From Lachnospiraceae bacterium (GTDB lineage Bacteria > Bacillota > Clostridia > Lachnospirales > Lachnospiraceae): DNA of 45,453 nucleotides. The notes beneath the pieces are model-generated. The model was given only the letters and a program-made list of their open reading frames with translations. It ran no database searches and had not been told where the DNA came from. Every line of letters starts with the position of its first letter. Position 1 is the stretch's first letter. The stretch covers positions 1-45,453 of the forward strand of contig JAIDPH010000105.1 in the NCBI GenBank assembly GCA_029062885.1. The letters are read 5' to 3'. Positions 1-45,453 of the stretch are shown piece after piece. Both the position numbers and the translations under genes were made by a program.

Positions 1-180
1 TGGTTTATGGCAAATATGTAGAACAAAGATGTTCTTAGTGGTCAGGTCTGACCCATTTTTCGCAGATTATAAAAATCTACGAAAGCATACGATAAATACA
101 CCTCTATGATTATATTACCTAAAGTGAAAACTTCAAGAAAAGATTTGTACAATATTAAATGCGACTACAGAAAGATGGAC

Positions 181-209
181 TTGCATAAACGGATATGATA
201 TGCTATATT
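181..209 (+). promoter_or_regulatory. Predicted sigma-A promoter for antisense RNA (TTGCAT-N17-TATATT, extended TGC before -10)
   Basis: ttgcat 181-186, 17-bp spacer, tatatt 204-209; sits ~7 nt upstream of the predicted antitoxin RNA. Confidence 0.6.
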
Positions 210-215
210 TAAAAA

Positions 216-316
216 GAGGAAAACCAGAGAAGCGGCTACCCTCAATAATTTAAGCAATCACTGCTAAAAGCAGTCAGCCGTCACTATTGCAGTAGTTGGC
301 GGCTATTTTCGTTTTT
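216..316 (+). ncRNA. Predicted ~100-nt antisense antitoxin RNA of a type I TA locus
   Basis: Promoter 181-209; ends at intrinsic terminator hairpin 276-304 (agccg...cggct) followed by attttcgttttt; overlaps the 3' end of the toxin gene on the opposite strand. Confidence 0.65.
276..316 (+). terminator. Intrinsic terminator of the antisense RNA
   Basis: agccgtcactattgcagtagttggcggct hairpin followed by attttcgttttt. Confidence 0.7.
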
Positions 317-398
317 CCTTGAATATCTGATAACACAGACTAACAAGGGCGCAAATGAATATTCCAATTTGGATTAAATCCGCATATGTAACAAACAT
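303..398 (-). CDS. Holin-like type I toxin, 31 aa: MFVTYADLIQIGIFICALVSLCYQIFKEKRK
   Basis: Hand translation of minus strand; ATG at 398-396, TAG at 305-303; strong SD (aaaggaggg, core 413-408) 9 nt upstream; single hydrophobic segment and basic C-terminus typical of the Hol_Tox/TxpA-like class. Not in the supplied ORF track (too short). Confidence 0.8.
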   Translation of the reverse strand: MFVTYADLIQIGIFICALVSLCYQIFKEKRK

Positions 399-487
399 TG
401 GCAACGCCCTCCTTTCTTTTGTCCGGAGGGTTAGCCCCTCCAAGATGGAGGGTAGCCGCCTTTGGCTCTCTGGTCTTCCATACGTTC

Positions 488-516
488 ATTTTATCACGAT
501 ATTTTCATATATACAA
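488..516 (-). promoter_or_regulatory. Predicted sigma-A promoter of the toxin mRNA (TTGTAT-N17-TAAAAT, extended TGA before -10)
   Basis: minus-strand ttgtat (516-511), 17-bp spacer, taaaat (493-488). Confidence 0.6.
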
Positions 517-547
517 TCCCCCTTTAACGAGAAAACCAAGTTTCAGA

Positions 548-575
548 TTGAAAAAAAATCCATTTTATGTATAAT
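548..575 (+). promoter_or_regulatory. Predicted promoter of ABC-F gene (TTGAAA-N16-TATAAT)
   Basis: ttgaaa 548-553, tataat 570-575. Confidence 0.6.
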
Positions 576-592
576 GATATAAGTAAAGTAAA

Positions 593-644
593 AGTTTGAA
601 AGTAAACTTTCAAACTATTGATTAGTATGTGCGCTAAAGCGCAC
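593..644 (+). promoter_or_regulatory. Two hairpins in ABC-F 5' leader
   Basis: agtttgaaagtaaactttcaaact (593-616, 11-bp stem) and gtgcgctaaagcgcac (629-644, 7-bp stem). Confidence 0.55.
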
Positions 645-688
645 AAGGGGTATAAGAACGAAAATATAGAAAACAAGAGGTTTTAAAC

Positions 689-2338
689 ATGATTAGTGCA
701 AACAATGTAACTTATAGAGTAGGCAAGAAAGCCCTCTTTGAGGATGTAAATATCAAATTTACAGAGGGTAACTGCTATGGTCTGATTGGCGCCAACGGTA
801 CAGGAAAGTCCACTTTTTTGAAAATCCTTTCAGGCGCATTGGAAACTACAAACGGTGACATTTCCATTACTCCCGGCCAGCGTCTTTCAGTGCTTGAGCA
901 GGACCATTTTAAATATGACACATATCCTGTCATGGACGTAGTTATCATGGGGAATGAGCGTCTGTACCAGATTATGAAAGAAAAAGACGCCATATATGCA
1001 AAAGAAGACTTTTCTGATGAAGACGGTATCCGCGCCAGTGAACTTGAAGCTGAATTTGCTGAAATGGACGGCTGGGATGCAGAGTCCAATGCTGCAATGC
1101 TGTTAAACGGTCTGGGAATCGACACCGAGCTTCATTACAGTACGATGGGTGATTTGAACAGTAATGAAAAGGTTAAAATACTACTTGCAAAGGCGCTGTT
1201 TGGTAATCCGGATATCCTGCTGCTTGACGAGCCTACAAACCACTTGGATCTGGACGCTATTGCATGGTTTGAAGATTTTTTAATTGACTTTGAAAATACG
1301 GTAATCGTGGTATCCCATGACCGTTATTTCCTGAATAAAGTATGTACGCATATTGCGGATATAGATTACGGCAAAATCCAGCTGTTTGCGGGCAACTATG
1401 ATTTCTGGTATGAATCCAGCCAGTTGATTATCAAACAGCGCAAGGAAGCCAACAAGAAGAAAGAAGAACAGATTAAGGAATTGCAGGAATTTATCTCCCG
1501 CTTCTCTGCTAATGCTTCCAAATCCAAACAGGCTACTTCCAGAAAACGTGCGCTTGAAAAAATTGAGTTGGACGATATCAAGCCTTCAAGCAGGAAATAT
1601 CCTTATATTGATTTCAGACCGGAACGTGAAATCGGCAATGAGGTTTTGACCGTGGAAGGCATCAGCAAGACCATAAACGGTGAAAAAGTCTTAGATAATA
1701 TTTCCTTTATAGTAGGACATGATGATAAAATCGCTTTTGTCGGTGGTAATGAGCTTGCTAAAACTACATTATTTAAAATTCTGGTAGGAGAATTGGAGCC
1801 GGATGAAGGTACTTATAAATGGGGTGTTACTACTTCACAGGCGTATTTCCCTAAGGATAACACGGATGAGTTCAATAACGATTATACGATAACCGAATGG
1901 CTGACCGGATATTCAGCTATCAAGGATGTCACATATGTCCGCGGCTTTTTAGGACGTATGCTTTTCGCAGGTGAAGACGGTGTTAAAAGGGTCAAAGTTC
2001 TCTCCGGTGGTGAGAAGGTCCGTTGCATGCTATCCAAAATGATGATAAGCGGAGCGAACTGTCTGATTTTTGACGAGCCTACCAATCATCTGGATATGGA
2101 GGCTATTACGGCACTCAATGAAGGTATGATGAAATTCAAAGGTGTGGAGCTTTTTTCCTGTCATGACCATCAAGTTGTACAGACTACCGCCAATCGTATC
2201 ATGGAGATTTTGCCAAACGGCTCACTGATTGATAAAATCACTACTTATGATGAGTATCTTGCCAATGATGAAATGGCGAGAAAACGTACTGTATACACCA
2301 GTACGGCAACAGATGAGGACGATTATGAAACAGATTGA
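689..2338 (+). CDS. ABC-F family ATPase (YbiT/YkpA-like)
   Basis: Two ABC domains, GANGTGKST Walker A, LLLDEPTNHLDLDAI and IFDEPTNHLDMEAI Walker B; no TM. Confidence 0.93.
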   Translation: MISANNVTYRVGKKALFEDVNIKFTEGNCYGLIGANGTGKSTFLKILSGALETTNGDISITPGQRLSVLEQDHFKYDTYPVMDVVIMGNERLYQIMKEKDAIYAKEDFSDEDGIRASELEAEFAEMDGWDAESNAAMLLNGLGIDTELHYSTMGDLNSNEKVKILLAKALFGNPDILLLDEPTNHLDLDAIAWFEDFLIDFENTVIVVSHDRYFLNKVCTHIADIDYGKIQLFAGNYDFWYESSQLIIKQRKEANKKKEEQIKELQEFISRFSANASKSKQATSRKRALEKIELDDIKPSSRKYPYIDFRPEREIGNEVLTVEGISKTINGEKVLDNISFIVGHDDKIAFVGGNELAKTTLFKILVGELEPDEGTYKWGVTTSQAYFPKDNTDEFNNDYTITEWLTGYSAIKDVTYVRGFLGRMLFAGEDGVKRVKVLSGGEKVRCMLSKMMISGANCLIFDEPTNHLDMEAITALNEGMMKFKGVELFSCHDHQVVQTTANRIMEILPNGSLIDKITTYDEYLANDEMARKRTVYTSTATDEDDYETD

Positions 2339-3185
2339 TCTGCATGTACATTCAAATAAATCAGACGGAACATATACGCCCACAGCGCTTGTAGATTATG
2401 CCCTGCAAAAAGGGCTTTCTGCTTTCGCACTGACAGACCATGATACAACGGACGGTCTTGACGATGCGATCGCCTATGCAGAAGGCAAACCGATCGAAGT
2501 GATTCCGGGCATTGAGTTTTCTTCTGAAAATGAAGGAAAAGATATACATGTGGTGGGGCTTTATATCAATTATGACGCACCTGCTTTTCAGGCAAGACTG
2601 CAAGCCTTTGTAGATTCACGAATAAACCGTAATATCAAAATGTGCCGTAATCTACAGGAAGCCGGCATAGATATCACTTTCGATAAACTGTGCGCAGAGA
2701 ATCCCGGAGCAGTAATTACAAGAGCACACTATGCAGCATATCTTACGGAACACGGATATGTGACAAACCGCGCTGAAGCTTTCTCTAAATATGTCGGAGA
2801 CAATTGTAAGTATTATGTCCCAAGAGAAAAAATTACACCCGCACAGGCGGTAGAACTGATACTGCAGGCAGGAGGCATTCCGATACTTGCGCATCCTCCG
2901 CTTTATCATATGGGAAACGAACGTCTGGATGCTTTGGTTGGAGTTTTAAAACAAGCCGGATTAATGGGAATTGAAGCCATCTACAGCTCCTATAGCAATC
3001 AGGATGAACGCGATATGTTAAGGCTTGCTAAAAAGTATAACCTACTTCTAAGCGGTGGCTCGGATTTCCATGGTGATAATAAACCGGGGCTTGACCTTGG
3101 CACAGGCTATGGCAAGCTGTTCGTGCCGTATGAATTTCTTGAGAAAATAAAAGAAGCTGCCCAGGGGAACAAATCTGCAGGTTAA
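2325..3185 (+). CDS. PHP-domain phosphoesterase (TrpH/YciV-like)
   Basis: MKQIDLHVHSNKSDGT..., LTDHDTTDG, GGSDFHGDNK; start moved from the ORF-track 2229 to the conserved MKQIDLHVHS. Confidence 0.88.
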   Translation: MKQIDLHVHSNKSDGTYTPTALVDYALQKGLSAFALTDHDTTDGLDDAIAYAEGKPIEVIPGIEFSSENEGKDIHVVGLYINYDAPAFQARLQAFVDSRINRNIKMCRNLQEAGIDITFDKLCAENPGAVITRAHYAAYLTEHGYVTNRAEAFSKYVGDNCKYYVPREKITPAQAVELILQAGGIPILAHPPLYHMGNERLDALVGVLKQAGLMGIEAIYSSYSNQDERDMLRLAKKYNLLLSGGSDFHGDNKPGLDLGTGYGKLFVPYEFLEKIKEAAQGNKSAG

Positions 3186-3191
3186 GAAAAA

Positions 3192-3239
3192 GGCATAGAT
3201 ATTATATGACATAGATAATATAAGGTATAGATATTATTA
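3192..3239 (+). repeat. Three tandem imperfect 16-bp repeats
   Basis: ggcatagatattatat / gacatagataatataa / ggtatagatattatta, ending at the A of the next ATG. Confidence 0.8.
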
Positions 3240-4042
3240 TGAAAATACTATTTACTGATTTAGACGGCACATTACTTAATAATCAAAGCATAGTATCAGA
3301 GAATACCAAGACTTTTCTTAATGATTTCATTAATGCGGGTCATAAACTTGTACTCTCCTCCGGAAGACCGCTTAACAGCATTCTGGAAGTTAAGGAGCTT
3401 GCCGGTCTTAATTATCCCGGTATTCTTATTATAGCATACAACGGAGCTCTGATTTTTGACTGTGACAGTAAGTCGGCTATTTTAGAAAAAAGGCTGCCGC
3501 TTTCTTATGTATCATATTTACAGGCACAGGCAAAATCTCAGAAACTTCACATCCAGACCTATACTGATAATGAAGTCGTCAATACTGCGGATGATGAGGA
3601 AATCCGTTTTTATCGAAGAAGAATCCATCTTCCCCTTGTTTTGGCTGATGATTATGCTTCTTTCCTTAAGAAGGAACCTCTTAAAATGCTTGCTATTCAT
3701 CTGAAAGACCACAGTAGATTGACTGATTTCTGCGATTCGATTTCTGACTGGGCGGCAGATAAAGTTCAATATATTTTTTCCAACGATTATTATCTGGAAA
3801 TCTTTAATAAAGACGCCGGAAAAGGTAATGCAGTCCGCTATGTCTGTGATCATTTCAATATTCCGCGCTCAAACACCTACGCTGCAGGAGATGCTCAAAA
3901 CGATATCTCGATGTTAGAAGCTGCCGGCTGCGGAATCGCTATGCTCAATGCTGCTGACATAGTAAAAAAATCCGCCGATGCCATCACCGTAAAAGATAAT
4001 GACAACGACGGACTTGCCGAATATATGCGGACTGTTCTATAG
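3239..4042 (+). CDS. HAD-IIB (Cof-type) hydrolase
   Basis: FTDLDGTLL motif I, GDAQNDISML motif IV. Confidence 0.92.
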   Translation: MKILFTDLDGTLLNNQSIVSENTKTFLNDFINAGHKLVLSSGRPLNSILEVKELAGLNYPGILIIAYNGALIFDCDSKSAILEKRLPLSYVSYLQAQAKSQKLHIQTYTDNEVVNTADDEEIRFYRRRIHLPLVLADDYASFLKKEPLKMLAIHLKDHSRLTDFCDSISDWAADKVQYIFSNDYYLEIFNKDAGKGNAVRYVCDHFNIPRSNTYAAGDAQNDISMLEAAGCGIAMLNAADIVKKSADAITVKDNDNDGLAEYMRTVL

Positions 4043-4047
4043 AAGCT

Positions 4048-4320
4048 CTACCCTTCGACAATCAGATATCGCCCATCACCTATATCAAAGACTTCCTCAG
4101 CTTCCAGAATGTCTTCTTCATTTCCTGCTTCAACATCATAACCTTCTTCATCAAAATATTCCCATACTTCCTGCACGGAATCTACCACAACCGCCATACA
4201 TTCTTCCAGAAAGTCATCCGCTTCTTCCATTGTCGCAGCCACATCCTCTGGAAACAGTTGTCCCTGCTTGTCTAAAAAACATTTTAATACCGCATCATCA
4301 AACATATAAAACCCCTCCAT
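4048..4320 (-). CDS. Small acidic conserved hypothetical protein
   Basis: 90-aa acidic ORF between convergent HAD and maf; coding density and position. Confidence 0.7.
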   Translation of the reverse strand: MEGFYMFDDAVLKCFLDKQGQLFPEDVAATMEEADDFLEECMAVVVDSVQEVWEYFDEEGYDVEAGNEEDILEAEEVFDIGDGRYLIVEG

Positions 4321-4330
4321 TTATTTTAAT

Positions 4331-4918
4331 CTATATTAGATTTCTACTCTTCATCTCCTGATACACTCTTCCTACCGGTAACCCTACCACATTGGTATAG
4401 TCTCCGCAAATCCCCTGAATATAGGCTGCAAACCGGCCCTGAATCGCATAGGCTCCCGCTTTATCCATTGGCTCGCCTGAGTTTACATAACTTTGAATTT
4501 CTTCTTCCGTCATGGAATAGACGGTAACATCTGTGCATTCATGGAAAGTATGGAACATCGCCGGAGTATCTTTATATTTCCATGCAAGTGTAATTCCTGT
4601 GTAGACCTGATGGCTTTTGCCCTGAATATCCCGCAGCATCCGACATGCATCCTCTTTATCCTTTGGCTTTCCCATAATTTTTCCCCAGCATGAAACCACA
4701 GTATCCGCTCCGATTACCACGAAGTCTTCTTTCATCGTCTCAGATAATTGTCCGCAGATATCCACAGCTTTCTGATATGACAGTTCTTCTACGACCTCTT
4801 CCGGCGCAGTTTTGGTAATCTTCTCTTCTTTTCCGCTCGGCATGGTTTTAAAGGATAAACCTGCCTGCTTTAACAGCTCTTTCCGCCTCGGAGAAGCAGA
4901 CGCCAATATAATCTTCAT
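4331..4918 (-). CDS. maf: Maf-like nucleotide pyrophosphatase
   Basis: MKIILASASPRRKELL start, GADTVV, YAIQGRFAAYI. Confidence 0.93.
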   Translation of the reverse strand: MKIILASASPRRKELLKQAGLSFKTMPSGKEEKITKTAPEEVVEELSYQKAVDICGQLSETMKEDFVVIGADTVVSCWGKIMGKPKDKEDACRMLRDIQGKSHQVYTGITLAWKYKDTPAMFHTFHECTDVTVYSMTEEEIQSYVNSGEPMDKAGAYAIQGRFAAYIQGICGDYTNVVGLPVGRVYQEMKSRNLI

Positions 4919-4936
4919 ATGAATAACCGTACCTTT

Positions 4937-7075
4937 CTATCTATGATTCGTCTCCGGAATAAACACACGCCGGTCCGTGGAATCTTTCTTTTTTCTTGCT
5001 TCCGATTTTGCTTCCTTACAGAATGAAAGCTGTGAATTAAAGGCTTCCTTATCCTGCTTTCCGACTTTCTCATAAGTGCCGTCCGGAAGCAGCATATGCG
5101 CCTTAACAGTATCGCTTAACTGACTCTGCAGAATGTGCATTATCTTCTGCTGCAGCGCAGGTTTCTCAATCGGAAACATGATTTCCACACGCCTTTCCAG
5201 ATTTCTTGGCATCCAGTCTGCGCTGGCGCAATAATATTCCGGTCTGCCGTCGTTTTCAAAATAGAAAATTCTGGCGTGTTCCAGATAATTTCCTACAATA
5301 GAGCGGACGCTGATATTCTCACTGATTCCGGGCATTCCTACCCTAAGGCAGCATATACCCCTGATGATAAGCTCTATCTTCACACCTGCGACGCTCGCCT
5401 CATAGAGTGCTTCAATTATGTCTTTGTCGCACAGAGCATTCATCTTGGCAATAATCTTTGCTTCCCTTCCCTGCCGTGCATACTCCTTCTCCCTGTTTAT
5501 CAGGTATAAAAACTTATCCTTGAGCCATAGGGGTGCAAGAGACAGTTTATTCCATGAACGTGGCTCCGAATATCCTGAAAGCATGTTAAAGACTGCCGTA
5601 GCATCTTCGCCTATCGTCTCTGAGCATGTCAATAACCCTAAGTCCGTATACAGCTTCGCAGTTGAGTCATTGTAGTTACCGGTTCCAAGATGTACATACC
5701 TCCGTATGCCATTCTCTTCTCTTCGCACTACCAGAGTAATCTTGCTGTGCGTCTTTAAGCCTACCAGTCCGTATATAACATGGCAGCCCGCTTTCTCCAA
5801 TCTTCTTGCCCACACAATATTGTTTTCTTCATCAAATCTGGCTTTTAGTTCTACCAGAACCGAAACCTGCTTGCCGTTATCAGCCGCCTGTTCCAGAGCT
5901 GCAATAATCGGAGAATTACCACTTACCCTGTAAAGTGTCTGCTTTATAGCAAGTACATCCGGGTCTTTTGCTGCCTGGGCAATGAAACGCACTACCGGCT
6001 CAAAGGTCTGATAAGGATGGAACATCAGGATATCGCCTTCCCTAATCTTTTCAAAGACATTTTCGTCTTCCGGCAGTTCCGGTACAGGCTGCGGTTCATG
6101 ATAGCTATGCTCTTTCAAGTCATCAAAGCCTTCCATTGCATACATCTTCATCAAAAATGTCAGGTCAAGCGGCCCGTCAATCGGATAAATATCTTCCTCA
6201 CCTATATGCAGATCGGAAAGTATGATCTTAAGCAGTCTTAAGTCCATGCCCGATTCCACTTCCAGGCGGATTGCCTGTCCCCACTGCCTCTTTTTAAGCT
6301 GTTTTTCTATTTCTTTAAGCAGGTCCTCTGTCTCTTCTTCTTCTATTGATAAATCGGCGTTTCTCATAATACGGAACGGATAAGCGCATACGATATCATA
6401 ATTCAGGAATAATTTGTGGATATTCCGCTCAATCACTTCCTCTAAAAGAATGACTCTGCATCTCTCCTCGCCCGGTATGGTTACAATTCTCGAAAGAACA
6501 CTGGGTACCTGAACAGTCGCAAACTCCAGTTCTTCTTCTCCGCTCTTTTTTCGCACCAATGCTCCGATATTTAGCGATTTATTGCGAATCAGCGGGAATG
6601 GCCTTGAGGAATCCACTGCCATCGGCGTTAGAACCGGATATACATTATCCGCGAAATATTTATCCACATAAGCGCCTTCATCCTCAGTCAAATCCTCATG
6701 ATGTGAAATAAGCCGGATTCCGTTTTCCATAAGCTGTGGAAGCAGACAATTATTATATGTATCATATTGCTGCTTTACGAGCTCATGTGTCTTTTGATTT
6801 ACTTTTTCAAGCTGCATCCCGGGCGTAAGACCCGCAATATCTTTTTTACTATAGCCTGCATTGACCATATCTTTTAAGGATGCCACTCTTACCATAAAGA
6901 ATTCATCCAGATTGGAGGCTGTAATGCTTAAAAACTTAAGTCTTTCGAATAGCGGAAGCTGTTCATCCATCGCCTCGCTTAAGACTCTCTTGTCAAAGAG
7001 AAGCCAGCTAAGCTCTCTGTTTGTATAGTATTCCGCCTTAGAAAAATCTTCTATTTCCGACATACCATTGCCCAT
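4937..7075 (-). CDS. ppk1: Polyphosphate kinase 1
   Basis: NRELSWLLFDKRVL, SNLDEFFMVRVA, YVHLGTGNYND, catalytic LKTHSKI. Confidence 0.96.
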   Translation of the reverse strand: MGNGMSEIEDFSKAEYYTNRELSWLLFDKRVLSEAMDEQLPLFERLKFLSITASNLDEFFMVRVASLKDMVNAGYSKKDIAGLTPGMQLEKVNQKTHELVKQQYDTYNNCLLPQLMENGIRLISHHEDLTEDEGAYVDKYFADNVYPVLTPMAVDSSRPFPLIRNKSLNIGALVRKKSGEEELEFATVQVPSVLSRIVTIPGEERCRVILLEEVIERNIHKLFLNYDIVCAYPFRIMRNADLSIEEEETEDLLKEIEKQLKKRQWGQAIRLEVESGMDLRLLKIILSDLHIGEEDIYPIDGPLDLTFLMKMYAMEGFDDLKEHSYHEPQPVPELPEDENVFEKIREGDILMFHPYQTFEPVVRFIAQAAKDPDVLAIKQTLYRVSGNSPIIAALEQAADNGKQVSVLVELKARFDEENNIVWARRLEKAGCHVIYGLVGLKTHSKITLVVRREENGIRRYVHLGTGNYNDSTAKLYTDLGLLTCSETIGEDATAVFNMLSGYSEPRSWNKLSLAPLWLKDKFLYLINREKEYARQGREAKIIAKMNALCDKDIIEALYEASVAGVKIELIIRGICCLRVGMPGISENISVRSIVGNYLEHARIFYFENDGRPEYYCASADWMPRNLERRVEIMFPIEKPALQQKIMHILQSQLSDTVKAHMLLPDGTYEKVGKQDKEAFNSQLSFCKEAKSEARKKKDSTDRRVFIPETNHR

Positions 7076-7084
7076 GCCTTTCTC

Positions 7085-7148
7085 TCAACCTGCGAATTTG
7101 TGCCCTCAAGCACAAATTTGCGGTTGAAAAATCTATGATTTTTCAACC
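7085..7148 (-). promoter_or_regulatory. Overlapping, mutually exclusive hairpins at ppx/ppk1 junction
   Basis: Stem 1 ggttgaaaaatc/gatttttcaacc (7122-7148) shares ggttga (7122-7127) with stem 2 tcaacc(t)gcgaatttgtgc/gcacaaatttgcggttga (7085-7127). Confidence 0.7.
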
Positions 7149-8680
7149 TTGTCATTCTTCTGACGAATAACAGGTTTCACACTGTATACTTCTTCAAAGA
7201 AATCCGCCCTTTTATAGAACAGTCCTTTTTCCAAAGTAATATCCACCGAAGTATCTATAGTGATAATAAGCTCCTCACCCTGAAGCAGGGTTTTTACGTC
7301 TTTAAACTTCTGTTTATGGCTTCTGTCAAGACCATTGGCAATTTTCAGAATCGCCGTAAGCTTCGCAATCTTTAAATATGCTTCCTTATCCAATTCTATA
7401 TCCTGACCGATTACGCCATAGTAATTAAAATCCATGTGATTGTATTTTACAACATTCGCTACAATTTCTCTCTCCATATGGGAGAGTCCTATAATCTCGG
7501 TTGACATAATAATATTATAGGAGCATTCACCCAGATTTACGAGACTGATGTATTTTCCGCAATCATGCAGAATTGTAGCAATCTGTAGTAAAAGCCGCTC
7601 TCTTTTTCCAAGACCATGCACCTTTTTCATACTGTCATAAATCGTAAGAGCAATCTTCTCCAGAGTCTCGCCTCTGCGTTTGCTTCCCATATACCGCCTG
7701 CTGATATTCTTCGCGCAGGCAATGATATCCTGTTCAAAATTATGTTCAGCTTTTATTATTTTGTTTTTTTCTCCATACTCATATGCAATACCGTCGCATA
7801 ATGTCACCCCCGGTACCCATATCAGTTTAGCGCCCATAACTTTTGAAACGCGGTTAAGAAGTACACCGGAAATATACAAAAGCGGGATACTCTCTTCCGG
7901 CATATCCAGTATTCTTGCCGCTTCTACGGTTGACCTTGCTCCTACCTTTTCTACAAAGAGATCCATTTCTGAAGCTTCGATATAGTCATCCGCCATCTTT
8001 ACGATTTTATGTTCTACAACTGCTGAGATATAGTCATCTACAACGATAATATTTTCAATCTCACGATCCTTAAGGTAAAGCTTCTTAAAAACAGAAAGCT
8101 GGGAACTGATAAATTCATCAATAATATTTTCATACTGACTGGGTTTCAGATTCAGGCGGCTCATCCTGTCCTGCAGACGCAGTACTCCCAGTTTAAGATT
8201 CTGCGTCGTAACCAAAGAATCTTTTACAAAAAGTGATATTTGAATACTGCCGCCGCCTATATCCAGAATCGCAGTTTCTTTTTCTATTACCTTATTAAAT
8301 GCCTTTCCTTTGGACGCAATTGATTTATAATCTAAAAATCTTTGTTCGGAGTTACTTAAGACTTCTATTCTGATACCTGTACGCTGCTCGATTTGATCCA
8401 ACACGATTATCGCATTATCCATCTCGCGAAACGCGCTGGTTCCATATGCCCTATAAGCCTCAACTTTGTAGCCTTCCATAATTTTTTTATATTCTCTTAG
8501 CACCCTGCAAAGCTCGTCAACCCTGTTATAACTGATTTTTCCTGTCGCATAGGTATCTGTTCCCAAATCAATGCGGTGCCTGATGCAGTCAATCTCTTTC
8601 AGTCCGCTCTGTTTGGAAATCTCAAAGATTTTCATCGCCAGCTCATACGAGCCCACATCAATTGCCGCAAACGTTTTCAT
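7133..8680 (-). CDS. ppx: Exopolyphosphatase/Ppx-GppA family with HD-type C-terminal domain
   Basis: AAIDVGSYELAMKIFE, LDIGGGSIQISLF, HDCGKYIS. Confidence 0.92.
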   Translation of the reverse strand: MKTFAAIDVGSYELAMKIFEISKQSGLKEIDCIRHRIDLGTDTYATGKISYNRVDELCRVLREYKKIMEGYKVEAYRAYGTSAFREMDNAIIVLDQIEQRTGIRIEVLSNSEQRFLDYKSIASKGKAFNKVIEKETAILDIGGGSIQISLFVKDSLVTTQNLKLGVLRLQDRMSRLNLKPSQYENIIDEFISSQLSVFKKLYLKDREIENIIVVDDYISAVVEHKIVKMADDYIEASEMDLFVEKVGARSTVEAARILDMPEESIPLLYISGVLLNRVSKVMGAKLIWVPGVTLCDGIAYEYGEKNKIIKAEHNFEQDIIACAKNISRRYMGSKRRGETLEKIALTIYDSMKKVHGLGKRERLLLQIATILHDCGKYISLVNLGECSYNIIMSTEIIGLSHMEREIVANVVKYNHMDFNYYGVIGQDIELDKEAYLKIAKLTAILKIANGLDRSHKQKFKDVKTLLQGEELIITIDTSVDITLEKGLFYKRADFFEEVYSVKPVIRQKNDKVEKS

Positions 8681-8736
8681 ACGAAAATCCTATCTCCCTT
8701 CTTTAGCTTGAATGACCCGGACACATATTCCGACCT

Positions 8737-10026
8737 TCAGCCTTGTCCCAACAGATAATCTATGAACTGCTGCGCTGTCCTTCCGGAAAGTCCGCCATGT
8801 GCAAGCTCCCATTTGTTTGCCTGTGCAAGCAGTTCCTCTTCTTCCATCACAACGCCATAACGCACCGCTAATGTCTTTACAATCTGCTCGAACTGTTTTT
8901 TATCCGGAGAGGTAAAGAAAATTGTCACTCCGAAACGGGAAGCAAGCGAAAGCTTCTCCTGCACCGTATCGCTTGCATGCAGCTCGTCACGCCTGTCTTC
9001 TTTGTCGCTAAAATTCTCACGCACCAGATGCCTTCTATTAGAAGTCGCATAGATAAGTACATTTTCCGGTTTCTTTTCCAGACCGCCCTCTATAACTGCC
9101 TTTAAATATTTATATTCTGTTTCAAAATTCTCGAAGCTCAAGTCATCCATATAGATAATGAACTTATAATTCCGATTTTTAATCTGTGCTATAACATCAT
9201 TCAAATCATTGAACTGATGTTTATATATCTCGATTATACGCAGCCCCCTGTCATAATATTCATTGGCAATAGCTTTAATACTTGATGATTTTCCCGTTCC
9301 CGCATCGCCAAACAACAGGCAGTTATTAGCCTTTCTTCCGCTCACAAAAGCTTCCGTATTATCAATCAGTTTCTTCTTAGGTATCTCATAACCCACCAAA
9401 TCATCCAGCCGTACATGAGCTATATTCAAAATAGGCTCTATCACCGCGCCATCTTCCCCGTGCCTTACACGGAATGCCTTATGCAATCCAAGCTTGCCCA
9501 CGCCATAATCCTTATAAAATAAAGTCAGCGTATCTTTCATGGCTTCCGCAGTATCGTCATTATTAAATTTCTCAGCCAGATGACATATCCTGTCCCTTAT
9601 TCTGGTATTATACACCTTGCTTTCCTGAAAGCTGGCAGTATAAGAAAGCAGCATATTAAATTCCGGCGCAGACATCACCTGCATTATATCCGTAAAGTCA
9701 TAGTCATATAATTCCTTGAAAATCTTTATATCATGTAACGCGAGCTGATTGATTGTTCCTGTCACATTCCCTCTGATCTCACATGCCATACTGTAGCCGT
9801 TCTCATTATTAACAAGAAGGTTGGCAAGAAACACATGCCATATATTGCCATAAAAACCATGAGATGCCGCAAACTCCATCAGCTTGTGCATGCAATCATA
9901 AAAGAGCTCCCTGTCAGGTTTCTCCCTATAGTGTGCCATCAGCCCCACCATATCCTTAAGCAATTCACCATGCTCTAAATCTCTGTATAAAAGTAATTCT
10001 TCAACTCTCATCGCTAATTCAATCAC
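8737..10026 (-). CDS. DUF815-family AAA ATPase
   Basis: FGDAGTGKSSSIKAIANEY Walker A, YMDDLSFE Walker B. Confidence 0.88.
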   Translation of the reverse strand: MIELAMRVEELLLYRDLEHGELLKDMVGLMAHYREKPDRELFYDCMHKLMEFAASHGFYGNIWHVFLANLLVNNENGYSMACEIRGNVTGTINQLALHDIKIFKELYDYDFTDIMQVMSAPEFNMLLSYTASFQESKVYNTRIRDRICHLAEKFNNDDTAEAMKDTLTLFYKDYGVGKLGLHKAFRVRHGEDGAVIEPILNIAHVRLDDLVGYEIPKKKLIDNTEAFVSGRKANNCLLFGDAGTGKSSSIKAIANEYYDRGLRIIEIYKHQFNDLNDVIAQIKNRNYKFIIYMDDLSFENFETEYKYLKAVIEGGLEKKPENVLIYATSNRRHLVRENFSDKEDRRDELHASDTVQEKLSLASRFGVTIFFTSPDKKQFEQIVKTLAVRYGVVMEEEELLAQANKWELAHGGLSGRTAQQFIDYLLGQG

Positions 10027-10069
10027 TATTCCCTTCAGTCTGTATATTGTTCCATGATATTGAAAATCT

Positions 10070-11197
10070 TTAGTAATTTCCCAGTATCTTCATACTCTTT
10101 GCATCGTCACGAATCCCGCGCAGAGCATTTTTTACCGCACTGTCAGCCAGATTCCCTTCAAAATCAATAAAGAATCGATATTCCCAATTCCGCTCCTCTA
10201 AAGGTCTGCTTTCTATATGCGTCATGTTCAGATTATTATATATAAAATGCGAGAGAATATGATACAATGCACCGCTTACATGGGGTAGTTCAAAACAAAT
10301 ACTGACTTTCCGCGCATCCTTTAAAAATACTTTCTGGTTAGTCACTACTATAAACCGTGTGGAATTGCTCTGAGAATGGTTTACTCCCTTCTCAAGAATC
10401 TCAAGTCCATAGCTCTTGGCTGCCTGCTCGCTCGCAATAGCGGCCTGACTCATATCTCCGTCTTCCATGACCTTCCTTGCCGCAAAGGCATTATTCTGCA
10501 TACTTATCTGCTGCCATGAAGGATGTGCATTCAAATAATATGAACTCTGCATCAATGATTGCGGGTGTGAGTAGACCGTACGAATCTTCTCCTTGTCAGT
10601 TCCCGGCACCCCCATCAGGCAATGCTCAATCTTTATTATCTGCTCTCCTACAATATAATTCTCAAACTCTACCAGCATATCATATATTTCATTGACAATT
10701 CCGGCTGTGGAATTTTCAATCGGAAGTACTGCAAAATCAGCGCTTCCTTCTTCAATTGCACTCATGGCAGCCCTGAAGGTGTCCACATGAAAGCAGTTAA
10801 CATCCTCTCCGAAAAATGCTTTCATTGCCATCTGTGAATATGCGCCTTCCGCACCCTGAAAGACCACCCTAGCATTTTCTTTATCCAGTGCATCCACTGA
10901 GATGAACGGAAGTTTTCCCAGAACACCTTTATCCGTAAGCTTCTTATATTGCAGCTTCCGGCTCATAGACATAATCTGCTCAAACAGTTCCTGAATCCCC
11001 TTAGCGTTAAATTCATTATGCGTGAGCCTCTGAACTTTTTGCAGTTTCTGAATTTCCCTCTCCTTGTCAAAAACGTTTTTGCCGTTCTCTATCTTATAAT
11101 CCGCGACTTGTGAAGATATATCCATACGCTTCTCATACAGCTTCACAATCTGCTCGTCAATCTCATCAATTTGAATTCTCAATTCCCCTAAATCCAT
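10070..11197 (-). CDS. pheA: Chorismate mutase/prephenate dehydratase (P-protein)
   Basis: N-terminal chorismate mutase (LRIQIDEIDEQIVKLYEKR), VVFQGAEGAYS, ENSTAGIVNEIYD, ESRPLEERNWEYRFFIDFEG. Confidence 0.95.
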   Translation of the reverse strand: MDLGELRIQIDEIDEQIVKLYEKRMDISSQVADYKIENGKNVFDKEREIQKLQKVQRLTHNEFNAKGIQELFEQIMSMSRKLQYKKLTDKGVLGKLPFISVDALDKENARVVFQGAEGAYSQMAMKAFFGEDVNCFHVDTFRAAMSAIEEGSADFAVLPIENSTAGIVNEIYDMLVEFENYIVGEQIIKIEHCLMGVPGTDKEKIRTVYSHPQSLMQSSYYLNAHPSWQQISMQNNAFAARKVMEDGDMSQAAIASEQAAKSYGLEILEKGVNHSQSNSTRFIVVTNQKVFLKDARKVSICFELPHVSGALYHILSHFIYNNLNMTHIESRPLEERNWEYRFFIDFEGNLADSAVKNALRGIRDDAKSMKILGNY

Positions 11198-11349
11198 AAG
11201 GCAGTATCCTATCCTCCGTATTCTCTGTTTATCCACCAGATATTTCCTTTTTATTTATATTATAACAAAACACACTTGATAGCAAGCGGGTTTAAGATTA
11301 TACTATATTTACAGAATAAACTACTATGAATTTATAAGGAGACTTTCAT

Positions 11350-12387
11350 ATGTCATCTTCAAAGAAGAGTTTAATAGCTATCGGCACAGTGTTTGCCATC
11401 TTATTAGTTTTTATGGTTTTATCTTTTTTTGTCGGAAAAATCCCAATGAACAGTTTGGATACTGTAGGAAATACCGCAGGCAATCTGAACAACGGCGGAC
11501 TTTTCTGCGAATCTGACGGCATAGTATATTTTGCAAATGCCTATGACAACTATTCACTCTATTCGATGAATCCCGATGAGACTGAGATTAAAAAGCTTGG
11601 AGTCAATCAGGTTTCATCTATCAATGCCGGAGGCGATTATCTTTATTATTACATGCAGAGCGGCACTTCCGGCGGCAAAGGTCTCGGTTATATGGGACGT
11701 ACAGCGGGTATATATCGCAGTAATAAGGAAGGAAAACATGTACAATGTCTGGAAAGAACATATTCCGATATAGTGCAGTTATGCGGCAGTTATCTTTACT
11801 ATCAGGCCTACAACAACAAGAACGGAATCCGACTCAACAAAATAAAAATTGATAAATCGGAAAAGACTACGATTGCCGACTATTCCATCAACCCGGCTTC
11901 ATATGCAGACGGTATAATTTATTTTCACGGTACGCAGGAAAATCATGACCTCTATACATTAAATACTTCCAACGACAGCATATCTTCCATATGGCAGGCC
12001 AACGTCTGGAATCCGGTCTATCTTGACGGTTATATATATTACATGGACCTTTCAAATAATTACGGCTTGAGTCGATATTCAATTTATAATAATACCGTCG
12101 AAATATTGACAAATGACCGCGTGGATTATTTCAATGTATATGATTATTACATATACTATCAGACAAGCGGCGAAAATGCGCCGGCGCTTAAAAGAATGTA
12201 TAATGACGGCAGTTATCTGGAAACTGTTGCCGAAGGCGTATACGAAAATATAAATATTACATCAGATTATGTATATTTCAACAAATATAACGAGCCTGTT
12301 CCTGTGTATAAAACCAGCACATTCGGCGGCATATATGTTACCACCTTTGACGCCGCGATGGAAGCGGCTCTTGAAAACACAAAATAA
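11350..12387 (+). CDS. Membrane-anchored DUF5050-like beta-propeller protein
   Basis: N-terminal TM, repeats of (Y/F)xDGxIYY... type. Confidence 0.8.
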   Translation: MSSSKKSLIAIGTVFAILLVFMVLSFFVGKIPMNSLDTVGNTAGNLNNGGLFCESDGIVYFANAYDNYSLYSMNPDETEIKKLGVNQVSSINAGGDYLYYYMQSGTSGGKGLGYMGRTAGIYRSNKEGKHVQCLERTYSDIVQLCGSYLYYQAYNNKNGIRLNKIKIDKSEKTTIADYSINPASYADGIIYFHGTQENHDLYTLNTSNDSISSIWQANVWNPVYLDGYIYYMDLSNNYGLSRYSIYNNTVEILTNDRVDYFNVYDYYIYYQTSGENAPALKRMYNDGSYLETVAEGVYENINITSDYVYFNKYNEPVPVYKTSTFGGIYVTTFDAAMEAALENTK

Positions 12388-12442
12388 TAGCATATTTTAC
12401 TATATCATATCCATAGAAGCGATAAAAGTATATCATTCCGAT

Positions 12443-12489
12443 AAGAATTACGAAGTAATTCTTGTAGCTCAGGCTGCAGAGCCTGAGCT
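12443..12489. terminator. Two tandem perfect hairpins between convergent genes (candidate bidirectional terminator)
   Basis: aagaatta-cgaag-taattctt (12443-12463) and agctcaggct-gcag-agcctgagct (12466-12489). Confidence 0.5.
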
Positions 12490-12491
12490 TA

Positions 12492-14804
12492 TTACTCACG
12501 TATTTTTACTACTTCTTTCTTTCTGAGTTGTTTTACTTCATACAGTTTTTCATCGGCCTGCGTAAGCGCATCTGCTAATGATAAGGTATCATCTGCCTTT
12601 AACAGATAAGCGCCCGCCGAAACGGTTACGTTATATTCCTTATCGCTGCTTAGGTTAAATTTATCAAACCTGTCATAAATCGACTGCAGCATAAGCTTAC
12701 CGTCATAATCATCCTCATTGTCATATTCAATAAGGCAGGCAAATTCATCACCGCCTATTCTTCCGGCAACCCCAATTCCTTCCACCGTCTCAACAAGGAT
12801 ATCGCTAATCAGCTTCAATGAAAAATCACCATCCTCATGACCATATCTGTCATTGATGATTTTCAGATTATTCATATCCACATACACGGCTAAAACTGAA
12901 GAGCCACATAACTTGTTTCTGTCTATCAGTTTCTGGGCCGCATCATAGAAGCCTCTCCTATTCAGGATACCTGTCAATCCATCTGATTTTGACAACGTAT
13001 CAAGGGCGATGTTATTCGCGTGAAGGGTTGCAAGACTTTCTTCTAACTGCTGCTGAATCTCCTCATTAGTTCGCAACAGCGCGATGACCTTAGCTGCAGA
13101 GCCCATCTGATATATAAGAAATTCACCATTTACAAATAAGCTGCTTGTCAAATCACATAATATCAAGCCATAAAGCATCTCGTTTGAAAACAGCGGCATC
13201 AGGACAAAATTGTATTTGTCTTCATCACGCATAAAACGGTTATGAAAGATATCGCTTATAGACAGCTTTTGCTCAATCGCCGGTACTGCATATGCCTTTC
13301 CGTCACTCAAGTACGATTTCAAATATAGCGTCTTAGGCACTGAAAAAGTCTCTTTATACAAATGCATTATTGGTTTCTCAAATGTATATATATAGGCGTT
13401 CCGAATATTAACCCAATCCAGATTACCAAGCAAAAATGCATAGCTTTGGTCGCTTCCTTTTTCGAACTGAAGCATGTCGCGAATACAAAGCTTCATGAAA
13501 TAATTGGTCTTGCCCTCCGTTTCTCTTACTATACCGGCCTGACGATTCATAGCCAGAATTATTTTCCGGTAAATAATCAAAAAGAACGCGTGTAATTCCA
13601 TTCTCCCACTGTCCTGCTTCTGTTTCTTTTTCAGTCTCCGGAACATTACTTCTAAGAATGCCAGCAGATTATCCACATCCGCATATTTCACAGCATCCGT
13701 CTCAAGGAATTCGTCTACTAAATGATTCAATGTAGAGTAATTTTCCAATTCAATAGTTTCTATCTCAGATAATTCCAATAATTTTCCAAAAAACGCCATA
13801 AAGGAAGCTTTTAGTTCTTCCATTTTTTCATTATTGTCGTCGTACCTGTTACCATAGAAAATTTCATAAAATGCATTATCTATATTAATGGTCTTATGTC
13901 CGTTACTTCCTTCCTCGTCAACATGTACAAAGGAGTTACGCCTGATAAACTTAGTCGGTATAAGACGGCTATGCACTTCTTCTCCTTTCAGCATCTGCAT
14001 CAACAATTTGAAAGCTTCCGCTCCCACCTCAGTCATATCCGCACGCACTGAAGATAGCGGAGGGTCTGCCAGCATTGCCTCCGGAGAATCATCATATCCG
14101 AAAACAGAAATATCCCGTCCCGGCTGAAGATTTCTCTTTTTCAACTCCTCATAAAGACCAATCGCTGTCACATCATTGACACAGAATATTGCTTCAAGTC
14201 CCGGATTGTCGTCTAAAAGCTTTGCTGCCTTAGCCTGAGAGTTTTTGGACAGATTTCCTTCCACGAACATCTCATCACGAAACTGAATACCATGTTTTTC
14301 CAGATTTTCTATAAAGGCCTTCTTTCGCTCATCAGCATCCGTATTACCCTTGGTGCCGCCTATCATTCCGAATTTGGTACAGCCTGCCTTCTCAATCAAA
14401 TAGCTCATGGCTTCCGTAATACCCGGCGGGTTATCGAAATTTACGCCGACATATCCATCTATTTGAGAAGCTGCAAGCACACAGGGTATTTTGGAGTACT
14501 TCTTCATCAGTTTCATAACCCTGTCTCTGGTGGTAAGGCATCCGACAAAGTCCGCCGCTACAATCAACCCATCAACATTTTCAGGCTTTGCATAATAAAA
14601 GAGCGTATTATATTGATATTCATAAAGTATTTCTCTGTTATCTGACAAATCCCTGTCTAAGTATTTTCCAGGTATTACGACCAGATTAACATCCTCAGAT
14701 TCTGCCGCACGTCTTGCCCCCAGATATACTGCCTTATTAGCATCATCCGTTATACCGCTGACAACAATTCCTATTGTAATTTTTCTTTGTTTTTCCTTCA
14801 TCAA
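12492..14804 (-). CDS. Cytoplasmic LacI-like periplasmic-binding-fold sensor + GGDEF diguanylate cyclase
   Basis: N-term Peripla_BP_3-like (KITIGIVVSGITDDANKAVYLGARRAAE...GYDDSPEA), C-term NNLKIINDRYGHEDGD...GRIGGDEFACLIEY; no HTH, no TM evident. Confidence 0.9.
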   Translation of the reverse strand: MMKEKQRKITIGIVVSGITDDANKAVYLGARRAAESEDVNLVVIPGKYLDRDLSDNREILYEYQYNTLFYYAKPENVDGLIVAADFVGCLTTRDRVMKLMKKYSKIPCVLAASQIDGYVGVNFDNPPGITEAMSYLIEKAGCTKFGMIGGTKGNTDADERKKAFIENLEKHGIQFRDEMFVEGNLSKNSQAKAAKLLDDNPGLEAIFCVNDVTAIGLYEELKKRNLQPGRDISVFGYDDSPEAMLADPPLSSVRADMTEVGAEAFKLLMQMLKGEEVHSRLIPTKFIRRNSFVHVDEEGSNGHKTINIDNAFYEIFYGNRYDDNNEKMEELKASFMAFFGKLLELSEIETIELENYSTLNHLVDEFLETDAVKYADVDNLLAFLEVMFRRLKKKQKQDSGRMELHAFFLIIYRKIILAMNRQAGIVRETEGKTNYFMKLCIRDMLQFEKGSDQSYAFLLGNLDWVNIRNAYIYTFEKPIMHLYKETFSVPKTLYLKSYLSDGKAYAVPAIEQKLSISDIFHNRFMRDEDKYNFVLMPLFSNEMLYGLILCDLTSSLFVNGEFLIYQMGSAAKVIALLRTNEEIQQQLEESLATLHANNIALDTLSKSDGLTGILNRRGFYDAAQKLIDRNKLCGSSVLAVYVDMNNLKIINDRYGHEDGDFSLKLISDILVETVEGIGVAGRIGGDEFACLIEYDNEDDYDGKLMLQSIYDRFDKFNLSSDKEYNVTVSAGAYLLKADDTLSLADALTQADEKLYEVKQLRKKEVVKIRE

Positions 14805-14846
14805 GTTACCACTTCCCTCTTACATATTATAGAAAGTATGTAATTA

Positions 14847-15686
14847 CTAATCAATTATATGCTTTTCTCCGGATATTTGCAATTCTTCATAAAGCTGCTG
14901 TACTGTTTTACCAAGGAGCGGATGCACCACATACGGTACAAGCTGAGATAGAGGTTTAAGTACGAAATCCCTGTTTTGCATATCCACATGCGGAATCATC
15001 AAATCATCCGTATGCATTATCAAATCATCATAAAATATAATATCTAAGTCCAGAGTCCGGGGTCCCCAGTGAATATCCCTCTTTCTTCCCGCCGCCTGCT
15101 CTATCTCATGAAGCTTCTTTAGAAGTTCCTCCGGCGTATACAATGTTTTCACCATGACTGCGCCGTTTAGAAACTCTTCCTGCTCAACGCCTCCATAAGC
15201 TGTGGAACGTACAATGTCTGATTCTTTAATCAACCTGCATTTTCCATCCTGCGCAATAGCAGCTATAGCATCATCAATATTTTTTTGTTTATCGCCAATA
15301 TTGGAACCGACAGCCAGACATGCCATATGCCAGACACGGGTAATTTTAACTGATACAGATTGAAACTCGAATCCGATAGGCGCTTCCGGTTTACGGATTT
15401 CCAAAGTAATGCCTTCAACTAAAGGAAACTCCATTAATACCGCTTCTGCTGTTTTCTCAGCCACAGTCTCAATCAAGTTATACACATTTTTATAAATCAG
15501 TTTATGAATAAGCTGACACACTTTCCCATAGTCGGTAGTAAGTTCCAGATTATCATCCTTGCCGGCTTTTGCGGTATCTGTGTACAAAACCGCATTTACA
15601 TAGAAGTTCTGTCCATTCTCATTCTCTTCCCGGTATACGCCATGATGTGCATAAACCTGCAGATTCTCAATAATAATTTCATCCAT
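14847..15686 (-). CDS. folBK: Fused dihydroneopterin aldolase / 2-amino-4-hydroxy-6-hydroxymethyldihydropteridine diphosphokinase
   Basis: N-term FolB (DEIIIENLQVYAHHGV), C-term FolK (CLAVGSNIGDKQKNI...GPRTLDLDIIFYDD). Confidence 0.94.
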   Translation of the reverse strand: MDEIIIENLQVYAHHGVYREENENGQNFYVNAVLYTDTAKAGKDDNLELTTDYGKVCQLIHKLIYKNVYNLIETVAEKTAEAVLMEFPLVEGITLEIRKPEAPIGFEFQSVSVKITRVWHMACLAVGSNIGDKQKNIDDAIAAIAQDGKCRLIKESDIVRSTAYGGVEQEEFLNGAVMVKTLYTPEELLKKLHEIEQAAGRKRDIHWGPRTLDLDIIFYDDLIMHTDDLMIPHVDMQNRDFVLKPLSQLVPYVVHPLLGKTVQQLYEELQISGEKHIID

Positions 15687-15702
15687 ACTTTATTTCCCTG
15701 CT

Positions 15703-16515
15703 TTAGTCGTTTCTACGTAAAATAGCTTCTGCCATCTTTATCGCTCTTGCATTCTCCTTTACATCATGTACACGTACGAACAAAGCGCCTTTCTTGACAG
15801 CAAACACTGTTGTTACCAACGTTCCTTCCACACGCTCTGACTCAGGAAGTCCTGTTGCCTCTCCGATTACGGACTTTCTGCTCGTTCCAACCATAATCGG
15901 ATATCCGAAACTGTGCATTATCTCCAGTCTGTCAATCATCTCCAGATTATTTTTATAACTCTTGCCAAAGCCGATACCCGGGTCTAAGATAATTTTATCA
16001 CCTGATATTCCTGCACTGGCTGCAGTCTCTACGGTTTCCTCCAAATCTGCCAGAACGTCTTTCATAAAATTGGTATATTCTGCATTCTGCCTGTTGTGTG
16101 TCAGACAGCAGGGCAATCCCGATTTCGCTATTACACTCGCCATATCCTTGTCATACTTAAATCCCCAGATATCATTAATCATATCTGCACCCGCTGCAAT
16201 ACCTGCGCTTGCCACTTTGCTTTTATATGTATCCAGAGAAACCGGAACATCAAACCTGCTTTTAACAGCCTCAATTACCGGAACTACTCTCTCTATTTCT
16301 TCTTCCTCGGAAATAACCGCATATCCCGGTCTGGTAGATTCACCTCCGATATCCACTACATCCATACCATCGCCTATCATCTCTTCCACATGATAAAGTG
16401 CATCATCCAGCTTCACATACTTACCTCCGTCTGAAAAGGAGTCGGGTGTCACATTCAGAATTCCCATAATGTAAGTATGCCCTTTTTTATTAAACTCTCT
16501 AGCCCCAATCTTCAT
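15703..16515 (-). CDS. folP: Dihydropteroate synthase
   Basis: MGILNVTPDSFSDGGKY, DIGGESTRPGY, DPGIGFGKSYKNNL. Confidence 0.96.
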   Translation of the reverse strand: MKIGAREFNKKGHTYIMGILNVTPDSFSDGGKYVKLDDALYHVEEMIGDGMDVVDIGGESTRPGYAVISEEEEIERVVPVIEAVKSRFDVPVSLDTYKSKVASAGIAAGADMINDIWGFKYDKDMASVIAKSGLPCCLTHNRQNAEYTNFMKDVLADLEETVETAASAGISGDKIILDPGIGFGKSYKNNLEMIDRLEIMHSFGYPIMVGTSRKSVIGEATGLPESERVEGTLVTTVFAVKKGALFVRVHDVKENARAIKMAEAILRRND

Positions 16516-16555
16516 TTCCCATACATCCTCCTATCTATCTTTTTCATTTATAGTT

Positions 16556-17113
16556 TCAAAGTTTCAGCATTCTGAAGAAATCGTCCTGCAATTTTGTATT
16601 TTCTTCAAAGCAGCCTCTTTTTGCTATAGTCACTGTAGTACTTCCGGCTTTTTTTACTCCACGCATCGTCATACACATATGCTCTGCCTCCAGCATGACC
16701 ATGACTCCCTGAGGAGCCAGATGCTCCATCAATGCATCTGCGACCTGCGCCGTCATCTGTTCCTGAATCTGCGGTCTTCTGGCATATGTCTCTATAGTCC
16801 GTGCCAGCTTGCTTAAGCCAACCACTCTTCCGTTTGGTATATAAGCAATATGCGCTTTTCCATAAAAAGGAAGCAGATGATGCTCGCATACGGAATAAAA
16901 TGTAATATCCTTCTCGATTACAATTTCATTATTTTCTATAGGAAACGTCTTCGCCAAATGTTCTGAAGCATCTTCTCCGATTCCTGCAAAAATCTCCGTA
17001 CACATACGCGCTACCCTGTCGGGCGTTTCTATAAGTCCATCTCTGGCGGTGTCTTCTCCTATACCTTCTAAAAACAATTTAACCGCCTGCTTGATTTTAT
17101 TCTGATCTACCAT
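16556..17113 (-). CDS. folE: GTP cyclohydrolase I
   Basis: DTPDRVARM-like, [43 protein letters not shown]. Confidence 0.96.
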
Positions 17114-18422
17114 GAGAATCTCCCCTGAGAGCATCCTTATGCTCTACAATATGAATAAGCTCACCCAGATAGGAAAGTGAACCAAATGCAATAATCACTG
17201 TATTATTATCTTTTCCCGCAAGCAGATATGCCATTTCCACCGCTTCCATCAGGCTGTCCGCCACTGTCACGCTATTATGATAATCCTTGACCGCATTCGC
17301 CAGCTCATATCCGTCAAGCGCCCTTGTATTATGCGGTGGCTTCACCGTAATAATATGCTGTGCAAATTCATATGTAGCCTGAATAATCTTATCATATTCT
17401 TTATCTGCTAATACTCCCATTATATATATAATTCTTTTATTTGTAAAATAAAGCCTTATTGACTGAGCCAATCTTTTTGCGGCATCCTCATTGTGAGCGC
17501 CGTCTACAATAAATAGCGGCTTTTTCTCAATGATGCTGAATCGCCCGAGCCATGTCGTTTGAATTAATCCGGCCCTTAACTGTTTTTCCGATACCTTAAA
17601 TCCTTTACTTTGCAGAGTATTTATGACCTCTATCGCCAGAACTGCATTATCTATCTGAAACTGACCTGACATGGTGATTTCCAGTTTTTTATAATCTCCA
17701 TATGAAAAATACTGCTTACCAAGACCATATTTTATATGTGACGCCTTGCCGGAATCCGCAATCGTAAGGCTGCAGCCGTGTTCCCTTGCCGCATTGCCGA
17801 TTACCTGCATAACCTCGTCCTTCTGCCTGCAAGTCACTACGTGGCAGTTATCCTTGATTATACCCGACTTCTGTTTCGCAATCTTTTCTAAAGAATCTCC
17901 AAGAATAGCCATATGGTCCATGCTAATCGAAGTAAATACCGCACATACAGTCGTATTTATGATGTTGGTTGCATCAAGACTTCCGCCAAGCCCCGTCTCC
18001 AACACAACAATATCACATTTTTTATCCGAAAAGTACAAAAAGGCTATCGCTGTTTCTATTTCAAACGGAGTCGGATGCGTAAGCCCCTCTTTCTCCATCT
18101 GCTCCGCTATTTCTTTGATTCGCTCCAAATATCTGCATAGCGTAGTTTTGGCAATCGGTCTGCCGCCTATCTGAAACCTTTCCCTATAATCCAGTATCGT
18201 TGGAGAAATATATCTTCCGACTTTATAACCCGCTGTCTGAAGCACCGTAGAAACATAAGCAAGTACAGAACCTTTTCCGTTCGTTCCCGCAATGTGTACG
18301 AACCTAAGCCCTTCCTGCGGATTGCCCAGACGTTCACAAAGCCTCTGCATATTCTGAAGTCCCGGCACACTGCCGTAACGCTGTAAATATTCCACATACT
18401 CCATTGCTTCCCTATAGTTCAT
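17097..18422 (-). CDS. folC: Folylpolyglutamate synthase/dihydrofolate synthase
   Basis: [41 protein letters not shown]; start set to [18 protein letters not shown]. Confidence 0.95.
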
Positions 18423-18440
18423 CTGTGCTCTCCCGATATT

Positions 18441-18466
18441 AATGTGAAAAATAAATTTTTCACATT
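18441..18466. promoter_or_regulatory. Perfect 11-bp inverted repeat upstream of folC
   Basis: aatgtgaaaaa-taaa-tttttcacatt in the folC/18510 divergent intergenic region. Confidence 0.7.
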
Positions 18467-18509
18467 GGTAAAAACGTATAATCTGCAAATTTCAGGATAA
18501 ACTAATACC

Positions 18510-18911
18510 ATGAAAAATTTTATTCACAACTTTCTTCACTGTGGGCTGCTAGGCTGGTGTCTGGAGATTCTGTTTACAGCTTTCCATTCCTTCCGCAGAA
18601 GAGACCTCAAATTATCCGGGATTACCTCGCTCTGGATGTTTCCCATATACGGAATGGCCGCTTTTTTAGCTCCCATCAGTCGCCTTTTGAAAGGCAGAAA
18701 TTTCATATTTCGTGGTTTAGTTTATTCCGGCATTATATTCTTATGCGAATATGTGTCAGGCACCATGCTGCGTAAAAAGGGACTGTGCCCATGGAACTAT
18801 GAACGCTCCAGATGGAATCTCGGTAAAGTCATACGTCTGGATTACATGCCCTGCTGGTTTATCTCCGGCCTTCTTTTTGAACGGCTTCTATCGGAAAGCG
18901 ATTATCATTAA
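18510..18911 (+). CDS. Small multi-TM protein, putative ABC-transporter type IV permease family
   Basis: Hydrophobic helices and GWCLEILFTAF...MFPIYGMAAFLAP...GLCPWNY pattern. Confidence 0.75.
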   Translation: MKNFIHNFLHCGLLGWCLEILFTAFHSFRRRDLKLSGITSLWMFPIYGMAAFLAPISRLLKGRNFIFRGLVYSGIIFLCEYVSGTMLRKKGLCPWNYERSRWNLGKVIRLDYMPCWFISGLLFERLLSESDYH

Positions 18912-19279
18912 TCGACATCATCCAAGTCAATAGAACCGGAACCTATATCCAGAGTGTTTAACGTACGGCGTTTTCTTCTCGCCTCTTCAGATTCCTTTAA
19001 AATAAAATCCTTAATTTCCTTAGCATGCTTAATATGTTCTATTAAAAGCTTGGGATGCGTGGTATCTCCTGTATAACACACGATTGTTCCAAGTCCGCAA
19101 AGCCTTTCCATCAGACTTGTCTGAAGCTCCACATCCTGTACCTTATACATATAACAGTCATTTTCACGTGTGCGAAGCAGACCGGCATTAATCGTAATCA
19201 CATCTTCACCAATCGTATACTTGGTAAAGGTAAACGGCAGCCCCAAAAACAGCCATCTTTTCCTCTCTTGGTATTCCAT
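18908..19279 (-). CDS. PH-domain-like (bPH2/DUF304-type) protein
   Basis: FTKYTIGEDVITINAGLLRTRENDCYMYKVQDVELQTSLMERLCGLGTIVCYTGD. Confidence 0.72.
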   Translation of the reverse strand: MEYQERKRWLFLGLPFTFTKYTIGEDVITINAGLLRTRENDCYMYKVQDVELQTSLMERLCGLGTIVCYTGDTTHPKLLIEHIKHAKEIKDFILKESEEARRKRRTLNTLDIGSGSIDLDDVD

Positions 19280-19399
19280 AAATAAACCTCGCTCTCTTTT
19301 AATTCTACCTTATTCTACTATAACATATATTGAAGAATTCTACAACTTTCTGATAGCATGAGATTTTGTAATATATATCAAAAATTTATCCGATTTACA

Positions 19400-19428
19400 T
19401 TGAAACCATTTTCTATTTGTGGTATGAT
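19400..19428 (+). promoter_or_regulatory. Predicted promoter of nitroreductase (TTGAAA-N17-TATGAT)
   Basis: ttgaaa 19400-19405, tatgat 19423-19428. Confidence 0.6.
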
Positions 19429-19505
19429 AAGCTAAGATTTGATAGCCAAAGCCACAAAATATAGTAAGAGTTAATAAACATGGCGCAAGGACAAGGAGGT
19501 ATTCC

Positions 19506-20048
19506 ATGACAGCAAAAGATTGCATCAAAGGGCGCAGAAGTATACGTCAATTCAAATCCGATAAGATTGAGCACGAGCTGCTTGCTGAAATCATTGAAAC
19601 AGCATCCTATGCTCCAAGCTGGAAGAACACACAGATTGCCCGTTATGTTGCAGTAGAAGGGGCTCTGAAAGATAAAATCGCCAAAGAAGGAACGACCCCG
19701 TTTCCGGGCAATGGACAGATTATCGAAAATGCACCAATGCTGATTGCCGTTACCGTTATTAAAAACAGATGCGGATATGAACGTGATGGCTCTTTTACCA
19801 CTCCACGCCGGGATACATGGCAGATGTTTGATGCAGGTGTCGCTTCACAAACCTTCTGTCTGGCAACATATGAAAAAGGTATAGGTTCCGTAATCATGGG
19901 CATATTTGATCAGGAAAAAATCGAAGAGCTTCTTGAATTACCGGAAGACCGTGAACTTGTCGCTTTGATTCCTATCGGTTATCCTGCTGAAGAACCAGTT
20001 GCACCTAAGCGGAAAGCGGTAGATGATTTATTGTCATTTAAATTATAG
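19506..20048 (+). CDS. Nitroreductase family protein
   Basis: KGRRSIRQFKSDKIEHELLAEIIETASYAPSWKNTQ. Confidence 0.93.
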   Translation: MTAKDCIKGRRSIRQFKSDKIEHELLAEIIETASYAPSWKNTQIARYVAVEGALKDKIAKEGTTPFPGNGQIIENAPMLIAVTVIKNRCGYERDGSFTTPRRDTWQMFDAGVASQTFCLATYEKGIGSVIMGIFDQEKIEELLELPEDRELVALIPIGYPAEEPVAPKRKAVDDLLSFKL

Positions 20049-20055
20049 CATATTC

Positions 20056-20088
20056 AAATAGAAGAGATATTCTCTCTTCTATTTTTTT
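20056..20088 (+). terminator. Intrinsic terminator/attenuator immediately upstream of pyrB
   Basis: aaatagaagaga-tattc-tctcttctattttttt, perfect 12-bp stem with U-run. Confidence 0.85.
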
Positions 20089-20119
20089 GAGTTAAAAAAA
20101 GAAAGGAGTTGTATTACTA

Positions 20120-21034
20120 ATGAGACACTTAATGAATCCTCTTGACTTTACAGTGGAGGAACTGGATTCGCTCTTTGATCTGGCAAATGATATCGAAAAG
20201 AACCCCGCCAAATATGCGCACGCCTGCGAGGGAAAAAAACTTGCAACCTGCTTTTATGAGCCAAGCACACGAACAAGACTCAGTTTTGAATCTGCTATGT
20301 TAAATCTGGGTGGACAGGTTATAGGCTTTTCAGATGCCGGTTCTTCTTCCGCCTCAAAAGGCGAAAGCGTTTCCGATACCATACGGGTCATCTCCTGCTT
20401 TGCTGATATCTGTGCCATGCGGCATCCCAAAGAAGGAGCTCCTATGGTAGCAGCAAGCAGATCGGGAATTCCGGTTATCAACGCAGGTGACGGAGGTCAC
20501 CAGCATCCAACACAGACTTTGACAGATTTACTTACTATCCGTTCACTAAAAGGAAGACTCGGACACTTTACCGTCGGATTGTGCGGTGACTTAAAATTCG
20601 GTCGAACCGTACATTCCTTAATCAATGCATTAGTACGTTATCCCGATATCCACTTCATTTTCATATCGCCGCCGGAACTGAAGGTTCCTGATTATATTAC
20701 TGACATGCTTAAAGAAATGGAAATTTCCTATGAAGAAGTAATCCGTCTGGAAGAATGTATGCCGAAACTTGATTTGCTTTATATGACGCGCGTTCAGAGA
20801 GAACGATTCTTCAACGAAGAAGATTATGTAAGATTGAAAGACTTCTATATCTTAAACAAAGCCAAAATGTCTCTTGCCAAAGATGACATGCTGGTACTGC
20901 ATCCGCTTCCCCGTGTAAATGAAATATCCGTAGAAGTGGACGATGACCCGAGAGCAGTTTATTTTAAGCAGGTTCAATACGGCGTATATGTAAGAATGGC
21001 ATTGATTCTGACATTACTGGAAATCAGAGTATAA
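20120..21034 (+). CDS. pyrB: Aspartate carbamoyltransferase catalytic subunit
   Basis: [45 protein letters not shown]. Confidence 0.97.
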
Positions 21035-21052
21035 TTAAAGGGGTGAAAAAAT

Positions 21053-21484
21053 ATGTTAAATGTAGGAAAAATCGAAGAAGGGTTTGTCCTTGACCATATT
21101 GAAGCAGGCAAGAGTCTGTCAATATATCATCATCTGCAGTTGGACAAACTTGACTGTACTGTTGCAATTATAAAAAATGCCCGCAGCAATAAAATGGGAA
21201 AAAAGGATATACTGAAAGTAGAATGTGACATCAATACACTGAATTTAGATGTTCTGGCCTTTATAGACCATAATATCACGGTAAATGTCATCAAAGATGG
21301 TGAAATTGTTGATAAAAAGGAGCTTGTGCTTCCCAAGGAAATAAAGAATATAATTAAATGTAAAAACCCAAGATGCATCACATCAATCGAACAGGAACTT
21401 CCTCACATCTTCGTTCTTGCTGATGAAAAAGCAGAAGTTTATCGGTGTAAATACTGTGAGGAGAAGTATGGGGAAAGGTTGTAA
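21053..21484 (+). CDS. pyrI: Aspartate carbamoyltransferase regulatory subunit
   Basis: N-term allosteric domain plus zinc cysteines CKNPRC...CKYCEE. Confidence 0.95.
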   Translation: MLNVGKIEEGFVLDHIEAGKSLSIYHHLQLDKLDCTVAIIKNARSNKMGKKDILKVECDINTLNLDVLAFIDHNITVNVIKDGEIVDKKELVLPKEIKNIIKCKNPRCITSIEQELPHIFVLADEKAEVYRCKYCEEKYGERL

Positions 21485-21493
21485 TAAACAGCA

Positions 21494-21525
21494 GAGAGCG
21501 GTCTTATCCGCTCTCTTATTTTTTA
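21494..21525 (+). terminator. Intrinsic terminator of pyrBI
   Basis: gagagcgg-tcttat-ccgctctc followed by ttattttttaa. Confidence 0.85.
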
Positions 21526-22538
21526 ATATTTCCTACCGACTCCCCCTGCAATACCCTGCCCTGTATCAGAATCCTCTCAGGCTCTGTTTTCGTCGGGTTC
21601 TCAATAAGAGAAACAATGCTTTCTGCAATTGCGTCACCCATCTTATCTAAATCCTGTTCCAGTGTAGTCAGCTCAGGAGTCAATGCCTTTGACACCGGTA
21701 TTCCGTCATAGCCTGCGATGGATATATCATCAGGAATCACAAGTTTCCTTTTATATATTTCTCCCATTCCGCCAATCGCTGAAAAGTCATTAGGATACAG
21801 AATACAGGTCGGAGGGTCGGGCAGCTCCATAAGTTCCGCCGTCAGTTGACCCGCTTTGCGAAAATTTAAGTATTCTCCCGCTTTTACATATTCTTCAGGC
21901 ACCTTAAGTCCTAACTCTGTCATCGTATTATAAAAGCTTTCTACGCGCTCTTTTGTAGTCCCGATATATTTTGCGTTTTCCCCATGTATATATGCTATCT
22001 TCCTATGACCCTTCGCATAAATATGCGTGACCAGATCCTTGATGCCCTGTGCATAATCATAGCAGACCGATGTTTTTTTATCAAAAACATAGTCAACCGT
22101 TACTACAGGAAAATCGCTCTCTAACAGTTCCATTATTTCCGGTTCCCAATATTTTACATACGCCAGTACCACTCCGTCCACTCCGCGGTATCTGCAATGC
22201 TCCAGGTAGGTCATGGTATGATTTCCGATTTCTTTATTTATGAATGTAATTTCATATCCCCTTTTTTCCACAGCTTTTTTAAAAGAATTCAGCAATTTGG
22301 GAAAGAACTCGTCGGTAAGACCTGTGCCTTCTTCATTCCCAATTAATACTCCTATGCTGTGACTTCTTTTCGAGCGCAGCGCTCTGGCGGTAGCATTAGG
22401 GAGATATCCCATCTCATCCGCGATTTTCCGGATTCTTCTTTTTGTTTCTTCTCCGATATCGCTTTTACCGTTCAGCGCCTTGCTGACTGTAGCAACGGAT
22501 ACGCCGCAGCGCCTTGCCACTTCTTTTATCGAAACCAT
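21516..22538 (-). CDS. LacI-family transcriptional regulator
   Basis: VSIKEVARRCGVSVATVSKALNGKSDIGEETKRRIRKIADEMGYLPNATARAL HTH. Confidence 0.95.
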   Translation of the reverse strand: MVSIKEVARRCGVSVATVSKALNGKSDIGEETKRRIRKIADEMGYLPNATARALRSKRSHSIGVLIGNEEGTGLTDEFFPKLLNSFKKAVEKRGYEITFINKEIGNHTMTYLEHCRYRGVDGVVLAYVKYWEPEIMELLESDFPVVTVDYVFDKKTSVCYDYAQGIKDLVTHIYAKGHRKIAYIHGENAKYIGTTKERVESFYNTMTELGLKVPEEYVKAGEYLNFRKAGQLTAELMELPDPPTCILYPNDFSAIGGMGEIYKRKLVIPDDISIAGYDGIPVSKALTPELTTLEQDLDKMGDAIAESIVSLIENPTKTEPERILIQGRVLQGESVGNIKK

Positions 22539-22557
22539 ACCATTTTACCTGTATCCG

Positions 22558-23850
22558 TTATCTGCTTAACGGGCTCTTACGCTTAATAATATCGTCGCGG
22601 CTGGGTCCGTTTGAAATCATAGTAATCGGATATCCTATCTGCTCTTCTATAAATTCTATATAATTGCGACATTTTTCCGGAAGGTCTTCATAGTTTTTAA
22701 TACCGCGAATTTCACATTTCCAGCCCGGAAGTTTTTTAAGTACAGGCTTTGCTTTCTCAAGTTTAGCCGTAACAGGGAAGTCCGTAGTAACTTCTCCGTC
22801 TATTTCATATCCGACGCAGACCGGAATCTCGTCAAGATAGCCCAGTACATCCAATACAGTAAAGGCTACGTCAGTGGCGCCCTGTAATCTGCACCCGTAC
22901 TTAGAAGCAACGCAGTCAAACCATCCCATACGTCTGGGTCTTCCTGTAGTCGCACCATATTCTCCGCCATCTCCTCCGCGGCGTCTTAACTCATCCGCTT
23001 CGTCTCCGAAAATCTCTGATACAAAAGCTCCGGCTCCTACTGCGGAAGAATATGCTTTACAAACCGTAACAATCTGCTTTATTTCATAAGGCGGAAGTCC
23101 TGCTCCTATCGCGCCATAAGCTGCCAGAGTGGAAGAAGACGTTACCATCGGGTAAATACCGTGGTCAGTATCTTTAAGAGTACCAAGCTGACCTTCTAAC
23201 AGAATAGTTTTACCCTCTTTAAGTGCCTTATCCAGATAAGCCGAAACGTCGCAAACATAAGGTTCTACCATGTCCCTATACTGATGCAGGGTTTCCAGCA
23301 ACTCGGCCGCATCAATCAACGGCTTGTGATACAGATGCTTAAGCAAAACATTCTTGGTCTCGCAGATTCTCTCTACCTTATCTTTTAACAGAGCTTCATC
23401 AAAAAGTTCGCTGACCTGAAAACCTACTTTTGCATATTTATCTGAATAAAACGGTGCAATTCCTGACTTAGTTGAGCCAAAAGATTTACCGCCAAGCCTT
23501 TCCTCCTCATACTGGTCAAACAGTTTATGATAAGGCATCACAATCTGGCATCTGTCAGACACCAGAAGCTTAGGCATCGGTACATTCCTGTCCGTGATAT
23601 ATTTAATTTCATCTACAAGTATCGGAATATCTAACGCCACACCATTGCCGATGATGCTTGTGGTATGATTATAAAACACACCTGACGGCAGTGTGTGGAG
23701 CGCAAACTTTCCATAATTATTCACAATTGTATGTCCCGCATTGGCGCCGCCCTGATAGCGGATTACTATGTCGGCTTCTTTAGCCATCATATCGGTCATT
23801 TTACCTTTTCCTTCATCTCCCCAGTTAGCGCCTACTATTGCTTTTACCAT
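22558..23850 (-). CDS. purA: Adenylosuccinate synthetase
   Basis: MVKAIVGANWGDEGKGKMTDMMA, GGANAGHTI; start set at 23850 rather than ORF-track 23952. Confidence 0.97.
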   Translation of the reverse strand: MVKAIVGANWGDEGKGKMTDMMAKEADIVIRYQGGANAGHTIVNNYGKFALHTLPSGVFYNHTTSIIGNGVALDIPILVDEIKYITDRNVPMPKLLVSDRCQIVMPYHKLFDQYEEERLGGKSFGSTKSGIAPFYSDKYAKVGFQVSELFDEALLKDKVERICETKNVLLKHLYHKPLIDAAELLETLHQYRDMVEPYVCDVSAYLDKALKEGKTILLEGQLGTLKDTDHGIYPMVTSSSTLAAYGAIGAGLPPYEIKQIVTVCKAYSSAVGAGAFVSEIFGDEADELRRRGGDGGEYGATTGRPRRMGWFDCVASKYGCRLQGATDVAFTVLDVLGYLDEIPVCVGYEIDGEVTTDFPVTAKLEKAKPVLKKLPGWKCEIRGIKNYEDLPEKCRNYIEFIEEQIGYPITMISNGPSRDDIIKRKSPLSR

Positions 23851-23895
23851 AAATTTACCCTCCGTATCCTTATACATTAAAGAGTTACACACAAA

Positions 23896-23920
23896 AAGCA
23901 GGTTTGTAAAAAACCTGCTT
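23896..23920 (-). terminator. Intrinsic terminator-like hairpin in the purA leader
   Basis: aagcaggttt-gtaaa-aaacctgctt (10-bp stem), followed on minus strand by tttttgtgtgt. Confidence 0.75.
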
Positions 23921-23940
23921 AAAGTGTTTCTTACTTTATG

Positions 23941-23969
23941 ATTATAGAACATTTTCCATCATATTACAA
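23941..23969 (-). promoter_or_regulatory. Predicted purA promoter (TTGTAA-N17-TATAAT)
   Basis: minus-strand ttgtaa (23969-23964), tataat (23946-23941). Confidence 0.65.
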
Positions 23970-23995
23970 TCTACACTTGCAAAAAATAATAAAAC

Positions 23996-25447
23996 TTATA
24001 CACTTATCTCTGCCTTAACCCCAAGAAGTTCTTTATTTTCCTCTAATATAGGTTTTACAACCTCTTCTATAAACTTCTCCACCTGAAGCGGCGCACGTCC
24101 TACATATTTAGAAGGATCCATGGTCTTTTGAAGGTCTTCAAGATTCATATTAAATGCCGGGTCGTCCGCTATAAGCTCCAATAGGTTGTTCTCTTTTCCT
24201 TCCTTCTTCACGTTAGCTCCGGCAATCATGGATAACTCGCGGATTCTCTCATGAAGTTCCTGACGGTCTCCACCCATCTTAACGGCATCCATCATGATAT
24301 TTTCAGTCGCCATGAAAGGCAGTTCGCTCATCAGACGCTTCGTTATGACTTTATCATATACTACCAGACCGTCCACCACGTTCAGACACAGATCCAAAAT
24401 ACCGTCAACCGCAAGAAATGCTTCCGGAATGGAAAGCCTCTTATTTGCGGAATCGTCCAACGTTCTTTCAAACCACTGCGTTGCAGAAGTAATGGCAGGG
24501 TTCAGAGCATCTACCATGACGAATCTGGACAATGAGGCGATTCTTTCGCTTCTCATCGGATTGCGCTTATATGCCATTGCGGACGAACCAATCTGACTTT
24601 TCTCAAAAGGCTCCTCCACTTCCTTTAAATGCTGCAGCAGCCTGATGTCATTTGACATCTTATGGGCTGATGCGGCAATTCCTGCTAAAACATTGCAGAC
24701 CCTTGTATCTACTTTACGTGAATAGGTCTGTCCCGATACCGGATAGCATTTTTCAAATCCCATCTTCTTAGCAATCATCGGATCTATTTTATCAATTGTT
24801 TCCTGATCTCCGTTGAATAATTCCAGAAACGACGCCTGCGTGCCGGTAGTTCCTTTGGAACCCAGCAGTTTCATAGTTGAAATAACATAATCGAGGTCTT
24901 CTAAGTCAAGACAGAACTCATGCGCCCACAGAGCCGCCCTTTTCCCGACTGTCGTAGGCTGTGCCGGTTGAAAATGGGTGAAAGCTAACGTCGGAAGTTC
25001 TTTATATTTGTCTGCAAACTCGGAAATCTCTGCAATTACATTCACCAATTTCTTTTTTACCAGTTTCAAAGCCTTGGTCATTACTATAATATCGGTATTG
25101 TCTCCGACATAACATGACGTCGCACCCAAATGTATGATACCCGCCGCTTTCGGGCACTGCTGCCCATAAGCATATACATGGCTCATAACGTCGTGGCGCA
25201 CTTCCTTCTCCCTTGCTTTCGCAACGTCATAATTGATATCCTCGGCGTGGCTTTTCAGCTCGTCAATCTGCTCTTTAGTAATAACAGGTTTACCGTTCTG
25301 GCTAAGCCCCAGTTCCATTTCTGTCTCCGCCAGGGCAATCCACAGCTTTCTCCACGTCCTGAATTTCATATCCGGTGAAAAGATATACTGCATCTCCTTA
25401 CTCGCATATCTTTCCGATAACGGACTTACATATTTATCTGTACTCAT
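23996..25447 (-). CDS. purB: Adenylosuccinate lyase
   Basis: SPLSERYAS, GSSAMAYKRNPMRSERI signature. Confidence 0.96.
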   Translation of the reverse strand: MSTDKYVSPLSERYASKEMQYIFSPDMKFRTWRKLWIALAETEMELGLSQNGKPVITKEQIDELKSHAEDINYDVAKAREKEVRHDVMSHVYAYGQQCPKAAGIIHLGATSCYVGDNTDIIVMTKALKLVKKKLVNVIAEISEFADKYKELPTLAFTHFQPAQPTTVGKRAALWAHEFCLDLEDLDYVISTMKLLGSKGTTGTQASFLELFNGDQETIDKIDPMIAKKMGFEKCYPVSGQTYSRKVDTRVCNVLAGIAASAHKMSNDIRLLQHLKEVEEPFEKSQIGSSAMAYKRNPMRSERIASLSRFVMVDALNPAITSATQWFERTLDDSANKRLSIPEAFLAVDGILDLCLNVVDGLVVYDKVITKRLMSELPFMATENIMMDAVKMGGDRQELHERIRELSMIAGANVKKEGKENNLLELIADDPAFNMNLEDLQKTMDPSKYVGRAPLQVEKFIEEVVKPILEENKELLGVKAEISV

Positions 25448-25476
25448 AACGCCAATCCTCCATCTGAGTTTTTATT

Positions 25477-26913
25477 TTATTTCTCAAACTCCCCACGGAT
25501 ATCATCTTTAGGCGGCTCCATAGGATATATTCCGGTAAAGCACCCCTTACATATTCCAAGATTCCCTGCAATCTCATCAAGTCTCTCCTCCCGTAGATAC
25601 CCAAGAGAATCCGCTCCGATAATTTCACATACTTCATCTACTGAACGGTTATACGCAATCAGCTGGTCCTGTGCAGGCACATCCGTGCCGAAATAGCATG
25701 GCCACAAAAACGGCGGTGAACTTACTCTCATATGCACTTCGGCCGCTCCCGCTTCACGAAGCATCCTTACGATTCTGTCAGATGTGGTTCCGCGCACTAT
25801 GGAATCGTCTATCATGATAATCCTTTTACCGTTTACCGCTTCCTTTATGGCATTCAGCTTCACCTGTACGCTGCTTTCACGGTTCTTCTGTTTCGGTTTG
25901 ATAAAAGTACGGCCTACATATGAATTTTTTACAAACGCCTGTCCATAAGGAATTCCGGACTGCATGGCATAGCCAAGCGCAGCGCAGTTTCCCGACTCCG
26001 GCACACCTACTACCAAATCCGCCTCTACAGGAGAGTCAATAGCGAGGTATTTTCCCGCAAGAATACGTGAATCATAAACACTCACACCATCAATATGACT
26101 GTCAGGCCTTGCAAAATATATGTATTCAAATACACATCTGGCATGCTTATCTTTAGCGATACAGAGCCGTTTGTCGGATTCAATTCCTTTTTCGGGTGAT
26201 ATTGTGACAATCTCTCCCGGCTCCACATCCCTGACATAATCCGCGCCGATAGTATCCAGTGCGCAGGTCTCGGATGCCAGAATATATGCATTGTCACGTC
26301 TGCCGATACAGAGAGGCCTGAATCCGTATGGGTCTCTTGCGCCTATCAGCTTACGCGGCGACATGACAATCAGGGAATATGCTCCCTTAATCTTTAGCAT
26401 GGCACGTCCTACGGCCTCTTCCACAGTACCGCAGTTAAGACGTTCTCTTGCTATATGATATGCGATGACTTCCGAATCAATCGTTGTCTGAAATATTGCT
26501 CCCGTATACTCCAATTCATGTCGAAGCTCTGTAGCATTGATTAAATTGCCGTTGTGCGCCAGCCCCAAAGTACCCTTTACATAATTTAATACAAGTGGCT
26601 GCGCATTTTCTCTGGTACTGCTGCCGGCAGTCGAATATCTGACATGGCCTACGCCGATATCACCTTTCAGCTTTTCCAGAGTATCAGGTGTGAAGTTCTC
26701 ATTTAAAAGCCCCATTTCCTTAACACTTTGCACTTTTCCCTTGGGACCGTTCGTATCACTCACCGCTATGCCGCAGCTCTCCTGCCCTCTGTGCTGCAGG
26801 GCAAAAAGTCCGTAATAAATTGTAGATGCTACATCATTTCCATCAAAATCATAGATACCAAAAACACCACATTCTTCCCCTAGTTTGTCTGTTTTTTCGA
26901 TATCCTTTATCAC
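25477..26913 (-). CDS. purF: Amidophosphoribosyltransferase
   Basis: EECGVFGIYDF, LQHRGQESCGIA, IMIDDSIVRGTT, C-terminal cysteines. Confidence 0.97.
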   Translation of the reverse strand: MIKDIEKTDKLGEECGVFGIYDFDGNDVASTIYYGLFALQHRGQESCGIAVSDTNGPKGKVQSVKEMGLLNENFTPDTLEKLKGDIGVGHVRYSTAGSSTRENAQPLVLNYVKGTLGLAHNGNLINATELRHELEYTGAIFQTTIDSEVIAYHIARERLNCGTVEEAVGRAMLKIKGAYSLIVMSPRKLIGARDPYGFRPLCIGRRDNAYILASETCALDTIGADYVRDVEPGEIVTISPEKGIESDKRLCIAKDKHARCVFEYIYFARPDSHIDGVSVYDSRILAGKYLAIDSPVEADLVVGVPESGNCAALGYAMQSGIPYGQAFVKNSYVGRTFIKPKQKNRESSVQVKLNAIKEAVNGKRIIMIDDSIVRGTTSDRIVRMLREAGAAEVHMRVSSPPFLWPCYFGTDVPAQDQLIAYNRSVDEVCEIIGADSLGYLREERLDEIAGNLGICKGCFTGIYPMEPPKDDIRGEFEK

Positions 26914-26943
26914 TTTATCAGCCTTATTCCTTTCCCTTTTTGA

Positions 26944-27648
26944 TTACAGTCCGAGTCTCTTGAACACTTCGTTATATGCTTCCTCTACATTTCCTAAGTC
27001 TCTGCGGAAGCGGTCTTTGTCCAGTTTTTCATTAGTATGGACATCCCACAATCTACAGGTATCAGGGCTTGTCTCGTCAGCCAGAATAATCTGTCCGTGA
27101 TAACGGCCAAATTCAATCTTGAAATCAATTAATTTGATATCTGCCTGTAAGAAGTAATTTTTCAGCACTTCATTTACTTTAAAAGCATATTTCTTAATCG
27201 TCTCAATTTCTTCCCATGTCGCAAGCTTAAGCGCTACCGCAAAGTAACTGTTGATCAGCGGGTCGCCGAGCTCGTCGTTTTTATAACTGAATTCAATAGT
27301 CGGTTCAGCAAAAGGTGTGCCTTCCGGAACACCGAGCCTTTTGGAAAAGCTTCCTGCCGCCACGTTACGGATTATAACTTCAAGCGGTACTATTTCAACT
27401 TTTTTTACCGCCGTTTCCCTGTCGCTCAATTCCTCAATGAAATGTGTTGGAACGCCTTCTTTTTCCAGAATTTGGAAAACATGGTTGGTCATTTTATTAT
27501 TGATTACACCTTTTCCGACAATCGTTCCCTTTTTCTCCCCATTGAATGCTGTTGCATCGTCTTTGTAATCCACGATTAAAACATCAGGGTCTTCTGTTTT
27601 AAATACCTTTTTTGCTTTTCCTTCATAGAGTTGTTCCAGTTTTTTCAT
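26944..27648 (-). CDS. purC: SAICAR synthetase
   Basis: [33 protein letters not shown]. Confidence 0.97.
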
Positions 27649-27708
27649 TGTTGTTACCTTTTCCTCTCTCTTATTGTATATTAATTAAGCAATTACATAA
27701 CTCTATTT

Positions 27709-27797
27709 CAACAACCAGAACTTAGTCAAAATGAACAAAATAAGGAGCGATTTCGCTTGCGGTGAGCTCCGTTTTTGCTTATTTTGACTAAGTTCGT
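27709..27797. repeat. Foldback repeat element, copy A
   Basis: caacaaccagaacttagtcaaaat...attttgactaagttcgt; 15-bp perfect terminal inverted repeat (27718-27732 / 27781-27795); ~86% identical to 29940-30030. Confidence 0.85.
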
Positions 27798-27837
27798 GAC
27801 CTGTGATAATAGTTTCGTAATTGGTTATATGAATATT

Positions 27838-29040
27838 CTACATACTTTCCTCATACTTTTCAACTGTTTCAAGAATTTCTCTGGCGTATTTCGGATAGCG
27901 CTGAACAAGTTCCTTAATATCTTTCTGCGCGCCTCCCGCCACGGTTTCTTTGTTATATTCTATTCGTTTACGCAGCGACTGCCTTCTGATTATCAGACTA
28001 TGCCTGATTTCCACCATATCCCTGTGGTCAATGATTGCCTCGGTCTGATGCAGCCATACCTCCGGATAGGCTATTTTATATCTCTTGAGCATCTTAAGAA
28101 GGTCCTGCTGAGCGGCGTCAAGCTCCAGCTCCGCTTGTCTGTATTTCTCCCTCTCTTCTTTCTCACGAGCGTATTTCAGCCACAATGCTTCAAGCTCATC
28201 TGCACTTGAAACATTGTACTTCAAATACAGATAATCCAGTAAGTTCTTGTTATTAACATACCTGATTTTTACCCTGTTCTGTAACAAAATCAGCTTGTTT
28301 ATTCCAAGTTCCACACGCTTAAGTTCTTTTCGTGCATCCATATGTTTCATGTAAATAATTGTAATTGCAATTGCGGCCGCTCCTGCCGTAATCAGACATC
28401 CGGCCTGTGTATCCATCTCCAATAGGAACTGCAGTATCAAAAGAAGTACGAAGCACAAGGCAAACGCCGTCACACAGATAATTGTCATGCCCTTTGTATC
28501 AGCCAGAACGCCTATCACTTCTTTTTTTCGATAAAGATAGGCATGTTTCTCACCATCTAAACGGCTTAAATCCTTCTTCACCAATTCCTGATAGTTCTCC
28601 GCCTCTTTAAGCTTTACTCTACCCTCTTCAATCTCATCAATCATCCGCTCCATCTGGTAGAAACGCTCGTCACTCATCTGACGTTTTCTCTCTACGAAAT
28701 CATCTCTGCTGTCTTGCAGCATTTCCACTCTCTTGGCACAGTTTTTTAAGTAGTCCATTTCATCTTCCGGAAGTGCTTCGATTTCCTCCATATCCTCCAG
28801 ATATGAAGTTACCAGATTGTACTCATAATCAAGATTTTCCATCTCTTTAGAAGCTTCCGATATTTTTTCCAGGCAGTTGCGCACAAATTCTCCGCGCAGT
28901 TCGCTGTTATCAAAATCCCTAATCTTTACTTCTTCCGTATTTTCCGAATATTCAGCTTCGTCCCAATATTCATCATCTTCATATTCCGAATTTGATATAA
29001 GTTTGTTCCACTTCTTTATTATTTTTTTAAACAATCCCAT
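27838..29040 (-). CDS. Uncharacterised coiled-coil membrane protein
   Basis: Long charged helices flanking two hydrophobic segments (MTIICVTAFALCFVLLLILQFLL, AGCLITAGAAAIAITIIYM). Confidence 0.8.
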   Translation of the reverse strand: MGLFKKIIKKWNKLISNSEYEDDEYWDEAEYSENTEEVKIRDFDNSELRGEFVRNCLEKISEASKEMENLDYEYNLVTSYLEDMEEIEALPEDEMDYLKNCAKRVEMLQDSRDDFVERKRQMSDERFYQMERMIDEIEEGRVKLKEAENYQELVKKDLSRLDGEKHAYLYRKKEVIGVLADTKGMTIICVTAFALCFVLLLILQFLLEMDTQAGCLITAGAAAIAITIIYMKHMDARKELKRVELGINKLILLQNRVKIRYVNNKNLLDYLYLKYNVSSADELEALWLKYAREKEEREKYRQAELELDAAQQDLLKMLKRYKIAYPEVWLHQTEAIIDHRDMVEIRHSLIIRRQSLRKRIEYNKETVAGGAQKDIKELVQRYPKYAREILETVEKYEESM

Positions 29041-29047
29041 AATCTTT

Positions 29048-29905
29048 TTACCTGTTCAGCTTCTCCCTATACGCATCTTTTAGTTCATCGGTTAATTTCT
29101 CTATTTCATCATAATATGCCATATTGCCGGCAGCAAGTCCTCCTTCTTCTTTACACACTTTCAATGTAAAGAGCATCCTGCTTACCTGTGTGGCATCGAA
29201 CTGCTCTGCCGCCTGTTCTACCATATGCTCAATCTTCATAGACACCTCATGCAGTTCAGGATGTCCTGCAATATAATCAACATATTCACTGTCGCTATCC
29301 TGCATTCTCCGCGCTGCCAGAAACTGCTCAAGGCTTTCAGGATTTCCGCTTGCCCGGTATGCTTCCATGAATTTTTCCTGTGCAAGTTCAAACATGAAAA
29401 GCTTGGCATATATTACTCCCATATTATGAAGCAGACTCCCCCGAAGTTCTTTTTTCTCCTCAGGCAGCCTTGCAAGCAGTTCGTCATATCTCTCCAATGC
29501 AAGCGTATAATGCTTATTCTGCAGCATATAGTCCGCCTTGGCTTTCTGTTTCTCATATGGACTTAAGCCTTCATTATTCCTTATCACCATTTCGGTATGC
29601 TCAATTACTTCCCGGGAATACAGACCCGCATACTCTAATATCGTTCCCACATATACGTCCACTGATGCTTTCTTATTTGTCAAAGCTTGAAGCGTATGTG
29701 CAAGCTCAGTCAATCCACACTGCCCACCTAACCAGTCCGCCAGTTTATCATCTGTAATACTATTATCTACAAACTCTGCATTTTCCACAAGGCAGAAGCA
29801 TAGCTCTTCAAGTGAATACAAGTTTACATAAGTTTTATCAAAAAAATACGGAATTTTCGCATAATTTCCCGTCCCAAGTATGATATGGCTCATCTTTATG
29901 TCCAT
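29048..29905 (-). CDS. Uncharacterised helical-repeat (TPR-like) protein
   Basis: Helical repeats e.g. ADYMLQNKHYTLALERYDELLARLPEEKKELRGSLLHNMGVIYAKLFMFELAQEKFMEAYRASGN. Confidence 0.8.
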   Translation of the reverse strand: MDIKMSHIILGTGNYAKIPYFFDKTYVNLYSLEELCFCLVENAEFVDNSITDDKLADWLGGQCGLTELAHTLQALTNKKASVDVYVGTILEYAGLYSREVIEHTEMVIRNNEGLSPYEKQKAKADYMLQNKHYTLALERYDELLARLPEEKKELRGSLLHNMGVIYAKLFMFELAQEKFMEAYRASGNPESLEQFLAARRMQDSDSEYVDYIAGHPELHEVSMKIEHMVEQAAEQFDATQVSRMLFTLKVCKEEGGLAAGNMAYYDEIEKLTDELKDAYREKLNR

Positions 29906-29939
29906 TCCCTTTCTTCTGTATCTCAGTCAGATACTTAAT

Positions 29940-30030
29940 CAACAACCAGAACTTAGATAAAATAAACAAAAATAAGGGGCGATTGCGCTTGCGATGAGCA
30001 CCGTTTTTTGTTTATTTTGTCTAAGTTCGT
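29940..30030. repeat. Foldback repeat element, copy B
   Basis: caacaaccagaacttagataaaataaacaaaa...ttttgtttattttgtctaagttcgt; near-perfect 25-bp inverted repeat. Confidence 0.85.
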
Positions 30031-30052
30031 CCGTATCCGATAACAATGTCAT

Positions 30053-31375
30053 TTACGTAACCGCAAACTGTTTCTTCCACATTTTACCGCCAACCGGAAA
30101 CAGCTCCCCGAATCCTAAATCCGTTATCTTCATTTCCACGCACTCCGCAGAAACCATCCTGATTTCCATCTCATATCTGCTGAATGCACCTTCTCTCACA
30201 GGTGCGTCCTCCAGAACAATTTCCTGAATTCCCGCACGCTCTCCCGTAAGCGGCGTAATCAGAAACGAAAGGATATTTTCCTCTCCCGGAAGCAGTATCT
30301 CGCAGCTTTTGTGCACCTCGTACCAGTTTTCGCCCGCGTCTAACAATGCATAATAAGATTCTTTCCCTCGCCTGAACACATTCATTCCCACGTTGGACTT
30401 TAGTTTGTCAGGTCCTAAGAAAATATGTTCCTTTCCCTCTTTACTAGGCTCGAACCTCTCAAGCAACGCAAAGCATGCGCCCTTACAGAAAAGATTGTTG
30501 CCCTGAAAAACCCTTCGGTTCCGGCATAAAAAGCGCAGGGATTCCTTAGCCCACTCATTCTTAAATCCGTCTCCCAAAAGATACGCTGAGGATACGATTC
30601 TGTCTGTACACTGATTGTTAAGAATATTACAGAATTTTTCGTCTGCTGCCGCATAAGCATCTTTTTTTATTTCCTCTTCTTCCTGCTCGTCAGGAAGCGC
30701 CAGTGTCCCGTATATCTGTTCTTCTATCAGCACCACTATCGGAGTTGTTCTTTTATTGCGTTCCATTCTGTACGTCTTAAGTCTTGTACCGTTATGCTCA
30801 CAGGCAAGCACCTGATATTTCCACAGTTCTTCAGGCTGGTGCAGTACGAAATAGTAAAAGCTCTCCGTATGGCTTTGGAAATAAATATGTGAAGTCTTAA
30901 GATTCAGGTTCACCGCCGCCTGCGACAATATCTCCACCATCCTGTCATCCAGCACATCTACCGTAAACATGAATGCATCTATATTTTCCGACGCTGTCAC
31001 GAAACTCATCAACGCAAGGCTTCTTTTAATAAATAATGTCAGAAGGGCGACAGGGTCGTAGGACTCTTCTTCTATTTCAATCATTTCACCCTTTCTGGCA
31101 AGCTCAACCAGATTGATAATCAGGTTCCCTTCTTCCTGACCTGCCCTAATGGCATCCCTGCCATACAGCCACTGGTTTACTCCTTTTCGTTTACATAATG
31201 CCGTAGGGATATTATACTGCTTCGTTCCTACGACAGTCGCAACGCTTTCGACCGGTTCTTTAGAGTCTTCTCCATACACACAGTAGCTTATCTGCGAGAA
31301 ATCATTTCCCAAGTCATAGCCTGCAAGAATACTGCCTTTATGCACTTTTCCATCTGTTTTCCTGTCAAAGAACAT
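30053..31375 (-). CDS. DUF5716-like protein with apparent Hsp70/actin-fold ATPase features
   Basis: ILAGYDLGNDFSQISYCVYGED resembles phosphate-1; YLLGDGFKNEW...RRVFQGNNLFCKGACFALL resembles adenosine/C-terminal motif; family name from memory. Confidence 0.7.
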   Translation of the reverse strand: MFFDRKTDGKVHKGSILAGYDLGNDFSQISYCVYGEDSKEPVESVATVVGTKQYNIPTALCKRKGVNQWLYGRDAIRAGQEEGNLIINLVELARKGEMIEIEEESYDPVALLTLFIKRSLALMSFVTASENIDAFMFTVDVLDDRMVEILSQAAVNLNLKTSHIYFQSHTESFYYFVLHQPEELWKYQVLACEHNGTRLKTYRMERNKRTTPIVVLIEEQIYGTLALPDEQEEEEIKKDAYAAADEKFCNILNNQCTDRIVSSAYLLGDGFKNEWAKESLRFLCRNRRVFQGNNLFCKGACFALLERFEPSKEGKEHIFLGPDKLKSNVGMNVFRRGKESYYALLDAGENWYEVHKSCEILLPGEENILSFLITPLTGERAGIQEIVLEDAPVREGAFSRYEMEIRMVSAECVEMKITDLGFGELFPVGGKMWKKQFAVT

Positions 31376-31423
31376 TTAAATACCCTTGCTCCCTTCCCAA
31401 GATTCCTGCGTAAAGCTCATTTT

Positions 31424-34400
31424 TCAGATAGCCTTAAACAGTCTGTCTGCCATAAAATCTTTCTTATAATACTCTGCTAATAATTTATCTACGGTATCAT
31501 AGTCCTGCAGAGTCTTTCCGATCATTATATCATTCAGCATATTAAACCTGCTGCTCTCATGAACCGCGTCGCCGATATCGCTTCTGTTTATCATGCCGCT
31601 TTCGGTCACCTGCTCCCTGCCGTCAACCTCTTCCGTAATATAATATTGCAGCCGCTCTCCAAAAAACAGAATAAATTCCTTCACGCATATGCCCGCAAAC
31701 ATATCTTTCATATTTTCCCTACAGTATTCCTGCCCTGCGCCGCCCTCTTTCTGAATCAGGTAGTGAATTGTTGCACGATGGCCGGGCTTAGCCCTGTATT
31801 CCAGAATGGACTTATCCTGTAATATATCCAACGCAGGAAGATAGCCCTGAAATTCCTTGAAAAGCGGCAGTACAATCTGATGCGACAACAGTTCTTGTAA
31901 AAATTCTTTTATTATAGCTTTGTTATCCTCTGATATTTCATTCTTATTTTCCGCATAATATTTCAAATATGCCAACTTGCACACCAAATGCAAAGCGGCA
32001 TTTTCCCTATGCATATTCAGAATGCACTGGAGTAAAAACGGCTCTGTTATTTTTTCATTTATTACATAATCATAGCAGCACTGATATATAAATGCGGCAA
32101 TCACTTCATCTTTTCCGCCTGCCTTTATATACGAGCCGAATATATCCATCTTCTCTCCAATATGAGAGCCTGTATAAAGCATCTGCACTATAATACGCTC
32201 ACTCAGCTCATAAGGCTCCACACCGAAATCACACGCTGCCTTCCATATATCGCGCATATCCTTTGTGCTGCCGTTATAAAAGCGAATCAGATATTTCAGG
32301 ACATTTTCATCATATTTTCCCCTTTTCATAACATAATGGAGAGTGTCTGTCATAAAAGCATTTTCTTCCGGTTCGTCTTCCGCTAGCAGTCTGCTGGACA
32401 TTTTCACAAGTGTTTTGGCGTCTATCCCATAAGGTCCGATACGCAAAACCCACTCATAAGCTTCCTCATACATTCCGCGAAGTACCATCAGGCGCACTAT
32501 TTCCTTCCTGTCGCTTAGCGCAATATCTTCGAGCTTCAGGGACATAAGATATTCATCCAACTCCCACATGCGGTCTTTTTCATAATAAAAATTCACAAGC
32601 TTAATCCTGATTTCCTGACGGATTGGACTCACAAGAAAATCAGTATCGGCAAGATGCCTGAACTGTTCTGCATTATCTTCCTGTATGACTATGGAATCCT
32701 TTCCCGCAAAGCATACATTCAGAGCATATCCAAGATGCTCCTTAATATAAGTCGCTGCAAGTGATAAAAGGCTTCCAGCCGAAACCAAACGCTCAACACG
32801 ATATGAAATACTGCATATATAACGGTTTCTATAACCGTCTTCCAAAATAATCTGACAGTTTTCATCATAAATCGGTACCTGAGCCCTGCCAGATGTAACA
32901 GGATAAGCCATCTGTCCCGCAGCATATGGATAAACCAGAATGACTTGCCGCACCATATCGCTTTCCACTATGATATCCTGCGTAAATATCAGCGATAATA
33001 ATCCCTTAGCCACCTCTTCGTCTACCATTGACTGTGTAAGAATATTACGATATAGATAGGCTAAATGTTTATTGATTCTTCCATGCTTTATCTGCTCAAT
33101 GACAAAACTTTCCATAGCAGGAAGATAGTTTACATAAATATCCGGTATCGCATCCTTGCGTTTATATACATACGCATACAGATACGCGGTAATCTCATAA
33201 CTCAAATCACTCTGATAAGAAAAATACATCAATATCATCTTAGGCAGAGTTTCCTTGCCGTCTAAGGGAAGAGACATCATATAAAACTCATATAGTCTGG
33301 TAATCCGCAAGTTTTGTTCTACACCTGAGCGATACCACCGAAGATACTTTTCACCATATAAATTTCCCTTAATAAGAATTGTGCAGATTGCCTGAAGGAT
33401 ATCATTCTGCGGTCTTTTATCATAGCAGGAAACCAGAATGTCAAATAGAATCCCTGAAAATCCCTTCTGCTTCTGTGCAAGATATATAAGCTGTATTACA
33501 ACATCATCCTTTAGTACATCATTTTTGGCAGCATAATTCAATATCTGCAGTTCAAATTCACCGAGTTTTAACAGAATGGCGGGATTCATACTGAGTACAT
33601 TCCATGCTTCCATATAGAGTATCGGACTGTTGCAGTTATTAGCAAAAAGTTCTTCAAACAGCGCCCATTTTCTGGAAGCGTTCTTAATATATTCATCCGC
33701 AATAAATAAAAGCATCCATGCAATCCGCCAGTTGCCGCGGTTTCGCTCGTAAATACGGAGAATTTTCGATGCAGCGTCATCAGTATACTCCTCATTTTTG
33801 CTGCATAGCGCCGTAAGATACAGATAATAACACCAGATTTCAGGTTTATCTTCCCGAATTTCCACTATTGCATCTTTATTCTGTTCAAGAATCCAACTTG
33901 CTTCATTGAAGCGTTCCTGGGTTATAAAAAGATGCGCCTGAAATAAGCCTGTGGATATATCTTTACCATATAACCCCTTAAGCCTGTCTATTAGTCTGCC
34001 GGTCTCATCCATCCAAGTCTTTGCACTTATCTTTTTAAGTCGGAAGTTCTGGTAAAGCTGCATCAACTGTACAACAACGCGCTTTCTCTCTTTATATATT
34101 CCATGCAGCTTCCGCGCCGTTTCCGCACGATGAACGACAGTAATAGGAATGGTGACTGTCTGTTCATAACTGATTAATCTGATGCAGCCATAATTATTAC
34201 CGGCATGAAGATTATCATCAAGGATGTAATAATACAGCCTGTACAAATTTCCAAGAAAGTCGTCGTCCGATACAACCTCCTCATCTATACTCAAAAAATC
34301 CCCTTCCGTCTCGATACGCAGATGTGTATATCCCCAGCCGTTACGATTAATAACAAGTGAATATCTCGCAAGAGCTTCAGGGTTTTCTATCACTATCTGA

Positions 34401-34993
34401 GTTTCCTCAGGAATAAATTCTACACTCTTCTTTTTATTGATTGTCAGCAGAAATTCTTCTACGTTGTGTTCATTTCCATAAATTTCGGAAAGACCCTTAT
34501 ACGCATTATAATACTGTCTGTCGTTTCCGGTAAATATTTGTTCAAATTCTTCGCTATAGAATAATTTTACAGCTTCCGGCCATTCGCTTTTCGCTAAATT
34601 CGTAAAATGAAACAGATTTCTGATATCACCAATGCTTGACTTAACCGTGCCCTTTATGACGGTAACGGAAAAAGGGAGATAGTATTCCCCCTGATTTGAT
34701 ATAATATGAAAAACGCCTTTTATCTCATCACCGATTTTCATTTCAGAAGCATCGACGCGGTAGTATATATCATCCTGACTGCCGTTAAAAGATGTGGTAA
34801 GGCACTCCATACGCAGATCCGAGGAAATAATATGCCCCTCGGTCAATGTCCCTTCTGTGGCATATATGGTAAAAAACCCTTCTTCAATACTTCCGGGCTT
34901 GAGAGTAATGTCTACGCGCGGACATGAAAAATCCAGGGAGGTATTATCAGATTTGAAATTGCCTTCTAATATTTCTTGGATAATCTGTTTCAA
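31424..34993 (-). CDS. DUF5717-like 1189-aa protein: N-terminal beta domains + long helical repeats
   Basis: N-term beta-rich segments (ITLKPGSIEEGFFTIYAT...; NRNGWGYTHLRIETEGDFL), then helical-repeat body; family name from memory. Confidence 0.72.
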   Translation of the reverse strand: MKQIIQEILEGNFKSDNTSLDFSCPRVDITLKPGSIEEGFFTIYATEGTLTEGHIISSDLRMECLTTSFNGSQDDIYYRVDASEMKIGDEIKGVFHIISNQGEYYLPFSVTVIKGTVKSSIGDIRNLFHFTNLAKSEWPEAVKLFYSEEFEQIFTGNDRQYYNAYKGLSEIYGNEHNVEEFLLTINKKKSVEFIPEETQIVIENPEALARYSLVINRNGWGYTHLRIETEGDFLSIDEEVVSDDDFLGNLYRLYYYILDDNLHAGNNYGCIRLISYEQTVTIPITVVHRAETARKLHGIYKERKRVVVQLMQLYQNFRLKKISAKTWMDETGRLIDRLKGLYGKDISTGLFQAHLFITQERFNEASWILEQNKDAIVEIREDKPEIWCYYLYLTALCSKNEEYTDDAASKILRIYERNRGNWRIAWMLLFIADEYIKNASRKWALFEELFANNCNSPILYMEAWNVLSMNPAILLKLGEFELQILNYAAKNDVLKDDVVIQLIYLAQKQKGFSGILFDILVSCYDKRPQNDILQAICTILIKGNLYGEKYLRWYRSGVEQNLRITRLYEFYMMSLPLDGKETLPKMILMYFSYQSDLSYEITAYLYAYVYKRKDAIPDIYVNYLPAMESFVIEQIKHGRINKHLAYLYRNILTQSMVDEEVAKGLLSLIFTQDIIVESDMVRQVILVYPYAAGQMAYPVTSGRAQVPIYDENCQIILEDGYRNRYICSISYRVERLVSAGSLLSLAATYIKEHLGYALNVCFAGKDSIVIQEDNAEQFRHLADTDFLVSPIRQEIRIKLVNFYYEKDRMWELDEYLMSLKLEDIALSDRKEIVRLMVLRGMYEEAYEWVLRIGPYGIDAKTLVKMSSRLLAEDEPEENAFMTDTLHYVMKRGKYDENVLKYLIRFYNGSTKDMRDIWKAACDFGVEPYELSERIIVQMLYTGSHIGEKMDIFGSYIKAGGKDEVIAAFIYQCCYDYVINEKITEPFLLQCILNMHRENAALHLVCKLAYLKYYAENKNEISEDNKAIIKEFLQELLSHQIVLPLFKEFQGYLPALDILQDKSILEYRAKPGHRATIHYLIQKEGGAGQEYCRENMKDMFAGICVKEFILFFGERLQYYITEEVDGREQVTESGMINRSDIGDAVHESSRFNMLNDIMIGKTLQDYDTVDKLLAEYYKKDFMADRLFKAI

Positions 34994-35070
34994 CTTATGC
35001 TACCATACCTTATTTTAATAATTTTATCTCTTTATTATATCATCTAACATGGTGTATCTGCAAGGAAAAG

Positions 35071-35104
35071 AACGCACCCTATCGAAGGTTCAACAGGGTG
35101 CGTT
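35071..35104 (-). terminator. Intrinsic terminator
   Basis: aacgcaccct/agggtgcgtt 10-bp stem between 35128 gene stop and 34993 gene start, T-rich on minus side. Confidence 0.75.
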
Positions 35105-35127
35105 ATATCTCTTATATTTATATCAGA

Positions 35128-36192
35128 TTAGTTACCTTTAATAGTAAGGGCATGTAAATAAGCATCGGAACCGCGCGCACATGTTACAGTAACCTGCTTG
35201 CCGCTTACCAGAACCTTGCAGTTGCTGACGTTGTAAACCGCATCAAGCTTAAGCACCATCTCACCCTGTGACGTATTCAGATACAATATATCTTCAGTTG
35301 ACTTGCTGCTAACGGTGCCGGTCACTGTCATTGGAGACGCGGTGTCTATTTGTACTGCCGCTGCAGCTGTCTTTACACCTACAATCATTGCCGCATGCAT
35401 ATATGCATCGGAACCGCGGTATACGGAAAGCGTCAATGAACGCCCCGGTGTAAGAACCATACCGAATCTGGAGTCGGTATTCGCATCAATTACAATATGC
35501 ATTTCTCCGCCGCTTGTCGCAAGATACAACATTTTTTCCGTCGTATTGCTGCCAACCGTACCTGAAACCACTGTAGTTTGTGCTGTCACAGCGGCCGCCG
35601 GCATCGGTGAATTTGCTGTACTTCCCGTTACTGTTGTATTTGAATTCATACTATCAATGCTGATTGCATGCAGGTATGCATCTGATCCCCGTGCACAAGT
35701 GATATTGTATGTAGTATTCAATATAAGAACTACTCCCGAATTTATCCTAGTAGTGTCATCTAACTTAATTTGCATCTCACCGCCGGATGTATTAAAATAA
35801 AGCATCTCCTCAGTAGACTTCGTACTTATTGTTCCCGACACAGTCATAGGATGAGCTGTATCAACTGTAACTGCTGGTTTCGGTGCTTCCTTGAAAAGCT
35901 TAGCAGCATGAAGATAGCCGTCATTGCCATATGTTACGGAAACATATACGCTGCTGTTTGGGAGCAGAAGCTTGATTCCGGTAGCGTCTGTATTACTATC
36001 CAACTTAATAGTCATCATTCCTTCAGGAGTAGAAAGATATAACAGGTCACCTGTCGTTTTACTCGACACGGTTCCATGTACCGTAGCTATAATATCCGCA
36101 GCTTCCGCTTTCAACTGATTGTTCGGCAACATCATCATGCCCAATACAAGGCAGATTGCAAACCATAGTTTTACGCTCATAAGTTTTTTCAT
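35128..36192 (-). CDS. Secreted protein with four tandem ~65-80 aa repeats
   Basis: Signal peptide MKKLMSVKLWFAICLVLGMMM...AEA; repeats (V/T)xGTxxSKxTExxLYxxTxxGEMxIKLD...ARGSDAYLHAxxI. Confidence 0.85.
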   Translation of the reverse strand: MKKLMSVKLWFAICLVLGMMMLPNNQLKAEAADIIATVHGTVSSKTTGDLLYLSTPEGMMTIKLDSNTDATGIKLLLPNSSVYVSVTYGNDGYLHAAKLFKEAPKPAVTVDTAHPMTVSGTISTKSTEEMLYFNTSGGEMQIKLDDTTRINSGVVLILNTTYNITCARGSDAYLHAISIDSMNSNTTVTGSTANSPMPAAAVTAQTTVVSGTVGSNTTEKMLYLATSGGEMHIVIDANTDSRFGMVLTPGRSLTLSVYRGSDAYMHAAMIVGVKTAAAAVQIDTASPMTVTGTVSSKSTEDILYLNTSQGEMVLKLDAVYNVSNCKVLVSGKQVTVTCARGSDAYLHALTIKGN

Positions 36193-36319
36193 TTTAAGTT
36201 TTACCTCCCTGAGTACAATAATAATTTTCGTCGTATTATGTAAATACATTATGTTAAGTTATTATGTAAATCAATTATACAATACCAGATATAGGAAATC
36301 AATACTTTATATTAAAAAA

Positions 36320-36361
36320 ATACCAAAAGCGTCCAACTATTTAAGCCTTCGCTTTTGGTAT
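36320..36361 (-). terminator. Intrinsic terminator downstream of SpoIID-like gene
   Basis: ataccaaaagcg/cgcttttggtat 12-bp stem; minus strand followed by ttttttt. Confidence 0.85.
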
Positions 36362-36375
36362 TACATATTGAAAAA

Positions 36376-37641
36376 TTATTCAGGTTCAGCTATACGGCTT
36401 ACACCTACATAGATACGTGAAATTTCATACCATGTCGGAAAATCCGTAATTCCGCTCTGCGGCAGTCCGAAGACCTTCTGGAATACGCGTACGGCATCCG
36501 CTGTTCCCTGCCCATAAATGCCATCCACCGTAACCTTGGGAATAGCCGGATAATTCTGTGCAATCCGGTTGAGCTGCTGCTGGAGCTGTCTGACTTTATC
36601 ACCTGACGAACCAATTGTCAGATTATATCCCGGAAAAGAAGACGGTACGCCGGAAACGCTGACTGCGGTATTAATATACATATCGCTGCCGTAATAGTAC
36701 CTGAGTATCTCGATTGCCGAATATCCTTCGTCTCCCAGATACTTAGAGCCCCACTGGCTAAGACCGCTGCAGGTCACTCTTCTGCCGTCACAGTATGAGG
36801 TGAAAATCGGCTGCCTGACTCCCGGTCTTGAGAGATAGTTCAAAAAAATACTGTCCACCAGCCTATCAATATTTTCATAAGTATTTCTGCCGCGAATCCA
36901 TTTCTGATCATAGGCTGTGGAGGAGGTAATGGTAAAATTGTAACCCTGATTTCTGTACCACTCTGTATATACCCTGTTCAGCGTAAAAGAGAGAATTGCA
37001 AGAATATTTGCATAAATAGAGCTTTCCGGCCAGGTTGCATAGATTTCCGAAGAGGCTACGTTTTTAATATACTCTTTGTAGTTTACATAATAGTTTGGAG
37101 CACTGCTGTCAGACGGCACTCCGTCATGTACAACAACATACTCAGGAACAACGACACGGCTAAGTACGATTTCACCGGTCTCATCAATAGGTTTAATCTC
37201 ATCTTCCGGAATCTTCGGCGGGTATTCTCCATACAATGTATGATCCGGAATCACAATTGTCTCTTCTTCCTCTCTGGAAGTTTCCGTCGGGGTCATTCGT
37301 ATATCCTGCACTGCCGTTACATCGGGCAAGACCTCAACGCCGGAAACCAGCACAGGCTCATATCCCGGTGCTTCCACGGTCAGATTATATTCCGAATATG
37401 GCATCGGAGAATCCGGCGTAAGACTATAAGACAGGGGCGGCGCCATAAGCTGCACTTCCTGTGCCTGCCCGGAGCTGTCTGTCTGCAAGGTTTCAAGCGT
37501 TGTTCCGGGTGTACCGGTATAAGCAATGGAAATCACAGCGTTCTGAATAGGTATAAAACCTATATCCGAGGTTACATTTATCTGCAGCCCGCCGGTCGTT
37601 TCCCCTTCCATCTGTGCGCTTCTTATAGCTTTTGGGTTCAT
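36376..37641 (-). CDS. SpoIID/LytB-like protein with C-terminal peptidoglycan-binding domain
   Basis: YKEYIKNVASSEIYATWPESSIYANILAILSFTLNRVYTEWY, LSQWGSKYLGDEGYSAIEILRYYYG; PG_binding_1 (GDKVRQLQQQLNRI...VDGIYGQGTADAVRVFQ). Confidence 0.85.
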   Translation of the reverse strand: MNPKAIRSAQMEGETTGGLQINVTSDIGFIPIQNAVISIAYTGTPGTTLETLQTDSSGQAQEVQLMAPPLSYSLTPDSPMPYSEYNLTVEAPGYEPVLVSGVEVLPDVTAVQDIRMTPTETSREEEETIVIPDHTLYGEYPPKIPEDEIKPIDETGEIVLSRVVVPEYVVVHDGVPSDSSAPNYYVNYKEYIKNVASSEIYATWPESSIYANILAILSFTLNRVYTEWYRNQGYNFTITSSTAYDQKWIRGRNTYENIDRLVDSIFLNYLSRPGVRQPIFTSYCDGRRVTCSGLSQWGSKYLGDEGYSAIEILRYYYGSDMYINTAVSVSGVPSSFPGYNLTIGSSGDKVRQLQQQLNRIAQNYPAIPKVTVDGIYGQGTADAVRVFQKVFGLPQSGITDFPTWYEISRIYVGVSRIAEPE

Positions 37642-37718
37642 ATAATTACCTGCTTAAACCTTATTATCTTTCTAGTTATTATATGCAGATATCAAAAAGA
37701 CGACACTTTAGCAGTTCA

Positions 37719-39053
37719 CTAATATTGCTTCTGTCGTCTGCCCAACCAGATATATACGCCGACACAGATAATCACCGACAGAGCCGAACCTGCCGGAGAG
37801 GCAATTCCCATTGGCAGGAGCGTATCTGCAAAATACTTCGATGCGAAGTATGCAAACGGAATGCGTACACATATTATCGACATTGAATTATGTATAAACG
37901 GGATTGCAGAAAGTCCGTAAGCGCAGAAATAACCGCTGAAGCTAAAATGAATGCCTGCGAAGATACAATCCCAGACATACCCTCGCATATATTGACCGCC
38001 AAGCAATATTACCGCAGCGTCATCCGCAAATAATCCGATAAAGGGCTCTGCTGCAAACAACATTACAACAACTGCCGCAGTTCCCCATACTACTGCCATG
38101 ATACAGGCATATTTAAGCGTAAGGCGGGCACGTTCCGGCTTTCCTGCTCCGACATTCTGTGCTGAGAGAACCGATACCGTTGAAAGCATCGAAGATGGCA
38201 CGAGGAATAAGATTCCGATTATCTTCTCCACGATACCGACTGCCGCTGCGTCATTCAATCCTCGTTTATTGGCAATTACGGTAATCACAATGAATGCAAT
38301 TTGAATGAAACCATCCTGCAGCGCTACGGGAATGCCGATTTTAAGAAGCGATTCCATAGTATCCCTATGCGGTATCAAATCTTTAAGTGAAAGCGATATA
38401 CCCGTTTTGTGTTTCATTATTACGAATAAAGATACAGCAACACTGATTGTCTGGGATAACGTTGTCCCCAATGCCGCTCCCGCAGTGCCAAGACCCAATA
38501 TTCCGATAAAAATATAATCAAGCACTATGTTAGCGGCACAGGCTGCCGCTATAAAATACATCGGGCTTTTGGAATCTCCCATACCCCGGAAAATAGAACT
38601 GATAATATTATAGGCAGTAATAAACGGTATACCTATGAAACAAATCCTAAGATATGAAATCGTTCCGGCGACTGCTTCATCCGGCGTGGACATAACAGCC
38701 ACGATTGGCTTTACCATAACCAACAGAACCGCTGACAACACAAGTGATATTATCATAAATAATGTTATCGTGTTGCCTATAGTGCGCGATGTCTCTTCAT
38801 TCTTTCCGGCGCCAACCGCCCTGCCTATCATAACAGTAGCTCCCATTGCAAGTCCGACTATCATAACAGTAAGCATATGCATAACCTGACTTCCGATGGA
38901 AACTGCCGTAGTGCTGTCAACACCATTAAACTGACCGACGAAAAACAAGTCGGCCAGTCCATATAGTGTCTGCAAAAAATATGACAGCAGATACGGCAGT
39001 GAAAAATATACTACAGTCTTCAATACATTCCCTGTAGTCAGATTTTTTTCCAT
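37719..39053 (-). CDS. MATE family efflux transporter
   Basis: Multi-TM; YFSLPYLLSYFLQTLYGLADLFFVGQF, MGATVMIGRAVGAG. Confidence 0.93.
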   Translation of the reverse strand: MEKNLTTGNVLKTVVYFSLPYLLSYFLQTLYGLADLFFVGQFNGVDSTTAVSIGSQVMHMLTVMIVGLAMGATVMIGRAVGAGKNEETSRTIGNTITLFMIISLVLSAVLLVMVKPIVAVMSTPDEAVAGTISYLRICFIGIPFITAYNIISSIFRGMGDSKSPMYFIAAACAANIVLDYIFIGILGLGTAGAALGTTLSQTISVAVSLFVIMKHKTGISLSLKDLIPHRDTMESLLKIGIPVALQDGFIQIAFIVITVIANKRGLNDAAAVGIVEKIIGILFLVPSSMLSTVSVLSAQNVGAGKPERARLTLKYACIMAVVWGTAAVVVMLFAAEPFIGLFADDAAVILLGGQYMRGYVWDCIFAGIHFSFSGYFCAYGLSAIPFIHNSMSIICVRIPFAYFASKYFADTLLPMGIASPAGSALSVIICVGVYIWLGRRQKQY

Positions 39054-39082
39054 TAAGATACCTCTCGATGCTTTCTATATAT

Positions 39083-41158
39083 TTACTTAGTCAGCAGCAT
39101 CATAATATCATTGCTTCTTGCAACAAATTTCGTCATAGCTTCCGGCTCAAGCGGCGTCTGCTGCAGCAGCGCAAGGTCATAGAGCTGCTCACAAATCATT
39201 CTGACATTATCTCCATCCTTGTGCTCAAGTACATATTGCACCAGTGGATGATTGGCATTCAGAATAAGTGTCTCACCCTCTTTACCGCCGAACATTCCCA
39301 TATCCATACCCTGCATAGCATACATCTTCATCATATCCTGCATTCTTCTGGTCTCTTCGGATAAGGTTATCATGGAAGAAATTTTCTTATTTTTCAGCTT
39401 TTCAACCTTAACGGTAATTTTGTCTTTCTTTAAGACCTTCTTCATAATCTTAGAGATTTCTTCCGTCTGCTCTTCTAACTCTTTTTCGGCTTTCTTACTT
39501 GTCTTAGCCTTAAAGGTATCTGTTAAATCAGCATCTATTCTCTGGAATTTAATTCCTTCATTCTTAGACTCAAGCTGTGATACGAAAGGCTGGTCTATAT
39601 TATGCGTAAGAATTACCGCATCCATCTTAGCAGACTTAAACATATTGATGTACTGACTCTGCTGATTAACGTCAGTTACATAGTAGATGACTTTTTCTTT
39701 GTTTTCATCATCAGATGCTTCTTCATCTTCTGTACCGTCAACCTTCTCACCGTTTTCGTCTACTACTTCAGCTTCAACTTTTTCACCGTTTTCGTCTGTA
39801 GCGGAAGCTTCTACCTCGTCCGGATCGATTTTATTCACTTCCAGACATTCCGGAAGGGTCAGATATTTTCCATCCAGATTCTTGAACAAGATATAATCTG
39901 TCATCTTCTCACAGAACTTATCATCCTTTAAGCATCCGAATTTAATGAACGGACTGATGTCGTCCCAGTATTTCTCATATTCTTCTTTTTCGGTCTTGCA
40001 CATACCTGAAAGCTTGTCTGCAACCTTTTTCGTAATATATTCGCTTATCTTATTTACAAATCCGTCATTCTGCAATGCGCTTCTGGATACATTCAGCGGC
40101 AGATCGGGGCAATCAATAACGCCTTTTAAGAGCATCAGAAATTCAGGAATAACTTCCTTGATATTATCTGCGATAAAAACCTGACTATTGTACAACTTAA
40201 TGGTTCCTTCAATTGATTCATATTCCATATTAATCTTAGGGAAATACAATATACCCTTTAAATTGAACGGATAATCCATATTCAGATGAATCCAGAACAA
40301 AGGCTCCTTGTAATCCTGAAATACCTTGCGGTAAAACTCCAGATATTCCTCCTTCGTGCATTCATTTGGATGCTTAGCCCAAAGCGGATTGGTTTCATTC
40401 AAAAGTTCAGGACGCTTTTTAATCTTTAATTTCTGCTCGTCCTCTTCTTTTTCCTTTTTGATTTCTTCCACTACGATGTCAGTATCAAGTTTTTCCGCTT
40501 CTGTTATAGTCTGCGTATCTGTTGTATTTGCTTTGGAAAGATATATCTCTATAGGCATGAAAGAACAATACTTTTTAATTACCTCTCTCGCCTTATACTC
40601 GTTGCAGAATTCCAGACAGTCTTCATTGATGAAAAGAGTAATCTCAGTTCCTACTTCGCTCCTGTCTCCATCTTTCATATCAAATTCCGTACCGCCGTCG
40701 CATTCCCAATGAACAGCCTGCGCGCCATCCTTATATGAAAGGGAATCAATATGCACCTCATCAGCTACCATGAATGCGGAATAAAAACCCAAACCAAAAT
40801 GACCGATAATCTGATCGTCGTTTGTTTTATCCTTGTATTTTTCAATAAAATCCGATGCCCCCGAAAAAGCAATCTGATTAATATACTCCTCAACCTCGTC
40901 AGCAGTCATGCCGAGTCCGTTATCAATAAATTTGAGAGTTTTCTCTTCCGGATTTACAATGACCTGAATCTTCGCCTTATAATCATCGGGCAGCGAATAT
41001 TCGCCCATCATATCCAGTTTCTTTAATTTTGTAATTGCATCACAGCCATTGGAAATCAACTCACGGAAGAAAATATCATGATCCGAATACAACCACTTTT
41101 TAATAATAGGAAAAATATTGTCACTGTTAATAGATAAACTGCCATGTTTTACTGCCAT
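39083..41158 (-). CDS. htpG: Hsp90-family chaperone HtpG
   Basis: RELISNGCDAITKLKK, IDNGLGMTADEVEEYINQIAFSGA, GHFGLGFYSAFMVAD; start set at MAVKHGSLSI (41158). Confidence 0.96.
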   Translation of the reverse strand: MAVKHGSLSINSDNIFPIIKKWLYSDHDIFFRELISNGCDAITKLKKLDMMGEYSLPDDYKAKIQVIVNPEEKTLKFIDNGLGMTADEVEEYINQIAFSGASDFIEKYKDKTNDDQIIGHFGLGFYSAFMVADEVHIDSLSYKDGAQAVHWECDGGTEFDMKDGDRSEVGTEITLFINEDCLEFCNEYKAREVIKKYCSFMPIEIYLSKANTTDTQTITEAEKLDTDIVVEEIKKEKEEDEQKLKIKKRPELLNETNPLWAKHPNECTKEEYLEFYRKVFQDYKEPLFWIHLNMDYPFNLKGILYFPKINMEYESIEGTIKLYNSQVFIADNIKEVIPEFLMLLKGVIDCPDLPLNVSRSALQNDGFVNKISEYITKKVADKLSGMCKTEKEEYEKYWDDISPFIKFGCLKDDKFCEKMTDYILFKNLDGKYLTLPECLEVNKIDPDEVEASATDENGEKVEAEVVDENGEKVDGTEDEEASDDENKEKVIYYVTDVNQQSQYINMFKSAKMDAVILTHNIDQPFVSQLESKNEGIKFQRIDADLTDTFKAKTSKKAEKELEEQTEEISKIMKKVLKKDKITVKVEKLKNKKISSMITLSEETRRMQDMMKMYAMQGMDMGMFGGKEGETLILNANHPLVQYVLEHKDGDNVRMICEQLYDLALLQQTPLEPEAMTKFVARSNDIMMLLTK

Positions 41159-41198
41159 AAAATCACGTTCCTTTCTCTTATATCTATATCTAAAAATC

Positions 41199-41227
41199 AG
41201 TTTAATGCGCTCACCTAAAAATGTCAA
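41199..41227 (-). promoter_or_regulatory. Predicted htpG promoter (TTGACA-N17-TAAACT)
   Basis: minus-strand ttgaca (41227-41222), taaact (41204-41199). Confidence 0.65.
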
Positions 41228-41234
41228 GAAAAAA

Positions 41235-41261
41235 TTAGCACTCATCTTCATCGAGTGCTAA
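41235..41261. promoter_or_regulatory. CIRCE operator (HrcA binding site)
   Basis: TTAGCACTC-ATCTTCATC-GAGTGCTAA, exact match to the CIRCE consensus. Confidence 0.95.
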
Positions 41262-41327
41262 TAATTATTCTAAAACCTTTTATTTATCTGTATTTGCGGA
41301 TTTATAAATTTTTTCTAAACAATATTC

Positions 41328-42383
41328 TTATTCAAAATACTCATTATAAACTTCAAAAAAACTCAGTGTAGCAACACTTTCGTCATGAATAAAGTGAACG
41401 CTTTCCCACAGCTCTTCGTTCAGCTTTCTTGTCAGGTTCTCTACAAACGCATTGTATTCCTGACCGAACACCTCTGCTTTACGCTGCTCTATAATCTTCA
41501 CCTTATTGCTGTCTGTTTCCTCTTTATTAAAAGCGCTGATGCACTTAATAATCTGATAGCCTGACTCCGTTGTTACAATATCACTGATTTCGTCAGTTCC
41601 AAGATTAAAAGCTGCCTCCTCAAAAGCAGGATCCATCTCTCCTTTTCCAAAGGAATATGTGCTTTTAGAGTCCTCGCTGTAGCGTCTGATAAGTTCGTCA
41701 AAATCCTCACCTGCAACAGCCTTTTCCCACGCCTCGTATGCTGTATCAAAAGCCTCTTCCTTTGCCTTCTGCGTATATTCGATTTTTTTGCCTGTTCCAT
41801 CCATAGCATAGGTCTTAAGCAGAATATGCTGAACCGTAATGGTCCGCGCCTCATCGTCGCTGATTTCAGGATTTATATCTTTAATAATATACTGATAAAC
41901 CTTACCTGCAAGAGCGTACTCTTTATAAAGTCCTTTAATGGTATCCTCGTCTACACCCATTGTTTCAATTTCCGTCTCATTTAACGAAGCGTAATAGTCT
42001 TTTGCAGCATTCTTTACCTGCGACTCTTCTTCCTCTGATAATGTGACATCATATTGCTCTGCCATCAGATTCATGGTTTTAATCTGTGCAATCTGTGCCA
42101 ACGCTATGTCTTTAACATTTTCTTCTAAAGTAACATCGCCCAGATTGGCTTCCCAGATTCCTGCTCCATAGATTCTCTCATACTGATTCTGTATATTAGT
42201 CAGGTATACCATTATTTCCGGCAGCGTGCAGGAAATAGAGCCGATACGGAATACCTCATCTTTATTAAAACCTGTTGTCAGCACTATATTAACGCCATCC
42301 CTATTTTTGCCGCAGGCAGACAGCAAAGAGACAGCCATACATATAACCAATATAATTACAGCGACTCTTTTTCGGCCTCTCAT
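41328..42383 (-). CDS. PrsA/SurA-type peptidyl-prolyl isomerase lipoprotein
   Basis: Lipobox LLSAC; PpiC domain (VQHILLKTYAMDGTGKK...FDELIRRYSEDSKSTYSFGKGEMDPAFEEAAFNL). Confidence 0.88.
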   Translation of the reverse strand: MRGRKRVAVIILVICMAVSLLSACGKNRDGVNIVLTTGFNKDEVFRIGSISCTLPEIMVYLTNIQNQYERIYGAGIWEANLGDVTLEENVKDIALAQIAQIKTMNLMAEQYDVTLSEEEESQVKNAAKDYYASLNETEIETMGVDEDTIKGLYKEYALAGKVYQYIIKDINPEISDDEARTITVQHILLKTYAMDGTGKKIEYTQKAKEEAFDTAYEAWEKAVAGEDFDELIRRYSEDSKSTYSFGKGEMDPAFEEAAFNLGTDEISDIVTTESGYQIIKCISAFNKEETDSNKVKIIEQRKAEVFGQEYNAFVENLTRKLNEELWESVHFIHDESVATLSFFEVYNEYFE

Positions 42384-42420
42384 AATAACCTCCATGCTTT
42401 AAAACAGTCCGCTTAAATCA

Positions 42421-43176
42421 CTAATGACGTTTTCCTTCTTTATCATACCAGTATTCACCGTCTGTCAGCATATAATCCTCATGCGATAAAATTGCCCTGA
42501 CATAGTCCGCAGAAGATGCCAGCTTTCTTCTAAAGGCTATACCGGCTCCAAACAAGTCGGTGCTGTGAATGTCCGAGCCTGCCGTAATAGGAAACTTATG
42601 CTGCATGGCATATGCAATCGCCCTCTTATCATACTCAGGATTATTATGTCCGGTGCTGCGCGGGTTGGAATGAGCTCCGTTTATGCCTTCTACACCATCT
42701 ACAAATTCAGGGAAAAGGCGAACTTCCGATATATAGCCGGCCTCCCTGCATGGATGGGCATGAATGACCATTCCGCCGTTTCCATGTACCATCTTGTACT
42801 GCATCTCTATATCCGCCGTACGGATATCCGGATTATTAAGCATCCACTCTTTATCGATTCCATATAACAAAAATTCTGTACCGGAAAAACCTGCTTCATA
42901 ACCAAAAAAGACATCCAGCCCTATTTTATCGCCTTCGTCTTTAGCGTTCTCATATCCTTTGCAGAAATCATTCACCCACTCATCCCAGGGCTTGCTTCTG
43001 TCTATCGCAGTATTTCCGCCCCAGTTATGGTCTGTCACAAAAATACCCGTATATCCGTATTCCTTACACGCCCGAGCCATCTCCCTTCCGGTATAATGCG
43101 CGCAGGCGCTGGACTCTGCCGTGTGCAGATGAGTCTCGTATAAATACGGATATCGGGTTCTTATGTCGTCGTACAT
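42421..43176 (-). CDS. PHP-domain metal-dependent hydrolase
   Basis: ETHLHTAESSACAH, VTDHNW, VIHAHPCR, GSDIHS. Confidence 0.88.
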   Translation of the reverse strand: MYDDIRTRYPYLYETHLHTAESSACAHYTGREMARACKEYGYTGIFVTDHNWGGNTAIDRSKPWDEWVNDFCKGYENAKDEGDKIGLDVFFGYEAGFSGTEFLLYGIDKEWMLNNPDIRTADIEMQYKMVHGNGGMVIHAHPCREAGYISEVRLFPEFVDGVEGINGAHSNPRSTGHNNPEYDKRAIAYAMQHKFPITAGSDIHSTDLFGAGIAFRRKLASSADYVRAILSHEDYMLTDGEYWYDKEGKRH

Positions 43177-43217
43177 TTGTTTATATCTCCAATATAGAAA
43201 AATAGAAAATGCCAGCT

Positions 43218-44243
43218 TTATTTTATAACATGAATCCAGCCTTCCGGCGCATCTATGCGGCCCATCTGAATTCCTGTCAGTGTGTCATACAGTTTTTTAG
43301 TAATAGGGCCCATTTCCGTCATACCGCTAGGAAGAGCAATCTCCTTACCATGGTCTACAATTTTGCCGACAGGAGAAATAACTGCTGCCGTACCGCAAAG
43401 ACCACACTCCGCAAATTCCTTTACTTCTTCAAAAGGAACCGGTCTTTCTTCTACTTCCAGCCCAAGATACTCCTTAGCAACAGTCATAAGTGAACGACGT
43501 GTAATTGAAGGCAGTATACTGTTAGATTTAGGAGTAACGACTTTATTATCCTTTGTTACGAACAGGAAGTTGGCGCCGCCGGTCTCTTCTACATAAGTTC
43601 TGGTTGCCGCATCCAGATACATATTCTCGTCATAGCCTTCTTCATGGGCAGTAACAATAGCATGCAGGCTCATGGCATAATTCAGTCCCGCTTTAATATG
43701 TCCCGTACCGTTCGGAGCTGCCCTGTCAAAATCGCTCACCTTAATAGTCAACGGCTTAGCGCCGCCTTTAAAGTATGGACCTACCGGAGTAGTAAATATT
43801 CTGAATTGATATTCCTCAGCCGGTTTTACTCCGATTACCGAAGAACTTCCAAACATGTATGGACGTATATATAAGGTCGCACCGGAACCATAGGGCGGAA
43901 CATATGCTTCATTGGCTGCTACCGTCTCTGTTACTGCCTGAATGAAACGTTCCTGTGGGAATACCGGCATTTCCAGTCTCTTACAAGAATCCTCCATACG
44001 TTTTGCATTCAAATCAGGACGGAACGTAACAATATGTCCGTCTTCTGTTGTGTATGCTTTCATGCCTTCAAAGCATGTCTGCGCATATTGGAATACACCC
44101 GCACATTCATTAATTGTAATGGATGCATCAGAAATAAGCGCTCCGTCATCCCACGCTCCGTTTTTATAGTTTGATACGAATCTCTTGTCCGTTTCCAGGT
44201 AACCGAATCCAAGATTTGCCCAGTCCAAATTTTTCTTTTCCAT
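43218..44243 (-). CDS. ilvE: Branched-chain amino acid aminotransferase
   Basis: FEGMKAYTTEDGHIVTFRPDLNAKRM, EETGGANFLFV; start set at MEKKNLDWANLGFGY. Confidence 0.95.
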   Translation of the reverse strand: MEKKNLDWANLGFGYLETDKRFVSNYKNGAWDDGALISDASITINECAGVFQYAQTCFEGMKAYTTEDGHIVTFRPDLNAKRMEDSCKRLEMPVFPQERFIQAVTETVAANEAYVPPYGSGATLYIRPYMFGSSSVIGVKPAEEYQFRIFTTPVGPYFKGGAKPLTIKVSDFDRAAPNGTGHIKAGLNYAMSLHAIVTAHEEGYDENMYLDAATRTYVEETGGANFLFVTKDNKVVTPKSNSILPSITRRSLMTVAKEYLGLEVEERPVPFEEVKEFAECGLCGTAAVISPVGKIVDHGKEIALPSGMTEMGPITKKLYDTLTGIQMGRIDAPEGWIHVIK

Positions 44244-44305
44244 ATTTTTACTCCCTCTTCCTACAAGTATGTTATTAATAAGTATTATACTTTTCTTTTT
44301 AAAAG

Positions 44306-45453
44306 TCAAGACTTCAATATAGAAGCAAGTACATCCATCGCCACGTCATATGCAAAATCGTTAAGAGCCTTTTCGCACATGCGGAGCGCTTTTTTATCTT
44401 TTTCAGAAATATTGCAGTTTTTAAGTTCTTTTAAGGTTTGCGCAGCACCGTCGCCGTCGAAATCATCTAACTGCTGATTTAAAATCTCTAATTTCTTCTT
44501 CCACTCAGCCTCTGATATCGAAAGCTTTTCATCTGTCTTCTCCACTGCTTTCTCCTTTACATCGGAGGCATTTTTATTAAAATATTTACTAAGATTTTCA
44601 CCAAGCGTCTGCATCATACTGAAAAGAATAGGTGAGCGCACTTCTACCTCTTCAAGCTGTCCTTCCTTGCTCTTCTTTTCTAAATCAAAAGCTTCCTCTG
44701 CCAATTCATCCGCACCAACATTGCGAGCATTTCCCTTCAAAGCATGTACTATAATCGCATAACCATACACATCTCCCTTACTGATCATCGATTTTAGCTG
44801 TTCTTCCTTCTCTGACAGCATATCCCTGAAGTCATGCAATACCTTGGCATACAGTGCACGGCTTCCGCCCATATACTTCAATCCGTGGGAAAAGTTTATC
44901 CCCATATTAATCAGACTTTCTTCATCCATGCTTATAGTATCTTCTTCTGCCTCTTCTCCCTCTGCTTCTTTGGCATTTCCCGAAAGATATACCAGCTCCT
45001 TTGGCAGATATTTAATCATCATATCTTCCAGCTTTTCAGGCTCTATAGGCTTCGTCAGATAGTCCTCAAATCCCTCTTCCAAATAAAATTCCCTCGCACC
45101 TACTACCGCATTCGCAGTCAGCGCTATGATTGGGATGTCCCTTGAAGGATTACCATCCATTTCCCTTATTGCATGCATCGTCTGCACACCGTCCATGACC
45201 GGCATCATATGGTCCATGCAGATAAGATGGTATTCCTTGTGCTTAAGTATTTCCAGACATTCTTCTCCGCTGGAAGCTACATCAACCTGAAGTCTTGTCT
45301 TCTTAAGCAGGTCCTGTGCCACCGCCAGATTCATTGCATTATCATCTACCACAAGTATTCTGGCAAGCGGCGCTATGAATTTCTCCTTATATCCTTTTGA
45401 AGTAATTACGCTCCTGTTATATTGTTTCTGGAAATCTCCAAGCGGCGCGTGGT
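44306..45453 (-). CDS. Hybrid sensor histidine kinase, C-terminal fragment (REC + HPt), 5' end beyond window
   Basis: REC LARILVVDDNAMNLAVAQDLL...MDHMMPVMDG...TANA...TKPIE; HPt-like ...IIVHALKGNARNVGADEL; frame stays open to 45453 (HAPLGDFQKQYNRSVITSKGYKEKFIAPLARILVVDDN). Confidence 0.88.
   Translation of the reverse strand, partial: HAPLGDFQKQYNRSVITSKGYKEKFIAPLARILVVDDNAMNLAVAQDLLKKTRLQVDVASSGEECLEILKHKEYHLICMDHMMPVMDGVQTMHAIREMDGNPSRDIPIIALTANAVVGAREFYLEEGFEDYLTKPIEPEKLEDMMIKYLPKELVYLSGNAKEAEGEEAEEDTISMDEESLINMGINFSHGLKYMGGSRALYAKVLHDFRDMLSEKEEQLKSMISKGDVYGYAIIVHALKGNARNVGADELAEEAFDLEKKSKEGQLEEVEVRSPILFSMMQTLGENLSKYFNKNASDVKEKAVEKTDEKLSISEAEWKKKLEILNQQLDDFDGDGAAQTLKELKNCNISEKDKKALRMCEKALNDFAYDVAMDVLASILKS

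Follow-up and report, generated by a model that had tools for sequence, protein, structure and literature searches.

A conserved Lachnospiraceae operon combines a degenerate, lid-less Hsp70 (DUF5716) with a giant scaffold protein and appears to be reduced from a multi-Hsp70 locus

Ssz1, which together with Zuo1 belongs to the yeast ribosome-associated complex, has no lid and binds ATP without hydrolysing it, yet contacts nascent chains (PMC7083937). Ssz1 is a partner-bound subunit and, like the protein DUF5716 considered here, a lid-less Hsp70; unlike Ssz1, DUF5716 has additionally lost subdomain IIB and the phosphate-2 loop, and its operon shows no J-domain partner and no sign of ribosome binding. 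In DUF5716 the lid is absent and the ATP site is eroded, and synteny and gene fusion suggest a partner protein. Hsp70s of the DnaK, HscA and HscC kind share with DUF5716 the homologous lobes of the nucleotide-binding domain (NBD) and the beta part of the substrate-binding domain (SBD-beta), but DUF5716 is without catalytic residues, subdomain IIB and lid, and it is encoded in a fixed operon with DUF5717. A similar operon, found in sister families of the same order, occupies the same locus and has four homologous parts, but its gene set extends to a GrpE-like protein and to three Hsp70s whose ATP motifs are intact. Proteins of the operon are direct members of the Pfam families DUF5716_C, DUF5717_N and DUF5717, entries that are without function and whose names give no link to Hsp70. 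Among open-licence PMC papers, DUF5716 and DUF5717 occur only in one unrelated paper, and we found no account of the operon and nothing relevant on an Hsp70/GrpE/vWA cluster or on mutagenesis in Lachnospiraceae; a study of DnaK paralogs makes no mention of Lachnospiraceae.

The window, meaning the whole stretch of 45,453 nucleotides that was analysed, carries on its minus strand four co-directional open reading frames running from 34993 to 27838 (Table 1), just where a preliminary description based on the sequence had placed them. They are transcribed in the order DUF5717 (1189 aa), DUF5716 (440 aa), TPR protein (285 aa) and coiled-coil protein with two transmembrane (TM) segments (400 aa). 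The two family names given in that description are correct: Pfam finds DUF5717_N and DUF5717 in the 1189-aa protein (PF18984 and PF18983 together) and DUF5716_C (PF18980) at residues 135-438 of the 440-aa protein. Above the Pfam cut-off there was no match for the coiled-coil protein, and the 285-aa protein has weak TPR matches only; NCBIfam names no family for any of the four proteins, and an Rfam search of the operon returned a single sub-threshold match. All four genes are under strong purifying selection, with dN/dS of 0.057-0.078 where dS could be estimated. A palindromic repeat of about 90 nt, with a long hairpin and 39 matches in its own genome (74-100% identity), is dispersed in the manner of a MITE- or REP-like element, and the pair of TPR and coiled-coil genes has one copy on either side. 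Because one copy was inserted between DUF5716 and the TPR gene, the gap there is 147 nt, compared with a median of 9 nt elsewhere. Just upstream of the operon, at 35128-36249, lies a gene for a secreted-looking protein of 373 aa, in which a unit of about 75 aa is repeated about four times and which has a weak match to the NirD/YgiW OB-fold; htpG (Hsp90, recognised by eye) lies nearby at 39083-41251, as it also does in a few close loci.

Table 1. Features of the operon and of its proteins, in window coordinates
Feature	Position	Strand	Basis or remark
DUF5717 scaffold, 1189 aa	31424..34993	-	TTG start; PF18984 1021 bits and PF18983 344 bits
Two Ig-like beta domains of DUF5717, ~aa 21-124 and 192-288	34130..34933	-	AF2 secondary structure
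Alpha-solenoid of DUF5717, ~aa 293-1060, beta insert aa 671-735	31814..34117	-	AF2
DUF5716, 440 aa: degenerate lid-less Hsp70, NBD without subdomain IIB, plus SBD-beta	30053..31375	-	PF18980 334.7 bits
Phosphate-1-like segment of DUF5716, ~aa 15-33, SILAGYDLGNDFSQISYCV	31277..31333	-	Aligned to DnaK GIDLGTTNS
Eroded phosphate-2 segment of DUF5716, ~aa 188-203, QVLACEHNGTRLKTYR, replaces DLGGGTFD	30767..30814	-	Motif table, hhalign
Retained adenosine-side segment of DUF5716, ~aa 262-304, LLGDGFKNEW...RRVFQGNNLFCKGACFALL	30464..30592	-	Aligned to DnaK GGSTR and GA helix
SBD-beta-like C-terminal domain of DUF5716, ~aa 320-438, ends in DxGFGExFP motif, no alpha lid	30062..30418	-	Profile, hhalign, model strands
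Palindromic repeat, ~90 nt, between DUF5716 and TPR genes	29939..30030	-	Hairpin z = -4.1
TPR protein, 285 aa: conserved ~115-aa N-terminal domain and TPR repeats	29048..29905	-	
Coiled-coil membrane protein, 400 aa, optional fourth gene	27838..29040	-	
Palindromic repeat, second copy, after coiled-coil gene	27708..27797	-	Hairpin z = -4.7

The DUF5716_C profile is found in 293 of the 299 sampled genomes of the window's GTDB family, usually in one copy, and a phylum-wide draw gave it in 5 of 399 genomes, all five from that family; many of the sampled genomes are assemblies from metagenomes. The family is called Lachnospiraceae here, after the titles that most close relatives bear (Lachnospiraceae, Butyrivibrio or Clostridiales). 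DUF5717_N reaches further: among genomes of the order's other families 61 of 131 have it, as do 15 of the 15 listed from its own family, with none above the cut-off elsewhere in the class outside the order. Three of the six genomes without DUF5716 have DUF5717, and the other three (G427, G489 and G622) are without it; G489 and G622 are missing the TPR protein as well, and G427 has generic TPR matches only. We compared 47 loci, mostly from different genera, and DUF5717, DUF5716 and the TPR gene are contiguous and in this order in nearly all of them, the exceptions being one locus in which the TPR gene was not seen and one (L049) in which a longer antisense ORF hides DUF5716, an artefact of gene calling. 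The median intergenic gaps along the operon are 21, 9 and 10 nt, and in two loci DUF5716 and the TPR protein are naturally fused (L121, 702 aa; L129, 684 aa). The three genes thus behave as a unit, by contiguity, co-retention, co-loss and fusion, and the presence of DUF5716 and the gene order are far beyond chance. The coiled-coil gene is next in line in about half of the 47 loci, and is absent in 12 of the 14 DUF5716-bearing family genomes tested for it, several of which are complete.

The neighbours of the operon vary and point to no cellular process: purine genes, ABC transporters and htpG each adjoin it in parts of the family only. We rejected a shared function with purine synthesis genes, since purC, purF and purB are downstream in some loci and missing in others, and did not adopt HtpG as a functional partner, since it is upstream in a few close loci only. 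A role in anti-phage defence was likewise set aside; PADLOC gave no credible match (only E=0.006 and 0.5, both for the coiled-coil protein), and an operon that is near-universal in its family and sits at a conserved locus does not fit the patchy distribution expected of such systems.

A single-sequence search of the PDB with DUF5716 returned nothing, and a family profile was needed to see its relationship to Hsp70. A profile of Lachnospiraceae sequences alone (A1) matches DnaK at E=2.1e-7, and when the sister sequences are added the match is E=5.7e-18, over the NBD and SBD-beta and aligned through about residue 500 of DnaK. Compared by hhalign, A1 matches the degenerate Hsp70 of the sister families at 100% (E=1.2e-46, 417 columns) and their canonical Hsp70B at 99.8% (E=4.7e-28). 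The template-free AlphaFold2 model, built from the Lachnospiraceae-only alignment (pLDDT 92.4, pTM 0.89), has as its best 50 Foldseek matches in the PDB DnaK, Hsc70, BiP, mortalin, Sse1, Ssb and RAC (Ssz1), together with chains of larger complexes that contain Hsp70s, the axonemal central pair among these complexes. Its match to DnaK (E=4e-19) is aligned over both NBD and SBD; the TM-scores are moderate (0.43-0.56 by query) and the rmsd is 8-20 A, so the domain arrangement differs from that of solved Hsp70s or is uncertain. By descent DUF5716 is an Hsp70, with profile homology and an NBD plus SBD-beta fold of uncertain domain orientation, and we hold this ancestry to be practically certain. 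The actin/Hsp70 fold of the preliminary description therefore stands, in the specific form of an Hsp70 with NBD and SBD-beta and not as a generic actin-like or MreB/ParM-like ATPase. A filament of the MreB, ParM or FtsA type was rejected, as there is no bacterial actin among the best 50 Foldseek matches and the ATP site is eroded.

The phosphate-1-like start and the late LLGDGF segment that had drawn attention to this protein are both present and align to the corresponding Hsp70 segments, the latter (LLGDGF...KGACFALL) to the adenosine segment. The phosphate-1 Asp (D21 of the window protein, in AGYDLGN) is kept in 85% of homologs and the adenosine Gly in 100%, G268 and G299 being invariant across 61 homologs, while the TT pair (T11/T12) is mostly lost. 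At K70 there is mainly Leu, Tyr or Val, and Lys is not a common residue there in the degenerate sister paralogs either; E171 is replaced mainly by His or Tyr, and the phosphate-2 motif DLGGGTxD is degraded, the MAFFT placement of these eroded residues being approximate. The catalytic residues are 92-100% conserved in the sister proteins Hsp70A, Hsp70B and Hsp70-vWA and in DnaK. Subdomain IIB, which in Hsp70 makes contacts to adenine and to GrpE, is missing from DUF5716: the positions E267, K270 and S274 are gapped in 61 of 61 homologs, and the spacing between phosphate-2 and adenosine motifs has a median of 63, compared with 135-172 in the comparison groups. The alpha-helical lid is also absent, with about 171 residues beyond the adenosine motif compared with about 306 in DnaK, and the model ends in beta strands. 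By its sequence DUF5716 thus does not look like an active Hsp70, having neither the catalytic Lys and Glu nor phosphate-2, subdomain IIB or lid, and judging from these motifs it has very probably lost the ATPase. Retention of the phosphate-1 Asp and the adenosine Gly indicates that it may still bind nucleotide.

The 1189-aa protein had been described as having N-terminal beta domains and a helical scaffold, and its AlphaFold2 model (pLDDT 87.3, pTM 0.63) agrees, with two Ig-like domains, then a long solenoid that is interrupted by a beta insert, and a beta domain at the C-terminus. The Ig part is matched in Foldseek by ciliary central-apparatus (axonemal) and Ig-tandem proteins over about 290 columns at low TM-score, and the solenoid has partial matches to the solenoids of Ski3, Ctr9 and Naa15 and weak profile matches to PPR/TPR. 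The third and fourth proteins also conform to their first description: the TPR protein has TPR profile matches at about aa 119-190, and the coiled-coil protein has hydrophobic peaks suited to TM helices starting at about aa 185 and 213, between two charged regions. Homologs of both are present in the sister families, those of the TPR protein including its N-terminal domain and those of the coiled-coil protein at E 1e-38 to 1e-69.

In the sister families, the locus comprises eight to nine genes in one operon, among them those for a GrpE-like protein and for three canonical Hsp70s. It begins with DUF5717, which is either split into proteins of about 400 and 900 aa or fused to about 1330 aa, followed by Hsp70A (559 aa), a GrpE-like coiled-coil protein (644 aa), a degenerate Hsp70 (523 aa), Hsp70B (551 aa), an Hsp70-vWA fusion (692 aa) and the TPR gene, and in several sister loci by the coiled-coil gene and valS. 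The same CobD-like aminotransferase gene, divergently oriented, flanks the operon upstream in 30 loci from both groups, and valS is found downstream in both groups, in four loci of the sisters and, at a distance of one to four genes, in 14 loci of Lachnospiraceae. The Lachnospiraceae operon and the sister multi-Hsp70 operon are therefore the same locus, by their shared flanks. In the Lachnospiraceae loci examined, none of the genes for Hsp70A, the GrpE-like protein, Hsp70B and Hsp70-vWA lies between or beside the triad, and in four genomes of the family (G433, G690, G588 and G470) the only Hsp70 matches are DnaK and an MreB-type match over a short region. A search for the GrpE-like protein outside the order gave short matches like those of ordinary GrpE only, and none in Lachnospiraceae.

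The degenerate sister Hsp70 matches both DUF5716_C (1.5e-26) and HSP70 (1.4e-17), and one locus (L147) is intermediate, with the full gene set and a degenerate Hsp70 that already has the DUF5716 signature RRVFQGQNLFSYGACY. DUF5716 groups with this paralog (SH-aLRT 92) in a tree made by a quick method, which has long branches and was used for grouping only. DUF5716 most likely derives from an Hsp70 paralog that had already degenerated within an ancestral multi-Hsp70 operon. Because degenerate sister paralogs are without the catalytic residues yet keep most of the length of subdomain IIB, the decay looks stepwise. The ATP-driven parts would then have been lost from the Lachnospiraceae locus rather than gained in the sisters, a direction we infer because the simplest origin for a dead Hsp70 is an operon that also encodes live ones. 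Judged by gene content, the sister unit resembles a scaffold equipped with several Hsp70s and an exchange factor. In L147 the Hsp70-vWA gene is split into overlapping ORFs of 198 and 494 aa (1340-3384), a frameshift in the gene or the assembly. Other Hsp70 genes were noticed outside the DUF5716 operon. In the window's own genome (L176, G000:C369:1-8000) an Hsp70 of 567 aa lies beside a short protein, two Ser/Thr-kinase-like proteins and one FHA-like protein, judged by eye to be a different cluster, and in L175 (G000:C396) and L177 (G628:C1:1235000-1246000) an HscC-like Hsp70 is followed by a gene with a J-domain-like start, recognised by eye.

With the ATP-driven engines gone in Lachnospiraceae, the remaining parts can probably only bind, hold or dock. 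On balance we favour the view that the operon encodes a reduced Hsp70-type, ATP-independent client-docking platform resembling Ssz1. DUF5717 would bring DUF5716 and the TPR protein together in a single assembly, and a physical complex of the three appears likely; the SBD-beta of DUF5716 would passively bind a client protein or a segment of a partner, with no ATP cycle, and clients might then be left to fold or be handed on, either to a partner or to the housekeeping DnaK. In genomes that have it, the coiled-coil protein would tie the assembly to the membrane. The main rival to this docking platform is a purely structural role, in which the dead Hsp70 fold is a rigid protein-protein module that organises the envelope, the cytoskeleton or another machine. 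The giant scaffold of Ig and solenoid parts predicted in DUF5717, the optional membrane partner and the lack of an intact ATP site would suit this role, but the three canonical Hsp70s and GrpE-like protein of the sister operon place the scaffold in a chaperone setting, and SBD-beta has been retained while the ATPase parts have not; we consider a purely structural complex possible, if rather unlikely. It is improbable that DUF5716 and the TPR protein act as a regulator or sensor, titrating or sensing DnaK or unfolded protein and using the scaffold to pass on the signal: such a role would agree with the TPR homology of the third protein, as TPR domains commonly bind other proteins, and with the single, near-universal copy of DUF5716 in the family, but Pfam and NCBIfam reveal no kinase, DNA-binding or other output domain in the conserved genes.

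The membrane-tethered ATPase assembly proposed in the preliminary description is highly improbable as an active actin/Hsp70-like machine. It draws on the Hsp70 fold of DUF5716 and on the phosphate-1 Asp and adenosine Gly that most homologs keep, but it is contradicted at the sequence level by the loss of the catalytic Lys and Glu, the phosphate-2 loop and subdomain IIB. Many genomes with the triad are missing the membrane protein, and since this gene is optional, the core function cannot lie in tethering to the membrane. The synteny that the same description had looked for did hold across loci, and the predicted structure has the Hsp70/actin fold. That DUF5716 is a functionless, decaying relic of an old Hsp70 operon, as the absence of four sister-operon genes and of its catalytic residues might suggest, is strongly disfavoured and has next to no likelihood, because its dN/dS is about 0.07, all four genes are similarly constrained and it is retained in nearly all genomes of the family.

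These results give an evolutionary identity to two DUF families that are present in almost every sampled member of a main gut bacterial family, and the sister families reveal an apparently undescribed operon that encodes a scaffold together with a GrpE-like protein and three Hsp70s. The Lachnospiraceae operon offers an example of a chaperone operon that is without its ATP-driven parts but whose scaffold and dead Hsp70 are under strong selection, so that the role of an Hsp70 without ATP can be put to the test in bacteria. The chances seem evenly balanced that Lachnospiraceae almost universally run an ATP-free, chaperone-derived platform, reduced from a three-Hsp70 scaffold, which would now be a family-defining function.
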